In this document: positions 1 through 64,000 of the stretch, piece by piece
Position numbering within the stretch: the first letter of the stretch is position 1
How the letters are laid out: the number at the start of each line of letters is the position of its first letter
From: Halobium salinum
Lineage (GTDB): Archaea > Halobacteriota > Halobacteria > Halobacteriales > Haloferacaceae
Direction of reading: 5' to 3'
DNA length: 64,000 nucleotides
Assembly (NCBI RefSeq): GCF_026586625.1
Contig: NZ_JAODIW010000006.1
Coordinates: 143,408 to 207,407 of the forward strand
Made by a program: the position numbers and the translations under genes
Notes under the pieces: model-generated
Told to the model about the DNA's origin: nothing
Seen by the model: the letters and a program-made list of their open reading frames with translations, nothing else
Database searches by the model: none

Positions 1-141
1 CAGCACCGGGGCGGCGAAGACGAAGAAGTGCTGGTTGCGGAGGAACCCCTCCAGCGCACGCTCGCTCGTCGAGGGAGAGCCTTCGGGCCCGCCGTCGTCG
101 GACCCGTGGGATTCCGGGGCCTCGTGGGACTCGCTGGCCAT
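1..141 (-). CDS. N-terminus of a membrane protein, cut by window edge
   Basis: Only the first 47 codons are inside the window, starting at the ATG at 141 on the minus strand. The visible protein begins with about 27 acidic, Ser/Gly/Pro-rich residues, a common soluble head in haloarchaeal membrane proteins, and turns hydrophobic near residue 38 (HFFVFAAPVL), which looks like the start of a first membrane helix. The rest of the gene lies to the left, so no family can be assigned. Confidence 0.55.
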   Translation of the reverse strand, partial: MASESHEAPESHGSDDGGPEGSPSTSERALEGFLRNQHFFVFAAPVL

Positions 142-364
142 CTAGCTGAACCCCTCTTGACTCGAGTGTCGGTCGTCTCCGACCGTAGTCGTCGAGTCGA
201 ATCGGTCAGCGTCGGCTACCTGTAGCTGATGCCGGCCGAGAATCATGGTGCTCCCTCGGTAGGGAGAGACCGGTGAAAAGGTTTGTGAACCGAACAATCC
301 GGATGATAGAACGTGACCGTCCCCGGCGGTCGCGTTGATGAGCCTCCGGGCCGAGAGGGGAACC

Positions 365-667
365 GTGAACTACGCCGTCCTCGACCTGACGCTCGACGCC
401 GAAGCCGCCCGCGACCGCGTCGTCGACCGCGTCTCCGGCGTGTCGGTCCGGAGCGCGGACGACCGCTACGAGTTCCTCACTCCCAGCGGCTTCCACCTCG
501 CCGAACTCTCGAACGCGACGCTTCCCGACGGCGAACACGGCTCCCGGCTCACCTACCGGACGGCGATGGTGTCGCCGGTCGCCGCCTCGGCCCGCCGGAA
601 GGCCGAGGCCGTCTGCGCCGCGCTGGCGCCGTACCGGTATCGGCCGGGCAAGCGACCGCGCAGGTGA
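365..667 (+). CDS. Small conserved haloarchaeal protein
   Basis: A 100-residue protein of unknown function, starting VNYAVLDLTL. The GTG at 365 is preferred over the ATG at 338 because a purine-rich GAGAGGGG lies just before it and the first folded-looking segment begins there. It is a mixed alpha/beta, Asp/Arg-rich soluble protein with no membrane segment and no catalytic motif that I recognise; the last ten residues are basic. It converges with uvrB, its stop lying about 40 nt from the uvrB stop. A small hairpin (CTCCCT / AGGGAG, 251-266) lies in its upstream region. Confidence 0.6.
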   Translation: MNYAVLDLTLDAEAARDRVVDRVSGVSVRSADDRYEFLTPSGFHLAELSNATLPDGEHGSRLTYRTAMVSPVAASARRKAEAVCAALAPYRYRPGKRPRR

Positions 668-706
668 GCCCCGGACTCGGCCCGTTCACGACACCAGTCA
701 CCGGGT

Positions 707-2776
707 CTACCAGTCGTCGTCCGGTTCCGGCGCGACGACGCCCTCCTCCTCGTCGCCGCCGAGCAGGTCGAACTCGTGGCGCAGTTCGCGGATGCGGTCG
801 CGGATGTCGGCGGCGAGTTCGAACTCGAGGTTGCTCGCGGCCTCCTCCATGCGCTCCTCGAGGTGCTCCACCTGGCGGGCCGCCTCGTCGGCGTCCTCGA
901 CCTCGCCGCCGGTCGTTCCGGAGGTGTCGGTCTTGCTTCCGGGGAGGTTGGTCTCGCCGACCGCCTTCTCGATGGTCGTCGGCTCGTGGCCGTGCTCCTC
1001 GTTGAACGCTTGCTGAATCTCGCGGCGGCGCTGCGTCTCCTCGATAGCCTGCTCCATCGCGTCGGTCGTCTCGTCGGCGTAGAGAACGACCTCGCCGTTG
1101 ACGTTCCTGGCAGCGCGGCCCATCGTCTGGACGAGGGTGGTGGTCGAGCGCAGGAACCCCTCCTGGTCGGCGTCGAGGATGGCGACGAGGGAGACCTCGG
1201 GGATGTCGAGGCCCTCTCGGAGGAGGTTGATGCCGACGAGCACGTCTATCTCCCCGAGTCGGAGTGAGCGGATGATCTCGTGACGTTCGAGGGTGTCGGT
1301 CTCGTCGTGCATGTACGCGACGTTCACGCCGGCCTCCTCCAGGTACTCGGTAAGGTCCTCGGCCATGCGCTTGGTGAGCGTCGTCACGAGGGTGCGCTCG
1401 CCGCGCTCGATGCGGTCGTCGATTCGGCCCATGAGGTCGTCGACCTGGCCGTCCGCCGAGGTGACCTCGACCTTCGGGTCGACCAGGTGGGTCGGGCGAA
1501 CGATCTGCTCGACGACCTGGTCGGAGTGCTCGCGCTCGTAGTCGCCGGGGGTCGCGGAGACGAACAGGGTCCGGTCGGTCTTCTCCTCGAACTCCTCGAA
1601 GGTGAGGGGTCGGTTGTCGTAGGCCGTCGGGAGCCGGAACCCGTTGCCGACGAGGCTCTCCTTTCGGGACTTGTCGCCGGCGAACTGGCCCTTTATCTGG
1701 GGGAGGGTCTGGTGGGACTCGTCGACGACGGTGAGGAAGTCGTCGGGAAAGTAGTCGAGCAGGGTGTACGGCGCCTCGCCCGACTCCCGGTCGGAGAGGT
1801 GGACGGAGTAGTTCTCGATGCCGGAACAGTAGCCCGTCTCCTGGAGCATCTCGAGGTCGAACGTCGTACGCTCCTCGATGCGCTGGGCGGCGACGAGGTC
1901 GCCCTGTCGCTCGAAGTACCGCACGCGCTGGTCCATCAGCGTCTCTATCTCCTCGACCGCGTCCTCGAGGCGCTTCTCGGGGATGGAGTAGTGCTCCGCG
2001 GGGTGGAGCAGCACCGCGGGCTCGGTCGACTGCACCTCGCCCTCCAGGGGGTCGATCTTCACCATCCGGTCGATTTCGTCGCCCCAGAACTCGATGCGGA
2101 CGGCGTATCGGCCGTACATCGGGAACACCTCGACGGTGTCGCCGCGGACGCGGAAGGTGCCCTGCGTGAAGTCCACGTCGTTGCGCTCGTAATTGAGGTC
2201 GACGAGACCCTTCAGTAGTTCGTCGCGGTCGATTTCCTGCCCGACCTCCAGCCGAAGGGACATGTCCACGTAGTTGCGCGGGTCGCCGAGACCGTAGATA
2301 GCGGAGACGGAGGCGACGACGACGACGTCGTCGCGCGTGAGAAGCGAGCGGGTCGCGGAGTGGCGCAGGCGGTCGATTTCGTCGTTGATGGAGGCGTCCT
2401 TGTCGATGAAGGTGTCCGTCTGCTCGACGTAGGCCTCGGGCTGGTAGTAGTCGTAGTAGGAGACGAAGTACTCGACGGCGTTGTCGGGGAAGAGGTTCTT
2501 GAACTCCTCGTAGAGCTGTGCGGCCAGCGTCTTGTTGTGGGCGATGACGAGCGTCGGCTTCTGAATCTCCTCGACCACCCACGAGACGGTGTTGGTCTTC
2601 CCGGAGCCCGTCACGCCGAGCAGGGTCTGGGTGTCGGCGCCGGCGTCGAACCCCGCCGCCAGCTGTTCGATGGCCTCGGGTTGGTCGCCGGCGGGGTCGA
2701 ACGGGGCGTCGACGCGGAAGCGGCGGTCCGCGCCGGGTCGGTCCGGCTGGAGGGGTCCGGAGTTGGCGTCGCTCAT
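707..2776 (-). CDS. uvrB: UvrB, nucleotide excision repair helicase subunit
   Basis: UvrB verifies and loads onto damaged DNA with UvrA, then recruits UvrC. The 689-residue product is typical in length. Visible features: Walker A GVTGSGKT at about 54-61, the beta-hairpin segment rich in Tyr ([13 protein letters not shown], about 104-116) that is threaded between DNA strands, the DESH Walker B box at about 352-355, helicase motifs in the C-terminal RecA domain, and a UVR coiled-coil motif at about 636-672 that binds UvrC. The ATG at 2776 (MSDANSG) was chosen over an in-frame GTG nine codons upstream because homologues begin with a short acidic tail. UvrABC came to haloarchaea from bacteria. 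No uvrA or uvrC is in the window. Confidence 0.97.
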
Positions 2777-2851
2777 GGTGACTCGGCTACGAACCGGACC
2801 CACTTGACGGGCTCGCTTGTCGTCTCTGGGCGGGTGATGAACCCGGAAAGC

Positions 2852-3007
2852 TCACCGTTCGAACTGGAGGTTGTCGGGCTTCTCGGTCGCCACCCACCAT
2901 CGGGCCTCGGTCTTCGCCGGGTGGCGCCGCCGGAGGTGGTCACGCAGCGTCTCGCCGTCGGCGAAATCCCGTCCGCACCGCTTGCATCGGTAGTGTCTCG
3001 CTCCCAT
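2852..3007 (-). CDS. C2H2 zinc-finger microprotein (51 residues)
   Basis: A 51-residue protein (starts MGARHYRCKRCGRDFADG) almost entirely made of one classical C2H2 finger with spacing C-x2-C-x12-H-x4-H, followed by a basic and Trp-containing tail that ends FER. The arrangement and the basic residues between the histidines fit nucleic-acid binding, but no target can be inferred. It is transcribed in the same direction as uvrB and lies 75 nt upstream of the uvrB start, so co-transcription is possible. The gene is too short for many gene-calling cut-offs. Confidence 0.8.
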   Translation of the reverse strand: MGARHYRCKRCGRDFADGETLRDHLRRRHPAKTEARWWVATEKPDNLQFER

Positions 3008-3115
3008 TCCCGTCTATACGCGCTCTACGACCATGACGCTCGCGACGCCGCGCGTGTCCCGTCAGTACTGCCCCGCTCACCAACTGTTTTGGGACGGGCT
3101 GTCGAACGCTGGCCT

Positions 3116-3391
3116 ATGGTACGCGAGGAACTTCAGGCGGCAAGCGACGAACTCCGAAAGGCCGGCGAGGCGCTCGGCGGCGAGGGCGACGTGGCGACCC
3201 GAATCCACGACCAATCCGACCAGCTCGCGAAGTTGGCAACGCGAAGCAGCGGCCCCGACCACGGCCGACTCGACCGGCACATGAACACCCTCAGCGAGAT
3301 TGCAGACCAACTCGACGGCGAAGCGAAGGACCACGTCGAGCACGCGAGGGAGAAAGTTCGCGAGTACCGCGAGACGGTCGAGGGTATCTAA
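3116..3391 (+). CDS. Small helical haloarchaeal protein (DUF7553-like)
   Basis: A 91-residue, highly charged protein starting MVREELQAASDELRKAG. Nearly the whole length has heptad-like spacing of Leu/Ala among Glu, Arg and Lys, so it should be an all-helical or coiled-coil protein without a membrane segment. I recall a haloarchaeal family of this look (DUF7553) but cannot confirm it. The ATG at 3116 has a TATA-like CTGTTTTGG about 27 nt upstream, consistent with a leaderless transcript, and the gene is divergent from the zinc-finger gene. Confidence 0.75.
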   Translation: MVREELQAASDELRKAGEALGGEGDVATRIHDQSDQLAKLATRSSGPDHGRLDRHMNTLSEIADQLDGEAKDHVEHAREKVREYRETVEGI

Positions 3392-3580
3392 CGCAGACGA
3401 AAATTCGAAAGACGGCGGCGACTTCGAACCCCTTCGTTTCAAGTGGAGATACTGACTGCTCTGGTGGCTGTGGGTGACTCCCCACTACTCCCGGGGTGTA
3501 TATAGTCGCTGTGAAGCGCGTCAGCGAGTGGGAGTACGGCACGTCGTGACGGCAGTCGATTTGATGATGTGGTCGGTGCG

Positions 3581-3698
3581 GTGGCGGGGCGGTAGCGGTG
3601 GTGGGGCGGTGGCGGAGCGATGGCGGAGCGATGGCGGAGCGATGGCGGAGCGATGGCGGAGCGATGCAGTGGCGGGGCGGTAGCGGTGGCGGGGCGGT
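3581..3698. repeat. Tandem array of an 11-bp unit between two 30-bp direct repeats
   Basis: Five exact head-to-tail copies of GGCGGAGCGAT run from 3611 to 3665. They are flanked by a 30-bp direct repeat (3581-3610 and 3669-3698) differing at one base. The whole stretch is G-rich on the plus strand and contains no plausible gene. It looks like a slippage-generated minisatellite nested within a duplicated flank. Confidence 0.9.
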
Positions 3699-3699
3699 C

Positions 3700-3818
3700 C
3701 AGCGTCGGTACCGCGAGCGACCGGAGGGAGCGAGCGGCCTTTTTGGCCGAGCTTTTTCGAGGAGCGGTTCCGCCGCGCGGCTTCGCCGCGCAAGGAACCC
3801 GACGAAGAAAAAGGTCGG
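3700..3818 (-). terminator. Dispersed 3' element with cruciform and T-tracts, probable terminator
   Basis: Directly after the stop of the gene at 3819-4439 (minus strand) comes a structured element: a T-run on the minus strand (CCTTTTTC), a perfect 7-bp hairpin GCGCGGC-TTC-GCCGCGC at 3775-3791, and outer arms CCGA-x-CTTTTTC (about 3741-3753) and GAAAAAGGTCGG (3807-3818) that can pair around it. Short T-runs after a stop are the usual archaeal termination signal. I recognise closely similar strings downstream of genes in other haloarchaeal genomes, so this is probably one member of a dispersed family. Confidence 0.55.
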
Positions 3819-4439
3819 TTAGCAGACGTTCTTCGGCTCCACGCCCATCCTTTCGAGCGTCTCGACGAACTCTCCGTAGGCGGCCTCGACGACGGCGCCC
3901 GCGGCCTCGCGGGCGGCGTCCCAGTCCTCGTCGCGCACGCAGACCTCGTCCATCGCCTCGACCGCCTCGTCGAGTTCCGCGTCGAGGTCGTCCTTGATGC
4001 CGCGGAAGGTGTCGGCACTGGAGGTGTCGGCGTCGCCGACGAAGAAGCCGACCATCTGAGAGGCGGCGGCGCGAGTGACGAGCGCGCGGGCGAAGAGGCC
4101 GGCGACGCGCTCCTGGCTCGTCTCGAAGCCCGAGAGCACCTCGTAGATGGGGCGGGAGGCGTCCGGGGTGCCCTCCTCGGACTCGACGGCGTCAGCGTGG
4201 CGCTCGGCGCGTTCGGCGGCGTTCTCGAAGGCGTCGCCGGCGAACTCGTTGGTCTCGGCGCCGGCGTAGTCGGCGAAGACCACGGCGGCGGACTCGAACT
4301 CGTCGTTCGCGGCCTCGCGGACGCTCGGGCCGTTCATCTCCCCGCCGGTCAGCGCGTACAGTGCTTTCGACGAGCCGAGCCGCGACAGCTCCGTCTCGTA
4401 CTCGTCTCGCAACTCGTCGGCGAACGTCGGTCCGTCCAT
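3819..4439 (-). CDS. Conserved haloarchaeal helical protein, function unknown
   Basis: A 206-residue acidic protein starting MDGPTFADELRDEYETELS. It is predicted almost entirely helical, rich in Ala, Glu and Asp, and has no transmembrane segment. Spaced Glu and Glu-x-x-His-like residues recall ferritin-like bundles, but I cannot place metal ligands with confidence. The ATG at 4439 is preferred over an upstream in-frame start because a TATA-like CTTACAAG lies about 29 nt before it. It is divergent from the SpoIIM-type gene. I do not recognise a function. Confidence 0.7.
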   Translation of the reverse strand: MDGPTFADELRDEYETELSRLGSSKALYALTGGEMNGPSVREAANDEFESAAVVFADYAGAETNEFAGDAFENAAERAERHADAVESEEGTPDASRPIYEVLSGFETSQERVAGLFARALVTRAAASQMVGFFVGDADTSSADTFRGIKDDLDAELDEAVEAMDEVCVRDEDWDAAREAAGAVVEAAYGEFVETLERMGVEPKNVC

Positions 4440-4567
4440 ACCGCGGCGTAGGTCGGGTCGTGGCTTGTAAGCAACGGCTGTCGGGTCGAACCAGGTCACG
4501 CTCGACCGACCCCACGGCTTCCGTCGGCGGGGGAAGAACTACTTTCCACCCCGCCAACCGTTCGGGC

Positions 4568-6082
4568 GTGAAACCCGCAGACGCCCTCCGCGCCGGGTTC
4601 CGGCTCCCCGTCGTTCGGGGCCGGTCGGTGCTCCCGTTCTACCTGCTCTCGGGCGGAGTCAGTGCCGCCGCCCGACTCCCGCTGGTCGCCGGTCTCGTCG
4701 CCGTCTACCTGCTCCTCTCCGCACAGGGCCGCATCGAACCGCTCGCCCGCGAGCTCGGCCGAATCGACCCGGAGACCGTCGACCCGACCGACCCCGCATC
4801 TGTGCCTCCCGGTCTCGACGAGGCGCTCCTCGGCCTCTTCACGCCGGGCGTCGTGACCGTCTTTCTCCTGTCGGTGCTCGCGCTCCTCGCCCTCGCGGTG
4901 GTGCTCGGGGCGGTGGCTCGTGCGGCGACGACCGCGGCGGTGTACGCGGGAGTCCGCGGCGGCGACGCGTCGGTCGCCGGCGTGGACGGGATGGCCGACT
5001 ACTGGCGGTCGTTTCTCGGCCTCCTCTTCCTTCGACTCGTCGCGACCGGCCTCGCGCTGGCTCCGTTCGGGGTCGGCGTCGTCGTCGCCGGTGTCGGGGT
5101 CGGCCTCGGTGTAGGCGGGAGTCCGGCCGCGACCGCGCTCGGCATCCTCGGGGCGGCGTTCGGCGGTCTCGTCTCGCTAGTGCTCCTTCTCGCCGTCTCG
5201 CTCGCGTTCGCGTTCGCCGGGCCGGCGGTCGTCGTCGACGATGTGGGTGCGTCGGCGGCGCTCCGACGAAGCCTCGGGTTCCTCCGTCGGCGACCCGGGA
5301 ACGCGTTGGTGTACGTCGCCGTCCTGCTCGGGGTGCTCGTCGCCTACGGCATCGTCGCCGGCGTCGTCGGAGCCGCCGGCGCCGCGCGGGTCGCCCCCGT
5401 GTTCGGCACCCTGTTCGTGTTCCCGGCGCTCGACGGCGTCAAGCTCGGGCTGTACGCCGACGTAGAGCCTGCCGTCGGCGGCGCCCGCCCCCGGCTCCGA
5501 GCCGGGATTCGCCGGGGCCTCGGCGCGCTCGGTCGGTTCCTGCGCGCCCACCCGTTCGCGAACCTCCTCGCCGCCGCGCTGTTCGCGGTCTCCATCGGCG
5601 CGGGCTACGCGGCCACAGCGTCCTACGGCGTGCGTATCGACGCTCCCGCCGACGTGGCGGGCGTCTTCGGGACGGTCGCCGTCGGCCCCTTCCTCAACAT
5701 CGCGGCGAACAACTGGCTCGTCGCGACCACGTTCGTCTACGGCGGCCTGTTCGCCGGCGCCGGCCCCCTCAGCGGCATCGCGTTCAACGGCCTGCTCGTC
5801 GGCGCGCTCGCGGGCGTCTTCGACCCGACGGCGTTTCTCGCGCTCGTCGCGCCACACGGCGTCATCGAACTCCCGGCGCTGGCCGTCGCCGGCGGCCTCG
5901 GCTTCCACCTCGGGCGGGTCGGCTGGGAGTGGGTCCGCGGACGGCGCTCCCGCGTGAGCGTCGGCAACGAACTCGTCGTCGCCTTCGACGTGCTCGTGGG
6001 GCTCGCCGTGGTGCTCGTCGTCGCCTCCTTCGTCGAGGCGTTTCTGACGCCCCAAATTGCGGCGTACGTGCTGGGTGGGTAG
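4568..6082 (+). CDS. Two-part membrane protein with C-terminal SpoIIM/DUF95 domain
   Basis: A 504-residue integral membrane protein starting at GTG 4568 (VKPADALRAGF), with a TATA-like element about 27 nt upstream. The N-terminal half (about 1-300) has five or more hydrophobic helices and resembles haloarchaeal glycerophosphoryl-diesterase-type membrane domains. The C-terminal half (about 310-504) looks like a stage II sporulation protein M (DUF95) domain: a first helix after a basic stretch, then a phenylalanine/asparagine-rich segment, and the APHGVIELPA motif typical of the family at about 432-441. Archaeal SpoIIM-like proteins are of unknown role, possibly in membrane remodelling or transport. 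Confidence 0.8.
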   Translation: MKPADALRAGFRLPVVRGRSVLPFYLLSGGVSAAARLPLVAGLVAVYLLLSAQGRIEPLARELGRIDPETVDPTDPASVPPGLDEALLGLFTPGVVTVFLLSVLALLALAVVLGAVARAATTAAVYAGVRGGDASVAGVDGMADYWRSFLGLLFLRLVATGLALAPFGVGVVVAGVGVGLGVGGSPAATALGILGAAFGGLVSLVLLLAVSLAFAFAGPAVVVDDVGASAALRRSLGFLRRRPGNALVYVAVLLGVLVAYGIVAGVVGAAGAARVAPVFGTLFVFPALDGVKLGLYADVEPAVGGARPRLRAGIRRGLGALGRFLRAHPFANLLAAALFAVSIGAGYAATASYGVRIDAPADVAGVFGTVAVGPFLNIAANNWLVATTFVYGGLFAGAGPLSGIAFNGLLVGALAGVFDPTAFLALVAPHGVIELPALAVAGGLGFHLGRVGWEWVRGRRSRVSVGNELVVAFDVLVGLAVVLVVASFVEAFLTPQIAAYVLGG

Positions 6083-6452
6083 TGGGGATTGGACGTTCGT
6101 GGAATCCTTCGAGTAGTTACGGACAGGGGAGAACGCGAGGCGAAGCGGCGGCCCGTTTCGGAGCCCCACCCGTGGCGATTGATAGGTCGAGCGCCGTAGT
6201 CGGCTGACCGGGAAGCGTGTGCTTTTCGGTCAGTGTGACACGATTGCGGAGGCGTCGGCTGTCGGCGAACCAACAATCATCGACCGGACCGTCATCCACG
6301 ACGGGCAGGGCCACACGCACATCCTCCGGCACCTGCTCTCGGATGCCCCGCCGTTGTGTCCCGTCGACCCGCGACCGGTGCTCGTCGAGTGAGCGTCGAG
6401 ACGTGACAGCTAGCCACCACGCTGAAGCACTCCCGTGAGAGACACCCACACA
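6083..6452. other. 370-bp interval with one possible microprotein
   Basis: Apart from the possible 57-codon gene at 6219-6392, nothing convincing is seen. The part next to the SpoIIM-type gene (6083-6218) has ordinary base composition and no repeat. Confidence 0.5.
6219..6392 (+). CDS. Possible 57-residue protein
   Basis: An open frame starting at GTG 6219 gives VLFGQCDTIAEASAVGEPT and then a His-rich segment (HDGQGHTHILRHLL). Composition is protein-like rather than an artefact of GC-rich DNA: it has Ile, Thr and His in ordered positions and two cysteines. No family is recognised. It stands 60 nt upstream of the hexapeptide-repeat gene on the same strand, so the two could be co-transcribed. 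The alternative is chance open frame. Confidence 0.35.
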   Translation: MLFGQCDTIAEASAVGEPTIIDRTVIHDGQGHTHILRHLLSDAPPLCPVDPRPVLVE

Positions 6453-6803
6453 ATGCGAATCGGAAAACAGGCACGCGTCGACGGTACCGCTGAAATCGGC
6501 GCAGGCACGAGAGTCGCCAAACACGCGACCGTCGGCCGCGAGGCGTCCATCGGCGAGGACGTCAGGGTCGGGAAGCACGTCACGGTCGAAGCGGGCGCAC
6601 GAATCGAGGACGGCGCCCGAATCGGAAAACACGCGACCGTTCGGGCGGGCGCGTACGTCGGTTCCGGCGCTCGAATCGGCAAGCACGCCACGGTCCGAGC
6701 CGACGCGCGGGTGCGACCGGAGATGCGGGTCGGGAAGCACGCGGAGATACGCGGAGGCCGCCTCGAACGGACGACGTGCCCGGAGCCGTCGAGGCGTTCC
6801 TGA
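6453..6803 (+). CDS. Left-handed beta-helix (hexapeptide-repeat) protein with 18-residue repeats
   Basis: A 116-residue protein that consists almost wholly of six consecutive 18-residue units starting at codon 1, each of the form x-R-[IV]-G-K-H-A-T-V followed by a Gly/Ala-rich half. Eighteen residues is one full coil of a left-handed parallel beta-helix (three hexapeptides), so equivalent residues stack above one another. The GKH triplet recurs in units 3 to 6, and KH in unit 2. There is no acyltransferase-type N- or C-terminal domain; the final 14 residues are basic and Pro-rich. ATG 6453 is chosen; an in-frame GTG lies six codons upstream. Function unknown. Confidence 0.75.
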   Translation: MRIGKQARVDGTAEIGAGTRVAKHATVGREASIGEDVRVGKHVTVEAGARIEDGARIGKHATVRAGAYVGSGARIGKHATVRADARVRPEMRVGKHAEIRGGRLERTTCPEPSRRS

Positions 6804-6886
6804 GCCGCGCGTCGCGGCGTACGCGTTGGGCGGGAGCGGTCCGAGCGTCGCTCGACCCGGTCTCCTCCCTGCCCCACCTCCCGCCC

Positions 6887-7663
6887 TCAGTCGGTCGCGG
6901 CGAGAATCAGCCGTGTCGCCTCGTCCGGGTGGTCCCAGTGGGGGTAGTGGCCGCTCCCCTCGAACCAGTGGAAGCGTGCGTCCGGGAACCGCTCCACGGC
7001 GCGTCTCGCCTGTCGAGGGAGGGTGAGCCTGTCGTCCCGTCCCCAGCCGATGACGACGGGCCCCGGCGCGTCGTCCGTCCCTCGCTGAGCGGGCCCGAAA
7101 GCCAACCGCCGGGTCAACTCGTCGAACGACGGCGTGTCGGCGAAACTCCGTAGCTCCTCGCGGACGACGTCCGGGGGCAGCTTCCACGGTCGCGCCGACA
7201 GTTGAGCGAGGAGGAGGGTCCGTCCCACGGCGCTGGCGGCGAGGTGTGGTATCGCGGGTTGGAGCAGCCGGACGACCCGAATCGAGGCGGCGATGGTGGC
7301 GTAGAAGAAGTACCGCTCCCACCCCTCCCAGAACCCGCCGGGGTCGAGCGCCACGGTCGCCCCGACCTCGCCGCGGCGGGCGAGTTCGAGCACGAGCCGT
7401 CCCCCCAGCGAGTTCCCGACCACGTCGACTCCCGCGAGGTCCTGAGCGTCCAGAAACGAGACGAGCGCGTCGGCGAGCGTCTCGACGGAGTTCTCGCCGG
7501 GCAGCGTCGGGGTCTCGCCGTGGCCGGGGAGGTCGACCGCGACGACCTCGCGCTCCGCCGCCAGCGCGTCGAGGACGGGCTCCCACGACCGCCAGTTGCC
7601 GCCGAGTCCGTGGACGAGGAGCAGCGGTTCGCCCGACCCCCGTCGAACGTGGTTCATGAACAC
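6887..7663 (-). CDS. Alpha/beta hydrolase
   Basis: A 258-residue single-domain alpha/beta-fold hydrolase. Visible landmarks are the oxyanion strand-turn HGLGG at about 19-23, the nucleophile elbow GNSLGG at about 85-90, an acidic residue in GRDDRLT at about 212-218 and the catalytic histidine in GSGHYPHW at about 240-247. Length and order match the MhpC/haloperoxidase-like group that hydrolyses esters or C-C bonds; the substrate cannot be told. Two ATGs (7663, 7657) are close together. The gene converges with the hexapeptide-repeat gene. Confidence 0.9.
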   Translation of the reverse strand: MFMNHVRRGSGEPLLLVHGLGGNWRSWEPVLDALAAEREVVAVDLPGHGETPTLPGENSVETLADALVSFLDAQDLAGVDVVGNSLGGRLVLELARRGEVGATVALDPGGFWEGWERYFFYATIAASIRVVRLLQPAIPHLAASAVGRTLLLAQLSARPWKLPPDVVREELRSFADTPSFDELTRRLAFGPAQRGTDDAPGPVVIGWGRDDRLTLPRQARRAVERFPDARFHWFEGSGHYPHWDHPDEATRLILAATD

Positions 7664-7834
7664 GGGTCACGGTTCGACGCCGTGCAGGTAGCACTTCGGC
7701 CTAACCGCCCCGGCCCGCTCCCGCGTCATCGCCTCGTCCTGCACCGGCGTGCCGGGCGGCGGGGGCCACGCACAGGCGGCTCTTAGGGTCGGCAGCTGCG
7801 CCGTCGAAAAATCCGTGGCTCGGACCGGAGCCGT

Positions 7835-8698
7835 TCAGTCGCCGCCTTCGCCCTTCTCGACGGGTGCGCCGACGAGGTTGCCCCACTCGGTCCACGACCC
7901 GTCGTAGTTCGTGACGTGGTCGTAGCCCAGCAGTTCGTGGAGCGCGAACCAGGCGATGGAGGAGCGCTCGCCGATGCGGCAGTAGGCGATGACGTCCTGG
8001 TCGTCGTCGATGCCCTCCTCGCCGTACAGTTCGCGCAGTTCGTCGGCGGACTTGAACGTCCCGTCGTCGTTGACCGTCGCGGCCCACGAGATGTTCTTCG
8101 CGCCGGGGACGTGGCCGCCGCGCTGGGCGGTCTCCTGCAGGCCCGGCGGCGCGAGAATCTCCCCGGAGAACTCCTCGGGCGAGCGCACGTCGACGAGGGG
8201 CAGGCCGCGGTCGATGGCCTTGTCCACGTCGTCGCGGTAGGCGCGGATGGACTCGAACGGGCCGCGAGCCGAGTAGTCCTGCTCGGGGAACTCCGGTACG
8301 TCCTCCGAGAGCGGGTAGTCGTTGTCGAGCCAGTAGTCGCGGCCGCCGTTCATCAGACGGACGTCCTCGTGGCCGTAGTACTTGAACTGCCAGTAGGTGT
8401 ACGCCGCGAACCAGTTCGAGTTGTCGCCGTAGAGGACGACTGTGGAGTCCTCACTGATGCCGTGAGAGCCGAGCAGCTCCTCGAAGTCCTCCTTCGAGAG
8501 GATGTCGCGCGTGGTCTGGTCCTGAAGCTGGGTCTCCCAGTTGAAGCCGATGGCGCCGGGGGCGTGGCCCTCGTCGTATGCCTCGGTGTCTACGTCGACC
8601 TCGACCAGTCGGTAGGCGGGGTCGTCGCTCTGGAACTCGTCGAGATGCTCCTCCACCCAGTCGGCGGAGACGAGCACGTCCTTGGCGTAATCTGACAT
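7835..8698 (-). CDS. Thiosulfate sulfurtransferase (tandem rhodanese)
   Basis: A 287-residue protein with two rhodanese domains. The N-terminal domain (about 8-135) has Gly-91 where the catalytic Cys would be (VLYGDNSN) and is therefore inactive. The C-terminal domain (about 155-280) has the active loop C240-R-I-G-E-R. Such enzymes move a sulfane sulfur from thiosulfate or mercaptopyruvate to an acceptor. The ATG at 8698 is supported by a TATA-like GTTATCCC about 30 nt upstream, and longer in-frame extensions lack protein character. It is divergent from a second rhodanese of the same architecture. Confidence 0.92.
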   Translation of the reverse strand: MSDYAKDVLVSADWVEEHLDEFQSDDPAYRLVEVDVDTEAYDEGHAPGAIGFNWETQLQDQTTRDILSKEDFEELLGSHGISEDSTVVLYGDNSNWFAAYTYWQFKYYGHEDVRLMNGGRDYWLDNDYPLSEDVPEFPEQDYSARGPFESIRAYRDDVDKAIDRGLPLVDVRSPEEFSGEILAPPGLQETAQRGGHVPGAKNISWAATVNDDGTFKSADELRELYGEEGIDDDQDVIAYCRIGERSSIAWFALHELLGYDHVTNYDGSWTEWGNLVGAPVEKGEGGD

Positions 8699-8912
8699 TG
8701 CGGTCGGGTGTAGGGCAGCTATCGGGATAACTCCACCACCCCCCGGCATGTTCGGCCTCTCATCGGGGGAAGCAGAATATGTTGCCGATAGTTCGGCGCC
8801 CCCCGTTGGGTCGAACTCGGTTCGTCGTGACCGGGGAGTTACGCGCGAGACAGAAGGCGGCAATCGGTGCCGGCTTCCGGGACGGCTGTCACGACCGTAT
8901 CGCTTTCGTCGG

Positions 8913-8928
8913 GGGCGCCGTAGCGCCC
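8913..8928 (+). promoter_or_regulatory. Perfect hairpin just before a start codon
   Basis: GGGCGC-CGTA-GCGCCC forms a perfect 6-bp stem with a 4-nt loop, ending three nucleotides before the ATG at 8932. In RNA it would hide the immediate upstream region; in DNA it could be a protein-binding dyad. Confidence 0.4.
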
Positions 8929-8931
8929 GGT

Positions 8932-9804
8932 ATGACCGACTCCACCGCCGACGGCCCCGACCCCGTCGTCTCGCTCGACTGGCTCGCCGACCACCTCGCC
9001 GACCCCGGCGTCCGCGTCGTCGACGTGCGCGACGCCTGGGAGTACGACGGCATCGGCCACGTCCCCGGCGCGGTGAGCATCCCCTTCGACAGCTTTCGGG
9101 CGGGGACGCACGCCGCCGAGAACGACGAAGACGGGGACGGCCGCGACGACGAGACGGGCGAGGCCGGGATGTTCCCCGGCGCCGACGTGTGGGCCGACCT
9201 GATGGACGGCGCCGGTATCGGCGAGGACGATACGCTCGTCGCCTACGACGACACCCACGGCGTGTTCGCGGCGCGGTTCCTCGTCACCGCCGAACACTAC
9301 GGCCACGAGGACGTGCGCCTCCTCGACGGCGACTTCAGCGCGTGGAGTCGCGAACGCGGCGTCTCGCGGGAGGGAGCCGATATCCAGCCCGGAGAGGGGT
9401 ACGCGGTCGGCGACCCCGTGAACGACCCGCTGGTCGACTACGGGACCGTCTCCGAGGCGCTCGACGACCCCGACACGGTCGTCGTCGACACCCGCGAGGC
9501 GTGGGAGTACGAGGAGGGCCACCTTCCGGGTGCCGTCCAAATCGACTGGCGCGAACTCGTCAACGAGGAGACGCGGGGGCTCCGCGACGACGACGACCTT
9601 CGCGCGCTGCTCGAAGAGCGCGGCATCACCCCCGACCGGCGCGTCCTCCTCTACTGCAACACCGCCCGGCGTATCAGTCACACCTACGTCGTCCTCCGGC
9701 ATCTCGGCTACCCGAACATCGCGTTCTACGAGGGGAGCCTCACCGAGTGGGAGCGGCGAGGCGGGCCGCTGGAGACCGAGACGACTGGCGAGGACGACGA
9801 CTGA
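8932..9804 (+). CDS. Second tandem-domain rhodanese sulfurtransferase
   Basis: A 290-residue protein with two rhodanese domains (about 10-140 and 160-275). As in its neighbour, only the C-terminal domain keeps a catalytic Cys (C242 in the loop C-N-T-A-R-R). Its loop differs from that of the divergent paralogue, CRIGER, so the two probably prefer different donors or acceptors. The N-terminal domain carries an unusual acidic insertion around residues 60-75. The start at ATG 8932 (MTDSTADG) is preferred to in-frame upstream codons because those translate into Arg-rich, non-protein-like sequence. Confidence 0.9.
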   Translation: MTDSTADGPDPVVSLDWLADHLADPGVRVVDVRDAWEYDGIGHVPGAVSIPFDSFRAGTHAAENDEDGDGRDDETGEAGMFPGADVWADLMDGAGIGEDDTLVAYDDTHGVFAARFLVTAEHYGHEDVRLLDGDFSAWSRERGVSREGADIQPGEGYAVGDPVNDPLVDYGTVSEALDDPDTVVVDTREAWEYEEGHLPGAVQIDWRELVNEETRGLRDDDDLRALLEERGITPDRRVLLYCNTARRISHTYVVLRHLGYPNIAFYEGSLTEWERRGGPLETETTGEDDD

Positions 9805-9812
9805 ACGCCACC

Positions 9813-10655
9813 CTACCCCCGCGAGATGCGCGGCGCGAGCGCGAACGTCACCCGGCCCTCGCCGTCGGCCACGTCGAACGCGAGGTCCATCGGCGTCTCC
9901 TGTTCGCCCAGGCGAACGGTGACGGGCCGTCCGCTCGGCACGACCCGGTTCATCTCCGAGAGGTAGGAGAGCGAGAACAGCGACCGGGCCTCGGCGCCCG
10001 CGTCCACCTCGAAGACCCCGCAGTCGCCCTCGTCGACGCCGAAGTCGACGCTGTCGGTGTCGCCCTCGGCTCGGAGGCGGAGGGTTCGGACGGCGTCGCT
10101 CCCCCCGTTCTCGCCGTCGCCGTCCGCCTTCTCGACGCCGATTTCGACGTGGTTCGACACCATCACCGCGGCGTCGACACCGCGGGAGAGCATTCCGCCG
10201 TCGAGTTGGACCCGGGCGACGAAGTGCTCGGAGAAGTCGACCACGTCGGGGAGCGAGCGAACCGCGTCGGGGTCGACGAGCGCAAGCGCGTAGACGAGGT
10301 CGCCGACCCGGACTTCGAGGCGGCGACGTTCGGGGTCGAGCGAGAGTCCCACGAGGTCGTCGCCGTCGGCCATCCCGACGACGGCCGCGAGTCGCGTCAG
10401 GTCGACGCCGAGGCGCGCCCCACTCGTCTCGTAGCGCTCGAAAGCGGCCGCGTCGACCGTCGCGTCGACGATGCCGACGGTCGCCGGGTCGGTGGCGACG
10501 ATTCGGAACTCGTCGGGCTCGGGCCGGACGATGCACTCGTCGACGAGCACCGCGGCGGCGTCGAGAACCGTCTGTAGCGGCTCGGCTTCGACGGTCGCGT
10601 CGAAGGCGGCGGGCTGTACTGTGGCGTCGCGGTCGGTGGCAGTGGGTTGGCTCAT
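9813..10655 (-). CDS. PCNA-like sliding clamp, probable divergent paralogue
   Basis: A 280-residue DNA polymerase sliding clamp homologue. Segments shared with archaeal PCNA include LVDEC near residue 42, DPATVGIVD, the LGVDLTRL strand, the interdomain region, SLFSLSYLSEMN and the C-terminal TFALAPRI. It is longer than the usual roughly 247 residues: it has about 19 extra N-terminal residues and a Gly/Asp/Glu-rich insertion at roughly 184-198 (VEKADGDGENGG). ATG 10655 (MSQPTATD) is chosen. The gene stands alone, without primase or other replication genes beside it, which suits a second, specialised clamp rather than the housekeeping copy. That is an inference; the main clamp may lie elsewhere. 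Confidence 0.85.
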   Translation of the reverse strand: MSQPTATDRDATVQPAAFDATVEAEPLQTVLDAAAVLVDECIVRPEPDEFRIVATDPATVGIVDATVDAAAFERYETSGARLGVDLTRLAAVVGMADGDDLVGLSLDPERRRLEVRVGDLVYALALVDPDAVRSLPDVVDFSEHFVARVQLDGGMLSRGVDAAVMVSNHVEIGVEKADGDGENGGSDAVRTLRLRAEGDTDSVDFGVDEGDCGVFEVDAGAEARSLFSLSYLSEMNRVVPSGRPVTVRLGEQETPMDLAFDVADGEGRVTFALAPRISRG

Positions 10656-10911
10656 GTGAGGTGAGTCCGGTGAGTCGGTGGCCGGGTGTACGGTCCGGCG
10701 GAAGCCGTGCCCGTCGCTGGTCGCCACGTCGTAGTCGCCACTCTCGGCGGATTCCCGCGACGTGGGTCTCGAACGGCCGCTTCCCGACCGAATCGGCGAC
10801 TAATCGGTCTCCGAATAGGTTGATAAGCGTTTGGTGGGCAGAACGCAGTAAATAATCCGTATTGGGTTATACTTACAACAGGAGAGCGCACAACGTAACT
10901 CGAAACAGATT

Positions 10912-11472
10912 ATGACTGGGAAGCGAGACCGCGGGCTACTCAGCCCGGCCGACCGGTCGTACTTGCGTGGTGAGAGCGACCTGGCGAGCGTCCAGTCCGA
11001 GCGCAACACGCGGGGGCGAATCCGCGACCGGGTCCACGACGGGCTGCTCGACTTCGAACTGCTGACCGGGGCGCTCTCGGACCGGGACGTAGAACTGCTC
11101 TTCGAGAAGCGACTCGGTGGTGACGACGGGACGGTCGCGTTCGACGCGCTCGTCTCGGCGGTGGCGTTCCTCTACCGGGGCGTCGACCACACCGACCTCG
11201 ACTTCGAGGCCGTCCTGCGGGAGGGGGTAAACCTCGCCGAAGCGCGGGAGGACCGGGCGGCGACGGTGACGTTCTCGAAGACGCTACACGCCCTCGATAC
11301 CGACCAGCTTCGACGGAAGCTCGAATCGGACGAGTCGCTGTCGCTCACCGAAATCGCCTACCTCTACGAAGCGGACGACCTCGGTCGCGACGAACTGGCC
11401 AAGTACTTCGGCGACACGCGAGCGCCCGAACTCGACGACGGCCGGGTGCAGTCGAAGGTGACCGACTACTGA
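10912..11472 (+). CDS. Conserved haloarchaeal protein, possibly regulatory
   Basis: A 186-residue acidic protein starting MTGKRDRGLLSPADRSYLRG. It is helix-rich; the RSYLRG-x-x-x-L and later QLRRKLESDESLSLTEIAYLYEADDLGRDELA segments look like helix-turn-helix-type units, but I cannot assign a family. The upstream region (10800-10911) is AT-rich by local standards and includes a TATA-like GGTTATACTT about 40 nt before the ATG. It is divergent from the PCNA-like gene. Confidence 0.7.
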   Translation: MTGKRDRGLLSPADRSYLRGESDLASVQSERNTRGRIRDRVHDGLLDFELLTGALSDRDVELLFEKRLGGDDGTVAFDALVSAVAFLYRGVDHTDLDFEAVLREGVNLAEAREDRAATVTFSKTLHALDTDQLRRKLESDESLSLTEIAYLYEADDLGRDELAKYFGDTRAPELDDGRVQSKVTDY

Positions 11473-11559
11473 ACGACGGCTCGGTTGCTCAGGTAGCGGC
11501 CCGACGGCGGGTTCGACCGGCAAACCGCTACCCTGTAGCTCACCACGCACTGCCGTTCC

Positions 11560-13827
11560 TCACCCGAAACAGGCGTCGTCGGCCACCTCCGTCACCCACC
11601 GCCACGTCATCCGTAAGTCTTCCAGCGTGAACCGAGGCTCCCCGGTCAACAGGAGATATTCAACGATTGCACGTTGGGATATCCAGTTCGGGTCAACCGG
11701 ACTCATCATGATGAGGTCCGGCGTCTCGTGGTTCGCGTGGTCTAACCCGAGATAGTGGCCGACCTCGTGAATCGGGACGAACTGGAACGGCCAGTACGGC
11801 TGGCGGTCCCGGAACGTGGCACCGCTGACCTGTTCGTAGTCGTCGTCGTCGCCGAGTATCCCGGCGAACGACGGAGGGCGGAACCAGCTGGCGAACCCAA
11901 ACGGTTGGCGTTCGCGGATTTCGGTGTAGCTGAACACGGCGACGAGAGGGACCTCACAGAGCGGGTCGTCACGCCCGGTTCGGCCGTACACGTCGGCGAG
12001 TAGCTGTTCCACGACCGGGTTTCGGCGTTCACCGCCGATCGGCGGCGTGTCGTCGCCCGCGCTCGGTCCCTCGGAGCGGAGGTCCAACGGCACGTAGTCG
12101 CGGTCGTGTACTTCGAAGGCGCCGATGTCCTTCCACCACAATTGGACGCCGAGCTGTGCGGCCTTTCGCCGGGCAGTGTCGAGATACCGACGGAACCGGT
12201 CCGTTCGGATGGCGAACGCGTGGAACTCGGCCACGGCCTCCGGTCCCTCAGCCAGATACAGGTCGATGTCCCTGTAGGAGACGGTCTTGTCAGTACCGGC
12301 GTAGACAACCTCACCGGTAGGTCTGTCGAGTGGACCGCCGGGACACCGCGACGCGTGACCCGCCATCGCATAGAGGTCGATGACGCCATCTCGGTGGAGA
12401 TCCCGGAGGTCGACTTCACTCTCCGTCGAGACGAACAGGCGGACCGGCCGTACTTCCATCGGAAGCCCCATCGGCCGACTGCCGACTCCGACGCGGTCGC
12501 GAGCACGTTCGAGGGCGTCCTCGTCGTCCCCGAAACGGCGCCGGAGAGCCCGGTCGACCTCCGATTCGACTTCGTGAAGGGTGACCGAGTCACGGGCGCT
12601 TCCGAGGAGACCGAACGGAATCCGCGTCACCCACGTGACCGCCCGCGCTATCTGCAATCCGATTTCGACGCCGCCGCTGGCGATTCGGCACCAGTTCAGT
12701 CGCAGGATGCCGAACACGACATCTTGGATGCCCTCCGTGAGATCCCGAACGATTCCGAGCAGGTCCCTCCCCATGTGGAGGGCCCACTTGAGGACGCTCG
12801 CGAAGAACGCTCCGACGACCCCGAACGAGGAGGCTAGCGAGTCGACGAGCCGTTCGATGTCGTCGAGGATTTCGACGACGTCGTCGAGCAGACTCTGTGC
12901 GAAGTCGACGACCTCCTCGACTGTCTCGAGGAGGTCCGACCAGAGGTCCCGGAGCGAGACGAGCGCCTGCAGTGGGTCGGTGAACAAACAAACGAGGAAC
13001 GTTCCGACGAACTTGAGTACTCGAATCACGATCATAACGACCAGTCGAACGAGGAAGCGGACCAGTTTGCAAACGAGATAGACAACCCACTTCACCACGG
13101 TCACCACTACCCACGTCACCACTTTCACGACGACGAGTGCGATTTCACAGAACCAACGTGCCGGGTGCCACCACGGACGCTTCTTGCACTTCCGTTCTTC
13201 CCGGGAAACCCACTTCTCTACGGGCTTTCTGACACGCTCTTCGATTCGCTTCTTGACCCGTTCACACTCTTTCCGCCAGCGGGTGAAGAATCGTTCGACC
13301 GGTATTTCGACTTCTTCCGTGGCCCACCGGTTCACCGCACGACAGGCGCCGCCGCTGCCGCTGCTGGAGCCGACGAGTACTCCCGGAAGCGTTCTCGCGA
13401 CCCTCGCAACTATCAACGGCGAGACGCTGTCACCGTCCAGGGTTCCCGCTGTCGACCCGCCGTCGGCGCGCTCGAAGTACGGGTATCGGCGGGTCACTGG
13501 CGGGCCGCCTGTCGAGCCGCTGTCGGCCGACGCCGTTCCCAACCTCCGCTCGGAAGACGGTAACGACGAATAGTGTCGTCCGACACGGGCCGCCAGTGAC
13601 GTCACCACCCGTTCCCGCTCGCTCGAAAGTCGCCGTCTCGCGCCCTCGAATTGCCGTCTCACAGCGCGCCCCGACGGCGACGAGCCGTAGGAAGCCCGTA
13701 GCCGCTCTCCGACCTCGCCGACCGCATCCGCGAGTACGTCGGGTGCCTTGACGTCCTGACTCCGGACTTGCAGGGCCGAATTCAAACGCGTTCGCACCGC
13801 GTCCGCCGCCCCCAACTGATTTTTCAT
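11560..13827 (-). CDS. Metzincin-type metalloprotease fused to a membrane-helix array
   Basis: A 755-residue protein. Residues 1-165 are soluble and partly Ser/Gly-rich. About 166-235 is charged with recurrent Trp and Cys. About 228-285 is a near-continuous Val/Trp-rich hydrophobic array with cysteines at 227, 253 and 280. About 290-400 has amphipathic and hydrophobic helices. The C-terminal part carries the zinc signature H687-E-x-x-H691-x-x-G-x-x-H697 and a following Met-turn candidate (IMM, about 706-708), the metzincin hallmark seen in matrixin- and reprolysin-type proteases. No Sec or Tat signal is visible. The ATG at 13827 follows a GAGGTG-like ribosome site. Codon use is less GC-biased than in neighbours, which with the AT-rich upstream spacer suggests acquired DNA. 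The role, possibly a membrane-inserting toxin or protease, is inference. Confidence 0.8.
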   Translation of the reverse strand: MKNQLGAADAVRTRLNSALQVRSQDVKAPDVLADAVGEVGERLRASYGSSPSGRAVRRQFEGARRRLSSERERVVTSLAARVGRHYSSLPSSERRLGTASADSGSTGGPPVTRRYPYFERADGGSTAGTLDGDSVSPLIVARVARTLPGVLVGSSSGSGGACRAVNRWATEEVEIPVERFFTRWRKECERVKKRIEERVRKPVEKWVSREERKCKKRPWWHPARWFCEIALVVVKVVTWVVVTVVKWVVYLVCKLVRFLVRLVVMIVIRVLKFVGTFLVCLFTDPLQALVSLRDLWSDLLETVEEVVDFAQSLLDDVVEILDDIERLVDSLASSFGVVGAFFASVLKWALHMGRDLLGIVRDLTEGIQDVVFGILRLNWCRIASGGVEIGLQIARAVTWVTRIPFGLLGSARDSVTLHEVESEVDRALRRRFGDDEDALERARDRVGVGSRPMGLPMEVRPVRLFVSTESEVDLRDLHRDGVIDLYAMAGHASRCPGGPLDRPTGEVVYAGTDKTVSYRDIDLYLAEGPEAVAEFHAFAIRTDRFRRYLDTARRKAAQLGVQLWWKDIGAFEVHDRDYVPLDLRSEGPSAGDDTPPIGGERRNPVVEQLLADVYGRTGRDDPLCEVPLVAVFSYTEIRERQPFGFASWFRPPSFAGILGDDDDYEQVSGATFRDRQPYWPFQFVPIHEVGHYLGLDHANHETPDLIMMSPVDPNWISQRAIVEYLLLTGEPRFTLEDLRMTWRWVTEVADDACFG

Positions 13828-14218
13828 CTCACACCTCAACTACTCACTTTATCACTATTACGTATAATCTAGTATGCCTATTCGAAGATATATCATAGCG
13901 AACGGACGTACGGGATTTGGATACTCACCGACGAAACGCCGCCACCACGGAGCAGGGGCCTCGGGAGGACGAGAGCCGATCGGTGGTGTGCGTGTCGAGT
14001 ACCTTTCCCTCTACTTCGGCGAGTCCGGCGCCCGCGCGGCCGCTGACCAGCCGACGTGGTCAGACCGCCGCCGCCAGTCGACACGCGACCAGCGTCACCA
14101 ACGACATGAGAGGAGCCGACGACGGCGAACGTGGTTGATCGGATGGCTTCTGATAGTGCCCCGGTCAGTCGCGACGCCGGTCCGTACATCGATCAACGCG
14201 GGCCGCCACAGGGGCTGC
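13828..14218. other. AT-rich promoter spacer and gene-free interval
   Basis: The 60 bp at 13840-13900 are strongly AT-rich for this genome and include the palindrome GATATATC at 13887-13894 and several TATA-like strings; they probably hold the promoter of the metalloprotease gene. From 13910 to 14218 no reading frame has convincing protein character on either strand, although a short minus-strand stretch near 14075-14110 (MSLVTLVACRLAAAV) could be the remnant of a lost gene. Confidence 0.5.
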
Positions 14219-15277
14219 TCAGCTCGTCTTCGAGTCCGAGTGGGGTCGCGATTCAGCCCCTACGGCGGCCTCGCCACCGGCTCCGACACTGTCGGTGGCG
14301 TCGGCCTCCGCGGAGAGCAGACTCACCACCTCGACGAGCAGCGCGACGACGAGCGGGCCGGCGACGAACCCGATGGGGCCGACAGAGAGTACGCCGCCGA
14401 CGAAGCCGACGAAGTAGAGACTCACGGGCAGGTCCGAGGCGATGCCGGCCAGCCGGGGCCGGATGACGGCGTCGGGGAGGAATCCGACGAGGGTCAGTCC
14501 AAGCACGACGACGAGCACGGCGCGCTGGACGTCGCCGCCGACCAGGTCGACGACGGCGAGGGCGACGACCAGCACACTGGGGCCGACGACGGGGACGAAC
14601 TGCAACACCGCGGCGACGATGGCGAGCGTCAGTGCGGAGCCGTACCCCAGCAGGACGAAGACGACGAAGGCGACCAAGCCGGTGCCGACCGCGGTCGCCG
14701 CCTGCAGGACGTAGATGGCGAGCAGGGTCGAGCGCACCCGCTCGTGGAGCGCGTCGACGACGCCGTGGTACTCGGTCGGGACGAAGCCGTAGACGGCCCG
14801 GCGGACGTCGCCGGGTTTGTACAACAGCCCGTACACCAGGAGCGCGAAGAGGAACGCCTTCAGCGTCAGTACCGGCGCCGCACTCGCGGCCGTCAGTGCC
14901 ACCGAGGCGATGGTCTCCCGGGCGGCGTCGAGCAGCGGCGCGGTGGGGAGGACGTACCGGAACCCGGCCACTTCGAGCACGAGCTCGTCCGGGAGCTCGC
15001 GTAGCAGGTCGACGACGACGCTCCGGCGGCGGTACAGCACGTACGACAGCGGGGAGACCACGGCGAACAACCCGAGGAAGGCGAGCGCCGTCACCGCCAC
15101 GCTGGCGAGTCGGCGCGAGAAGCCACGGGCGACGAGCCGCCGCCGGAGCGGAAAGAGCACGTAGGCGACGGTGACCGCGAAGAACACGGTCGACAGCACG
15201 CCGCCGAGGACGTACGCCGAGAGGGCGGCCAACAGGGCGAACAAGGCGACGAGCGCGAGACGACGGCTTGGTGGCAC
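14219..15277 (-). CDS. AI-2E family transporter
   Basis: A 352-residue integral membrane protein with about eight hydrophobic helices in the AI-2E exporter (UPF0118/PerM) pattern: two helices at the N-terminus with a basic loop (FPLRRRLVARG), a long soluble segment, and a C-terminal block containing VLQFVPVVGPSV and the PDAVIRPRL-type motif. Substrates of archaeal members are unknown. Start: the GTG at 15277 (VPPSRRLALV) has a TATA-like TTTTATC centred 25 nt upstream (15299-15305), the leaderless geometry, while the longer frame is Arg-rich and unlikely. The last 30 residues are a soluble acidic tail. Confidence 0.88.
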   Translation of the reverse strand: MPPSRRLALVALFALLAALSAYVLGGVLSTVFFAVTVAYVLFPLRRRLVARGFSRRLASVAVTALAFLGLFAVVSPLSYVLYRRRSVVVDLLRELPDELVLEVAGFRYVLPTAPLLDAARETIASVALTAASAAPVLTLKAFLFALLVYGLLYKPGDVRRAVYGFVPTEYHGVVDALHERVRSTLLAIYVLQAATAVGTGLVAFVVFVLLGYGSALTLAIVAAVLQFVPVVGPSVLVVALAVVDLVGGDVQRAVLVVVLGLTLVGFLPDAVIRPRLAGIASDLPVSLYFVGFVGGVLSVGPIGFVAGPLVVALLVEVVSLLSAEADATDSVGAGGEAAVGAESRPHSDSKTS

Positions 15278-15298
15278 GGTCGTGCGTTTCGTGGGACC

Positions 15299-15305
15299 GA
15301 TAAAA
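15299..15305 (-). promoter_or_regulatory. TATA box of the AI-2E transporter gene
   Basis: The minus strand reads TTTTATC here, centred about 25 nt before the GTG start at 15277. The spacing predicts a leaderless transcript and supports that start. Confidence 0.6.
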
Positions 15306-15406
15306 CGGTTCCGTCGCTTCGGTTCCGGGCCGTCGCGTCGGTAATATCCGTCGGCACAGCGTCCGTCGATTGTTACTCGGAGTAGCACCCGGGTCGATAC
15401 CGACTG

Positions 15407-15447
15407 GTCACCCGACAGGTGACGCCGGCCGTCGACCGGCCGTCACC
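15407..15447 (+). promoter_or_regulatory. Two mutually exclusive hairpins upstream of the ABC importer
   Basis: GGTGAC at 15418-15423 can pair with GTCACC upstream (15407-15412, loop CGACA) or, more strongly, as part of GGTGACGCCGG with CCGGCCGTCACC downstream (15436-15447, one bulged base). The hexamer occurs three times in alternating orientation, so it could equally be a set of half-sites for a DNA-binding regulator. It lies about 130-170 nt before the permease start. Confidence 0.4.
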
Positions 15448-15580
15448 GATTCGCCGCCGCTCGCGCCCGTCGCACATCGGTCCCGCTAAGTACCACTCGG
15501 TAGAACCACCGGGTGATGTACCGGTCGACCATCGCGTCGCGGCAGCCACGTTCAGGTGGGACGGGGGCGAACGGACGCCC

Positions 15581-17479
15581 GTGAACGGGGAGTCGTCACC
15601 GGCGACCGACCGCGAACCCGCCGACACCGGCGGGTTCCTCCGCCGGCTTCGAGCCGACCTCGCCGACACACTCACCCGCCGCGGACTGGCCATCGCCGGC
15701 ACGCTCACCGCGCTGGCGCTCGTTTTGTTGTTCTACTACCCGGTCGCGACCGTGTTCGTCGACGCCGTGCTCGTCGAGGGGACGGTCACCCTCGACCCGC
15801 TCGCGCGGGTGCTCACCGACCCGTTCTACGTCGGCTGGGTGGCCGACCTCGTCGCCGACCCGGTCGGGTTCGTCGGGGTCGTCGTCACCGACCCCGCCGC
15901 CGCGTTCGCGGGCGGACTGGGGCTCGTCGGCTTCACCGCCTACCAGGCGCTGCTCTCCACGCTGGCGAGCGTCGCCCTCGGCCTGCCCGGCGCGTGGGTG
16001 CTCGCCCGCTTCGAGTTCCCCGGCCGCCGCACGCTTCGGTCGCTCACCATCCTCCCCTTCGTCCTCCCGGCGGTGATGGTCGCGGTCGGCTTCGTCGCCT
16101 TCTTCGGCGCCGGCGGCCCGCTGAACGGCCTCCTCACCGCACTGGGACTCCCCCGTCTCGGCCTCCTCTACACCCTCCCGGCCATCGTCGTCGCCCACGC
16201 GTTCTACAACGCGCCGCTCGTCACCCGCCTGACGACGGCGGCGTGGGAGGGCGTCGACGCCCGGACCGTCGAGACCGCCCGGAGCCTCGGCGCCTCGCCG
16301 ACGCGGGCGTTCAGGGACGTAGTGCTGCCACAGCTCCTGCCGGCGGTTCTCGTGAGCGCGACGCTGACGTTCGTGTTCACCTTCGCCTCCTTCCCCATCG
16401 TGCTCGCGCTCGGCGGGTTCCAGTTCGCCACCGTCGAGGTGTGGGTGTACAAGCTCGCGAACGACCTGAACTACGCCGAGGCGGCGGCGCTGGCGACCGT
16501 CGAGACCGCCCTCTCCATCACGCTCACGTACCTCTACCTCCGCTTCGAGGCCCGACAGGGCGGCGGCGGGCGCGGCGTCAGACCGCTCGACCGCAGACCC
16601 CTCCTCCCCGCGGACTGGACCCCGAAGGCGACGGCGACCCGCCTCGCCGTTCTCGGCTACGCGCTCGTCGCCGCGCTGGTGTTCCTCGGTCCCCTCGTCA
16701 GCATGGTCGTCGCCTCCGTGGCCGGCGCCGAGGGGGTCACCCTCCGTAACTACGCCTTCCTGCTCGAACGCCAGCAGACCGGGGCGAGCTTCCAGGTGAA
16801 ACCCTTCACCGCCGTCGTCAACTCCGTCGGCTTCGCGGTCGGCGCCCTCCTGCTTGCTCTGCCGATGGGGGTCGCGGTCGCGGCCGCCACGACACGTCGC
16901 TTCCGGGGCCGGAAGGTCGTCGACGCCCTCGCGATGGCCCCCTTCGCGGTGTCGGGCATCGTCGTCGGACTCGGTCTCCTCCGCGGACTCGTCTTCGGCG
17001 TCGAGGTCTTCGGCGTCCGGCTCTCCGTCGGCGGTCCGGTCGCCATCGTCGCCGCTCACGCCGTCGCCGCCTACCCCTTCGTCACCCGGAACGTCGCGCC
17101 GGCGCTCGGCGGCCTCGACCGACGGCTCGTCGAATCCGCCCGGAGCCTCGGCGCGAGTCGGACCCGGGCGCTCCTCGACGTGGAACTCCCGCTCGTCTGG
17201 CCGGGCGTCGTCGCCGGTGCGGCCTTCGCCGTCGCCATCAGCGTCGGCGAGTTCGACTCGACGGTCGTACTCGCCAGCGGCGCCGAGAGCTACACCATGC
17301 CCGTCGCCGTCGAACGACTCCTGGGTCGGCGGCTCGGTCCCGCCACGGCGATGGGCGTCGTGCTCCTCGTCGTGACGAGCCTGAGCTTCGTCGTCGTCGA
17401 GCGCTTCGGCGAGCGCGCGGGAGAACGAGAGCGGGAGGGCGCCGACACCGACCGGGACGGAGGTGCCTTCGGCCGATGA
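15581..17479 (+). CDS. ABC transporter permease, two fused membrane domains (iron/thiamine type)
   Basis: A 632-residue permease with two binding-protein-dependent transport domains in one chain, each with about six helices. The cytoplasmic coupling (EAA) motifs are visible as ETARSLGASPTRAF in the first half and ESARSLGASRTRALLD in the second. This fused layout is that of FbpB- and ThiP-type importers of ferric iron or thiamine. GTG 15581 (VNGESSPATD) is the likely start; earlier in-frame codons encode unlikely sequence. It overlaps the ATPase gene by four nucleotides (ATGA), so the pair is translationally coupled. No substrate-binding protein gene is adjacent. Confidence 0.9.
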   Translation: MNGESSPATDREPADTGGFLRRLRADLADTLTRRGLAIAGTLTALALVLLFYYPVATVFVDAVLVEGTVTLDPLARVLTDPFYVGWVADLVADPVGFVGVVVTDPAAAFAGGLGLVGFTAYQALLSTLASVALGLPGAWVLARFEFPGRRTLRSLTILPFVLPAVMVAVGFVAFFGAGGPLNGLLTALGLPRLGLLYTLPAIVVAHAFYNAPLVTRLTTAAWEGVDARTVETARSLGASPTRAFRDVVLPQLLPAVLVSATLTFVFTFASFPIVLALGGFQFATVEVWVYKLANDLNYAEAAALATVETALSITLTYLYLRFEARQGGGGRGVRPLDRRPLLPADWTPKATATRLAVLGYALVAALVFLGPLVSMVVASVAGAEGVTLRNYAFLLERQQTGASFQVKPFTAVVNSVGFAVGALLLALPMGVAVAAATTRRFRGRKVVDALAMAPFAVSGIVVGLGLLRGLVFGVEVFGVRLSVGGPVAIVAAHAVAAYPFVTRNVAPALGGLDRRLVESARSLGASRTRALLDVELPLVWPGVVAGAAFAVAISVGEFDSTVVLASGAESYTMPVAVERLLGRRLGPATAMGVVLLVVTSLSFVVVERFGERAGEREREGADTDRDGGAFGR

Positions 17480-18636
17480 CCGACGTCCATCTCGACGGCG
17501 TCACGAAGGAGTACGCGGGCTCGACGGCCCTCTCGGAGCTCTCCCTCCACGTCGAGGACGGGGAGTTCTTCACGCTCGTCGGCCCCTCCGGCTGCGGGAA
17601 GACCACGACGCTCCGACTGCTCGCCGGATTCGAGTCGCCGACCGAGGGTCGGGTCAGGTTCGGCGACGACGACGTGGCCGGCGTCCCGCCTGAGGACCGC
17701 CGGGTCGGCGTCGTCTTTCAGAACTACGCGCTGTTCCCGCACATGAGCGTCGCCGAGAACGTCGCCTACGGCCTCCGGTTCTCCGAGCCGCCGGACGGCC
17801 AGTCGAAAGCGGCGCGCGTCGCCGACCTGCTCGACCTCGTCGACCTCTCGGGGATGGGCGAGCGCGAGCCGGACGCCCTCTCCGGCGGCCAGCAACAGCG
17901 CGTCGCCATCGCCCGGGCGTTGGCGCCCGGCCCCCACCTCCTCCTGCTCGACGAGCCCATGAGCGCACTCGACGCCCGGCTCCGCGAGCGCCTGCGGGTG
18001 CAGGTGAAGGAACTGCAGTCCGACCTCGGCGTGACGACCGTCTACGTCACTCACGACCAGGAGGAGGCCCTCGCCGTCTCCGACCGCGTGGCCGTGCTCC
18101 ACGACGGGCGGCTCGAACAGGTCGGCACCCCGCGCGACGTGTACCGTCGGCCCGCCACCCGGTTCGTCGCCGAGTTCGTCGGCGACAACAACGTGTTCGA
18201 GGGCGAAGTCGTCGACTCGGCCGTCGCCGACACCGGAACCGCGACGCCGACAACTGCACACGACACGTCGGTTTCTCCACTCGAAACGAAGGAGGTCACG
18301 GTGCGCGTGAACGGGACACGGTTCGCGCTCGCGGCGGAGCCGGCGGCCGACGAAGCCGAGAGTGCGGACGCGAGGTCGGTGTCGGCCGGCGACACGCTCA
18401 CCTTCTGTGTCCGGCCCGAGCATCTCCGACTCGGTACGGCACGGGAGCGCGGCGACGACTCGTGGAACCGCTTCGAGGCGACGGTCGCGAGCGCGGAGTT
18501 CCTCGGCGAGCGCACTCGCGTCCACCTCGACTGGGACGGCACGCCGGTGACGGTTCGGCTCGACGCCTTCGAGGGGGAGCCGGGCGACCGCGTCACGGTG
18601 GGCTTCGACGCGGACGCGACGCGGCTGCTCGACTGA
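17476..18636 (+). CDS. ABC transporter ATP-binding protein (iron/thiamine/polyamine type)
   Basis: A 386-residue ATPase that powers the upstream permease. Walker A GPSGCGKTT at about 36-44, Q-loop VVFQNYALFPH, signature LSGGQQQR, Walker B LLLLDEPMSALD and switch His in VYVTHDQEEAL are all intact. Residues past about 235 form a regulatory TOBE-type domain, here with a long Asp/Thr-rich insertion. The gene starts inside the last codons of the permease. The domain layout is that of the CysA/PotA/FbpC group; the substrate remains undetermined. Confidence 0.94.
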   Translation: MTDVHLDGVTKEYAGSTALSELSLHVEDGEFFTLVGPSGCGKTTTLRLLAGFESPTEGRVRFGDDDVAGVPPEDRRVGVVFQNYALFPHMSVAENVAYGLRFSEPPDGQSKAARVADLLDLVDLSGMGEREPDALSGGQQQRVAIARALAPGPHLLLLDEPMSALDARLRERLRVQVKELQSDLGVTTVYVTHDQEEALAVSDRVAVLHDGRLEQVGTPRDVYRRPATRFVAEFVGDNNVFEGEVVDSAVADTGTATPTTAHDTSVSPLETKEVTVRVNGTRFALAAEPAADEAESADARSVSAGDTLTFCVRPEHLRLGTARERGDDSWNRFEATVASAEFLGERTRVHLDWDGTPVTVRLDAFEGEPGDRVTVGFDADATRLLD

Positions 18637-18772
18637 CCGCCCGTCCTCGACCGACGGCTCCGAAGCCGACCACTGAAGCCACTTCCCGCTCCGGCCGATT
18701 TCAAGACACTGGGAACCGCTTCGGGCGTTTTTGGGGGGTCGACCCGAACGTCCACACGCGAGGTAACCGCCG

Positions 18773-19303
18773 ATGGCTAACCGACAACTCGACGCGGAAC
18801 TGTTCGGTCGACGCACCGAGTTCGAGTACTCGGAGGCGTGGGTGGGGTACGCCCTGCTCGGTCTCCGACTGGTGATGGGGTGGACGCTGTTCTACGCCGG
18901 TATCACGAAGGTGCTGGACCCGACGTGGAGCGCCGAGGGGTTCCTGTTGAACGCCATCCCCGAGGGGAACCCGTTCGTCGGGTTCTGGGCGACCCTCGCG
19001 AGTGACTGGCTGTGGCTCGTCGACCCGTTGAACGCGTGGGGGCTGACGCTGGTCGGTCTCGCACTCCTCCTCGGGGCCGTCGTCCGCTGGGCGGCGTTCT
19101 GGGGTGCGGTGATGATGCTGTTTTACTGGGCGGCCAGCCTGCCGTTGGCGAACGGAATCGTCGTCGACGACCACGTCGTGTACGCCCTGTTGCTGTTCGG
19201 TCTCGGGGCGTTCGGAGCGGGCCGAATCCTCGGTCTCGACGCCGTCCTCGAACGGACCGACCTCGTCGAACGCCACCCTCGGCTCCGGACGCTACTCGGG
19301 TGA
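18773..19303 (+). CDS. DoxX family membrane protein
   Basis: A 176-residue protein with four transmembrane helices. It starts with a soluble 25-residue segment, and the first helix ends in the family pattern with F-Y-A-G-x-x-K-V-L-D (about 41-50). DoxX-type proteins are small quinone-reactive or redox-linked membrane subunits; haloarchaea carry several of unknown partners. The longer extracellular loop between helices 1 and 2 (about 52-72) and the second helix with D-W-L-W-L-V-D-P match the haloarchaeal subgroup. It stands alone 136 nt after the ABC ATPase gene. Confidence 0.88.
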   Translation: MANRQLDAELFGRRTEFEYSEAWVGYALLGLRLVMGWTLFYAGITKVLDPTWSAEGFLLNAIPEGNPFVGFWATLASDWLWLVDPLNAWGLTLVGLALLLGAVVRWAAFWGAVMMLFYWAASLPLANGIVVDDHVVYALLLFGLGAFGAGRILGLDAVLERTDLVERHPRLRTLLG

Positions 19304-19398
19304 GCGGGTCGAGAAGCGGGGGCGCCGTCTCGGCTGTCCGGCCGAGACTGCTCGGGTCGGCTCGGTCCGAGTCGGCGACGACGGCGTCTCGGACGCCG

Positions 19399-19725
19399 CT
19401 ATCGCGAGTCGTTCTCATGGTCCGCGACCGTGTCGAGGAGCGACAGGAGCCCCTCGAAGGCGGGTCCGCGGCGGACCGCGTCCTCGTCGGCGTCCCACTC
19501 GACGAACCCTCTCTCGGCGAGCGTGGGGAGGTGGACGTGGTGCAGTTCTACGAGCGTCGACTTCCGGTGTTCTCCGTTCGCTTCCGGAACCAACGTCCCC
19601 GCCGCGAGGGCGTCGCCGGTTCGGTCGGTCCGGTCGGCGACCTCTCGGACCACGTGGCGACGGAGCGGCTCGCTGAGCGTACTGAGCTTGGCGTCGAGCG
19701 ACGGCGAACGGACAGTCTGTGACAT
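19399..19725 (-). CDS. Winged-helix regulator (DUF7344-like)
   Basis: A 108-residue protein starting MSQTVRSPSLDAKLSTLSEPLRR. The pattern, a helix with L-S-E-P-L-R-R-H-V-V-R-E, a middle helix with HRKSTLVELHHVHLPTLAERGFV and a wing-like W-D-A-D-E-D-A-V, is that of the haloarchaeal winged-helix family DUF7344, often found as small transcription regulators. The downstream part (LLSLLDTVADHEN) would be the dimerising helix. It is a single gene between DoxX (convergent) and the methyltransferase. Confidence 0.75.
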   Translation of the reverse strand: MSQTVRSPSLDAKLSTLSEPLRRHVVREVADRTDRTGDALAAGTLVPEANGEHRKSTLVELHHVHLPTLAERGFVEWDADEDAVRRGPAFEGLLSLLDTVADHENDSR

Positions 19726-19937
19726 TGGTGTGGACTCCTACGGAACGAGGTGCTGTGGAGTCCCGCGCGACGGCCGCGCGAAGAGAACGGTCGGCGTTCA
19801 AGCGGCCCCTCCATCGTCGGGGCACGAACGCACAGAGGCATTCCGGGTTCCGTACTCTGTCGCAGTCTCCCACACTCAAAAGCCTTTCAATAACGAAACC
19901 GGACGTTCTCCACCGGATACGTTTCCGGAGCCTCACA

Positions 19938-20657
19938 CTACGGCGCGACGCCGACGGTCAGCAGCGTGCCGAACGTGCGGTAGCGCTCGACCATCGCCTC
20001 GCGACTCTCCCACTCGTCGGTCGGGAACTCCTCGGCCGACGGGATGTCGACCTCCCGGTCGGCGACGTTGTCCTGCTCGGCGACGTGGAGGCCGGCCCGA
20101 CGGAACGCCTCGCGGTACTCCCGCGCGGACCACCGGGTCATCTCCACCTCGATGTTCTCCTGCCAGGCGTGGGAGTGGACGTTCTCCTCGTAGTAGTTGA
20201 CGGCGCAGTAGAACGTGCCGCCCGGCTTCAACACGCGAGCCACCTCTTCGAGCGTGTGGTCGGGGTCCGCGGCGTAGTAGAACGCCTCCATTGTGAACAC
20301 GTGGTCCAGCGAGTCGTCGGCGAACGGGAGTTCGTCGAAGTCGCCGACGAGGAAGCCGAGGTCGTCGTACCCCTCGGTGTCGGCGTCGCCGGCGTCTCCG
20401 GCGTCCCCGTGCGTGTACAACCGCGCGTTGCGAGCCATCTCGGGGGAGCCGTCGAGGCCGTACCCGCGGCCGATTCCCTTCGTCTCGCGGAGGGCGCGGA
20501 GGGCGTACCCGCTCCCGGTGCCGAGGTCGAGCACGCGGTCGCCGGCTTCGACCGGCATCCGTGCCAGCACGTGCTTCGCGGTGTGCCAGTGGCGCTCCTC
20601 CATCCCCTTGTCGCGGCCCTCGGCCGCCCAGGCGTCGAACTCCTCGCGTACGCTCAT
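19938..20657 (-). CDS. Class I SAM-dependent methyltransferase
   Basis: A 239-residue methyltransferase. The SAM-binding motif I, VLDLGTGSGYALRAL, lies at about 40-54, the acidic motif II region (GYGLDGSPEMA) at about 63-73, and motif IV (FLVGDFDELPFADDSLDHVFTMEAFYY) at about 98-124 is of the UbiE/Methyltransf_11 type. The substrate is unknown. Start MSVREEFDAW at ATG 20657 has a TATA-like GAGTAAAG on the opposite strand about 26 nt upstream; the long in-frame extension is an artefact. Confidence 0.92.
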   Translation of the reverse strand: MSVREEFDAWAAEGRDKGMEERHWHTAKHVLARMPVEAGDRVLDLGTGSGYALRALRETKGIGRGYGLDGSPEMARNARLYTHGDAGDAGDADTEGYDDLGFLVGDFDELPFADDSLDHVFTMEAFYYAADPDHTLEEVARVLKPGGTFYCAVNYYEENVHSHAWQENIEVEMTRWSAREYREAFRRAGLHVAEQDNVADREVDIPSAEEFPTDEWESREAMVERYRTFGTLLTVGVAP

Positions 20658-20879
20658 CGTCGGAGGGTGGCGCGGCGGGGAGTAAAGCGGTTCGGAGCCG
20701 TGTCGAGTGCCGCCGCTGCCCGGTCGACCCGGACCGCTTCCGGCGATGAGCGCCCCGTCCTCGTCACCCGCACGCGTCGTCGGTTCGCGTCGTCCGTACG
20801 GGGACGCTGACGCACACGAGCCGTACTCCGCCCTGACAGGAACGACGAACGGCCGCCGTCGGCGGGTCGGCGCGAGGGG

Positions 20880-20888
20880 TTTTAATCC
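20880..20888 (+). promoter_or_regulatory. TATA box of the DUF2391 gene
   Basis: TTTTAATCC centred 25 nt before the ATG at 20909, matching leaderless haloarchaeal promoters. Confidence 0.6.
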
Positions 20889-20908
20889 GGTCACCACGAG
20901 GGGCCGGT

Positions 20909-21373
20909 ATGGTCGGAAAGCGACGTCGATTCGCCATCGCCGACACGGCCCAGCAGGTGGTCGGGGGGTTCCTGTTGGCGGGTCCGTTCGTCGTCACCGA
21001 GGAGGTGTGGGTGCTCGCGCGGAGCATGTCGTGGATGCAGGGCGTCATCACGGTCGCCATCGTACTCGCGGTCGGCTACGGGGCGCTGTACAAGGCCGAC
21101 GACCGCAACCCCGACCGCGAGGCCGAGTTCGGTGGGGTGCCGCTCCGGTACATCTCGCTCATCGCCGTCTCCTACCTCTCGGTGTTCATCCTCGCGCTGG
21201 CGTTCGACGCGCCGGGGACGTTTCTGGCGGACATGGTCGAGGCCGACCCCGCCGCGTACCAGTTCCTCGGGATGGTGTTCAGCCCCGCCGTCCTGTGGGT
21301 CACGCTCAAGGCGACGAGCGTCGGCGCCGTCTTCAGCGTCATCGGGGCGGCCACCGCGGACAGCGTGTTCTGA
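20909..21373 (+). CDS. DUF2391 integral membrane protein
   Basis: A 154-residue membrane protein with four hydrophobic helices (about 14-34, 42-60, 76-98, 120-148). The opening, a short basic head then DTAQQVVGGFLLAGPFVVTEEVW, is typical of the DUF2391/TIGR02587 family of putative integral membrane proteins found in haloarchaea and some bacteria. Function unknown. The leaderless TATA geometry supports the ATG at 20909. Confidence 0.85.
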   Translation: MVGKRRRFAIADTAQQVVGGFLLAGPFVVTEEVWVLARSMSWMQGVITVAIVLAVGYGALYKADDRNPDREAEFGGVPLRYISLIAVSYLSVFILALAFDAPGTFLADMVEADPAAYQFLGMVFSPAVLWVTLKATSVGAVFSVIGAATADSVF

Positions 21374-21486
21374 CCCTCCGCGGTCGCTTCTCTCGCGCTC
21401 GCGTGACGCGACCGACTGCCCAACACCCCGTCGCGGTCCCCGAACGGAGGCCACATCCTTAAGTCGGCTCGGTCGGTTCTCCGGGT

Positions 21487-22065
21487 ATGGACTACGCCCT
21501 CGCCATCGAGGACGCGCCGGAGACGATTCCGGGCGGGACGAGTCTGCTCTTGCTCCATCCGAGTATCAGCGAGACCGACCGGATCGACACGGAGTTCCTG
21601 AAGACCGACACCGACGCGTTCTTCGTCATCTCGACGCGCACCACGGCCCGCGAGGTGCTCCAAAAGCTCGAACACTACGACGTGGACGAGTCCAAGGCCG
21701 TCGTCCTCGACACCCTCTCCGTCGAGCGGGGGTACTCCCGGCGCAGTAGCCAGAACGTCCACTACGTCTCCGCGCCGGACGACTTAGACGGCATCATCGA
21801 GCAGACCCGGAACTTCCTCGACACACACGAGGGGAAACTGCGCGTCAGCGTCGACTCCCTGACCGAGATGGCCTACTACGCCGACGAGGACCGCGCCTAC
21901 GAGGCCGCCGAGAAGCTCACCGACCTGCTCGAAGAACACGACGCGGTCGGCATCTTCCACCTCTCCAGTGAGGTCCACGACGAGGAGACCCTCGACCGGT
22001 TCCGAACCCTCTTCGACGGCGTCGTCGACCTCCACGAGGACGGGACGGTCTCCTACGAGGACTGA
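21487..22065 (+). CDS. RecA/KaiC-like haloarchaeal protein without a P-loop
   Basis: A 192-residue acidic protein starting MDYALAIEDAPETIPGGTSL. The order of segments, a first beta strand LLLLHPSIS, a second FFVISTRTTAREVLQKL, then strands around VVLDTLS and LRVSVDSLTEMAYYAD, follows the KaiC/RecA fold of haloarchaeal regulators, but the Walker A loop is replaced by GGTSLLLLHP, so ATP binding is unlikely. I recall such proteins as a haloarchaeal domain of unknown function (DUF7090 type); not confirmed. A TATA-like CCTTAAG is centred 28 nt upstream. Confidence 0.75.
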   Translation: MDYALAIEDAPETIPGGTSLLLLHPSISETDRIDTEFLKTDTDAFFVISTRTTAREVLQKLEHYDVDESKAVVLDTLSVERGYSRRSSQNVHYVSAPDDLDGIIEQTRNFLDTHEGKLRVSVDSLTEMAYYADEDRAYEAAEKLTDLLEEHDAVGIFHLSSEVHDEETLDRFRTLFDGVVDLHEDGTVSYED

Positions 22066-22140
22066 TTCGGTCGACGACGACGGCGACGTGGTCCCCGCCC
22101 GGCCGTGCGCTCTTGCTCTCCGACGCGCCTTCGATGCTCG

Positions 22141-22923
22141 CTACTCTCGAAGCTGTGCGAACGTCTTCTCCGCCCAACGGACGGCGTAGTCGGCGCCGTG
22201 GTCGCGATAGGCGGCCGTGTCCAGCGCGTCGAACGGCGCCGGCAGGTCGAGGCCGTGCTTGACGGCGGAGCAGGCGTACTCCGTCGCCGCCGCGAACTCG
22301 GTCTCGCCGCGGGCGACCTCGCCGGGAAGGCCCGGTAGTCGTCCCGACAACCGCTCGCCGGCGTCGGCCCAGGCATCGTACAGCCGGGGGTGGTCGGTCT
22401 CCCACGACCGGAAGGCCCCTCTCGTCTGCAGTCCGACCCACGCCTCGTACAGCGCGCCGGCGACCTGGTACAGCGCGACCGGGCCGAGCCCGACCGCGTC
22501 GTCGAGGTCGCGGTAGCGCGCGCCGAAGAAGGGGAGCGCGTGTTCGGGGACGTCGAGGCCGACCTGGACGAACGCCTCGGCGAACAGGAAGTCGAGGAAC
22601 TCCTCCGGGGTCCCCTCGGCGCGTTTCTTCGCCAGCACCGTCGGCGGCGTCGTCTGGCGTGTCCAGACGACGGTGCCGTCGCCGGGCATCCCGACGGTGA
22701 ACGTCCCGCTCGCGTACTGTTTCAGAAGCGCGGGTGCGTCCTCGGGGAGCCACTCGCTTGGGTACGACGCCGGCGAGAGCGAGTCGGCGAGCAGGCCGAG
22801 CTCCTCGGCGCTGGCCGGCGGGAGCGTCTCGAAGTCGGCGTCGACGTCGAGCACGAGACAGTCCGGCGCGTGCTCGTCGCGAACGGCCGATAGGTCCTCC
22901 GGGAGCGAACGCTGTGAGAACAT
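22141..22923 (-). CDS. Conserved haloarchaeal protein
   Basis: A 260-residue acidic soluble protein, starting MFSQRSLPEDLSAVRDEHAPD. It has no transmembrane segment or known catalytic motif. The middle part is Phe/Tyr/Leu-rich and helical. I recall a haloarchaeal family with the same opening (a DUF of the 7089 type) but cannot verify it. It follows the 29-residue membrane peptide gene by 17 nt on the same strand, implying one transcript. Confidence 0.75.
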   Translation of the reverse strand: MFSQRSLPEDLSAVRDEHAPDCLVLDVDADFETLPPASAEELGLLADSLSPASYPSEWLPEDAPALLKQYASGTFTVGMPGDGTVVWTRQTTPPTVLAKKRAEGTPEEFLDFLFAEAFVQVGLDVPEHALPFFGARYRDLDDAVGLGPVALYQVAGALYEAWVGLQTRGAFRSWETDHPRLYDAWADAGERLSGRLPGLPGEVARGETEFAAATEYACSAVKHGLDLPAPFDALDTAAYRDHGADYAVRWAEKTFAQLRE

Positions 22924-22940
22924 CTCGGTCGTGTGTCGTA

Positions 22941-23030
22941 CTACGCGAGTGCGGTCAGCAGGATAATCAGGACCGCGAGCACCGCCGAGACACCGATGGT
23001 TCCGAGCACGATCTTCGTCGCTTGACTCAT
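22941..23030 (-). CDS. Single-pass membrane microprotein (29 residues)
   Basis: A complete small frame, MSQATKIVLGTIGVSAVLAV followed by LIILLTALA and a stop, encodes a polar head of six residues and one transmembrane helix covering nearly all the rest. The start at 23030 has a TATA-like TTTTAAGC on the minus strand (23058-23066) at leaderless-to-short-leader distance. The next gene begins 17 nt after its stop, so it heads a two-gene unit. I have seen similar 28-30 residue proteins annotated in haloarchaea; their role is unknown, plausibly a membrane anchor for the downstream product. Confidence 0.75.
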   Translation of the reverse strand: MSQATKIVLGTIGVSAVLAVLIILLTALA

Positions 23031-23438
23031 CGTCTCACAGTGGTGTGGGGAGGGCGCTTAAAAGCTTCAGTCCTCGATTCTCGTTTCGTTCGGTCTCGGT
23101 GGTTCGGCTCCGATTGCAGTCGGATTCCAGTGTGCACCGGCGATAGTAGCCCAGCAGCGCCCCGCGCTCTCGCCCTTCGTGAGTCCACCAGGTTCCACAA
23201 CCACGCCGTTCCCAGCCGATTCGCTCGGCCGCCCTCGCAGCGAGACCTCCGGTCCCCGCTCGTCCTCCGTGTTCCCGTGAGGCGAAGACGAACGGGAGCC
23301 AGTGAGACGAGCGAAGCGAGTCTCGCGTCGGCGAGCCGTCGGAGTTGGGGAGGCGCGAGGCTGCAGTGCTGTGGGTGGGTCCCTTTCGAGAGTCCTCCTC
23401 TTCCTCGTGGCACCATCGTCAACTCTCCCGGCCCGAAC
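23031..23438. other. 408-bp interval between genes
   Basis: Holds the promoter of the membrane microprotein at the left, family 1 element copy B, and at 23371-23398 a GTGGGTGGGT-CCCTTTCGAGAG string that looks like the two ends of the family 2 hairpin element joined with its centre missing. No gene is seen. Confidence 0.6.
23140..23366. repeat. Dispersed structured intergenic element, family 1, copy B
   Basis: Shares with copy A (31575-31812) the blocks GCCCAGCA (23149-23156), AGTCCACCAGG (23182-23192), CCCAGCCGATTC (23211-23222) and GTTGGGGAGG (23344-23353), in the same order and nearly the same spacing. The second-last and last blocks can pair (TCCCAGC with GTTGGGG), closing a roughly 120-nt arm. 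Interiors differ in sequence yet both are rich in inverted repeats. Not coding. Confidence 0.75.
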
Positions 23439-24818
23439 TCACCGCTCTTCCAGCCGCATCTCCATCGGGTCCGCGGGATGCATCGTGAGCGACCCGCGGA
23501 GCTCGAACGGCTCGTCGCGCGCGTACTCCAGCGAGTATCGCTGTCCGACCGTCCCCATAATCAACTTGGCTTCCAGCAGCGAGAACTGCCGACCGATGCA
23601 GTGGCGGGGGCCGCCGCCGAACGGGAAGTACGCGAACTGCGGGCGCTCGCTCCGGCGCTCGGGGAGCCAGCGGTCCGGGTCGAACTCGAGCGGGTCGTCG
23701 TACCACCGTTCGGAGCGGTGGACGACCCACTGCGGGAGCATGATGGCGGCGCCCTCGGGGACCCGGTACCCACCCAGTCGCACGTCGGTCTTCGTCTCGC
23801 GGAACATGACGTAGACGGGCGGGTAGAGCCGCATCGTCTCCAGCAGGACGCGTTCGAGGTAGTCCAGCTTGCGGGTGTCGGCCGCGGTCGGAACCTCGCC
23901 GCCGAGCACCTCGTCCAGTTCCGCGTGGACCTTCTCCTCGGCTTCCGGGTGCTGAGAGAGGAGATACCAGGCGTAGGTGAGCGTCAGGGCGGTGGTGTCG
24001 TGGCCCGCGAGCAGCATCGTCATCATCTCGTCGCGGAGGTTGCGCTCGGTCTGCTCGCCGCGCTCCTGTGCCCGCAGGATGATGGAGAGCAGGTCCATCG
24101 GCGGGTCGTCGCCGTCGCCCGCGGTCTCCCGAGCGCCCACCACGTCCGAAGCGGGGCCGTGTTCCGTCCCGCGGCGCTTCGCCACGAGGTCGTCGATGAC
24201 CGACTCCAGTTCGTCGACCGCCGAGGCGAACTTCCGGTTCTCCTCGGTGGGCACCCAGTCGGGGATGAGGAAACGGAACGGCTCGGGCTCGAAACGCTGG
24301 CCGAGCGGTTCGAGGTTCTCCTGCACCCGCCGGACGGTCTCCTCGTCGATGTCGACGCCGAACATGGCGCTGACGATGATGTCGACGGTGAGGCGGGCCA
24401 TCTCGAGTTCGACGTTCACCGTGTCCCCGTCGTGCCATCCCTCGAGCATCGACTCCGTCTTCGCGGTCATCGTCGGCGCCAGCGACGACAGGCGTTGCAT
24501 GTTGAACGCCGGCTGGGCGAGGTCACGCTGGCGCTGCCAGGTGTCGCCCTCGCTCAGCAACAGCCCTTCGCCGAGGAGTTCACCCATCGCGTCGTCCTGG
24601 AACTCCGGCTTACGGAACTTCTCGTGTTCTCCCACGAGTACCCGCTCGACGTCGTCGGGGTTCGTGAGCATGTACACGTCGATGGGGCCGAGCTCGAACT
24701 GCGCGAGGTCACCGTAGGCGTCGCCGACGGCGGTCAGGAACGCGAAGGGGTCGCGCGAGTACTGACCCGTGTTGCCGAGGAGGGGGACGCCGTTCGGTCC
24801 GGGGGGCTCCGTGCTCAT
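23439..24818 (-). CDS. Cytochrome P450 monooxygenase
   Basis: A 459-residue soluble P450. The I-helix oxygen-activation motif AGHDTT, the K-helix ETMR (ExxR) and the heme-ligand loop FPFGGGPRHCIGR with C407 as the axial ligand are all present and well spaced. There is no N-terminal membrane anchor. Sequence style is that of haloarchaeal CYP174-like or CYP102-related single-domain enzymes; electrons would come from separate ferredoxin partners, none of which is adjacent. The substrate, perhaps a lipid or carotenoid, is unknown. A TATA-like box lies 25 nt upstream of ATG 24818. Confidence 0.95.
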   Translation of the reverse strand: MSTEPPGPNGVPLLGNTGQYSRDPFAFLTAVGDAYGDLAQFELGPIDVYMLTNPDDVERVLVGEHEKFRKPEFQDDAMGELLGEGLLLSEGDTWQRQRDLAQPAFNMQRLSSLAPTMTAKTESMLEGWHDGDTVNVELEMARLTVDIIVSAMFGVDIDEETVRRVQENLEPLGQRFEPEPFRFLIPDWVPTEENRKFASAVDELESVIDDLVAKRRGTEHGPASDVVGARETAGDGDDPPMDLLSIILRAQERGEQTERNLRDEMMTMLLAGHDTTALTLTYAWYLLSQHPEAEEKVHAELDEVLGGEVPTAADTRKLDYLERVLLETMRLYPPVYVMFRETKTDVRLGGYRVPEGAAIMLPQWVVHRSERWYDDPLEFDPDRWLPERRSERPQFAYFPFGGGPRHCIGRQFSLLEAKLIMGTVGQRYSLEYARDEPFELRGSLTMHPADPMEMRLEER

Positions 24819-24893
24819 CGCGTTCTAGTTGGGCCCGACGAGTATGAATGACACGACGGCGGAAGTGTGGGCGGTCGCGGGCTCCGCAGTGGT

Positions 24894-24953
24894 CGGACCG
24901 TCTCGGACCGGACCGTCCTGGGACGGACCGTCTTGGGCCGGACCGACTCACGG
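24894..24953. repeat. Four tandem copies of a 15-bp unit
   Basis: Four consecutive 15-bp units beginning CGGACCG (24894, 24909, 24924, 24939), the first three sharing CGGACCGTC, run from the intergenic spacer across the stop codon (24948-24950) of the helicase gene. The last unit therefore supplies the final codons and stop. Slippage duplication at a gene end is the simplest explanation. Confidence 0.85.
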
Positions 24954-27239
24954 CTGTGGCGGCGGCCCGTCGTACGCGTCGTGGTCGGTGTAGAAGTTCA
25001 ACATCGCGAACTTCAGCTTCTCGGGTTTGACGTCGATGAGTTCTTTTCGCTCCTCCGACGGGAACGCGCTCCGGACGGAGTACTTCCCCATGTCCGTCGC
25101 CGTGTAACGCTTGTCGAGCAGCATCCGGACGCCGAAGTCGCCCGGCCCGCGCACGACGCGCCCGAGGGCCTGCCGGGTCTTCCGGACCGTGGGAATCTCC
25201 ACCGCGTACCGCCAGCCCACGTCGTCGCCGCGACGGGCCGCCTTCGTCTTCCGTCCGCCGAAGGTGCGCTCGTAGGCGTCCTGGACGGCGTCCATCCGCT
25301 CGGAGAGGTGCGGGTACGGCACGCCGACGACGGCGACCGAGCGGGCGTCCTCGTCGTCGAAGCTCACCCCCTCGGCGAGGGTCCCCCACAGCGAGGTGAA
25401 CAGCGCGGCGTCGTCCTCGGCGACGAACCGCTGGCGTAACTCCTCCGTCCGCGTGCCGGGTTCGTCCAGATAGAGGGTCCGTGACTGCGACGTCGACTGG
25501 AGGGTGCCGGTTTCGCCTCCGGGACCGTTCGCCCCCTCCCCGTCCGGTCCGAAACTGCCCCCCCGAACGCCGCGCCCGACGCGGCCCGTCAGGAGTTCGT
25601 GGTAGCGTTCGGCCTCCGAGTAGGAGGGGAAGAAGAGCAAGGCGTTGCCCGGCGTGAACCGCACGACGTCGGCGAGGGTGTCGGCGATGACCTCCTGCGT
25701 GGCGGGGTTGTCGCGCTCGCTGGCGAACAGCGCGGGCGTCTTCACCGAGTAGGTCCGCCGGTTCTCCTCGGGGTACGCGAGCCCGTACGCGAGGGTCTCG
25801 GGGTCGTCGAGTCCGAGCACCGCTTCGGTCACGTCGAACGGCCGGAGGGTGGCGCTCATCAGGACGCTCGCGGCCACCTCGTCGAACAGTGCCTTCGTGA
25901 CCTCCTTCGGGATGCAGGTGTACAGTTCGGCGCGGCCGTACACCTCCTCGGTCCCCGAGTCGCGCCGGACGGCACAGACGGGGTACTGGCCCAGCTTCGT
26001 CCCCTCGCCGAGCCACGACTCGACGAACGCGGCCGCCTGGAGGGTCTGACACTCCTGTCGCGTCGTCGACTCGCCGTTCTTGTAGGCGTCCTCGTACTGC
26101 TCGTCGAGCGTCTTCCCCAACTGCAACGCGAGCTCTATCTCGGTGTCGATGCCGCGACCCGCGTACTCGTCGAGAAAGGCGAGCGTGAGGTCGTCGCGGC
26201 GGTCGTCGTTGGCGACGGGGACGTCCTCCCACTCCTCGCCGACCGACTCGCGCTGCCCGAATTCGAGGTTGTCGTCGACGACCCGCGTGAGGGCGCGGTG
26301 GAACGCGCCGACGACGTTCAGCGCCGACTCGGCGCGGGAGTCGTCCGCCTCCTCCAGCTCGCTCACCGCGCTCTCCAGGGTGTTCTCCGTGAGCGTGCGG
26401 GTGGCGTGGTCGCGAGCGGCGCCCTCGACGTTGTGGGCCTCGTCGAAGACGGTGATGACCTCCTCCGGTTCGCAGTCGAGCCACCGGAAGAACTGCTCGC
26501 GAATCATGGGGTCGAGCAGGTGGTGGTAGTTACAGACGACGAGGTCCACGTCCTCCATCCCCTCCTTGAGGAGTTCGTACCCGCAGAGCTGGCGCTGTTC
26601 GGCGAACTCGTATATCTCGTCGGGGGTGCGTACGTCCTCGAACAGCCAGGAGTAGAACTCGTCGTTGTCGCCGACGAGGTTGTTGTAGTAGTGCTCGCAG
26701 ACGGTACCGTCCCGGAGGTCGTCCAACTCCTCTTCCAGCGAGTCGAGTTCGTCCATCACGGCGCTTCTGGCCTCGGCGGCGCCGTCGTCGCCGCCCTGCA
26801 TCCGGTCGAGCAGCGCCTGCTCCTGGCCCTCGAGTTGGGCGACGTCCTCCTCTTTTTCCACCACGGAGCGCGTCGTATCCCGGAGCGTCTGACACTCCTG
26901 GTACCCCACGTCGATGTGACACATCGACGACTTCCCGCGGAAGACGACGGCCCGAATCGGCTCGGTGCGGGTGATGGCGCGGGCGTCGGCGACGAACTGG
27001 CGCATCTGTTGGTGGACGTTGGTCGTGATGACGACCGTCCGGTCCTCGCGGCGGGCGTGTTCCAGCGCGGGGACGAGCGCGGAGAGGGTCTTCCCCGTCC
27101 CGGGCGCCCCTTCGAGGAGCACGTCGCGGTCCGCGTCCAGCGCGGTGGCGATGCTACCCATCGCCTCCCGCTGGTTCGGGTACGGGCGGTCGTAGGGGAA
27201 GAACCGGAGGAACGCATCGGTGTCGGCCACTGTCCCCAT
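24948..27239 (-). CDS. XPD/Rad3-type DNA helicase with Fe-S cysteines
   Basis: A 763-residue superfamily 2 helicase. Walker A EGAPGTGKT at about 43-51 and the DEAH box at 266-269 are intact. Four cysteines at about 107, 116, 181 and 219 lie between motifs I and II, as in the Fe-S domain of XPD and DinG, and motif VI (QALGRVVRGPGDFG) is near the C-terminus. XPD-family enzymes unwind 5' to 3' and act in excision repair or replication restart. The ATG at 27239 is conventional, but a TATA-like TTTTAATCC at 27253-27261 is only 18 nt away and would suit the GTG at 27233 better. Confidence 0.93.
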   Translation of the reverse strand: MGTVADTDAFLRFFPYDRPYPNQREAMGSIATALDADRDVLLEGAPGTGKTLSALVPALEHARREDRTVVITTNVHQQMRQFVADARAITRTEPIRAVVFRGKSSMCHIDVGYQECQTLRDTTRSVVEKEEDVAQLEGQEQALLDRMQGGDDGAAEARSAVMDELDSLEEELDDLRDGTVCEHYYNNLVGDNDEFYSWLFEDVRTPDEIYEFAEQRQLCGYELLKEGMEDVDLVVCNYHHLLDPMIREQFFRWLDCEPEEVITVFDEAHNVEGAARDHATRTLTENTLESAVSELEEADDSRAESALNVVGAFHRALTRVVDDNLEFGQRESVGEEWEDVPVANDDRRDDLTLAFLDEYAGRGIDTEIELALQLGKTLDEQYEDAYKNGESTTRQECQTLQAAAFVESWLGEGTKLGQYPVCAVRRDSGTEEVYGRAELYTCIPKEVTKALFDEVAASVLMSATLRPFDVTEAVLGLDDPETLAYGLAYPEENRRTYSVKTPALFASERDNPATQEVIADTLADVVRFTPGNALLFFPSYSEAERYHELLTGRVGRGVRGGSFGPDGEGANGPGGETGTLQSTSQSRTLYLDEPGTRTEELRQRFVAEDDAALFTSLWGTLAEGVSFDDEDARSVAVVGVPYPHLSERMDAVQDAYERTFGGRKTKAARRGDDVGWRYAVEIPTVRKTRQALGRVVRGPGDFGVRMLLDKRYTATDMGKYSVRSAFPSEERKELIDVKPEKLKFAMLNFYTDHDAYDGPPPQP

Positions 27240-27460
27240 CTGGGCCCTCTCCGGATTAAAACGCTCGGAAGCGGGGTGAAAGTGGACGCCGGTGCGCTTC
27301 GGGAGTGGAAATCGTCCGTTGCGCGGGATTCCTCACCGGGTTGGGAGGCGGGAAAGGAAACGGGCCTGACAACAACTACCATATAGTCTTATGTTCGTGA
27401 TGCACCGCGTTCGCCCTCCCGAGGTGGTGTTTTCGGCCTCTCCGATGTATCCGACCCCGT

Positions 27461-27931
27461 ATGGCGTCAGAAGAAGTCACCGCAACTCAGACTGTACAGC
27501 GTACCGAACCCGGGAACTGGAAGGGTGGCGTGCTCGCCGGCGTCGCCGGCGGACTGGTCATGGGTGTCATGCTCACGACCATGATGACACCGGTCATCGA
27601 GATGGCCATCCCGGCGATGTACGGCCTGCAGGGCGGGCTCGCGGGCTGGGTCGCCCACATGTCCCACGCGGCGGTCCTCGGGGTCGTCTTCGCCGCCATC
27701 GTCGGCGCGACCGGCTACGGCGACAACCTCGCTCGGAGTGCGGGCCTCGGCGTCGCCTACGGGGTCGTCCTCTGGGTCGTCCTCGCCGCGCTCGTCATGC
27801 CCGTCTGGCTGAGCGCCGTCGGCTTCGCCGACCCCCCGAACCTCCCGAACTTCAACGCGACGAGCCTCGTCGGCCACGTCGTCTACGGCCTCGTGCTGGG
27901 CGCGGCGTACCCGTACGTCCGGGACCTCTGA
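27461..27931 (+). CDS. Small membrane protein (DUF6789-like)
   Basis: A 156-residue protein with a polar N-terminal 20 residues and four hydrophobic segments (about 22-45, 60-83, 92-115, 133-152). Gly-rich motifs (GGVLAGVAGGLVMGVMLTTMM, shortened here) and a His-Ala-x-x-Gly pattern resemble haloarchaeal proteins labelled DUF6789 or mis-annotated histidine kinase. No catalytic site is evident. It is divergent from the helicase gene; the intergenic 220 bp hold promoters only. Confidence 0.72.
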   Translation: MASEEVTATQTVQRTEPGNWKGGVLAGVAGGLVMGVMLTTMMTPVIEMAIPAMYGLQGGLAGWVAHMSHAAVLGVVFAAIVGATGYGDNLARSAGLGVAYGVVLWVVLAALVMPVWLSAVGFADPPNLPNFNATSLVGHVVYGLVLGAAYPYVRDL

Positions 27932-27976
27932 GCGTCTCCTCGCGAACACACCTTTTCACGAACCCCCACCGGCGAG

Positions 27977-29233
27977 CTACTGCACCCGGTATACGCCCGA
28001 CTCGCGGCCCTCGCCGACGAAGTAGAGCGCGTCTTCGGACACGGAGAGCGGACCGACCGGCTCGACGCCCAGCGAGGTCGACCACCGGGTCTCGCCGGTC
28101 GTCTCGTCCAGCGCCCCGAGCGTCCGCGAGCCGACGACGAACCGGGTGCCACCGGCGACGACTGGCGGCGCCCGGTAGTTCGTCTCGACCACCGAGCGGC
28201 TCCACGCCTCCTCGCCCGTCTCCACGCCGAGCGCCGCGAGCTCGCCGGTCGTCGAGGACTCCACGTGCAGCCGTTCGTCGGTGACCGCGAGGCCGGCGAC
28301 CGAGTCGCCGTCGAATCCCACCGACGCTCGCCATTCCGTCCCGCCGTCGCCCGTCGAGAGGGCGTACACCTCCCCGTCCGGCGCACCGTAGTAGACCCGC
28401 CCGTCGTCGACGACGAGCGCCGACCTCGGCTCCGGAAGGTCCAGCCGTCGCCAGCGCTCCTCGCCGGTCGCGGCGTCGAGCGAGACGACGCCGAAACGGT
28501 CCTCGTCGCCGGAGCTCTCGGCGGTCGTGGCCGACTCGTCACGGTCGGTCACGAGGGCGTACACCGCGTCGCCGACGGCGACGACCGACGCGCCGAACCC
28601 GTGGTCGGTCTCGTACTGCCAGCGCTCCGCTCCCGTCGCCGGGTTGCGACCGACCACCAGGTCGCCGCCGTGAGCCACGACCGTCTCGCCGACGAGCACC
28701 GGCGCGTTGCGCGTGTCGCCGACGCCCTCGCCCGTCACCGACCAACAGTGCTCGCCCGTGCGGGCGTCGTAGGCGGCGACGTACTCGGCGGTCGAGACGA
28801 ACAGGGCATCGCCGGCGACCGTCGGCGACGACTTCCCGTGGACGTACCCGTTTCGCCACGAGGGGCCACCACCTGTCCCCGGGAGGGCGTAGTACCCGCC
28901 TGCGTTCCCGTCCCCGTCACTGACCCCGACGAGCGCGCCGCCAGCGCCGAGGGAGACGGTCGTCGCGAACGCCGTCGGCGTCGCCTTCAGCAGTTCGAGC
29001 GTCGCCGACTCGTCCGGCCCCGACAGGTCGGGCGCGTAGCCGCTATTCCGAAAATCGCGCTGGTAGGTCGGCCACGGGCCGTCGACGGCGCCGACGGCGC
29101 CGACGGGGGCGTCCCGGTCGTGGTCGCGTTCGAACCTGGTGAGGACGCTGCCGAGACAGCCGGTGAGCGACGCGAGCGTCGACGCGCCGACTCCGGCGAG
29201 CGCCGCTCGCCGAGTGAGTCGAGTGGAGGGCAT
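27977..29233 (-). CDS. PQQ-type beta-propeller lipoprotein
   Basis: A 418-residue exported protein. The N-terminus has a twin-arginine signal (LTRRAALAGVGAS) ending in a lipobox L-T-G-C at about 24-27, so it should be Tat-exported and lipid-anchored. The mature part is built of repeated PQQ-like/YVTN blades: recurring patterns such as V-Y-A-L-x-T-x-D-G-x-x-x-W (for example VYALSTGDGGTEWRASVGF), A-A-T-G-E-E-R-W-R and E-T-G-E-E-A-W-S. In haloarchaea such proteins act as scaffold or substrate-binding propellers outside the membrane; many do not bind PQQ. Confidence 0.88.
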   Translation of the reverse strand: MPSTRLTRRAALAGVGASTLASLTGCLGSVLTRFERDHDRDAPVGAVGAVDGPWPTYQRDFRNSGYAPDLSGPDESATLELLKATPTAFATTVSLGAGGALVGVSDGDGNAGGYYALPGTGGGPSWRNGYVHGKSSPTVAGDALFVSTAEYVAAYDARTGEHCWSVTGEGVGDTRNAPVLVGETVVAHGGDLVVGRNPATGAERWQYETDHGFGASVVAVGDAVYALVTDRDESATTAESSGDEDRFGVVSLDAATGEERWRRLDLPEPRSALVVDDGRVYYGAPDGEVYALSTGDGGTEWRASVGFDGDSVAGLAVTDERLHVESSTTGELAALGVETGEEAWSRSVVETNYRAPPVVAGGTRFVVGSRTLGALDETTGETRWSTSLGVEPVGPLSVSEDALYFVGEGRESGVYRVQ

Positions 29234-29305
29234 TCGCTTCGCTGGTGTCGCTGGGGTGATAAGTAGTTTCCGCGAGCGCTCCCCAACGCCCTCCTACGCC
29301 GTCGC

Positions 29306-30328
29306 TCAGAATCGAATCGCCGGCTCCGGCCGCCGTTTCTCCTCGGGGAGCACGCGTTCGTACACCTGCCGGAGCGCCTCGCCCATCTCCGCCGTCCCGT
29401 ACGACGCGATGGGCCCGCGACCGTCGGCGCGACCGTCGTCGTCGAGCACGGCCCGGAGCCCCTCACGAAGGCCGTCCTCGTCGTCCGCGACGTAGGAATT
29501 CGTCACGCCGTCGAGCACTTCGGGGACGAAGCCGACCGGGCGGGAGACGACCGGGACGTTGCAGGCGGCGGCCTCCTTGACTATCATCGGTCCGGTCTCG
29601 CGTTTCGAGGTGCAGAGCACCGCATTACTGGCGTTCATCACCAGCGGCATCTCGTCGTAGGGGATGCTCCCGGCGGTGTGGAGGCGCACGTCCGAATCGA
29701 TACCATCCACCACGCGCTCGGCGAGCGGGAAGTCCTTCTCCTCGCGACCGGGCGCGGCCGGGAAGAACACGACCGTCTCGTCGGGGTCCCAGCCCAGTCG
29801 TTCGCGGGCCTCCCGCCTGTCCATCGGCTGGAACTGTTCGGTGTCGATGGGGTACGGAATCAGGTGTGTCTCGCGGTCGACGAACCGGCGCATCATCCGG
29901 GAGGGGACGATTACCTCGTCGGCCCGGGCCGTCGCGGCCTCGATGAGCGGCGTGAAGGGGTTCTCGCGGAACTCGCCGCCCCAGAGCGACACCACCACCG
30001 GGAGTCGGAGCTGGGCGAGCGCGAACGGTGCGGTCAGCCCGAAGTTGGCGTGGACGAGGTCGTAGTCGCCCCGCCACGCCTCCGAGAGCACCTGCGGGAG
30101 GAACTGGGCGTAGTGCTTCGGGGTGCGCTCCTCGACGCGGTCGTCGAGGTTGCGGTGCTCGCCCGGCACTTCGAGGGTCGTGTACTCGATGCCCGCGGCG
30201 TCGAGGGCGGCCTCCTGCTTGCGGTAGAAGCTCCGCGGGGTGGTGACGAGGTTGAGGACGCGGATGGCGGGAGCGTCGTCCCCCGACGGGCCGGCGGCTC
30301 CGGTGTCGGCGCCGGCGCCCCCGCTCAC
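29306..30328 (-). CDS. Glycosyltransferase family 4
   Basis: A 340-residue GT-B glycosyltransferase. The C-terminal Rossmann half holds the nucleotide-sugar motif region from ETVVFFPAAPGREEKDF through ETGPMIVKEAAACNVPVVSRPVG, which has the E-x7-E-type glutamates of the GT4 family; the N-terminal acceptor half begins RVLNLVTTPRSFYRKQ. The GTG at 30328 overlaps the stop of the upstream gene (GTGA), so the two are translationally coupled. With the DUF354 gene it forms a surface-glycan unit; donor and acceptor are unknown. Confidence 0.88.
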   Translation of the reverse strand: MSGGAGADTGAAGPSGDDAPAIRVLNLVTTPRSFYRKQEAALDAAGIEYTTLEVPGEHRNLDDRVEERTPKHYAQFLPQVLSEAWRGDYDLVHANFGLTAPFALAQLRLPVVVSLWGGEFRENPFTPLIEAATARADEVIVPSRMMRRFVDRETHLIPYPIDTEQFQPMDRREARERLGWDPDETVVFFPAAPGREEKDFPLAERVVDGIDSDVRLHTAGSIPYDEMPLVMNASNAVLCTSKRETGPMIVKEAAACNVPVVSRPVGFVPEVLDGVTNSYVADDEDGLREGLRAVLDDDGRADGRGPIASYGTAEMGEALRQVYERVLPEEKRRPEPAIRF

Positions 30329-31410
30329 TGGTCGGCCCCCGTCGGCGCCGCGGCCCGTCGCCCGCCCGCGCCGGTTCTGGTCGCCCGCGTCGCGTGCTCG
30401 ACGACGAACGCGGTCACGTCGACGGCGTCGTCGAAGAACGCCTCGCGGCGTTCGCCCCACTCCGCCTTCGCGCCGTCGTCCGCGGCGAGTTCGACCGCGC
30501 GCTCGAACGCCGCGTCCTCGTTCTCGGGCCGGAACGACTCGACCAGGTCCTCGTCGCCGAGGTAGATGAGTCGGCCGTCGGTGCCGACGAAGGGGCTGAC
30601 GCGGACGCTCGGGGTGCCGAGCAGCGCGGCCTCGATGGTCGTCGTCGCCACCTCGCCGACGTAGCCGTCGGCGCCGGCGAGCAGGTGGTGGAACTCGTGG
30701 GGGTCGACGGGCATCGGTTCGCCGCCCTCGGGAATCGACCCCTCGGCCTCGTCGGAGACGTAGACGGTGCCGTGGTCGGCGAGTTCGCGGACGAGTCGCT
30801 CTCTGCCCTCGGGCGAGAAGCCGCGCTTGCCGATGTCGTGGTGGGCCTCCCACGCGCTGAAGCGCACGACGTAGTAGGGTTCGTCGGGGTCGACGCCCTG
30901 CGCTTCCAGAACCGAGGGGTCAAACTCGAACCACGCCGGGTCGGTGTAGGCCATCTCGTGCATTCCGTCGTATCTGGTCTCGCGCCCGCCGAAGTCGGTG
31001 CGGAGCCACTTCGGAACATAAAGTTCGTCGGCGAAGGGGACGACGAGTTTGTTCTGGGTAGCGTTCTCGGTCTCGGTGTCGATGAACGTGCGGGCTTCGG
31101 CGCCGGTCAGCTTCGCGGCGTGGGTCGCCGCCAGACCCATGTTCGACATGACCACGTCCGGCTTCACGCGCCGGAAGGCGCGCCACATGCGGTACTCGTA
31201 GCTGAGTTGGGTGAGCGCGAGGTCGAGGTTCCCGTCGGGTTCGTCGGCGAGTACCTCGTGGTCGATGTCGTACGCCTCCAGCAGGGGGACGGCGACGCTC
31301 TTCTCGCGGGCGAAGACGAACACCTCGTGGCCCTCCTCGCGGAGTTCGCCGATGGCGTTCCGGAAGAAGTGGACGTTGCTCGGATGTTGGATGGTGAAGG
31401 CGATGCGCAC
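30325..31410 (-). CDS. DUF354 glycan-associated protein
   Basis: A 361-residue protein of the DUF354 family, GT-B-like folds related to the UDP-GlcNAc 2-epimerase/MurG group. Supporting features are the opening RIAFTIQHPSNVHFFRN with the HPxxVHFFR motif, DVVMSNMGLAATHAAKL, and AADGYVGEV-A-TTTIEAALLGTPSVR. The gene is directly upstream of and overlaps the GT4 gene by four nucleotides. Probable role: modification or transfer of a sugar in surface glycan or glycolipid synthesis. The tail after about 340 is Ala/Arg-rich and variable. Confidence 0.85.
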   Translation of the reverse strand: MRIAFTIQHPSNVHFFRNAIGELREEGHEVFVFAREKSVAVPLLEAYDIDHEVLADEPDGNLDLALTQLSYEYRMWRAFRRVKPDVVMSNMGLAATHAAKLTGAEARTFIDTETENATQNKLVVPFADELYVPKWLRTDFGGRETRYDGMHEMAYTDPAWFEFDPSVLEAQGVDPDEPYYVVRFSAWEAHHDIGKRGFSPEGRERLVRELADHGTVYVSDEAEGSIPEGGEPMPVDPHEFHHLLAGADGYVGEVATTTIEAALLGTPSVRVSPFVGTDGRLIYLGDEDLVESFRPENEDAAFERAVELAADDGAKAEWGERREAFFDDAVDVTAFVVEHATRATRTGAGGRRAAAPTGADQ

Positions 31411-31574
31411 GTGTAGAGTCCTCTGTTGGTTCGTCGTACTCGGTCTAGGGCCTTACTTACGTCGCCGCTAATGTCGGTTCTCGGGCGGTTTGTGTGGGGC
31501 TAAGTGACGATTCGTGGGTTGTGGTGTGGTTTCGGTTGTCTCGGTCGTCGCGGTTGTCTTTGATTGTCGTGGCG

Positions 31575-31812
31575 AAGGCCCAGCAAAGCCCTCCCGCTCT
31601 CACTCGTCCTTTGCAAGTCCACCAGGAAACCGCATCCACACCCTCCCCAGCCGATTCCTTCACTCACTCCGTTCGTGAAGACCTCGCACGAATGCGCCGC
31701 GGACAGAGCCGCGTCGGCGCGCGCCGAGCGCCCTCCGTGGCGCGAGCGTCGTGCGAGGGAGCGGCTCGCCCTCCGTGGCGAGCCAACAGAGGTTGGGGAG
31801 GTGTGAGGGCCG
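31575..31812. repeat. Dispersed structured intergenic element, family 1, copy A
   Basis: Conserved blocks with copy B: GCCCAGCA (31578), AGTCCACCAGG (31616-31626), CCCAGCCGATTC (31646-31657), GTTGGGGAGG (31792-31801). The block CACACC..TCCCCAGCC pairs with GGTTGGGGAGGTGTG to close the element. Inside, CTCGCACGA (31683-31691) pairs perfectly with TCGTGCGAG (31749-31757) around further hairpins, two of which have the same loop CTCCGT (stems at 31728-31743 and 31763-31784). Confidence 0.75.
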
Positions 31813-31817
31813 TGTGG

Positions 31818-31950
31818 TCGGGTGGGGCTCCGAAAGGGGCCGCCGTCTCGACGAAGACGGGCGACGCAAGCACTGGAGGCGAGCGGAGCGAGGCGAAGCG
31901 CGCAGCGAGCCCATCGAGTCGAGACGGCGGGGGCTTTCGAAGGTCGTCTC
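31818..31950. repeat. Hairpin element, family 2, copy 1
   Basis: Arms 31831-31852 and 31918-31939 pair as 6 bp, a symmetric internal loop of three G against three G, then 13 bp. The 65-nt terminal region includes CGACGCAAGCAC (31862-31873), identical in copy 2 at 41724-41735. It directly follows family 1 copy A. Confidence 0.8.
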
Positions 31951-32060
31951 TACCCCTCGGTCACTTCCTACGGAACCCTCTGCCAGACAGCAGAAACGCT
32001 CGCCCGAAAAGAAAACGCGAAACCCGGGGAACCGCTCCGTACGAACCCGAAGAACCCGAA

Positions 32061-33092
32061 TTACTCCGGCTTCAGGCCGCCGTCCTGCACGCGCATGATG
32101 CCTTCACCGTCGGCGAGGTTCGGCGCGTCCACGAGGCGCACGATACGCTTGTCACCCTTCGACTTCCGCAGGTAGATGCGGAACGTCGAGGTGTGGCCCA
32201 GGATGTTCCCGCCGATGGGCTGGGTCGGGTCGCCGAAGTACGAGTCGGGGTTGGAGGCGACCTGGTTCGTCACGAGCACGACCGTGTTGTAGAGGTCGCC
32301 GATGCGCATCAGGTCGTGGAGGTGCTTGTTGAGCTTCTGCTGGCGTTCGGCGAGCTCACCACGGCCCACGTACTCCGCGCGGAAGTGCGCCGTCAGCGAG
32401 TCCACACAGAGCAGGCGCACCGGCCACTCGCCGTCCTCGTGCTCGCTGGCGAGTTCCTTGGCCTTCTCCGCGAGGAGAATCTGGTGGTTCGAGTTGAACG
32501 CCTTCGCGACGTGAATCTTGTCGAGGAAGGAAGCGAGCAGTTCGTCCATCGCCTCCTCGCTGTCGGGCGTCCCCTCGATTTCGCGCTGGTCCATCGTCGC
32601 CTGCAGAATCTCGTCGTCGAGGCCGCGCACCATGTCGTCGATGCGCTCCGGGCGGAACGTGTCCTCGGAGTCGACGAAGATGCAGGACCCCTCGAGGCCG
32701 CCGTGCTCGGAGGGAAGCTGGACGTTGACGGCCATCTGGTGGGTCACCTGGGACTTCCCGGCACCGAACTCGCCGTACACTTCGGTGATGGACTGGGTCT
32801 CGAGCCCGCCGCCGAGCAGGTCGTCCAGCTCGTCGATCTGCCAGCTGAGCTTGCCGATCTGTTCGCGTCGTTCGAGCACCATCGTCCCGGTCTCGAAGCC
32901 GCCGATGTCGGCGGCCTTCCGCGCGGCGCGGATGATGTCGCCGGCGGTGGACTCGCCGATGTCCGCCGTGTTGGAGAGCTCGGCGGGGCTCGCGACGGCG
33001 ATACTCTGGTAGCTGTCGAAGCCCGCTTCCACGAGCTTGTCTTCGGTTGCGGGGCCGACTCCGGGGAGACTTTCGAGGTCGTCGTCTGCCAT
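32061..33092 (-). CDS. radA: RadA recombinase
   Basis: The archaeal Rad51/RecA homologue that forms filaments on single-stranded DNA and performs strand exchange in recombinational repair. The 343-residue product has an N-terminal helix-hairpin-helix DNA-binding domain ([17 protein letters not shown], about 9-25), Walker A GEFGAGKS at 107-114, Walker [12 protein letters not shown] and the L2 region around [16 protein letters not shown]. No intein is present. The promoter is clear: a TATA-like CTTTATC at 33118-33125 and a GGAGGT Shine-Dalgarno motif (33097-33102) just before the ATG. Confidence 0.98.
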
Positions 33093-33096
33093 CGTA

Positions 33097-33125
33097 CCTC
33101 CGCCTTACGCCTCCCGGGTGATAAA
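33097..33125 (-). promoter_or_regulatory. radA promoter and ribosome-binding site
   Basis: The minus strand has CTTTATC (33118-33125) centred 29 nt before the ATG and GGAGGT ending four nt before it. Both signals together mark 33092 as the start; unlike many genes here the transcript seems to have a short leader. Confidence 0.6.
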
Positions 33126-33140
33126 GCCTCGTTAACACCA

Positions 33141-33286
33141 GAGTGAAAGTGAAACCGCGGCACGGAGTCGGGGAGATGACATCAGTATGCCGAACTGTTT
33201 AACGGGAGGAAGCGCCGTCGACGGGTCGAGTCTGGCGGGGTCGGGCCGGAGACCGGACGGCTCACCGACCGGCGAGTGAAAGTGAA
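33141..33286. repeat. Direct repeat GAGTGAAAGTGAA
   Basis: The identical 13-mer occurs at 33141-33153, about 50 nt upstream of the radA start, and at 33274-33286 nearer pspAB. On the radA strand it reads TTCACTTTCACTC. Possible regulatory site. Confidence 0.5.
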
Positions 33287-33347
33287 CGCAGTCGCGACTG
33301 TGGCCGTGACAGAGCCGTTCGCGACGACACCTCGAGTCGCGACGTCG

Positions 33348-33953
33348 TTACTCCCACGGGTGGCCGCCGTCGCGGTCCGGCCACAGCGGGTACCAGTACT
33401 GCTCGTCGTCTTCGACGGAGAGCTCCCCGTCGAGCACCGACCGGAGCTTGAACTCGAGACGTTGGTCGCGGTCGTGGCCGCGCTCCGGCGCGAAGGGGTA
33501 GTACGCACCGCGACGGAAGGAGTAGACCCAGTACGCCTTGGAGTCACGACGTTCGAAGCCGAATACCGCCGCGAGGAGCCGGGAGCCGTAGCCGCGTTCG
33601 ACGAACTCGTCGGCGGCGAAGTGGACGCTCGTCACGAGGTCCTCGGGGTCGCTGTCCTCCAGGACGACCCACTGGTAGCCGTGGTCGTCCTCGTGGAGGC
33701 GAAAGGTCGTCCCCGTCTCCTCGGCGCCGGCCTCCAGAATCTCGGCGACGCCCTCCACCGTCTCCGCGAAGTCCGTGCTGTCGACGTTCGAGAAACAGAG
33801 CGCGGCGGCGCCGACGGAGGCGAAGTCGAGGTCGGCCTCCATCGTCAGGTAGGCGGTGCTCATCCCGAACAGGTCCTCCGGGTCGGCGTCGCGTGTCGCG
33901 TCCGCCTCCGCGCGCGTGCCGAACACCGACCGCAGGGAGTCGAAGATGCCCAT
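33348..33953 (-). CDS. pspAB: PspA-associated protein PspAB
   Basis: A 201-residue protein starting MGIFDSLRSVFGTRAEADAT, which matches the haloarchaeal PspAB family, named for its genetic association with PspA (phage-shock/membrane-stress protein). It is soluble and acidic, with an alpha/beta body and an aromatic-rich C-terminal part (YWVYSFRRGAYYPF, YWYPLWPDRDGG). It is the last gene of a same-strand run that includes three M48 membrane proteases; only five nt separate it from the preceding membrane-protein gene. A role in membrane stress is inferred from this context and family naming; biochemical function is unknown. Confidence 0.85.
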   Translation of the reverse strand: MGIFDSLRSVFGTRAEADATRDADPEDLFGMSTAYLTMEADLDFASVGAAALCFSNVDSTDFAETVEGVAEILEAGAEETGTTFRLHEDDHGYQWVVLEDSDPEDLVTSVHFAADEFVERGYGSRLLAAVFGFERRDSKAYWVYSFRRGAYYPFAPERGHDRDQRLEFKLRSVLDGELSVEDDEQYWYPLWPDRDGGHPWE

Positions 33954-33958
33954 ACCCC

Positions 33959-34378
33959 TCAGTCGTCCCGCCGCGTCTTAGGTGGTTTCCACTCCGTCCG
34001 ACGCGACCGGCCCGACGCGCCCACCCGTTCGGCCTCACGCGTTCGACTCGACGACCCCGGCCGCCGCGACCGCCCGGGGAGGCGCCCCCGGAGGCGGAAC
34101 GACGCCCACGCCGGCGCGCCGTCCACACCGACGGCCGCCCGGTACCGGGTCACCGCTCGGACCGCCGGGTAGCTCGCGGCCAGCAGGACCATCGAGGCCA
34201 CGAGCGCGCCGAAGCCGAACACGAACGTCCGACCGCCACCTCGCGAGAGCCGCGTCGAGCGTCGGGCCAGCGCCAGCCCGACCACCGCCGGCGCCGCGAC
34301 GAGGGCGGCGACGACGGAGCTCTCGCGCCGTATCCGCGCGAGCCCGCGGACCGGGTCCGGTCGTCGTGTCGAGGTCAC
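33959..34378 (-). CDS. Small membrane protein in the htpX-pspAB run
   Basis: A 139-residue protein from a GTG start at 34378 (VTSTRRPDPVRGLARIRRES). Two hydrophobic helices lie at about 21-38 and 50-70; the termini are very basic and Arg/Ser-rich, so the tail is probably disordered and cytoplasmic. I recognise no family. It sits between the second accessory M48 protease gene and pspAB, with gaps of 62 and 5 nt, and is presumably co-transcribed with them. Confidence 0.55.
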   Translation of the reverse strand: MTSTRRPDPVRGLARIRRESSVVAALVAAPAVVGLALARRSTRLSRGGGRTFVFGFGALVASMVLLAASYPAVRAVTRYRAAVGVDGAPAWASFRLRGRLPGRSRRPGSSSRTREAERVGASGRSRRTEWKPPKTRRDD

Positions 34379-34440
34379 GTCACGGACACGCCGACGCGAA
34401 GGAAAATGTCTGACGGTTCGTGCGACCGCGTGTCACGCCG

Positions 34441-35352
34441 CTATCGGACGGATTCGGCGTCGCGCTCCATCGCCCGCAGTCGCTCCACCCGCGCCTCGGT
34501 CGGCGGGTGGAGCGCCGGGAAGAAGGGGAGCCAGTCGCCGGAGGGGACGACACAGAAGGCGTGCATCGCCGTCAGGCTCCGCGCGTCTCGGTTCGGTCGA
34601 CGCGTCGTCTCCCGTTCCCCTCCGTCGAGGCGACGCAACGCCGACGCCAACGACGTCGGGTCGCCCGTAATCGCCACGGCCCCGCGGTCGGCGGCGAACT
34701 CGCGGTACCGGGAGAGCACGACGACGGCGGCGACACTGGCGAGAAAGAGGGCCCCGCCGGCGAGGAACACGACGCCCCCGACGAACGCCGTGTTCCGACC
34801 GCTTTTCGACCAGAAGCTCGCGTCGTTCAGGAAGGCGAGACCGAACGCCACGAGGAGAAGCGCTACCGTCGTCGGGAACGCCGCGACGGTCATCACCAGC
34901 GCGTCGGCGTTCTTGACGTGCGCCAACTCGTGGGCGAGCACGGCGTCCTGTTCTTCCGGCGGAAGCTCCCGAAGGAAGCCGAGCGTGACGAACACGACGG
35001 CGTCGTCCCCGGAACCGGCGGTGAAGGCGTTCGGCTCGTCGGTCGGCACCACGGCGAGCCCCGGCGTCGACACGTCGGCCTGTCTCGACAGCCGTTCGAG
35101 CCGAGCGTACAGGTTCGGGTACTCCGTCCGCGACAGTCCCATCGCCCTGCTGGTCCACAGCGCGAGGCGGTGGCCCTGCGAGAGCAGGAACAGCAGACCG
35201 AGGCCGAGGAGGACGCCGACGACGAACGCGACGACCGGCGAGCCGTAGTACCACAGGGGCACCACGAGCGCCGCGTAGCCGACGAGCACCAGTACGCCCG
35301 AGAGGGCCATCCGGAGGAGGAGCGACCGGTCGCGGACGGGAACGGCGGACAT
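34441..35352 (-). CDS. M48 family membrane metalloprotease (HtpX-like), third in run
   Basis: A 303-residue integral membrane protease. The zinc motif H141-E-L-A-H145 is intact and the third ligand Glu is in YREFAADRGAV. Two N-terminal helices (about 12-33, 39-58), then helices on both sides of the middle domain, give the HtpX topology with the active site on the cytoplasmic face. HtpX enzymes degrade damaged membrane proteins. It is a paralogue of the adjacent M48 genes; the gap to the upstream one is 64 nt. Confidence 0.9.
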   Translation of the reverse strand: MSAVPVRDRSLLLRMALSGVLVLVGYAALVVPLWYYGSPVVAFVVGVLLGLGLLFLLSQGHRLALWTSRAMGLSRTEYPNLYARLERLSRQADVSTPGLAVVPTDEPNAFTAGSGDDAVVFVTLGFLRELPPEEQDAVLAHELAHVKNADALVMTVAAFPTTVALLLVAFGLAFLNDASFWSKSGRNTAFVGGVVFLAGGALFLASVAAVVVLSRYREFAADRGAVAITGDPTSLASALRRLDGGERETTRRPNRDARSLTAMHAFCVVPSGDWLPFFPALHPPTEARVERLRAMERDAESVR

Positions 35353-35416
35353 CTCGACCCCACTCGTCGCCGGGGGTGAATGAGTGTGTCGCCGACGCGA
35401 CGGCCACCGAGACTGA

Positions 35417-36304
35417 CTACCGCGTCTCCAGGTCGCGCTCCAGCGCCCGCAGCCGTTCGATTCGCTTCCCGACCGGCGGATGCATCCACGGAACCCCGCG
35501 GCCCCCCGGCGGGGCGATACAGAACGCGCCGACGGGGCCGAGCCGCCGCAGGTCGGTGTCGGGACGCCCCTCGGCGCCGTCGAGGCGGCGGAGGGCGGCG
35601 GCGAGCGCGCCGGGGTCTCCGGTCGTCAGGGCGGCCGCGCGGTCGGCCCGGTACTCGCGACTCCGGGAGACGAGCGCCACGAGCGGGGCGCCGACGCAGA
35701 CGAGCGCGAGGCCGACAGGGACGACGTAGACGCCGGCGAAGAGAAGGAGGCCGAACAGCCGGAACGCCTCGCCGGCCGCCCACCACAGGCCGCTCCACCA
35801 GCCGCGGAGCAGCCCCCGTCCCGCGACGTACGGGAGCGCGAGCGCCGTCAGGAGCGTTCCGTCGAGGTTCTTGACGTGAGCCGACTCGTGGGCGAGTACG
35901 GCGGCGAGTTCCGCCGTGGGAAGCGTCTCCAGCAGTCCGGTCGTCACGCAGACGGTCGCACCCGTTCCGCCGCCGACGGTGAAGGCGTTGAGTTCGTCGC
36001 TGTCGACGACGGCGAGCTCCGGGAGGCGGGCGTCGGTCCCCCGCGCGAGGCGGCGCATCACGCCGACGAATCGGGGGTACTCCCCCGCCTCGACGCGTCG
36101 GGCGTCGACGGCGCGGAGCACGAGGGCCGGCGTCGCGAGCGTCGCGAGGACGGCGCCGACGAGGAGGAAGGAGGCGGCGACGAGCCGGGCGCTCAGGTGG
36201 CCGCGGACGCCGTAGACGACGGCGACGACGAGGTAGCCGAGGCAGGTCAGGACGAGGGCCCTGAGTGCGGTCGCCCGCAGCCCGGTGTCGTCGTGGAGGC
36301 CCAT
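35417..36304 (-). CDS. M48 family membrane metalloprotease, second in run
   Basis: A 295-residue paralogue. Its zinc motif is H139-E-S-A-H143, with Ser where the others have Leu, and the downstream Glu ligand lies in EYRADRAAAL, so catalysis should be possible. It has two N-terminal helices and a third hydrophobic pair in the middle (about 160-205). It differs from HtpX proper in lacking the longer glycine-rich loop. It is 118 nt downstream of htpX on the same strand. Confidence 0.88.
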   Translation of the reverse strand: MGLHDDTGLRATALRALVLTCLGYLVVAVVYGVRGHLSARLVAASFLLVGAVLATLATPALVLRAVDARRVEAGEYPRFVGVMRRLARGTDARLPELAVVDSDELNAFTVGGGTGATVCVTTGLLETLPTAELAAVLAHESAHVKNLDGTLLTALALPYVAGRGLLRGWWSGLWWAAGEAFRLFGLLLFAGVYVVPVGLALVCVGAPLVALVSRSREYRADRAAALTTGDPGALAAALRRLDGAEGRPDTDLRRLGPVGAFCIAPPGGRGVPWMHPPVGKRIERLRALERDLETR

Positions 36305-36343
36305 CGAGTACGACTGCCGCCGCGGAGGAGATGAGTGTTCCGT

Positions 36344-36395
36344 CGGTCGGTTCGGCCTGCTCGGCGCGTCGGTCGGTTCGGCTTGCTCGGTGCGT
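36344..36395. repeat. Two tandem copies of a 26-bp unit
   Basis: 36344-36369 and 36370-36395 match at 24 of 26 positions, both beginning CGGTCGGTTCGGC; a partial third copy follows. The repeat fills the spacer between htpX and the next M48 gene. Confidence 0.85.
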
Positions 36396-36422
36396 GGTCG
36401 GTCCAGCTACCCAGTACGCAAC

Positions 36423-37292
36423 TCAGCGCGTCTCCATCTCGCGCTCTAGCGCCTGCAGGCGCTCGATGCGCTTCTCGGTCGAGGGGTGCGTCGAGGCGAG
36501 CTTCCCGATGAAGCCGCTGCGGATGGGGATGATGAAGAACGCGTTCATCTCCGCCTGTTCGCGCATGTCCTCCTTCGGGACCTGGCTCATCCGGCCGTCT
36601 ATCTTCATCAGCGCCGACGCCAGCGCACCCGGGTCGCCGGTGATGGTCGCCCCGCCGCGGTCCGCGGAGAACTCGCGGTAGCGCGACAGTGCACGGATGA
36701 GGAAGAACGATACGATCCACACCGCGAGCGAGGCCACGATGGCGACGATGACGCCGCCGCCCTGTCGGTCGCGGCCGCCGCCGCCGAAGAACGCGCCCCA
36801 GCGGACGACCATGAACGCGATGGTCGACAGGAACGAGGCGATGGTCATCACCGCGACGTCGCGGTTCTTGATGTGCGCCAACTCGTGGGCCAGCACGCCC
36901 TCCAACTCGTCGCGGTCGAGCGTCTGCATGATGCCCGTCGTGACACAGACCGCGGACTTCTTCTGGGACCGACCGGTCGCGAACGCGTTTGGCACCCGGG
37001 AGTCCGCGACCGCGACTTTGGGTTTGGGGAGGTCGGCCTGCTGGCTCAGGCGTTCGACCATCCGGTGAAGCTCGGGATACTCGTCGGGGCTCACCTCCTT
37101 CGCGCCCATCGAGTACAGCGCGAGCTTGTCGCTGAAGAAGAACTGGGCGAACAGGAACGGCACCATGAGGACGAGGAACCCCACGTACTGGGTCTGCGAG
37201 ATGACCGCCGCGAAGACCAGGTACAGGGCGAACAGCAGGAACATGGTGAGCGCCATGCGCCCGCGGAGTCCCCAGTCCGGTTTCCACTGCAT
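36423..37292 (-). CDS. htpX: HtpX, membrane-bound zinc protease
   Basis: A 289-residue M48B protease for quality control of membrane proteins. H136-E-L-A-H140 and Glu-207 (YREFSADRGG) form the zinc site. Two N-terminal helices (about 13-31, 38-54) and two central ones (about 147-168, 180-200) match the family, with a glycine-rich loop GGGGRDRQGGG between the central pair. It is the first of five same-strand genes ending in pspAB. A palindrome (37320-37342) overlaps the upstream edge of its TATA-like GTTTATG, which is centred 27 nt before the ATG. Confidence 0.93.
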   Translation of the reverse strand: MQWKPDWGLRGRMALTMFLLFALYLVFAAVISQTQYVGFLVLMVPFLFAQFFFSDKLALYSMGAKEVSPDEYPELHRMVERLSQQADLPKPKVAVADSRVPNAFATGRSQKKSAVCVTTGIMQTLDRDELEGVLAHELAHIKNRDVAVMTIASFLSTIAFMVVRWGAFFGGGGRDRQGGGVIVAIVASLAVWIVSFFLIRALSRYREFSADRGGATITGDPGALASALMKIDGRMSQVPKEDMREQAEMNAFFIIPIRSGFIGKLASTHPSTEKRIERLQALEREMETR

Positions 37293-37315
37293 GGGGAGTC
37301 ATACAGCCTGCTCGG

Positions 37316-37342
37316 CATAAACACTTACTTCTGGTAAGTGTT
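37316..37342 (-). promoter_or_regulatory. Palindromic operator overlapping the htpX promoter
   Basis: AACACTTAC (37320-37328) and GTAAGTGTT (37334-37342) are perfect 9-bp inverted arms separated by five bases. On the minus strand the TATA-like GTTTATG (37316-37322) overlaps the proximal arm, so a bound protein would cover the TATA/BRE region and block initiation of htpX. The epimerase start is 56 nt away on the other side. Confidence 0.65.
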
Positions 37343-37397
37343 GACACGGGCCTCCGGAGAACCGGCTTTCTTCTCCCGTCGGTCCGTCGCCGACGAC

Positions 37398-38372
37398 GTG
37401 TCACCCACCACCGCCGACCGCCCCACCGCGCTCGTCACGGGCGGCCTCGGTCGCTCCGGCCGCTGGATAGCCGACCGACTCGCCGGCGACTACGACGTGG
37501 TCTGCGTCGACCGGAACCAGCCGGGGTTCGAGGTCCCGGAGCGCCCGCACGTCGACTTCCGGGCCGTCGACCTCACCGACCGCGGGGCGACGTTCGACCT
37601 CGTCGGCGACCTCGACCCGGACGCCGTCGTCCACTGGGCCGCCATCCCCTCACCCACCCGCCACGCCGGCGGCGAGGTGTTCGAGACCAACACCCTCGCG
37701 ACGTACAACGTCCTCGTCGCCGCCGGCCGCGCCGGCGCCCGGGTCGTGCAGGCCTCCTCGGAGTCGGCGTACGGCTTCCCGTTCGCTGAGGAGACTCCAC
37801 TGCCCGACTTCCTCCCCGTCACCGAGAGTCACCCGTGCCGCCCCGAGGACCCTTACGGGCTCTCGAAGGTCGTCGGCGAGGAGACCGCGGAGTCGGTGGT
37901 CCGCCGGTACGGCGTCCCCGTCGTGTCGGTTCGGCCCTCCTGGATTCAGTACCCCGGCGAGTACGCGTGCCGGTCGCTGCCAAGCGTCGAGGCGGTCACC
38001 GCAACCGACTCGTCCGCGGACCTCGACCGCGAGGCGCTCGCCGCGGGAGCGGGCAACTGCTGGTCGTACGTCGACGTCCGGGACGTGGCCGACCTCGTCG
38101 CGGCGGCCCTCGACGCGCCGCCCGAAGACGACGCCGGCGAGGCGACCCACGAGGCGGTCCACGCCGCCGCCGCCGACACCTACCTCGGCGTCCCGACCGC
38201 CGAGGCCGTCGAGGCGTACTTCGGCCGCCTGCCCGAGGACTGCACGCTCGAGGGGGAGGCGTCGGCGCTGTCGACCGCGAAGGCCGCGGCGCTGTTCGAC
38301 TGGTCACCCGCTCACGTCTGGCGGGAGGCCGCGGACGAGTCGGTGCTGGAGCCGTCGCTACTGGCCGAGTGA
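37398..38372 (+). CDS. NAD-dependent epimerase/dehydratase
   Basis: A 324-residue extended short-chain dehydrogenase. The dinucleotide-binding motif TGGLGRSG is at about 14-21, an Asp at the end of strand 2 (VVCVDRNQP) favours NAD, and the catalytic Y-x3-K is YGLSK at about 157-161, with a preceding Ser triplet (QASSESAYG). Such enzymes interconvert nucleotide sugars. GTG 37398 (VSPTTADRPTAL) is the most reasonable start. It is divergent from htpX. Confidence 0.88.
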   Translation: MSPTTADRPTALVTGGLGRSGRWIADRLAGDYDVVCVDRNQPGFEVPERPHVDFRAVDLTDRGATFDLVGDLDPDAVVHWAAIPSPTRHAGGEVFETNTLATYNVLVAAGRAGARVVQASSESAYGFPFAEETPLPDFLPVTESHPCRPEDPYGLSKVVGEETAESVVRRYGVPVVSVRPSWIQYPGEYACRSLPSVEAVTATDSSADLDREALAAGAGNCWSYVDVRDVADLVAAALDAPPEDDAGEATHEAVHAAAADTYLGVPTAEAVEAYFGRLPEDCTLEGEASALSTAKAAALFDWSPAHVWREAADESVLEPSLLAE

Positions 38373-38532
38373 GGGTCGGCGTCTCGGAGGACCCGTCGGT
38401 CGCCCGCTCGGAGCCGACGGCCGCCGGACGACTCGCGCCCGCCGCCTGCCATCACTTACGCGCTGTGGCCGAATTCGTGCGCTACGACGGCCAGTGCCCT
38501 CTTCCGGGCGACGAGAGAACTCCACCGACGAC

Positions 38533-40902
38533 ATGAGTACGGAGTCCGCAGCGTCGGGTGGAGGGAGCGTCGGCGAGGAGTTCGACGCCAACATCGGTCT
38601 CCTCGGCGCCGTCGCCATCGGCGTAGGGACGATGATTGCAGCGGGTATCTTCGTCCTCTCGGGGCTCGCGGTGAGCAAGGTGGGGACCGTCGCCATCGTC
38701 TCGTTCCTCCTCGCGGCGCTGGTCGCGTGCATCACCGCCGGTGCCTACGCCGAGTTCTCCTCCGTCTACCAGGAGAGCGGCGGCGGATACATGTACGTCG
38801 ACAAGACGTTCGACACCGACCTCACCTACCTGATGGGGTGGACGATGATTCTCGGCTACCCCGCCAGCGCCGCCTTCTACCTCGCCTCCTTCTCGGACTG
38901 GTTCGCGGAGTTCATCTACCCGCTGATGGGCATCCCCCACGGCTCCGCGCCGTACTGGATTCCGGGGCTCGCCGTCCTCGCGCTCCTGGTCGGTCTCAAC
39001 GTGAAGGGTGGCGAGGAGTCCAACAAGTTCCAAATCGGCGTCACCGCCCTGAAGGTCGCCCTCATCGCGCTCTTTCTCTACGGCGGGTTGAAGACGTTCC
39101 AGGCGGACGTGGTCACGACCTCCTTCGCCCAACACATCGGCGAACTCACGAAGATAGGCACGACGAGCGCGCTGGTGTTCATCACCTTCTTCGGTTTCTC
39201 CGCCATCGCGACCAACGCCGAGGAGATTAAGAAGCCCGGTCGGACCATCCCGCGGGCCATCTACGTCAGCATCGCGTTCGTCGTCTTCGTCTACACGCTC
39301 GTCGTACTCGTCATCGTCCTCGCCGTCAACGACGGGGCGTTCAAGCAGTTCCTCGCCGGGCAGGTCCCGGCGGTCGGCGCCCCGAGCGAGGCGGTCGGCT
39401 ACATCGCCAGCCACGGCGAGGTGGCGATGGCGTACGCCGCCCAGTACTACCTCGGAAACGTCGGCTTCTACATCATCATCGTCGGCGCGCTGTTCTCGAT
39501 GCTCTCCGCGGCGAACGCGACCATCCTCGCCGGCTCCCGGGTCAACCTCGCACTGTCTCGGCGCGGGCACCTCCCCTCGGGCTTCGAGGAGCTCTCGGAG
39601 TCGGGGACGCCGTACAAGGCCGTCTTGCTCACTGGCGCGTTCATCCTCACCTTCCTCGTCGTCTTCACCATCGTCTTCGGCCGGGCGCTCGGACTGTTCG
39701 GACTCGAACTCGGCGTCGAGGGCGTGACGCAGTTCGCGAACGCGCTGCTCATCTCGGGGCTGACCGTGGTGAACGTCGCGCTCATCTTCTCGCGGCGGCG
39801 CCACCCCGACCTCGACCGCGGCTTCGAGGTGCCGCTGGTGCCGTACCTGCCTGTCGTGGGCATCCTCGCCAACCTCGTCCTGCTCTACAACGTCGGCTGG
39901 ACGGCGCTCGGCATCGCGCTCGTCGCCGAGTTGGTCGGCGCCGCCCTCTACTTCGTGCTCGCCTCGGACGCGAGCGAGGAGGAGCTGGAGGCGGAGACGC
40001 CGACGGCCACCTCACAGCCGACGCTCCACGGCCGCGACTACCGGCTGTTGGTCTCCATCGCGGACGTCGACGACGTCGGCCAGTTGATGCGGACCGCCGT
40101 CGACCTCGTCCGCGACCGTGACGGGGAGATTCTCGTCCTCAACGTCGTGAACACCCCGCGACAGATGTCGCTGGGCGACCAGCGTCGCGTGGCGAGCCAG
40201 GAGAACCGCCGGCTCGTTCGCGAAGCCATGAGCGTCGCCGAGGAGGCCGGCGTCCCCGTCAGCGGCACCGTTCGCTACGCCCACGAGCCGGAGAACGCCA
40301 TCCTCAACACGGCAGAGCAGTACGACACCGGGGGCATCCTCGTGGGCTGGGGCGGCGACCGCTCCGGGCGTCGCAACGTCGTCCTCGGGAGCACCGTCGA
40401 CGACGTGGTCCGCGAGGCCGACGCCGACGTGTTCGTGGAGAAGGTCGGCGACGGCGCCGCCGAGGCCGCGGACGGACACGTGCGGTCGGTGCTTCTCCCC
40501 ATCGCCGGCGGCCCCCACACGGAACTCGCCGCCGAGACCGCCCGGGTCATCGCAGAGTCCACCGGCGCGTCGGTCCACGCCGTCCGCGTCGTCTCGCCCG
40601 CCGACGGCTCCGTCGCCGACGCCGAGTCCCACCTCCAGTCCGTCGCCGACGTGTTCGAGGGAAGCGACGTCCACCTCGAGACGCGCGTCATCGAACACGA
40701 CGACGTGTCGGCGGCGCTCGTCGAGGCCGCCGCCGACCACGACCTGACGGTCGTCGGCTCCTCCCGGGAGGGGCTGTTCGAGCAGAACGTCTTCGGGACC
40801 GTCCCGGAGAACGTCGGCGACGGGGTGCGGGCGCCGACGCTGATGGTCCAGCGCGACGTGGGGGCCTCCTCCCGGTTCCGGCGGCTCCTGGGGAGCGACT
40901 GA
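38533..40902 (+). CDS. APC amino-acid permease with two C-terminal Usp domains
   Basis: A 789-residue protein. Residues about 20-490 form an APC-superfamily permease with about 12 helices; the first helix has the IGVGTMIAAGIFVLSG motif (about 32-47) that binds the substrate backbone. Residues about 510-640 and 655-785 are two universal-stress-protein domains, recognisable by their G-S-T-V-D-D-V-V and G-S-S-R-E-G-L-F phosphate-loop-like segments. The Usp pair probably regulates uptake through nucleotide binding. Fusion of cationic amino-acid permeases with Usp domains is common in haloarchaea. The start at ATG 38533 excludes a short Arg-rich extension. Confidence 0.9.
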   Translation: MSTESAASGGGSVGEEFDANIGLLGAVAIGVGTMIAAGIFVLSGLAVSKVGTVAIVSFLLAALVACITAGAYAEFSSVYQESGGGYMYVDKTFDTDLTYLMGWTMILGYPASAAFYLASFSDWFAEFIYPLMGIPHGSAPYWIPGLAVLALLVGLNVKGGEESNKFQIGVTALKVALIALFLYGGLKTFQADVVTTSFAQHIGELTKIGTTSALVFITFFGFSAIATNAEEIKKPGRTIPRAIYVSIAFVVFVYTLVVLVIVLAVNDGAFKQFLAGQVPAVGAPSEAVGYIASHGEVAMAYAAQYYLGNVGFYIIIVGALFSMLSAANATILAGSRVNLALSRRGHLPSGFEELSESGTPYKAVLLTGAFILTFLVVFTIVFGRALGLFGLELGVEGVTQFANALLISGLTVVNVALIFSRRRHPDLDRGFEVPLVPYLPVVGILANLVLLYNVGWTALGIALVAELVGAALYFVLASDASEEELEAETPTATSQPTLHGRDYRLLVSIADVDDVGQLMRTAVDLVRDRDGEILVLNVVNTPRQMSLGDQRRVASQENRRLVREAMSVAEEAGVPVSGTVRYAHEPENAILNTAEQYDTGGILVGWGGDRSGRRNVVLGSTVDDVVREADADVFVEKVGDGAAEAADGHVRSVLLPIAGGPHTELAAETARVIAESTGASVHAVRVVSPADGSVADAESHLQSVADVFEGSDVHLETRVIEHDDVSAALVEAAADHDLTVVGSSREGLFEQNVFGTVPENVGDGVRAPTLMVQRDVGASSRFRRLLGSD

Positions 40903-40942
40903 GCGACCGAGCAGTGCGGTCGATTGCGGCCTCGACCACCCC

Positions 40943-40949
40943 CTTAACT
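40943..40949 (+). promoter_or_regulatory. TATA box of the phosphoribosyltransferase gene
   Basis: CTTAACT centred 27 nt before the GTG at 40973; leaderless spacing supports that start. Confidence 0.5.
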
Positions 40950-40972
40950 CTCTCGACCGCCTCCCTCTAGGC

Positions 40973-41596
40973 GTGTTCGCGAACCGTACCGAGGCCGGTC
41001 GGCGGCTGGCCGAGCGACTCGTCGAGCGGGGTGTCGAGGCGGACATCGTCCTCGCCATCCCGCGCGGCGGGCTCCCGGTCGGCCGGCCGGTCGCAGACGC
41101 ACTCGGCGTCCCGCTCGACGTGGTCGTCGCCCAGAAACTCGGCGCGCCGAAGAACCCCGAACTCGCGGTCGGCGCCGTCGCCGCCGACGGGAGCCTCTGG
41201 CTGAACGACGAACTGGTCGACTGGCTCTCCGTCCCCGAGAGCTACGTCGACCGCGAGCGCGACCGGGAGGCGGCGAACGCCCGCGCGAAGGTCGACTCCT
41301 ACCGCGGCGGCGACCCGCTCCCGGAGCTCGCCGGCAAGCGCGTCGTCGTCGTCGACGACGGGTTGGCGACGGGAGCGACCGCGCAGGCCTGCCTCCGGCA
41401 GGTCCGCGCCGCGGGAGCGGCACACGTCGTCCTCGCGGTTCCCGTCGCCCCTGTCGACGCCCCCGACCGCTTCGCCGAGGCGGCCGACGAGTTCGTCGCC
41501 GTCGAGACGCCCGTCCACTTCGTCGCCGTCGGCGGCGCCTACCGCGACTTCTCGCAGGTGCCCGACGAGGAGGCACGGCGCTACCTGACGCCGTGA
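40973..41596 (+). CDS. Phosphoribosyltransferase family protein
   Basis: A 207-residue PRTase-fold protein. The PRPP loop is V-V-V-V-D-D-G-L-A-T-G-A-T at about 123-135, and the hood region AIPRGGLPVGRPVADALGV (about 28-46) is the version seen in stand-alone predicted phosphoribosyltransferases of the erythromycin-esterase/dienelactone-hydrolase neighbourhood, not in the classical purine enzymes. The base or other acceptor is unknown. GTG start at 40973. Confidence 0.88.
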   Translation: MFANRTEAGRRLAERLVERGVEADIVLAIPRGGLPVGRPVADALGVPLDVVVAQKLGAPKNPELAVGAVAADGSLWLNDELVDWLSVPESYVDRERDREAANARAKVDSYRGGDPLPELAGKRVVVVDDGLATGATAQACLRQVRAAGAAHVVLAVPVAPVDAPDRFAEAADEFVAVETPVHFVAVGGAYRDFSQVPDEEARRYLTP

Positions 41597-41897
41597 GCGG
41601 AAAATCGGCGACGGTGACGACCGCGTTTGCCACACGACACGCCGTGCCTACAGGGAACGACGACCGGCCGCACGGCCGCCAGGGTGGGACTCCGGAAGGG
41701 GCCGGGTCCTCGGCGACGGCGGCCGACGCAAGCACCGCAGGCGAACGAGCGAAGCGAGCGAGCCGAGGAGCACAGCGAGGCCCCCGAGTCGAGGGCCCGG
41801 GGGCTTCCGGGGGTCACCGAACTGTCTCCTCCGACGACAGCATAGACCCGTCGGCGAGACGCGGGACTTAACCCGCCGAACGGCTTACGACGGCGCA
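41597..41897. other. 301-bp interval before nmd3
   Basis: Filled mostly by the family 2 hairpin element copy 2 (41683-41820), followed by the nmd3 promoter (TATA-like ACTTAACC, 41866-41873, centred 28 nt before the ATG). No gene. Confidence 0.65.
41683..41820. repeat. Hairpin element, family 2, copy 2
   Basis: Arms 41692-41712 and 41790-41810 pair as 7 bp, a GGG/GGG internal loop, then 11 bp including one G-T pair. The paired sequences differ from copy 1 at many places, but pairing is kept. The 77-nt terminal region contains CGACGCAAGCAC (41724-41735) and an AGGCGAACGAGCGAAGCGAG-type tract, as in copy 1. Confidence 0.8.
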
Positions 41898-43031
41898 ATG
41901 AGCGACTCTCACGCTTCCCGTGAGTTCTGCCCCCGCTGTGGCGACCCGGTCCCCGACCGGGAGGAGCCCCTGCCGGGAGCGCCCCGCGAGCGCGACGCCG
42001 TCCTCTGTGACGCCTGCTACTTCGAGGACTTCGACCTCGTCGACGCGCCCGACCGCGTGGAGGTGCAGGTGTGTGCCTCCTGTGGCGCGGTCCACCGCGG
42101 CAACCGCTGGGTCGACGTCGGCGCGAAGGACTACACCGACGTGGCCGTCGACGAGGTCAGCGAGTCCCTCGCGGTCCACGTCAACGCCCACGACGTGACC
42201 TGGGCCGTCGAACCCGAACAGGTCGACCAGAACACCATCCGGATGCACTGTCGGTTCTCCGGCATCGTCCGCGAGACGTTTCTCGAAGAGGAGACCGTCG
42301 TCCCCGTGATGATTTCGCGGGGGACCTGCACCCAGTGCGGTCGCCGGGCGGGCGGCTACTGGGCCAGCCTCGTCCAAGTTCGTGGTACGGACCGCACCCC
42401 GACGAAGGAGGAGGACGCCCGCGCCGTCGAGATTGCCCAGGACATCATCGCCGACCGCGAGGAGGCCGGCGACCGCAACGCGTTCATCACGGAGACGAAG
42501 GAGACCGACGAAGGCGTGAACATCAAGCTCTCCACGAACCAGCTCGGTCAGGCCGTCTCTACTCGGGTCACGCGCGAACTCGGCGGCCACGTCAAGGAGT
42601 ACCCGACGCTCGTCACGGAGGACGGCGACGGCAACGAGGTGTACCGCGTCACCTACGCGGTCCGCCTGCCGAAGTTCATCGGCGGCGACGTCATCGACCC
42701 GGACGACGGTGACGGGCCGGTCCTCGTCAGGAGCGCCCGCGGGAACCTGAAGGGGATTCGGCTGGCCACCGGCGACGGCTACGAGTCGCGCTTCGAGGAG
42801 GGCGAGACGCCGTCGGCGCGGAAACTCGGCACCGTCGAGGACGCCGTCGAGACGACCGTGGTGACCGTCGAGGACGAACACGCCGTGCAGGTGCTCGACC
42901 CGGAGACCTACGAGGCGAAGACGATTCCCCGACCCGACTTCTTCGACGCCGACGCCGACAACGTCCGCGTGCTCAAGAGCCGCGCGGGGCTCCACGTCGT
43001 GCCGGACGACGGCGCTCAGGCGGAGAGTTAA
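41898..43031 (+). CDS. nmd3: NMD3-related ribosome-associated protein
   Basis: A 377-residue archaeal NMD3 homologue. In eukaryotes NMD3 is the 60S export adaptor; archaeal forms keep the N-terminal zinc-binding and eIF5A-like domains and are thought to act in large-subunit maturation. Zinc-type cysteines are visible as FCPRCGDP with CDACY (about 11-41), CASCGAVH (about 59-66) and CTQCGRRAGGYW (about 145-156). The C-terminal half is a beta-rich OB-like domain. The start ATG 41898 has a leaderless-type TATA box. Confidence 0.92.
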   Translation: MSDSHASREFCPRCGDPVPDREEPLPGAPRERDAVLCDACYFEDFDLVDAPDRVEVQVCASCGAVHRGNRWVDVGAKDYTDVAVDEVSESLAVHVNAHDVTWAVEPEQVDQNTIRMHCRFSGIVRETFLEEETVVPVMISRGTCTQCGRRAGGYWASLVQVRGTDRTPTKEEDARAVEIAQDIIADREEAGDRNAFITETKETDEGVNIKLSTNQLGQAVSTRVTRELGGHVKEYPTLVTEDGDGNEVYRVTYAVRLPKFIGGDVIDPDDGDGPVLVRSARGNLKGIRLATGDGYESRFEEGETPSARKLGTVEDAVETTVVTVEDEHAVQVLDPETYEAKTIPRPDFFDADADNVRVLKSRAGLHVVPDDGAQAES

Positions 43032-43037
43032 ACTCGC

Positions 43038-43229
43038 TCAGTCGGCGCCGACCGGGCGCTCCGCCGTGGCGTCGACCGTCGGCGGCTCGGGCCGACGCGC
43101 GACTCCGAACTTCTCCATCGCCGTGAGGAACTCCCGCTCCGAGCGACCCGCACGCGTCGCGGCCTGTGCCAGTGTCAGCGTTCCGCTCCGGTACAGCGTG
43201 AGCGCCTGCGCGAGGGAGGTCGTGTGCAT
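43038..43229 (-). CDS. Small helix-turn-helix protein (DUF7317-like)
   Basis: A 63-residue protein starting MHTTSLAQALTLYRSGTLTL. The segment TLYRSGTLTLAQAATRAGRSEREFLTAMEKFGV (in two parts, about 11-43) is a canonical helix-turn-helix as in UPF0175 and haloarchaeal DUF7317 proteins. The last 20 residues are Pro/Thr/Glu-rich. It converges with nmd3 (gap 6 nt). Its upstream region holds a TATA-like CTTTACG 36 nt before the ATG and a group of CAGTA half-sites further up, so autoregulation is plausible. Confidence 0.75.
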   Translation of the reverse strand: MHTTSLAQALTLYRSGTLTLAQAATRAGRSEREFLTAMEKFGVARRPEPPTVDATAERPVGAD

Positions 43230-43306
43230 CTGTGTTCGTCTACACTCACACGCACCTGGTTCGTAAAGCTATCGTGAGAATCGGTGTCACTACAGGACTG
43301 GTAGGA

Positions 43307-43334
43307 CAGTATTACTGGACGCACGAACAGTAAT
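43307..43334. promoter_or_regulatory. Alternating CAGTA/TACTG half-sites
   Basis: CAGTA-T-TACTG (43307-43317) is a perfect dyad, and CAGTAAT (43328-43334) is the inverse of ATTACTG (43311-43317) at ten bases distance. These lie 78-105 nt upstream of the HTH gene start in an AT-rich patch. Confidence 0.5.
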
Positions 43335-43494
43335 TGGGGGAATTTTAATCTATTATGGTTGTTCATCTCGGGGGTCGCAACTGTGGTGTCCGGCAATACT
43401 TGCGTTCGGTGGCAAGTTTCGCCAGCCGCGCGGCTCGCCGGTCGGTGTCGCCGCGGCCCGCGTGTCGGGCGAGGTGGTTCGGGATGCGCCCGCC

Positions 43495-45348
43495 TCAGCG
43501 GTCGCCCCAGACGTCCGAGAGCGGGTGGTTCTCCCGCCGCTCGGCGGCCGACTCCTTCGTCCCGCTCGACCCGGCACGGCCCGACGAGGCGCCGGTGGCG
43601 CCGGAGCGCTCGGCTCCGGTCGCGCTCCCGCTGTCAGTCCCCGACCGCCCTCGCGAGCCCCGGCCTCGACGCCCGCGTCCCGCCGGTTCGCCCAGGTCGC
43701 CGAGCGCGGCGCTCGGGTCGAAGTCGGGGAGCGCCGGCGTCGACATCCGCTCGACCTGCTCGGCGAACCAGTCGGGCGTGTCGCTCGCCGCCCGCTCGAA
43801 CAGGTCGAGCAGGCTCGAATCCGCGATGTAGGTGTCGCCGTAGTCGTCGGGCGCGCGGACGACCCGGCCGCAGGCCTGAATCACGGTCCGGAGGGCGGCG
43901 CGGTAGTACCACGCCCACTGGCCCTCCTCCAGGCGGCGTGCCACCCGCGAGTCGCTCGTGTTGAGGTACGGCGCCTTACAGAGCACCTGCCAGCGACAGA
44001 GCTCCCCCTTGAGGTCCAATGCCTCCTCCATCTTCACCGAGAGGAACAGTTCGGGCTCCGAGGAGGCCTTCCACGCCTCCAGTTCGGCGTCGCGGTTCTC
44101 GCGGTCGTGGGCGCGGACGCGGGCGCCGACGCCGAAGTTCGCGAGGTGCTCGGCGAGGCGGTCCTGAATCCCGTAGGAGTGACAGTGGACCAGCCCCTTC
44201 TGCTCGGGATGTTTCGCCATGAGCCTGACCAGCAGGCGGGCGATTTTGGGGACGGTCTCGTCGCGGTGTTCGAACGTCATCTTTCCCTGTGTCACGTCGT
44301 ACAGCGGGCGGTTCTCGACGGGGAACGTGTGGCCCACGTCGACCAGCGCGACGTTCTCCGGCTGGAGCCCGACCTGCCGGCAGAACGCCTCCTTGTTCAG
44401 AATCGTGGCCGAGAGGAGGGCGAACCGGTTCCCGCGGTCCCAGACGGTGTGGTGGAGGTACTTCTCCGGGTTGAGTGGCTTGACCGTGATGGGCTCGCCC
44501 TCCCCGTCGGGTTGGTCGACCACCCACGTCGTCGGACTCATCGGGTCGCGGTAGTCCTTCACGAACCAGTCGAGTTCGCCCCGCAGCTCCTGGAGGCGGT
44601 CGCGGCGGGCCACCTCCTCGGGCGTGAGTTCGGACTTCGTCAGCAGTTCGTCCTTCTCGCGCTCGCACACCCCCGAGAGGGCTTCGGCGAAGCGCACGGT
44701 GCGCTCGACGGAGTCGTCCGCGTCGCGCACGTTCGGTACCGATACGTCGTCCCAGACGGGCACCCGTCGAGGCGTTATCTCGATGGTCGCGTACATCTCC
44801 GCCCACTCCGCGAGGCCGTGTGCCTCGTCGACGACGACGACGTCGCGCTTGCGGAACACGTCGCTGCCGGCGGTCTGCATGAAGTACGCGAGCGTCATCG
44901 CCGCGATGTCCCGCGAGGAGGCGACCGCGCGGTCCGAGAAGTACGGACAGCGGTGGCGGACCGTGCAGTCGAATCCTTTCTGGCGGACACAGGGGGCGCG
45001 ATTGACGGGCGTGTCGTGCTCGCCCGGGAGGATACAGCTGTAGTTGGACTTCCCCCGAATCACCTTGAGGTCGTCGAGGAGGTCGTCGCTCGCCACGTCG
45101 TCGAGTTGGGAGACCTGCGGGGTGGTGTAGTAGGCGCCGGTCGCGTCGCGCGGGCGGGACTCCTCGACGGTGGCGGCACAGCCGGCGATGGCCCGCGCGA
45201 GGAGGGACTTCCCGCTCCCCGTCGGCGCGCGCACGAGCACCACGTCGTTGCCGGCGGCGAAGGCGTCCCGGATGTCACGGAGCGCCTGCTCCTGGTTGCC
45301 GCGGTAGGACGGGGCGGGGAAGGCGTCGAAGATGCGGTCCGGCTCCAC
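43495..45348 (-). CDS. DinG/XPD-like helicase with Fe-S cysteines and disordered tail
   Basis: A 617-residue superfamily 2 helicase. Walker A APTGSGKS at 41-48 and DEAH at 174-177 frame four cysteines at 105, 120, 128 and 134, the arrangement of the XPD/DinG Fe-S cluster domain. Motif VI is ACGRVVRAPDDYG at about 500. The last roughly 85 residues are Gly/Ser/Arg/Ala-rich and disordered, ending PLSDVWGDR. It is clearly different from the 763-residue helicase at 24948-27239: the Fe-S cysteines are closer together and the sequence around Walker A differs. Haloarchaea usually have two or more paralogues; the precise repair role is unknown. Confidence 0.9.
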   Translation of the reverse strand: MEPDRIFDAFPAPSYRGNQEQALRDIRDAFAAGNDVVLVRAPTGSGKSLLARAIAGCAATVEESRPRDATGAYYTTPQVSQLDDVASDDLLDDLKVIRGKSNYSCILPGEHDTPVNRAPCVRQKGFDCTVRHRCPYFSDRAVASSRDIAAMTLAYFMQTAGSDVFRKRDVVVVDEAHGLAEWAEMYATIEITPRRVPVWDDVSVPNVRDADDSVERTVRFAEALSGVCEREKDELLTKSELTPEEVARRDRLQELRGELDWFVKDYRDPMSPTTWVVDQPDGEGEPITVKPLNPEKYLHHTVWDRGNRFALLSATILNKEAFCRQVGLQPENVALVDVGHTFPVENRPLYDVTQGKMTFEHRDETVPKIARLLVRLMAKHPEQKGLVHCHSYGIQDRLAEHLANFGVGARVRAHDRENRDAELEAWKASSEPELFLSVKMEEALDLKGELCRWQVLCKAPYLNTSDSRVARRLEEGQWAWYYRAALRTVIQACGRVVRAPDDYGDTYIADSSLLDLFERAASDTPDWFAEQVERMSTPALPDFDPSAALGDLGEPAGRGRRGRGSRGRSGTDSGSATGAERSGATGASSGRAGSSGTKESAAERRENHPLSDVWGDR

Positions 45349-45511
45349 GCTCGGTCGGAACGCGTCGGCCGGCCTAAATCCTCCGGATGTGGTGAGTCGG
45401 GCCTCTCTTCGAGTCGGGTTTCGTCGTTGGGGGTTGGCTCACGGAAGCCCCACTCGTGGTGGTCGTCCGGTTGGTCGCCGTCGGATGGGTTGCACCGCGC
45501 TCGACCACCGG

Positions 45512-46111
45512 TTACCGCTCGCCGAGGTCCTCGATGCCGGCGCGTTGCACGCGGAGCTCGCCGTCGCCGTCGCTGAACCCGCAGGAGATGAGCCGGATGC
45601 CGAGCGAGACGGTCGTCTCGTCGGCCTCCTCCAGTCGGTCGGGGTCGACCTCGACGACGAACCCGGAGGTCACGTCGGGCGCACCGGGGAGGAAGACGAT
45701 TTCGCGGCCCGCGGGGCTCCGGTTCCCGGTTCGGAGCGCGCTGATTCGGAAGTCGCCGCCGGCGTCGATTTTGGTCGGTCCTCGCGGTCGCCCGTTACCG
45801 ACGAGCAGGCTGTCGGCGCTGTTCTTGGCGGCGTTGTACACGGTTCGGAGGCCGACGAGGGCGTTCATCAGTCGGTCGACGCCGCCGCTGAGCCACCGGC
45901 CGACGCCGGTACGCATGAGGTAGCCGACCGACAGCGTCAGCGTCCCGGCGACGACGGCGACCACCGTCACCCGGAGCGGCGCCGACGCCACGCCGGGGAG
46001 CACCGGCAGGTCGGCGACGGCTCCGTAGAGCCAGACGACCGGGACGACCACCACGGCGACCGGCAGCAGCGTCACCACCCCGCGGACGAAGGCACGACGG
46101 ACCGAGCGCAT
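45512..46111 (-). CDS. DUF502 membrane protein
   Basis: A 199-residue protein with two N-terminal transmembrane helices (about 11-32 and 45-67) followed by a soluble domain. The DUF502 signature is visible: a basic start RRAFVRGVVTLLPV, LVGLRTVYNAAKNSADSLL around 86-104 and IVFLPGAPDVTSGFVVEVD around 138-156. Members are putative transporters or membrane-stability factors in bacteria, archaea and plant chloroplasts; function is unproven. ATG 46111 (MRSVRRAFV) is chosen over in-frame upstream codons inside the neighbouring gene. Confidence 0.9.
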   Translation of the reverse strand: MRSVRRAFVRGVVTLLPVAVVVVPVVWLYGAVADLPVLPGVASAPLRVTVVAVVAGTLTLSVGYLMRTGVGRWLSGGVDRLMNALVGLRTVYNAAKNSADSLLVGNGRPRGPTKIDAGGDFRISALRTGNRSPAGREIVFLPGAPDVTSGFVVEVDPDRLEEADETTVSLGIRLISCGFSDGDGELRVQRAGIEDLGER

Positions 46112-46191
46112 CTGCCGTCGCTTTTCCGTCGACCCATATGAATCCTCCCACCGTGAGCGTGGCTCCGGAGGACGACCGGCTCCGTGCCGGC

Positions 46192-46668
46192 TCAGAGCGC
46201 CAGTCTGTCGACCGCCGAGCCACACCCCGTACACCGGACGACGACCGCGTTCGCCCCGTCGACGAGTTCGGGGGTCTGGAGGGTCCGGCCGGCGCACGTG
46301 GGACACGCCCGGAGGTACTCGATACCCGTACTCCCGCGTGGTGCGCCGAGCGCGAGCGCGACGACCCGTCTCTCCCCCCGGTTCCATCCGAGTTGAAACT
46401 CGCCGGGGGCGAACCGGACGGCTTCACCCGGGCCGAGGTCGACGGTCCCGGACTCGGTCTCGAACGTCGCCGTCCCGGCGAGGACGTAGAACACCTCCTC
46501 CTGGTCGAGGTGGCGGTGGTAGTCGTATCCGAAGCTCTCTCCGGGGGCGAGTTCGAAGTAGTTGACCGCGACGCCCTCCGCCCCGAGCGCCGCCGAGAGC
46601 GGACGGAGGACGCTCGCCGGGCTGACCGACGCGGGCGTTTCGACGTCGTCTACGGAGATTCGCTTCAT
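46192..46668 (-). CDS. Cupin domain with C-terminal zinc ribbon
   Basis: A 158-residue protein. Residues about 30-105 form a cupin barrel, with metal ligand candidates in YDYHRHLDQEEVFYVLAG (two His and Glu, about 48-65) and a Gly-x-x-F-x-L-G-W end. Residues about 120-155 hold two CxxC pairs, C-P-T-C (about 121-124) and C-T-G-C (about 146-149), forming a zinc ribbon. The combination is unusual. It follows a second zinc-ribbon gene by 15 nt on the same strand, so they are probably one transcript. The metal and ligand of the cupin are unknown. Confidence 0.82.
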   Translation of the reverse strand: MKRISVDDVETPASVSPASVLRPLSAALGAEGVAVNYFELAPGESFGYDYHRHLDQEEVFYVLAGTATFETESGTVDLGPGEAVRFAPGEFQLGWNRGERRVVALALGAPRGSTGIEYLRACPTCAGRTLQTPELVDGANAVVVRCTGCGSAVDRLAL

Positions 46669-46683
46669 CGACCGGTCCGTGAC

Positions 46684-46887
46684 CTACAGCGCCTTCACGT
46701 CGGCGGCGGTCACCTCGCGGTCGCCGGGCAGTCGGGTGAGACAGTCGAAACAGAGGAAGTGTGTGCTCCCGTCCATGAGCTCCAGCTCGATGCCGCCGGT
46801 GCTCTCGGAGGGGAGCGACCAGAAGTCGCCGATGCCGCCGGCGATACGGACCTTCCGGCCGCAGCCGTCGCACGGTTCACTCGCCAT
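46684..46887 (-). CDS. Small zinc-ribbon protein (DUF7561-like)
   Basis: A 67-residue protein: MASEPCDGCGRKVRIAGGIG with a CDGC pair at 6-9, a central beta-rich part and a second pair C-F-D-C at about 46-49. This is the look of the haloarchaeal DUF7561 family. The ATG at 46887 is preferred over in-frame extension. It heads a two-gene unit with the cupin gene and is divergent from the YkgJ-type gene. Confidence 0.8.
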   Translation of the reverse strand: MASEPCDGCGRKVRIAGGIGDFWSLPSESTGGIELELMDGSTHFLCFDCLTRLPGDREVTAADVKAL

Positions 46888-47006
46888 ACCCTCCGAACGT
46901 CCCCCCGAGGGAAGAAGCGTTCGTCCCGTCCCGACCGACGCCACCGACTCGCGGACACCCCCCGCGTCGGCGTGAGTTTCTTGCGCCCCGCTACCGAACA
47001 ACACCT

Positions 47007-47888
47007 ATGCGCGTGAACTGCGCGGGCTGTGCCGGCTGCTGTGTCGACTGGCGCCCGCTCGCCCCGGACGCGCCGAATCACGAGCGTCGCGACGGTCGGG
47101 TCCCGCTCGACGACGCCTACAACCTGGTTCCCCTCCTCCGCGACGAGGTCCGCGACTACGTCGACGCCGGCTTCGGTGACGCGCTGACACCCCGGCTCTG
47201 GCGGGTGCCGGCGACGAACGCGGACGCGAGCGCGACGACCATCGACGGTCACCGGGTCGCCGCTGTCGACGGCCGGCCGGTGTTCTTCGTCGGTCTGCGC
47301 AAGCCGCCGAAGCCGGTCGGCCCGTTCGGCACCGACGCGCGGTGGCTCGACGCCTGTGCCTTTCTCGACCCCGAGACGCTGAAGTGTCGCATCCACGAGG
47401 ACGAGCTGTACCCCGAGACGTGCGGCGTCTACCCCGGTGCGAACCTCGAACTCGGCGCCGAGACGGAGTGTGAGCGCGTCGAAGCGCGATTCGACGGCGA
47501 ACGACTGCTCGACCGAACACCCCCGGAACACACCGGCCTCCGGCTCGGCCCCGCCGCGGTCGGCGCGAAACTGTTCGTCCACCCCGACCCCGAGCGCCTG
47601 GCCGGCGTCGTCGACCGCGCCGCCTCGGGGTCGCTCACCGCGGCCGACCGAGCGGAGTTCGTCGGGGTCGCCGTCGGCTCTCGCCCCGGCTCGACCGAGG
47701 TGGACGAAGAGCGGGCCGCCCGCGCCCGCGACCGGACCGTCACGGCCGACTCGTGGGCCGGGCGCGTCGCCGACGAGTGGGAACGCCGGGCCGGCGACCC
47801 GGGCGACGCCCCGGCGTCCGACGAGCACGCCGACGCGTCGGCGTTCGAGCGGGCCCGCGGTGCCCCGGACGTCTCCGACTGGGACTGA
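47007..47888 (+). CDS. YkgJ family cysteine-cluster protein
   Basis: A 293-residue protein whose first residues, NCAGCAGCCVDW, begin an Fe-S or zinc cysteine cluster; further cysteines occur at CAFLD, LKCRIHE and ETCGVYPG (about 115-140), the typical C-x2-C-x2-CC ... C ... C ... C pattern of the YkgJ/CxxCxxCC family. Members associate with metalloenzyme maturation and flagellar or peptide-modifying loci, but the function here is unknown. The C-terminal 100 residues are acidic and specific to haloarchaea. Confidence 0.87.
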   Translation: MRVNCAGCAGCCVDWRPLAPDAPNHERRDGRVPLDDAYNLVPLLRDEVRDYVDAGFGDALTPRLWRVPATNADASATTIDGHRVAAVDGRPVFFVGLRKPPKPVGPFGTDARWLDACAFLDPETLKCRIHEDELYPETCGVYPGANLELGAETECERVEARFDGERLLDRTPPEHTGLRLGPAAVGAKLFVHPDPERLAGVVDRAASGSLTAADRAEFVGVAVGSRPGSTEVDEERAARARDRTVTADSWAGRVADEWERRAGDPGDAPASDEHADASAFERARGAPDVSDWD

Positions 47889-47994
47889 GCCGGCCGTCGT
47901 TGCCCCTTTCGGCCACAAGCTAGTTGACAAGTGGTACCAACTCTCGGCGTGCCGGACCGATTATGACACGAAACCCCAGCAAGCGGAGCGACGA

Positions 47995-49422
47995 ATGAGG
48001 CGACGTACGTTTCTCACGGCAGCGGGCGCGACTGCGGTCGGCCTCGCGGGCGCTTCCTCGACGGCTGCCCAAGAGGGGACGCCGATTCCGAACCCGAACG
48101 CGTATCTCACGAACAGTCAGCTGACCCGACGGCTCAAACTGCTGAACGCGGAGAGCGACCTCGTGTCGCTCCGCCCCATCGGCCGGTCGGCCTGCCGGAA
48201 CGACCCCATCTGGGAGGTGACGGTCGGTGAGGGGGAGACGAACGTCCACCTCATCACCCAGATTCACGGCGACGAGCCGGCCGGCACCGAGGCCGCGCTG
48301 GTCGTTCTCCGGCAGATGACCGCCGAACCCGACGAGTTCGAGGCGGTCCTCGACGAACTCACCATCACCATCGTTCCGCGGGTGAACCCGGACGGCGCGA
48401 TGTACGGGTTCGACGCCGACGGCGACGGGGACCGCGACCGGGTCACCCGACGACAGAACGTCCAGCCGTGGTCGAAGCGGGACTCGCTGTACGAGCCGTA
48501 CTACCACTACGCCTCCGGCGAGGATTTCCCGTACGCGCCGGAGAACCCACCGCTCGGCTACGACATGAACCGGGACTTCAACATCCGGACCGACCTCGAC
48601 GCCGGCGACGTCCCCGAGGAGTGGTGGACGAGCGCCGAGGAGGACGGCGAGACCGTCTGGCAGGTCGACCAGCCCTACGAGGGGTACACGCTGTCGGCGA
48701 GCGGGCTCCGCCTCGCCCCCGAGGTCCGGGCGGTGACGGAGTCGTTCCTGCGGGCCGACCCCGACTACGCCATCACCCACCACCACCAGGGAATCGCGTC
48801 CGTGCCGGACACCGAACCGCCGGAGCCGTCGCTGCTGAGCGTGATGGCGGCTTTCGGTCCGTCCTACCTGGAGCAGGCGCCGTTCTACGACGGCGAGGGT
48901 CCCGTCGAGGACGCGGTGAACCCGTTCATCGACCGGGAGACGAGCGAGCGGTCGCTCCGCCTCAACCGACTGGTGGCCGACCGCCTCGCCGAGACGACCG
49001 AGCCGTGGGACGACGCCTTCGACGACACTACCCGTTACGGTTACGCCACCCTGTGGGGGTCGTACCTCGACGCGCTCTGTCCCCAGACCGGCGCGGCGGG
49101 GATGCTGTACGAAATCTCCGGGCAGTCCGACGCGGCCGGCTCCCGGGCCTACGGGTTGAAGGTCGAAGCCTCCCGCGTCGGGTTCCTCGAGACCTTCGAG
49201 GCGCTCGCCGCGGACCCGACGCTGTCGAGCGTCGACGCCGGGAGTTACTTCGACATCCCACTGAAGGGCGAGGACATCGAGACCCCGCCGCCGGCCGGCC
49301 GAGGACGGAGCGGGCCGTCCACGGCTCCGACGAAGGCCGGACCGGCGAGCGGAACCGCCCGGGCGCGGGACGCGACCACGAGCTTCGACGACCGACTGCG
49401 GCGCATCCTTCGGGCGGACTGA
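47995..49422 (+). CDS. Tat-exported M14 family zinc carboxypeptidase
   Basis: A 475-residue exported peptidase. The N-terminus MRRRTFLTAAGATAVGLAGA is a twin-arginine signal, with cleavage probably after S-T-A-A-Q-E near residue 26. The zinc motif H91-G-D-E94 is in the family's first ligand loop and the third His is in ITHHHQG (about 260). A long Asp-rich loop (FDADGDGDRDR, about 140-150) resembles a calcium-binding insertion. The C-terminal 60 residues are a low-complexity tail. ATG 47995 is the first to place the Tat motif at the N-terminus. Confidence 0.92.
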   Translation: MRRRTFLTAAGATAVGLAGASSTAAQEGTPIPNPNAYLTNSQLTRRLKLLNAESDLVSLRPIGRSACRNDPIWEVTVGEGETNVHLITQIHGDEPAGTEAALVVLRQMTAEPDEFEAVLDELTITIVPRVNPDGAMYGFDADGDGDRDRVTRRQNVQPWSKRDSLYEPYYHYASGEDFPYAPENPPLGYDMNRDFNIRTDLDAGDVPEEWWTSAEEDGETVWQVDQPYEGYTLSASGLRLAPEVRAVTESFLRADPDYAITHHHQGIASVPDTEPPEPSLLSVMAAFGPSYLEQAPFYDGEGPVEDAVNPFIDRETSERSLRLNRLVADRLAETTEPWDDAFDDTTRYGYATLWGSYLDALCPQTGAAGMLYEISGQSDAAGSRAYGLKVEASRVGFLETFEALAADPTLSSVDAGSYFDIPLKGEDIETPPPAGRGRSGPSTAPTKAGPASGTARARDATTSFDDRLRRILRAD

Positions 49423-49527
49423 GTCGGCCTCGGCGGCCCCGTCGCGCCGGCTCCCTCGCCGGAGGGCCCTACGCCGAGGCCCGTCTCGGCGGGAACCGTT
49501 ATCCGCTCGCCGTCCTCAGAGATACCC

Positions 49528-50460
49528 ATGCGAGTGCTCCTGACCGGGGCGACCGGGTTCGTCGGCGGTCGCCTCCTCCCCGCCCTCCTCGAGGCCGGCC
49601 ACGACGTGACCGTGCTCACCCGTGACGCCGACGGTTTCGACGCGCCGGAGGGCGTCGCGGTCGTCGAGGGTGACCTGCTCGACGCCGGGAGCTTCGAGGC
49701 GGCGCTGGAGGGGGTCGAGGCGGCGTACTATCTCGTCCACTCGATGGGGAGCGCCGACGACGAGGACTTCGCCGAGCGCGACCGCCGGGCGGCCCGGAAC
49801 TTCGCCGAGGCGGCGAGCGACGCCGACGTCGACCGCGTGATATATCTCGGTGGACTCGGCGGCGACGAGGACGAACTCTCGAAACACCTGAAATCCCGTC
49901 GGCAGGTCGAAGCGGTGCTCTCGGAGGGTGAGTACGACCTGACGACGCTCCGGGCGGCCATCATCGTCGGCGACGGGAGCGCCAGCTTCCGGATGGTCCG
50001 CCAGCTGTCGGGCCGGCTCCCGATGATGGTCACTCCCGAGTGGGTGCGCACGGAGTGTCAGCCCATCGCCATCGACGACGTGGTGCGGTACCTCGTCGCC
50101 GTCCTCGACGTGCCCGAGACGGCCGGCGAGACGTACGAAATCGGCGGCCCGGACGTGCTCACTTACGGGGCGGTGCTCGAACGCACCGCGAAACAGCTCG
50201 GCAGGAGTCCGCTCATCCTCCCGGTGCCGGTGTTGAGTCCGCGGCTCTCCTCGTACTGGGTGGAGCTCGTCACAGACGTGCCCCGGAGCGTGGCGAGACC
50301 GCTCATCGACGGGCTGAAGAACCCGGTGGTGGTGACAGACCACCGCATCGAGGAGCTGATACCGTTCGAGCGCACGCCGTTCGACGTGGCCGTCAGTCGG
50401 GCGCTGGGGGAGGAGAGTTCGCGCCGACGACGGCTGGGCGCCGAGGCGCTCCCCCGATGA
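49528..50460 (+). CDS. NAD(P)-binding atypical SDR protein
   Basis: A 310-residue Rossmann-fold protein with GATGFVGG at about 7-14 and no catalytic Y-x3-K in the usual place, typical of the NmrA/NDUFA9-like atypical SDR group (complex I assembly factors, NADPH sensors or anthrone reductases). The inner part YYLVHSMGS (about 72-80) and the D-L-T-T-L-R-A-A-I-I-V-G-D-G segment fit the YwnB-like family. It overlaps the next gene by four nt (ATGA), so both are co-translated. Confidence 0.85.
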   Translation: MRVLLTGATGFVGGRLLPALLEAGHDVTVLTRDADGFDAPEGVAVVEGDLLDAGSFEAALEGVEAAYYLVHSMGSADDEDFAERDRRAARNFAEAASDADVDRVIYLGGLGGDEDELSKHLKSRRQVEAVLSEGEYDLTTLRAAIIVGDGSASFRMVRQLSGRLPMMVTPEWVRTECQPIAIDDVVRYLVAVLDVPETAGETYEIGGPDVLTYGAVLERTAKQLGRSPLILPVPVLSPRLSSYWVELVTDVPRSVARPLIDGLKNPVVVTDHRIEELIPFERTPFDVAVSRALGEESSRRRRLGAEALPR

Positions 50461-51350
50461 AGGAGTCGAGTGGCGAGTCGGACTCCGACGCGGAGACGGA
50501 GGTCGACCGCGCCGGCGGGGCGGACGAGTCGGACGGGTCGCACCGGACCGACGGCGAGGGGACCGTCGAGAGCGTCGGCCGGAAGGAGGTCGTCGACCCC
50601 GAGCGCTACGGCGCCGAGCAGGACCCGGCACCGGGCCCCGATTACGGCGAGGCGTGGGTGTACGAGAGCATCGTCGGCGCCCTCCCCGGGGCGGACCTCG
50701 CGGGGCCGAAGGCGGTCGCCCTCCAGTTGGTGCTGTTCCAGGTCGCCATCCTCCTCTTCGGGTGGCTGTACGAGCTCCCGAACGCCGTCCTCGCGGGGAC
50801 GGCCGCGGTCGTCGTCGCCGGCGTCGGGAGCGTCGCCATGCTCCGTATCGGTCGGGGGACGCGGTCGCTGTCGGTGTCGCCGACGTACCGCCGGCTCCTG
50901 TTCGGGTCGAGTATCGAGGTCGTCCTCGCGGTGCTCGCGTTCATCGCGCTCGTCACCCACCTGTTCGTGTTCGACCCCCAGCAGGCGGCGGTGACGGGCG
51001 AGCCGACGCTGATGAACCAGTTGTTCGGTCCGGCCCCGCCCACCGTCCCGGTGTTCCTGATGCTGCTCGTGCTCTGGGACCTCTGCTATCGCATCGGCAC
51101 CTCGTGGTGGACGGCCGTGGTGTCGCTGTGGGGGTCGGTCCGCATCCGGGTGGACGACGAGACCTCGAAGGAGCTCCAGCGGCTCGACGCCGTCAACGTC
51201 GGGTTCGCGCTCGCACAGCTCCTGCTCGTCCCGTTCCTCCTCGACGAGCGCGTCCTGCTGTTCGCGGTGGGCGGTCACGTCGTCGCCGTCACCGTGGTCT
51301 CCGGGCTCTCGACGATCCTCGCACGACGCGGCCTCTTCAGAAACGGTTGA
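50457..51350 (+). CDS. Haloarchaeal membrane protein of unknown function
   Basis: A 297-residue protein with an acidic, disordered head of about 75 residues and five hydrophobic helices (about 87-105, 107-125, 150-172, 195-213, and a C-terminal block 245-285). No transport or enzyme motif is recognised. It begins within the last codon of the SDR gene and is presumably made together with it; a functional link, for example membrane anchoring, is a guess. Confidence 0.7.
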   Translation: MKESSGESDSDAETEVDRAGGADESDGSHRTDGEGTVESVGRKEVVDPERYGAEQDPAPGPDYGEAWVYESIVGALPGADLAGPKAVALQLVLFQVAILLFGWLYELPNAVLAGTAAVVVAGVGSVAMLRIGRGTRSLSVSPTYRRLLFGSSIEVVLAVLAFIALVTHLFVFDPQQAAVTGEPTLMNQLFGPAPPTVPVFLMLLVLWDLCYRIGTSWWTAVVSLWGSVRIRVDDETSKELQRLDAVNVGFALAQLLLVPFLLDERVLLFAVGGHVVAVTVVSGLSTILARRGLFRNG

Positions 51351-51354
51351 GCGG

Positions 51355-51528
51355 CTACTGGCCCTTGATTTCGCGGAACTGGTCGAGAAGCGCCTCCGCG
51401 GACTCGCCGGCGTCGAACTCCATCTCCCCCCGGTACTCCGTCCGTCCCTCGTCGAACGCGGCGTCCACCTGGGCCGACTTCTGTGCACGCCGCTCGTGTT
51501 CGTCCTCGTCGTAAGCACCCATTGACAT
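51355..51528 (-). CDS. DUF5786 family small protein
   Basis: A 57-residue acidic protein reading MSMGAYDEDEHERRAQKSAQ and ending LLDQFREIKGQ, a strong match to my recollection of the haloarchaeal DUF5786 family, which is widely conserved and of unknown function. A TATA-like TTCTTAACG lies about 30 nt upstream with an 11-bp palindrome next to it. It converges with the membrane-protein gene. Confidence 0.85.
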   Translation of the reverse strand: MSMGAYDEDEHERRAQKSAQVDAAFDEGRTEYRGEMEFDAGESAEALLDQFREIKGQ

Positions 51529-51553
51529 GCTACATCATGACTTTGTTATTTTT

Positions 51554-51574
51554 CGTTAAGAACCTAACGGTTAG
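51554..51574 (-). promoter_or_regulatory. DUF5786 promoter with adjacent palindrome
   Basis: On the minus strand TTCTTAACG (51554-51562) is centred 30 nt before the ATG at 51528, and CTAAC-G-GTTAG (51564-51574), a perfect dyad, sits immediately upstream in the BRE position. A protein bound there should control initiation. Confidence 0.55.
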
Positions 51575-51801
51575 TGAGCTGGGGTGTCGGCGGGAACGAA
51601 ACGTTCGACGGCGGCGGGTCGGCGGCCCTCGACCGTCCGCCGCCGTCGTTCGGTTCGCTTCTCCCTCGGGGTCGACTCCCGCTCCGGAAACCCGACTCCC
51701 TCCTCTCCCGCACCCGACCACCCCCGTTTCGGCGTTCGATACCACCTTCGACGCGCGACGCTCACGGAACACGTAAGAGGGGCCGACGCAGTTGGTCTCA
51801 C

Positions 51802-52842
51802 GTGGCGCGTCCACTTCGCTTCCGATACGCCCCCGGCCGCTGGACACTCGACCGCGTCCGACGGGACGTCTTCGAGCCGCTGGACGCCAATCTGGGGGCG
51901 ACGATGTCGTCGCCGTGGTTCAAACCGCCGTCGCGGTATCAGGCCCGGCGGTTCGAGATGGACAACGGTGACGTCGCCCTCTTCGCGTGGCGCGACGGGG
52001 ACGACCCGGACGACGACCACGGAAGCGGCCCGGCCGCCTACTGGTTGGGCAACACGGAGACGCCCGAGACGTTGTGGCGCACCGACAAGTACGGCTTCGA
52101 CGAGGTGCCGTTCTCCGTCACCCGGTGGGCCGAGCGCGAACTGCTCGCCCAACTCCACGACGAGTCGCCGTGGCTCTCGCCGTTCCCGCACCTCTCGTGG
52201 TTCTTCCTCCCCGTCTTCCTCTCGAAGGACGGCCGGGAGACGACCCGGGACTTCTTCGCCGAGCACGCCGCCGGCTTCCCCGACGCCGACCGCGACGAGG
52301 CGCTCGGGTTCTACGAGGAGTTCCTCTCGACCGGAGCGCTCGACGAGTTCCGCGAGGAGATGGCCGGCAAGCTCGGTACGTCGGAGTACCTCGACGAACA
52401 CCGGATGGCGGCGGCGATGAGCGAGTTTACGGGCGCGAAGATTCTCCACGACGCCGGCTACGACCTCACGCCCGAAATCGAGGTGACGACCGGCCACTCC
52501 CTCGACTTCCGCGCCGACGGCGAGGGCGGCGAGGGGGTGCTCGTCGAGATAACCCGGCCCCGCCCACCGAGCCGCCGGTCGGCGGGAACGCCGGTCGGCG
52601 CCGTCCGTGACACGGCCGAGACGAAGTCGACCGGCCAGCTCAAGTCACACGGCGGCGGCGCCGTGCTGTTCGTCGACTGTTCGTCGTTCACCGACGACGA
52701 CTGGGCGGCCGTGAAAGCGGAGCAGCCGGAGGTTCGACACAGGCCGGCGGTCGTCTTCCGCGCCCGCCCCGACGGGCGAATCGAGGGGTACGAGAAGGGT
52801 CGCGTGCCGCTCGACCTCGACGGCGGGCTGACGCTGTTCTGA
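51802..52842 (+). CDS. DUF5784 family protein
   Basis: A 346-residue protein from GTG 51802: VARPLRFRYAPGRWTLDRVR matches the opening of haloarchaeal DUF5784 proteins. The C-terminal half contains KILHDAGYDLTPEIEVTTGHSLDFRADG and GVLVEITRP followed by KSTGQLKSHGGGAVLFVDCSS, which together look like a restriction-endonuclease-like core (D..E-x-[TK] with a distal K/Q), so a nuclease-related fold is conceivable; this is only my reading. In-frame codons upstream of 51802 give implausible sequence. Confidence 0.8.
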   Translation: MARPLRFRYAPGRWTLDRVRRDVFEPLDANLGATMSSPWFKPPSRYQARRFEMDNGDVALFAWRDGDDPDDDHGSGPAAYWLGNTETPETLWRTDKYGFDEVPFSVTRWAERELLAQLHDESPWLSPFPHLSWFFLPVFLSKDGRETTRDFFAEHAAGFPDADRDEALGFYEEFLSTGALDEFREEMAGKLGTSEYLDEHRMAAAMSEFTGAKILHDAGYDLTPEIEVTTGHSLDFRADGEGGEGVLVEITRPRPPSRRSAGTPVGAVRDTAETKSTGQLKSHGGGAVLFVDCSSFTDDDWAAVKAEQPEVRHRPAVVFRARPDGRIEGYEKGRVPLDLDGGLTLF

Positions 52843-52962
52843 CCGGGACGGCTCCCGAGTGCCTGGCTGTCGAGGCCGCGGCTACCGCTCGTCGGCCGAG
52901 CCGTGACAGGAAAGAGGGGTCGAGGTTGGTGTGGACTGGTTACGCGCGTCTCCGGCGCCGGC

Positions 52963-53250
52963 TCAGAACGACACCTGTTCCGGCCCGCTCTCGCCGAGGG
53001 CGTAGGCGTCGCGGTCGCTGTAGTAGCGCCGGCCGATTGCCTCGTGACCGACGCCGGTGAACAGCGCGTCCCGGACGTCCTGCGGGCCGTGGTACGTCTC
53101 CGGGCCGAGTCGACCGAGCACCGTACCCAGCGTCTCCGTCCCGTTCTGCAGTTCGATCTCGCTGTCGCCGTAGGCGGCGATGAGTTCGGCACTCGTGGCC
53201 GGGTACGTGTGGGCGTCGATCAGGTCGTCGGTGTCGTCGAAGCGCATCAC
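52963..53250 (-). CDS. Small haloarchaeal protein (DUF5789/DUF2795-like)
   Basis: A 95-residue acidic protein starting MMRFDDTDDLIDAHTYPATS. The order, a helix, then AELIAAYGDSEIEL and TLGTVLGRLGPETYHGPQDVRDAL and a last helix ending GRRYYSDRDAY, resembles the DUF5789/DUF2795 group that is small and perhaps nucleic-acid associated. A TATA-like box is centred about 25 nt upstream of ATG 53250; a long inverted repeat lies just beyond it. Confidence 0.7.
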   Translation of the reverse strand: MMRFDDTDDLIDAHTYPATSAELIAAYGDSEIELQNGTETLGTVLGRLGPETYHGPQDVRDALFTGVGHEAIGRRYYSDRDAYALGESGPEQVSF

Positions 53251-53289
53251 CAGCTACTCCGGCGAGGTAGTTCATAATGGTTTTCCATG

Positions 53290-53325
53290 ATGAACCTTAG
53301 TCGGACAGAGGTAATTAAGGTTCAT
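53290..53325. promoter_or_regulatory. 10-bp inverted repeat in a divergent promoter region
   Basis: ATGAACCTTA (53290-53299) and TAAGGTTCAT (53316-53325) are perfect inverted arms 16 bp apart, in an AT-rich patch about 40-75 nt upstream of the small minus-strand gene. Spacing fits a dimer or tetramer operator. Confidence 0.55.
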
Positions 53326-53509
53326 TATACTCGTCCGTCCGACACGCCCGTCGGCCGGCGTCGTCGCCGTCGGCCTCGAAGCGGGTGGCGGTGACGAACA
53401 CGCCCAGGAGGGGGCTCCGACGGCTCGTACCGCGAGTCTGACGCCGACGGGACAGGGAGCCGCCGACGCCATCGAAACCGGTTTGGGTCGCGGGGGTGAG
53501 CGACCGAGC

Positions 53510-54319
53510 ATGTCACAGCCGGTCGCCGACCTCCACGTGCACACCCCCGTCTCGGACGGGACGCTGACGCTCGACGAACTGCCGGACGCGGCCCGGGCGG
53601 CCGGCGTCGGGGTCGTCGCGGTGACCGACCACGACCGCGTCCACCCCGACATCGAGGCACCCGTCGTCGACCGCGACGGGGTCGAGCTGATTCGCGGCAT
53701 CGAACTCCGCGTCGAGCCCGCCGACGACGCGGTCGGCCGGGTCGACCTCCTCGGCTACGCGCTCGACCCGACCGACGAACTGCTCGACGAGCTGGAGCGG
53801 GTCCAGCGCGACCGGGTCGAGCGCGGCGGGAAAATCATCGAGCGCGTGGAGACCCACCTCGACGTCGACCTCGACCTCGAACCGCGCGAGGGAATCGGCC
53901 GTCCCCACGTCGCCCGCGCCGTCGAGGCGAGCGAAGCGCCCTACGACGCCGAGGCGGCGTTCCGGCAACTCATCGGCTCCGACGGCCCCTGCTTCGTCCC
54001 GCGGGACGTGACCGGGTTCGAGGAGGGTGCCGCCCTGCTCGCCGACTCCTGTGCGGTCGTCTCGCTCGCACACCCGTTCCGGTACCCCGACCCCGAGGCG
54101 GCGCTCGCGCTCGCCGAGTCGCCACACCTGGACGCGGTCGAGCGCTTCTACCCCTACGGGCGCGAGGTGGACACCGACCTCGTCGACCGCGTCGCCGCCG
54201 AGGGTGACCTGCTCCGGACCGGCGGGAGCGACGCCCACGGGAAGACGCTCGGGAAGGCCGGTCCCGACCGCGAGGCGTTCGACGCGTTTGCGGCGCGACT
54301 GTCGGAAACGGAGGCTTGA
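53510..54319 (+). CDS. PHP-domain phosphoesterase
   Basis: A 269-residue protein of the PHP superfamily of metal-dependent phosphoesterases. Metal ligands are in DLHVHTPVSDG (about 7-17), TDHDR (about 42-46), the GIELRV Glu (about 64-69), a His in SLAHPFRYP (about 190) and SDAHGKT (about 244-250). Similar stand-alone proteins hydrolyse 3',5'-bisphosphonucleotides or oligoribonucleotides (YciV/RNase AM-like); the substrate here is undetermined. It is followed after 26 nt by a small zinc-finger gene on the same strand. Confidence 0.9.
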   Translation: MSQPVADLHVHTPVSDGTLTLDELPDAARAAGVGVVAVTDHDRVHPDIEAPVVDRDGVELIRGIELRVEPADDAVGRVDLLGYALDPTDELLDELERVQRDRVERGGKIIERVETHLDVDLDLEPREGIGRPHVARAVEASEAPYDAEAAFRQLIGSDGPCFVPRDVTGFEEGAALLADSCAVVSLAHPFRYPDPEAALALAESPHLDAVERFYPYGREVDTDLVDRVAAEGDLLRTGGSDAHGKTLGKAGPDREAFDAFAARLSETEA

Positions 54320-54345
54320 ACCCCGTGGGAGACGAAGGTCCGACT

Positions 54346-54510
54346 ATGCGTTGTCACTACTGCGACCGGGAGGCCGCCTACGCTGCCGAGAACAAGGGTG
54401 TCAAGGTGGGCCTCTGTGAGTCGCACTTCCGCGAGCGGATCGAGGAGTTGGCCGACTCCGAGGAGCTCGCGGCGCTGCAGGAGCAGATCGACGTCGATCG
54501 AACCGAGTGA
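54346..54510 (+). CDS. Small zinc-finger protein (DUF6757-like)
   Basis: A 54-residue protein beginning MRCHYCDREAAYAAENKGVK. Cys pairs C3-x2-C6 and a later Cys-His in GLCESHFRER form a single four-ligand zinc site (C-x2-C ... C-x2-H). I recall this as the haloarchaeal DUF6757 family. The ATG at 54346 is chosen over a TTG ten codons upstream. Its 3' end is the first unit of a 56-bp tandem repeat that continues beyond the stop. Confidence 0.82.
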   Translation: MRCHYCDREAAYAAENKGVKVGLCESHFRERIEELADSEELAALQEQIDVDRTE

Positions 54511-54622
54511 GCTCCGTCTCGCTCTCTTTCGATCGACGTCGATGCGACGTGGACCGCACCGAATGACCTCCGTGTCGTTCCATTGCGGTTCGCATCGATT
54601 CGCCGTGGACCGAACCGAGTGA
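54493..54622. repeat. 56-bp-period tandem repeat overlapping a gene's 3' end
   Basis: The 18-bp string encoding the last five codons and stop of the small zinc-finger gene (54493-54510) recurs at 54549-54566 and 54605-54622, exactly 56 bp apart each time. Matches are 14-16 of 18; the spacers between are diverged but still begin CTCCGT. The palindrome ATCGACGTCGAT is found twice as well (54487-54498 and 54532-54543). Confidence 0.85.
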
Positions 54623-54662
54623 CCGCGTGGTCACGCGCTGGTTCTCGCGGGCGTGCCGCGCC

Positions 54663-55202
54663 TCAGAGCGTCGTATCGAGAAAGACGAGTACGCCCGCGA
54701 GAATTACCTCGAACGAGAGCGTGCCGAGCGCGGAGTAGAGCACGAACGTGCGGTCCCGGAGGTCCGAGAACCCCGCCGGCACCGTCAGCATCCCGCGCGT
54801 GAACAGCATCGTGTTCGAGAGTGGGACGACCACCGGCCCCCAGCGCTCGAACCAGCCGTCGAAGCGGTCGAGGCGCTCCTCGCTCACCCGGAACCAGCGC
54901 TTCTCCAGCAGGTACTCCCGGCCGCCGCGCTGGGCGAGTTTGAACAGGGCGTACTGACCGGCGGTGGCGCCGACGACGGCCACGGCGACGATGAGGAGGT
55001 TCTCCGGGGCGAGGAGCCGGGAGGTGTCGCCGATGAGGAGGATGGCGCCGGGGACGACGAGTTCGCTCGGCATGAAGTACATCAGCATCGCGCCCTCGAG
55101 GACGAACACGCCGAGCAGGACGAGGAGGGCGAGGTCGGAGTTGAGGAGGTTCTGCAGGAACGGTGGCATCTCGCCGACCACGTCCGTCTGGAGGCCCGCC
55201 AT
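54663..55202 (-). CDS. DedA/SNARE-associated (VTT domain) membrane protein
   Basis: A 179-residue membrane protein with four or five hydrophobic helices. The family features are visible: re-entrant FVLEGAMLMYFMPSELVVPGA (about 34-54), a loop with GATAGQYALFKLAQRGG, and a WFERWGPVVVPLSNTMLFTRGMLTVPAG region (about 117-140) with the F/W-G-x-x-x-V-x-x-x-R pattern typical of DedA. DedA/VTT proteins are lipid flippases or scramblases for undecaprenyl-phosphate-like or phospholipid substrates; archaeal roles are not established. Confidence 0.87.
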   Translation of the reverse strand: MAGLQTDVVGEMPPFLQNLLNSDLALLVLLGVFVLEGAMLMYFMPSELVVPGAILLIGDTSRLLAPENLLIVAVAVVGATAGQYALFKLAQRGGREYLLEKRWFRVSEERLDRFDGWFERWGPVVVPLSNTMLFTRGMLTVPAGFSDLRDRTFVLYSALGTLSFEVILAGVLVFLDTTL

Positions 55203-55406
55203 TCAGCGTGGGAGAGCCGCTCGGGGGGTAAATCGTTTGTGACCTGTTGGTCTCGGGGGCTGTCGAGTCGAAGTGGTCGGTCGCGACGGGACGAGTTCCG
55301 GGAGTCGTCTCAGCGTCTCCGCCGACTCTTTCGGTCGTGACGAGCACGCCACCCACCAAAAAGCGTCCCGACGCGGTTTTGCCCCACCCGACCTAATCCC
55401 CGACCC

Positions 55407-56387
55407 ATGAACCTCACCGACCGACCCCGCCGGCTCCGCACCGACGGGGTCCGACCCCTCGTGAGCGAGACCCGCCTCGCCCCGGAGGACCTCATCGCGC
55501 CGGTGTTCGTCGACGCCACCACGGAGGAGCGCGTCCCCATCGAGTCCATGCCGGGCCACGAGCGCGTCCCCGTCTCGGAGGCCGTCTCACGCGTCGAGGA
55601 GGTGCTGGAGACCGGCGTCGAGGCCGTCATGCTCTTTGGCATCCCCGAGTCGAAAGACGAGTACGGTTCCCGAGCGTGGGCCGAAGACGGCGTCGTCCAG
55701 GAGGCCACCCGCGCGATAACCGAGGAGACCGACGCCTACGTCGTCACCGACGTCTGTCTCTGTGAGTACACGAGCCACGGCCACTGCGGTGTCGTCGAGG
55801 ACCACGCGGCCGACGACCCCACCCTCACCGTCCGCAACGACGAGACGCTCGACCTGCTCGCGAAGACGGCCGTCTCGCACGCCGACGCCGGCGCCGACAT
55901 GGTCGCCCCCTCCGCGATGACCGACGGGATGGTCGGCGCCATCCGCGACGGGTTGGACGACGCCGGCCACACGTCGGTGCCCATCATGTCATACGCCGCG
56001 AAGTACGAGTCCGCCTTCTACGGACCGTTCCGGGACGCCGCCGACGGCGCGCCCGCCTTCGGTGACCGTCGACACTATCAGATGGACCCCGCGAACGGTC
56101 GCGAGGCCCTGCGCGAGGTCCGCGCCGACGTCGAGCAGGGTGCCGACGTGCTGATGGTGAAGCCGGCGCTCCCGTACCTCGACGTGGTCGCCTCGATTCG
56201 CCGGGAGTTCGACCACCCTGTCGCCGCCTACAACGTCAGCGGCGAGTACGCGATGCTCCACGCGGCGGCCGACCGCGGCTGGCTCGACCTCGAAGCGACC
56301 GCCCACGAGTCCCTGCTCTCCATCAAGCGCGCCGGCGCCGACCTCATCCTGACGTACTTCGCCGAGGACGTGGCGAAGGGTCTCTGA
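55407..56387 (+). CDS. hemB: Porphobilinogen synthase (delta-aminolevulinate dehydratase)
   Basis: Condenses two 5-aminolevulinates to porphobilinogen in heme and cobalamin biosynthesis. The 326-residue product keeps both Schiff-base lysines, K199 ([13 protein letters not shown]) and K252 ([10 protein letters not shown]), and the cysteine cluster C117, C119, C127 ([13 protein letters not shown]) that binds catalytic zinc. hemL of the same pathway is 6 kb away on the same strand, though not in the same operon. Confidence 0.97.
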
Positions 56388-56578
56388 GACTCGGTCGCGG
56401 TCGCCGCCGGTCGCCGAAGCCCCCTCTGCACTCCCGAGCGCGTTCAACGCCGACCCTCCGTCTCCGACGGCGTCTCGTCCGTCGGAACGCGTTCCGGCGT
56501 CCGATTCTGACTGCCCGGCGAACCCCTGGTCCGGAGGTAGCGTAATGTACCATGAGTGTTGTTGTCTAACACGGGAAC

Positions 56579-58417
56579 ATGGCGAACCACAGAGACGACC
56601 CCGACTCGACCGACCGGCGACGACGGACGTTCCTCCGACTCGTGGGCATCGGCGGCGCGGGGGCGCTCGCCGGGTGTGGTGGCGAGCAGCCGGACGACGG
56701 CGGGACGACGGTGACGACGGGGACGACCGCCACGACGACCGACGAGGCGACGACGACGGGAACCGAGACCCCGACCACCGAGGAGACGACCGAGGCGCCG
56801 GACGTGGGCGAACTCGCCTACCTGGCCCCGCGGGAGGCCGACGACTTCGACGCGCTGGTCGAGGAGCGGAAGCTCGCGGCGCTCCGACAGGTGTTGGCGG
56901 TCGGGGAGGTCGCCGACGCGGTGACGAGCGCGGTCTCCTCGACGGCGTACCACCGAATCCTGACCGACCACGACTTCGTCGAGATTCTCGCCCCACAGGA
57001 GATGACCGTCGAGGGGAGCCTGGACACGGAGGCGGAGAACCCCGGGAGCCACACCATCGAGTTCGGAGACATCACGCAGGTGCGGGCGCTCGTCGAGCGC
57101 GAGAGCGACCGCCTCGTGCAGTTGGACGTACGGACGCGCGAACCGCACGTCATCGAGCGACCCTACGAGGGGCTCAACATGGACACCGTGCGGGCGGCGA
57201 TGGAGAACTCACAGGTGAGCTCGGCACTGGAGGGGAAGGACTGGTACCTCCTCGCGGCCGACTACTCCATCATCACGGCGTACGACGAGGACCACCCCAT
57301 CGGCGTCGTGACGCCGGTCATCTTCAACTGGAACGACCGGGGTGACGACCTTCGGGGGGTCGCCGCCGCGGTCACCACCACCTCGCTCAACGACGTGGCG
57401 TCCGAGAACGAGGTGCTGGACGTGTACACGCCGACACAGGAGTCGCCGGACCCGCTCTCCGGTATCGTCTCCGAGGTCGAGGGGAACGACCCGGGAGAGT
57501 ACCGGCAGGGAGCCATCGACGTGCCGGGCGAGATGGACGACACCGACTGGGAGATACGGCGTCCGCCCGAGACCGTCGAGCAGAACGACTGGACGGTCTC
57601 CTGGACGAACACGCTCCACGACGCCTACCGGGTGGAGGCGAGCTACAAGGGGAAGCCGGTGTTCGGCCCCGAGTCGAAGGTGCCGTGGATGCTGAGCGAC
57701 TACGAGCCGTTCGGGATGGCGGAGCCGGGCGTCCCCTCCGGCCGGCGCAACTGGCACTTCTGGGACACGCTGGGCTTTACCGGCCCGGGCGTCGTCGAGA
57801 AACACGACCTCTCGGACGGGTTCCGCATCCGCGGGTCGTACCACACCGGGTCGCTCGACCACTGGGAGTGGCGGTTCGGGCAGAACTGGGGGCCGTATCG
57901 CTACCTCGTCGACTGGCACTTCCACGACGACGGGACGGTCGACGTGACCTCTCGGCACCCGACCACGGGGTTCCGGACGACCAACGGCTACCCCCGGTAC
58001 ACCTTCCACTTCGTCGCGGAGCCGGCGTTCGACGCCGCGACGGTGAGCGCCCACGACGGGAGTTCGTGGCAGCAGCTCTCGACGGAGTCGAAACTGGCGG
58101 CGGGCGACGTGGAGCGCGTCCGCGTCGAGAACGTCGACGGGCCCGAGCGGCTCGTCGTCGAACGGCCCGGCGACGCCTGCTACGCGCTCCAGTACGACCC
58201 GGAGACGGTCGAGTACGAGCAGACGCTCGACGGGGTGGTGAGGGAGATGATCGAACACCGGCAGTACCTCGACCCGGACAACTACGTCCGCGGGAACTCG
58301 GTCGACGGCGAGCGACTGCTGCTCCGGATGGTCGCCTCGCGGGACACCGGGGAGGGGACCCACGCCACGACCGACCCGTTCGCCTTCCGGTTCACGATGC
58401 GAGCGGAGAACTACTGA
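56579..58417 (+). CDS. Tat lipoprotein resembling copper amine oxidase
   Basis: A 612-residue exported protein. A twin-arginine run (RRRRTFLRL) and lipobox L-A-G-C (about 30-33) precede a 50-residue Thr-rich linker. The body looks like a diverged copper amine oxidase: residues around GPYRYLVDWHFHDDGTVDV resemble the conserved G-N-Y-D-Y ... W-x-x-x-x-D-G-T-I of those enzymes, but Asn before the cofactor Tyr is Pro and the following Asp is Arg, and the Cu-ligand His-x-His is replaced in RYTFHFV by a single His. If so, it is probably catalytically different. It lies 26 nt before a halocyanin gene. The family assignment is by pattern only. Confidence 0.6.
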   Translation: MANHRDDPDSTDRRRRTFLRLVGIGGAGALAGCGGEQPDDGGTTVTTGTTATTTDEATTTGTETPTTEETTEAPDVGELAYLAPREADDFDALVEERKLAALRQVLAVGEVADAVTSAVSSTAYHRILTDHDFVEILAPQEMTVEGSLDTEAENPGSHTIEFGDITQVRALVERESDRLVQLDVRTREPHVIERPYEGLNMDTVRAAMENSQVSSALEGKDWYLLAADYSIITAYDEDHPIGVVTPVIFNWNDRGDDLRGVAAAVTTTSLNDVASENEVLDVYTPTQESPDPLSGIVSEVEGNDPGEYRQGAIDVPGEMDDTDWEIRRPPETVEQNDWTVSWTNTLHDAYRVEASYKGKPVFGPESKVPWMLSDYEPFGMAEPGVPSGRRNWHFWDTLGFTGPGVVEKHDLSDGFRIRGSYHTGSLDHWEWRFGQNWGPYRYLVDWHFHDDGTVDVTSRHPTTGFRTTNGYPRYTFHFVAEPAFDAATVSAHDGSSWQQLSTESKLAAGDVERVRVENVDGPERLVVERPGDACYALQYDPETVEYEQTLDGVVREMIEHRQYLDPDNYVRGNSVDGERLLLRMVASRDTGEGTHATTDPFAFRFTMRAENY

Positions 58418-58443
58418 CCACCGCCCGAGGAGGACTACGACGC

Positions 58444-59151
58444 GTGCATCCCGAGGACACGACACGGACGCCCTCGACGGGGCCGACGACGCGACGCACC
58501 GCACTCAGACGACTCGCGGCGGGAGCGGCCGCCGTCGCCCTCGCCGGCTGCGCCGGCGAGTCGGACGGGGACGACGCCACCACCGACACCGGAACCGGAA
58601 CAGGGGCCGGAACCGGGACGACGGCCGACACGAGCACGGCCGGCACGACGACCGACGGAACGACCGGGTCAGGCGGAACGGCGACGACGACCGCGTCGGA
58701 CGGAACGGCGACGAAGACCAACGCCGCGGAACGGGGCGACTACACCGTCGGCATGTACACCGACCTCTACTTCGACCCGGTGGGGCTCCACGTCGAGCCC
58801 GGCGACACCGTCTCGTTCGAACTGGTGAGCGGGGCACACTCGGCGACGGCGTACCACCCGGACAACCCGAACGCGTTCGAGCGGCGCGTCCCGGAGGGCG
58901 CACCCGCCTGGGACACCGGCACGTTCGGCGAGAAGGGGGCCTTCCGCAACGTCACGTTCGAGACGGCGGGGACACACGACTACTACTGTATCCCCCACAA
59001 GATGGTCGGGATGGTCGGCCGCGTCGTCGTCGGCGACCCCGGTGGTCCCGCGACCGCCTCCGAGAACCCCGACCTCTCGCTGCCGACGGCCGACCGAATC
59101 GTCGAGGACGGAACGGTCGCTTGGAGCGACTGGGAGTCGGAGGTGGGGTGA
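58444..59151 (+). CDS. Halocyanin-type blue-copper lipoprotein
   Basis: A 235-residue protein starting at GTG 58444. A Tat motif (RRTALRRLAAG) is followed by lipobox L-A-G-C (about 33-36) and a long Thr/Gly-rich linker (to about 95). The plastocyanin-like domain (about 97-205) has type 1 copper ligands: His in SGAHSATAY, then C-I-P-H-K-M with Cys, His and Met. It should be a membrane-anchored electron carrier outside the cell. Being directly downstream of the copper-amine-oxidase-like lipoprotein gene suggests that the two are made and used together. Confidence 0.88.
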   Translation: MHPEDTTRTPSTGPTTRRTALRRLAAGAAAVALAGCAGESDGDDATTDTGTGTGAGTGTTADTSTAGTTTDGTTGSGGTATTTASDGTATKTNAAERGDYTVGMYTDLYFDPVGLHVEPGDTVSFELVSGAHSATAYHPDNPNAFERRVPEGAPAWDTGTFGEKGAFRNVTFETAGTHDYYCIPHKMVGMVGRVVVGDPGGPATASENPDLSLPTADRIVEDGTVAWSDWESEVG

Positions 59152-59488
59152 CCCGGCCGCCCATCCCTGCGGTTCTGTGGGGTGCGCGCGAGCCTCACAC
59201 CTACGTTTCACGGTGATAGACCCGAAACGGGGTTCACGAACGTCAACTTCTGACCGGTCGAACGCCCAAACGCTGGCCGTTTTACGTCCTTATATTGTTC
59301 CTGTCCGAACCAATATCGGACATTCGTCACTCGTTTACGGGTTAAACTGGACAGTTGTGTCGCGAATACTTATATACTCCGACGCCGACGGACCTGACGA
59401 CGAATCGAACGATGATGGCGAACGAGTGCAAATCTATGTACGACTGTCCAAGCAACGCGACGAAAACGAGTGAAACGAGGGGTCAAGA
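59152..59488. promoter_or_regulatory. amt upstream region: inverted repeat, TATA box and leader
   Basis: TGTCCGA (59302-59308) and TCGGACA (59316-59322) form a 7-bp inverted repeat with a 7-bp spacer; CTTATATA (59369-59376) is a strong TATA-like box. The implied leader of about 90 nt contains a possible 26-codon frame that ends on the amt start. No other gene is seen. Confidence 0.6.
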
Positions 59489-59492
59489 ATGA
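59412..59492 (+). CDS. Possible 26-residue leader peptide overlapping amt
   Basis: MMANECKSMYDCPSNATKTS followed by six more residues ends with a TGA that overlaps the amt ATG (ATGA). It lies downstream of the TATA-like box, so it would be the first frame of the transcript. The sequence has two Cys and is hydrophilic. Coupling could make amt translation depend on it. No homologue is known to me. Confidence 0.4.
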   Translation: MMANECKSMYDCPSNATKTSETRGQE

Positions 59493-60880
59493 GTTCGATA
59501 CTCCTTCAGACTGACCTGGCTGCGGTGGCCGAGGCGGTGAACCTCGTGTGGGTGCTCACGGTCACCTTCCTCATCTTCTTCATGCACGCCGGCTTCGCGA
59601 TGCTGGAGGCCGGGCAGGTGCGGGCGAAGAACGTGGCCAACCAGCTGACGAAGAACCTGCTCACGTGGTCGGTCGGGGTCATCGTGTTCTTCCTCGTGGG
59701 CGCGGCGGTGTCGAGCATCGTCGGTGCGCTGACCGGCGGCGGCACGGTCGACGTGATGGCCGAGTTCGCGGCGGTCTACGGCCCCGCGTCGTCGACCGCG
59801 TGGGTGAGCTGGCTGTTCGGCGCCGTCTTCGCGATGACGGCGGCGACCATCGTCTCCGGCGCGGTCGCCGGGCGCGTCAAACTCCGTGCGTACGTCACGT
59901 ACACCATCCTCCTCGCGGCGGTCATCTACCCCGTCGTCGTCGGGTTCACGTGGGCGGGCGGCTTCCTCTCGACCCTCGGCTTCGCGGACTTCGCGGGCGG
60001 CATGATCGTCCACGGGATGGGCGGCATCGCCGGCCTCACCGCCGCGTGGGTCGTCGGTCCGCGCATGGACCGCTTCAACGAGGACGGCACCGCGAACGTC
60101 ATCCCGGGCCACTCGCTGAGCTTCGCCGTGCTCGGCACACTCATCCTGGCGTTCGGCTGGTACGGCTTCAACGTCGGCACGGCGGCCGCACCCCTCTCGG
60201 GTGACGGCACCGAACTCGCGTCCTTCGCGTACGTCGGCCGCGTCGCGCTGACCACCACGCTGGGGATGGCCGCGGGCGCCATCGGCGCCGCCGGGGTGTC
60301 GATGTACCGCACCGGCAAGGTCGACACGCTGTACGTCGCGAACGGCCTGCTGGCCGGCCTCGTCGGCATCACGAGCAACACGGACGCGATTATCTGGCCC
60401 GGCGCGGTCGTCATCGGCCTGCTCGCCGGCGCCCAGCTCCCGCTCGTCTTCGAGTTCGTGGAGAAGCGCCTGCGCATCGACGACGTGTGCGCCGTCTTCC
60501 CGGTCCACGGCTCCGCCGGCGTGCTCGGCGCGCTGCTGCTCCCGTTCTTCGCAGTGGACGGGTTCACCGTGAGCGCGCTGGTGTCGCAGGTCGTCGGCGT
60601 CGCGGTCATCGCCTTCTGGACGTTCGCCGCCACCGCGCTGGTGTTCGGCGCCATCAAGGCTGTCGGCGAAGCTCGCGTCACCCCCGACCACGAGCGCGAG
60701 GGGCTCGACACGAGCGAACACGGCGTCGACACCTACCCCGAGTTCGGCCGTCCCGAGGTCGAGGCGACGGGCGCCGTGCGCTCCGACGGTGGGGCCCCGT
60801 CGAGCGACGTGCGCACCGACGGCGGTGTCGCGGCTCCGGCGACCGCCGACCCCGAACGCGAGGTGAGCGACGATGAGTGA
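59489..60880 (+). CDS. amt: Ammonium transporter
   Basis: A 463-residue Amt/Rh channel-type transporter for ammonium, with 11 helices. The family's Phe gate and twin His pore are placed as expected: GMIVHGMGG (first pore His, about 173) and VFPVHGSAG near 335 (second His), plus [18 protein letters not shown] at the start. The C-terminal 70 residues are soluble and extended beyond those of bacterial AmtB. The following PII gene starts eight nt before its end. It is regulated by PII (GlnK) plugging the cytoplasmic exit in response to nitrogen status. Confidence 0.96.
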
Positions 60881-61250
60881 GACGAACGGCGACGAGCCCA
60901 ACGACGGCGGTATCAAGATGGTCGTCGCGGTGGTCCGTCCGGACCGCCTCGGCGACGTGAAGAAGGCGCTCGCGAACGTCGGCGCCCCCTCCCTGACGGT
61001 GACGAACGTCTCCGGCCGCGGCTCCCAGCCCGCGAAGAAGGGCCAGTGGCGCGGCGAGGAGTACACGGTCGACCTCCACCAGAAGGTCAAAATCGAGTGC
61101 GTGGTCGCCGACATCCCGGCGGAGGACGTGGTCCAGGCCATCCGGGAGGCCGCGAACACCGGCGACCCGGGCGACGGGAAGATTTTCGTCCTCGACGTGG
61201 CCGAGGCGGTGCAGGTCCGCACCGGCGAACGGGGTCCGGAGGCGGTCTGA
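60873..61250 (+). CDS. glnK: PII signal protein GlnK, first copy
   Basis: A 125-residue PII protein that senses 2-oxoglutarate and ATP/ADP and blocks the transporter under ammonium excess. The T-loop ([15 protein letters not shown], about 50-64) keeps Tyr-64 equivalent to the uridylylated Tyr-51 of bacteria, and the B-loop is [10 protein letters not shown] (about 97-106). An acidic 13-residue N-terminal extension precedes the first strand. The gene overlaps amt by eight nt. Confidence 0.96.
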
Positions 61251-61372
61251 CACGGTCCGCGCTCGCTGTCCCGACCGACTGGACCGACCGACCTGACCGG
61301 ACTTTCCTCCCTACCGTGCCCACGCTCGGACGGAGCCCGGTGGCTAAGTCTCTCCACGCCGAACGATAGCAC

Positions 61373-61750
61373 GTGACGGACGAGTTCACTGCGTCGGGCT
61401 CGGACGCGGACGTCCACATGGTCGTGGCGGTCGTCAGACCGGAGAAACTGGGCGACGTGAAACAGGGTCTCGCGGACGTCGGTGCCGCGTCGCTCACCGT
61501 GACGGACGTGTCGGGTCGGGGGAACCAGCCGGCGAAGAAGGGGCAGTGGCGCGGGGAACAGTACACCGTCGACCTCCACGCCAAGACGAAAGTGGAGGTC
61601 GTCGTCAGCGACGTGCCCGTCGACGACGTGGTCGACGCCATCAGGGAGGCGGCCTCCACCGGGGACCCGGGCGACGGGAAGATTTTCGTCCTCGACGTGG
61701 CCGACGCGATAGGTATCCGGACGGACGACCGCGGCCCCGACGCGGTGTGA
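61373..61750 (+). CDS. glnK: PII signal protein GlnK, second copy
   Basis: A second 125-residue PII protein, from a GTG start at 61373. T-loop ([15 protein letters not shown]) and B-loop ([10 protein letters not shown]) are intact with Tyr-64. It is a paralogue with a different N-terminal extension of the same length. There is no second amt beside it; the first copy's stop is 122 nt upstream. Two PII proteins could form heterotrimers or serve another partner such as glutamine synthetase. Confidence 0.94.
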
Positions 61751-62241
61751 GCGCCGAGCGGCCCGGTCCCTCTCATGGGAGGGAGGTAGCTTAGGTGTCC
61801 ACGGTGCGACAGAAGGGACGGCGGCGACCCGACCGGGCACCTTCCGACGGAGGACGGGTCCCGTCCGGAGAGGCACCCTTCTCTCGCGTGGGACCGGAGC
61901 ACCCTGTCCGACCACGAGACGCTCGGGCGGGATTTCACCCGTGAGGTGACCGCACCGGTTCGCACCCCTACCGTGACGCCGCACCGGTTCGTCCCCCACC
62001 GACGCTGGGGGTCGGGGATGGACACCGTGACCGTCGACGCACTCCACGGACCTATTCGTCCGTCTGTGGGCGATACGACGTCTGTCGCGTGACCACCGGT
62101 CGTTCGTTCGGCAGTCCGCCGGACGACGCCGCGAGGAACTCGGGGGCGGCGACCGACCGTCGGCGTCCGACGCGGCCTTCTCCCGACCACCGGGACGCCT
62201 ACCCAGTAACTACTATCCCGACTCCGGTCGAACCGCCGCCC
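61751..62241. other. 491-bp interval before hemL with inverted and direct repeats
   Basis: No convincing gene. Structures: GGACGGG-T-CCCGTCC (61852-61866), direct repeat CCGCACCGGTTCG at 61950-61962 and 61979-61991, and hairpin CCCCCA/TGGGGG at about 61994-62012. A TATA-like TAACTACT about 30 nt before the hemL ATG is the probable hemL promoter. A small RNA gene or a long leader cannot be ruled out. Confidence 0.5.
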
Positions 62242-63579
62242 ATGAACCACGAGCGGTCTCGCGACCTCTACGACCGGGCGCTCTCGGTGTTGCCCGGCGG
62301 CGTCAACTCGTCGGTGCGTGCGACACAGCCCTACCCGCCGTTCGTCGCCCGCGGCGACGGCGCCCACGTCGTCGACGCCGACGGCAACCGCTACCTCGAC
62401 TACGTGATGGGGTACGGTCCCCTTCTCTACGGCCACGACGCTCCGGAGCCGGTGCAGTCGGCCGTCCAGAAGTTCGCGAGCGAGGGGCCCATGTACGGGA
62501 TGCCGACGGAGGTCGAGGTCGAACACGCCGAGTTCGTCGCCCGGCACGTCCCGAGCGTCGAGATGATTCGCTTCGTCAACTCCGGGACGGAGGCCACCGT
62601 CTCCGCCGTCCGCCTCGCCCGCGGGTACACCGGTCGGGACAAAATCGTCGTCATGCAGGGGGGCTACCACGGCGCCCAGGAGTCCACGCTCGTCGCCGGC
62701 GGCCCCGAGAACCCCCGGCCCTCCACCCCCGGCATCCCGCCGGAGTTCGCGAAACACACCCTCCCGATTCCGTTCAACGACCCCGCCGCCGCGGAGGCCG
62801 TCTTCGAGGAGCACGGCGACGACATCGCCGCGGTGCTCGTCGAGCCCATCCTCGCGAACAAGGGTATCGTGATGCCCGTCGACGGCTACCACCAACGGCT
62901 CCGCGAACTGTGTGACGACCACGGGTCGCTGCTCGTGTTCGACGAGGTCATCACCGGCTTCCGGGTCGGCGGCCTCGGCTGTGCCCAGTCGACGTTCGGC
63001 GTCACCCCCGACGTGACCACGTTCGGGAAGATTATCGGCGGCGGCTTCCCGGTGGGTGCCATCGGCGGAAAGGCCGAGATTATCGAGCGGTTCACTCCCG
63101 CCGGCGACGTGTTCCAGTCGGGCACCTTCTCGGGACATCCGGTGACGATGGCCGCCGGCCACGAGTACCTCAAGTTCGCGGCCGAGAACGACGTGTACGA
63201 ACACGTGAACCGCCTCGGTCGCCGCCTCCGTGAGGGAGTCGAGGACCTGCTCGAGGACCGCGCCCCCGAGTACACCGTCGTCGGCACCGACTCGATGTTC
63301 AAGACGGTGTTCACCCGCGACGCGCCGGGCAGTTTCGAGGACCACTGCGAGGGCGGCTGTCGCCAGCGCGACTCCTGTCCGCGTTTCGACGCCTGCCCGA
63401 AGACCGGCGCCGACGTGGCCGCCGCCGAGACCGGTCGGTGGGAGCGCATCTTCTGGCAGGAGATGAAAGCACAGGGCGTCCTGCTCACCGCCAACCAGTT
63501 CGAGTCCCAGTTCGTCTCCTACGCCCACACCGACGAGGACATCGAGGAGACGCTGGAGGCGTACAAGACGGCGCTGTAG
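62242..63579 (+). CDS. hemL: Glutamate-1-semialdehyde 2,1-aminomutase
   Basis: Converts glutamate-1-semialdehyde to 5-aminolevulinate, the first committed step toward heme in the C5 pathway. The 445-residue PLP enzyme has SGTE at 114-117, the PLP lysine K263 in [14 protein letters not shown], and FDEVITGF at about 233-240. A haloarchaeal insertion has four cysteines (C369, C373, C379, C385), which may bind metal. Start ATG 62242 is preferred to a long in-frame extension. Confidence 0.96.
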
Positions 63580-63731
63580 CGGGACCACGCTCCCACTACC
63601 TCCTCTCTCACACACCGACACCCCGTCGTCTCGGGCTTCGCGCCCGTGTTCCGCGACGGCCGACGCGTCGCCGACTGAGAGTCGCTTTTTCCTCGCTCGC
63701 GCCGCGCACTCGACCCCTTTGGACCCCGGAA

Positions 63732-63738
63732 CTTATCG
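63732..63738 (+). promoter_or_regulatory. TATA-like box of the right-edge gene
   Basis: CTTATCG centred 27 nt before the ATG at 63762, matching leaderless spacing. Confidence 0.5.
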
Positions 63739-63761
63739 CCGTGGCCGCCGGAACTGGAGCC

Positions 63762-64000
63762 ATGAGCCCTCCATCCCCCGACTCGACGACCGGACCCGGC
63801 GACCCGACGACGACCCGCGAGGGGAACGCCCTCGACGACCTGCTCCCCGAGGCGACCGTCGACTCGAAGTGGTGGTACTGGATCGCCGCCGTCCCGGCGT
63901 ACTTCGTCCTGACGCTGCTGTTCGGCGGGGCCGCCTTCTTCCTGGTTCTCGCCGGCGTCGGAATCGACCTCCTGGGGGGACTGGGCGTCGCCACGTTCGG
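63762..64000 (+). CDS. N-terminal part of a membrane protein, cut by window edge
   Basis: The first 79 codons of a gene that runs off the right end. A polar, Pro/Thr/Asp-rich head of about 35 residues (MSPPSPDSTTGPGD) is followed by WWYWIAAVPAYFVLTLLFGG and a further hydrophobic run, so at least two helices begin here. A TATA-like CTTATCG is centred 27 nt upstream. The family cannot be determined from this part. Confidence 0.7.
   Translation, partial: MSPPSPDSTTGPGDPTTTREGNALDDLLPEATVDSKWWYWIAAVPAYFVLTLLFGGAAFFLVLAGVGIDLLGGLGVATF

Follow-up and report, generated by a model that had tools for sequence, protein, structure and literature searches.

The locus that runs from htpX to pspAB in the 64,000-nt stretch of DNA analysed here (the window) is probably an old htpX–pspAB gene pair, followed by radA, that has been widened by lineage-specific paralogues of the M48 protease family and in which a small open reading frame (ORF) represents the stump of another M48 copy. 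The htpX–pspAB pair is a real and old gene pair of archaea (and some bacteria), and the extra M48 genes are a sporadic, lineage-specific addition to it.

As shown in Table 1, the genes lie on the minus strand in the transcription order htpX, M48b, M48c, small ORF, pspAB and radA, and the gaps along the run from htpX to pspAB are 118, 64, 62 and 5 nt; all four gaps agree with the initial annotation, which had placed these five genes on the same strand at such distances. The products of htpX, M48b and M48c all exceed the cut-off of the Pfam model Peptidase_M48 (PF01435), with E-values of 1.4e-41, 1e-23 and 3.4e-24, respectively. However, of the three only the first passes the NCBIfam equivalog model for HtpX (PRK02391), with 468.5 bits against a curated cut-off of 341, and M48b (150.2 bits) and M48c (223.6 bits) stay below it. 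Of the seven M48 genes in the host genome (4.46 Mb, 14 contigs), only these three form a cluster. A gene for an NAD-dependent epimerase/dehydratase (37338–38372, plus strand) is divergent from htpX and recurs in genera g2, g7, g10, g14, g18, g22, g27 and g28. At the other end, radA, which the initial annotation did not mention, directly follows pspAB in most family genera and in a second family as well, a persistent pairing of a recombinase with an envelope gene; radA probably has no part in what the locus does.

Table 1. Genes and promoter-like elements of the htpX–pspAB locus (positions in the window; p-values from the position-weight scan).
Feature	Coordinates	Strand	Description
htpX	36423..37292	-	289 aa, HELAH, 4 predicted TM; canonical haloarchaeal HtpX (M48)
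M48b	35417..36304	-	295 aa, HESAH; second M48 protease, clade apart from htpX
M48c	34441..35352	-	303 aa, HELAH; third M48 protease, same clade as M48b
Small ORF	33959..34378	-	139 aa, GTG start, two hydrophobic stretches
pspAB	33348..33953	-	201 aa, soluble alpha/beta protein
radA	32061..33092	-	NCBIfam TIGR02236, E 3e-151; kept 3′ neighbour of pspAB
TTTAT box of htpX	37318..37322	-	-30..-26; p 0.001
ACACTCATC, possible TATA-like element of M48b	36330..36338	-	p 0.17, not significant alone
ACACTCATT, possible TATA-like element of M48c	35379..35387	-	p 0.04
CATTTT before small ORF	34403..34408	-	-30 of GTG; p 0.013
CCTAA before pspAB	33978..33982	-	-29..-25, within the 3′ end of the small ORF; p 0.07

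Of the 148 family genomes sampled, 147 encode PspAB, as do all 129 good ones. When the places of pspAB were paired with those of M48 genes and 60 loci were read, htpX was located on the same strand 5′ of pspAB in 24 of 28 family genera (a count in which g19 was left without a pairing), mostly with a spacing of 0 to 120 nt. Outside this sample, named genomes were scanned with M48c as the sole query, which gave 80 loci, nearly all of them true htpX; a same-strand pspAB lies downstream in 72, within 120 nt in 42 of these, and the range of these loci covers many Halobacteria, Methanosarcina, Methanothrix, Methanolobus, Methanococcoides, Methanoperedens, ANME-1 Methanophagales and one Moorella MAG. 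As the named loci were picked without regard to PspAB, biased sampling does not explain the adjacency, and because it recurs in 24 genera of the family and again outside it, the arrangement is beyond chance. The functional link between HtpX and PspAB that had been suggested gains support from this same-strand adjacency, kept in Halobacteria, Methanosarcinales, ANME-1 and the Moorella MAG, and from the start of pspAB, which abuts or overlaps the htpX stop in several genera. The adjacency is not required, since htpX and pspAB lie apart in g3, g13 (30 genomes) and g21 and are unlinked in the Halorubrum and Natrialba named loci; relatives in which pspAB is distant from M48 genes, which the initial annotation had named as evidence against its reading, do therefore occur, but only as a minority.

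The pspAB product matches the PspAB family (PF22742) with an E-value of 7e-76 and 254.7 bits (curated cut-off 27) over positions 1–189 of 189, and its sequence is conserved down to methanogens; Y141, Y152, P153, P156, E167, E177 and E181 are among its conserved residues. It was confidently modelled (pLDDT 85.9, pTM 0.83) as a soluble protein of alpha/beta fold whose core is ferredoxin-like and whose N-terminal helix is poorly predicted. A comparison with PDB sequences gave no match, and a search for a structural relative that might hint at function, using Foldseek and VIA-align, returned only general ferredoxin-like arrangements, the best of them a designed protein with a Z-score of 7.9; the lack of a match is no evidence in itself. 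The name of the protein had been taken as an argument for an association with the membrane-stress protein PspA. This argument does not carry over to the locus: there is no pspA gene in the neighbourhood, and the two PspA genes of the host genome (G000) are located at C11:812050 and C13:720014, whereas pspAB is at C11:176761, so that they are 635 kb away or on another contig. Because the pspA genes are this far from pspAB, the name lends no support to a link with PspA here. PspAB adjoins HtpX across archaea and in one bacterium, and not PspA in this genome; the name may thus mislead, and PspAB merits testing as a partner of HtpX.

The distribution of the extra M48 genes is much narrower. A profile was built from seven sequences, namely those of the host genome G000, G069 (three copies), and G021 and G043 (one each); in the 148 family genomes it matched only these four genomes, with 401–458 bits, values that are high by construction, since the seven matched proteins are the profile's own query. 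The next-best matches were htpX genes, with at most 274 bits. All extra M48 genes of the family sit between htpX and pspAB, where they occur in 4 of 148 genomes as one, two or three copies. The dedicated protease trio proposed at the outset is not supported by these numbers. At locus L065 of G069, htpX is followed by three extra M48 genes and then pspAB, and that genome has 14 M48 genes in all. Across the order (392 genomes), where an M48 protein was assigned to the clade if it scored better on the extra-M48 profile than on the htpX profile, the clade was found in about 20 genomes (another 17 or so beyond the family), in eight of them within the htpX–pspAB gap and in the rest elsewhere. In a second family (f4), five genomes again have extra-M48 relatives between htpX and pspAB; the order in g87 of this family is htpX, M48, a 268-aa gene, pspAB and radA, like that of the window, and in g62 htpX lies some 3 kb further upstream. 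A 268-aa soluble protein is encoded between the extra M48 gene and pspAB at three f4 loci (L223–L225, three genomes). In family f7, the M48 genes of the clade are located elsewhere and are unlinked to pspAB.

In the phylogenetic tree, all extra M48 proteins fall in one clade separate from htpX with a support of 96, although the branches are long and the joining of the window's M48b and M48c to this clade is less sure than the support value. The branches of the extra M48 proteins are many times longer than those of htpX. M48b groups with paralogues of g10 and g22, the window's htpX clusters with htpX of g22 relatives, and M48c is 51% identical to the paralogue at the same position in G069. The residues H141, E142, H145 and E218, which are the HExxH motif and the third-ligand Glu, are invariant in the seven aligned paralogues and are readable in htpX as well. 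Between G021 and G043, dN/dS is 0.32 for the extra M48 gene and 0.14 for htpX, so selection on the former, as estimated from these sequences, is weaker than on htpX yet still keeps the protein.

These observations also bear on whether the gap between htpX and pspAB is simply a place that tolerates any insertion, with M48 copies there only because tandem duplication is easy. Other genera do have unrelated genes in it, at loci L054, L057, L066, L063, L077 and L078: a SHOCT membrane protein, a LURP-one-like protein, RmuC, a 442-aa membrane protein on the opposite strand, a threonine-rich repeat protein and a kinase-like protein. Such unrelated genes speak for genomic clutter. However, this explanation is somewhat unlikely, since the M48 clade is confined to this gap in the window's family and is found there again in the second family, and since its catalytic residues are all invariant and dN/dS is below 1. 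A two-TM SHOCT protein is encoded between M48 and pspAB in G028, G044, G060 and two Halococcus loci.

The small ORF is most likely, as judged from its sequence, a stump left from the 3′ half of another M48 copy, with no function of its own. Its residues 13–90 (34109–34342) match positions 141–224 of the extra-M48 HMM with 29.8 bits (E 4.7e-8), whereas the top score among 2000 shuffles of the ORF was 6.8 bits and the top unrelated protein reached 10.3 bits; BLASTP against the neighbouring M48c gives an E-value of 7e-6, and the strongest single match is the G069 paralogue. From the second half of HELAH (RGLAR in the ORF), the match extends through TM3 and TM4; the stretch with the third-ligand Glu is missing, and all zinc ligands are lost. 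About 140 residues of the M48 N-terminal half are absent, and the N-terminal helices with them, and the ORF lies only 62 nt from M48c. A search of the family with the small ORF gave only weak matches, several of them inside M48 or htpX genes, which led to the stump reading. Neither the 148 family genomes nor the gaps of 24 loci contained a relative of the ORF, and no M48 stumps were found when the gaps of other genomes were searched for them. The initial annotation had proposed a small membrane protein as an unrecognised partner in the module; what it had seen is homologous to TM3–TM4 of the neighbouring M48 proteins, with every zinc ligand gone. A conserved small membrane protein was accordingly rejected as an identity, as only weak matches were obtained, several in M48 or htpX genes. 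The ORF was likewise rejected as a SHOCT protein of the kind encoded in the gaps of G028, G044 and G060, since it has no Pfam match and no SHOCT match. The stump reading removes the small membrane protein as a false lead.

Against the stump reading, the frame of the small ORF remains open, begins with GTG, shows a GC3 signal and is preceded by a TATA-like box, so that it may yet yield a product. GC by codon position is 0.76/0.69/0.87, with the GC3 signal running through most of the frame, which suggests that the sequence was or is coding. Catalytically dead rhomboid-like proteins are known to bind proteases or substrates, and by analogy the small ORF might encode a working pseudoprotease that retains both C-terminal M48 helices and associates with HtpX-type proteases or with the substrates of these. 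This would account for the 139 open codons, for the excess of GC3 over GC2 through most of the ORF, for CATTTT at -30 of the GTG and for the TM segments preserved in the homologous part. It is nevertheless a very unlikely explanation: there is no relative in the 148 family genomes or the 24 gaps, GC at codon position 2 is unusually high and peaks in the last third, the tail is very basic (+22) in a proteome that is otherwise acidic and halophilic, and this tail extends into the putative pspAB promoter.

Leaderless genes are frequent in haloarchaea, and their TATA-like box lies 25–30 nt upstream of the start codon. Since TATA-like boxes are found at leaderless distance before the genes of the locus (Table 1), separate, leaderless starts for each gene are likely from the sequence, although the genes may also share a transcript. 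By position-weight score, the boxes of htpX, the small ORF and M48c stand out, and those of pspAB and M48b do not; a promoter for M48b was not accepted from this score alone. A TTT(A) box is present at -30..-26 in 50 of 52 htpX upstream regions. The extra M48 genes of the window, G069 and G043 are preceded by AACACTnAT or a similar motif, and those of f4 have TCATAAG or TTCATTAG in the box position. The pspAB gene has such a box when it is separated from htpX, and lacks it when its start codon adjoins the htpX stop. In the window, the CCTAA of pspAB is part of GTGGAAACnACCTAA (33975–33989), which is kept in relatives; this element is also readable as the M48 C-terminus VETT followed by a stop, and in g22 it is the end of the last M48 gene. 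It is common to species of g10 and g22, including G009, G054 and G059, which have no extra M48 gene. Either a retained promoter or the remnant of an M48 end would be compatible with this distribution of GTGGAAACnACCTAA.

The single strand and short gaps, the conserved adjacency of htpX and pspAB and the extra M48 genes in the same gap in two families are all features that could be expected of a dedicated envelope-stress operon along the lines of the initial annotation, in which PspAB, the three proteases and a small subunit in the membrane are co-transcribed and form one complex. Such an operon is quite unlikely here, because the number of extra M48 genes varies (0, 1, 2 or 3) among close relatives, the presumed small subunit appears to be an M48 stump that no other genome has, a TATA-like box lies before each gene and pspA is not nearby.

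HtpX proteases are zinc enzymes of the cytoplasmic membrane whose active site faces the cytosol, where they cleave membrane proteins that are misfolded or damaged (archaeal data in PMC9263693). From its family, the HtpX of the window would be expected to do the same. The constant adjacency of pspAB to htpX makes an adaptor or regulator role for PspAB plausible; the soluble PspAB would most likely work directly with HtpX on the cytosolic side, as an adaptor, a substrate selector or a regulator. M48b and M48c, which keep the catalytic residues, probably have different or more variable substrates in the membrane and would widen the substrate set in some lineages. With the locus read as an old pair widened by paralogues, the small-ORF stump would have no role. 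A more speculative form of this model, and a long shot, is that the M48 paralogues are fast-diverging proteases that share PspAB as adaptor and whose substrates are gained and lost between species, with the small ORF as a retained pseudoprotease tuning them. Species with one to four M48 copies at one place offer a natural comparison for the growth and decay of a protease set.

Tandem membrane-protease paralogues or pseudoproteases are a general kind of arrangement, and the locus resembles such sets in having several active copies (as predicted here) beside one without catalytic residues. Unlike kept pseudoproteases, the dead copy of the window is a short stump without conserved relatives and looks like decay. 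Compared with E. coli HtpX and with HVO_0102 and others of Haloferax volcanii (PMC9263693), the window's htpX shares the four TM segments, the HExxH motif, the downstream Glu and the pass of the curated model, whereas M48b and M48c are far below the HtpX cut-off and form a separate, faster clade. A literature search on HVO_0102/HVO_0103 and on archaeal M48 tandem copies gave no paper on the pair. The occurrence of PspAB with a membrane-associated metallopeptidase has already been described (Ravi et al. 2024, mSystems, PMC11237479), in a system of PspA-PspAA, a metallopeptidase and PspAB with an occasional SHOCT-like gene. The window shares with this system an M48 membrane protease gene that adjoins a same-strand pspAB, and a SHOCT gene between M48 and pspAB is shared by relatives only, with none found in the small ORF or the htpX–pspAB gap of the window; in contrast to that system, the window locus is without pspA and SHOCT and contains extra M48 genes and an M48 stump. 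The htpX–pspAB pair is therefore already known, and the extra M48 genes and the stump in its gap are new here.
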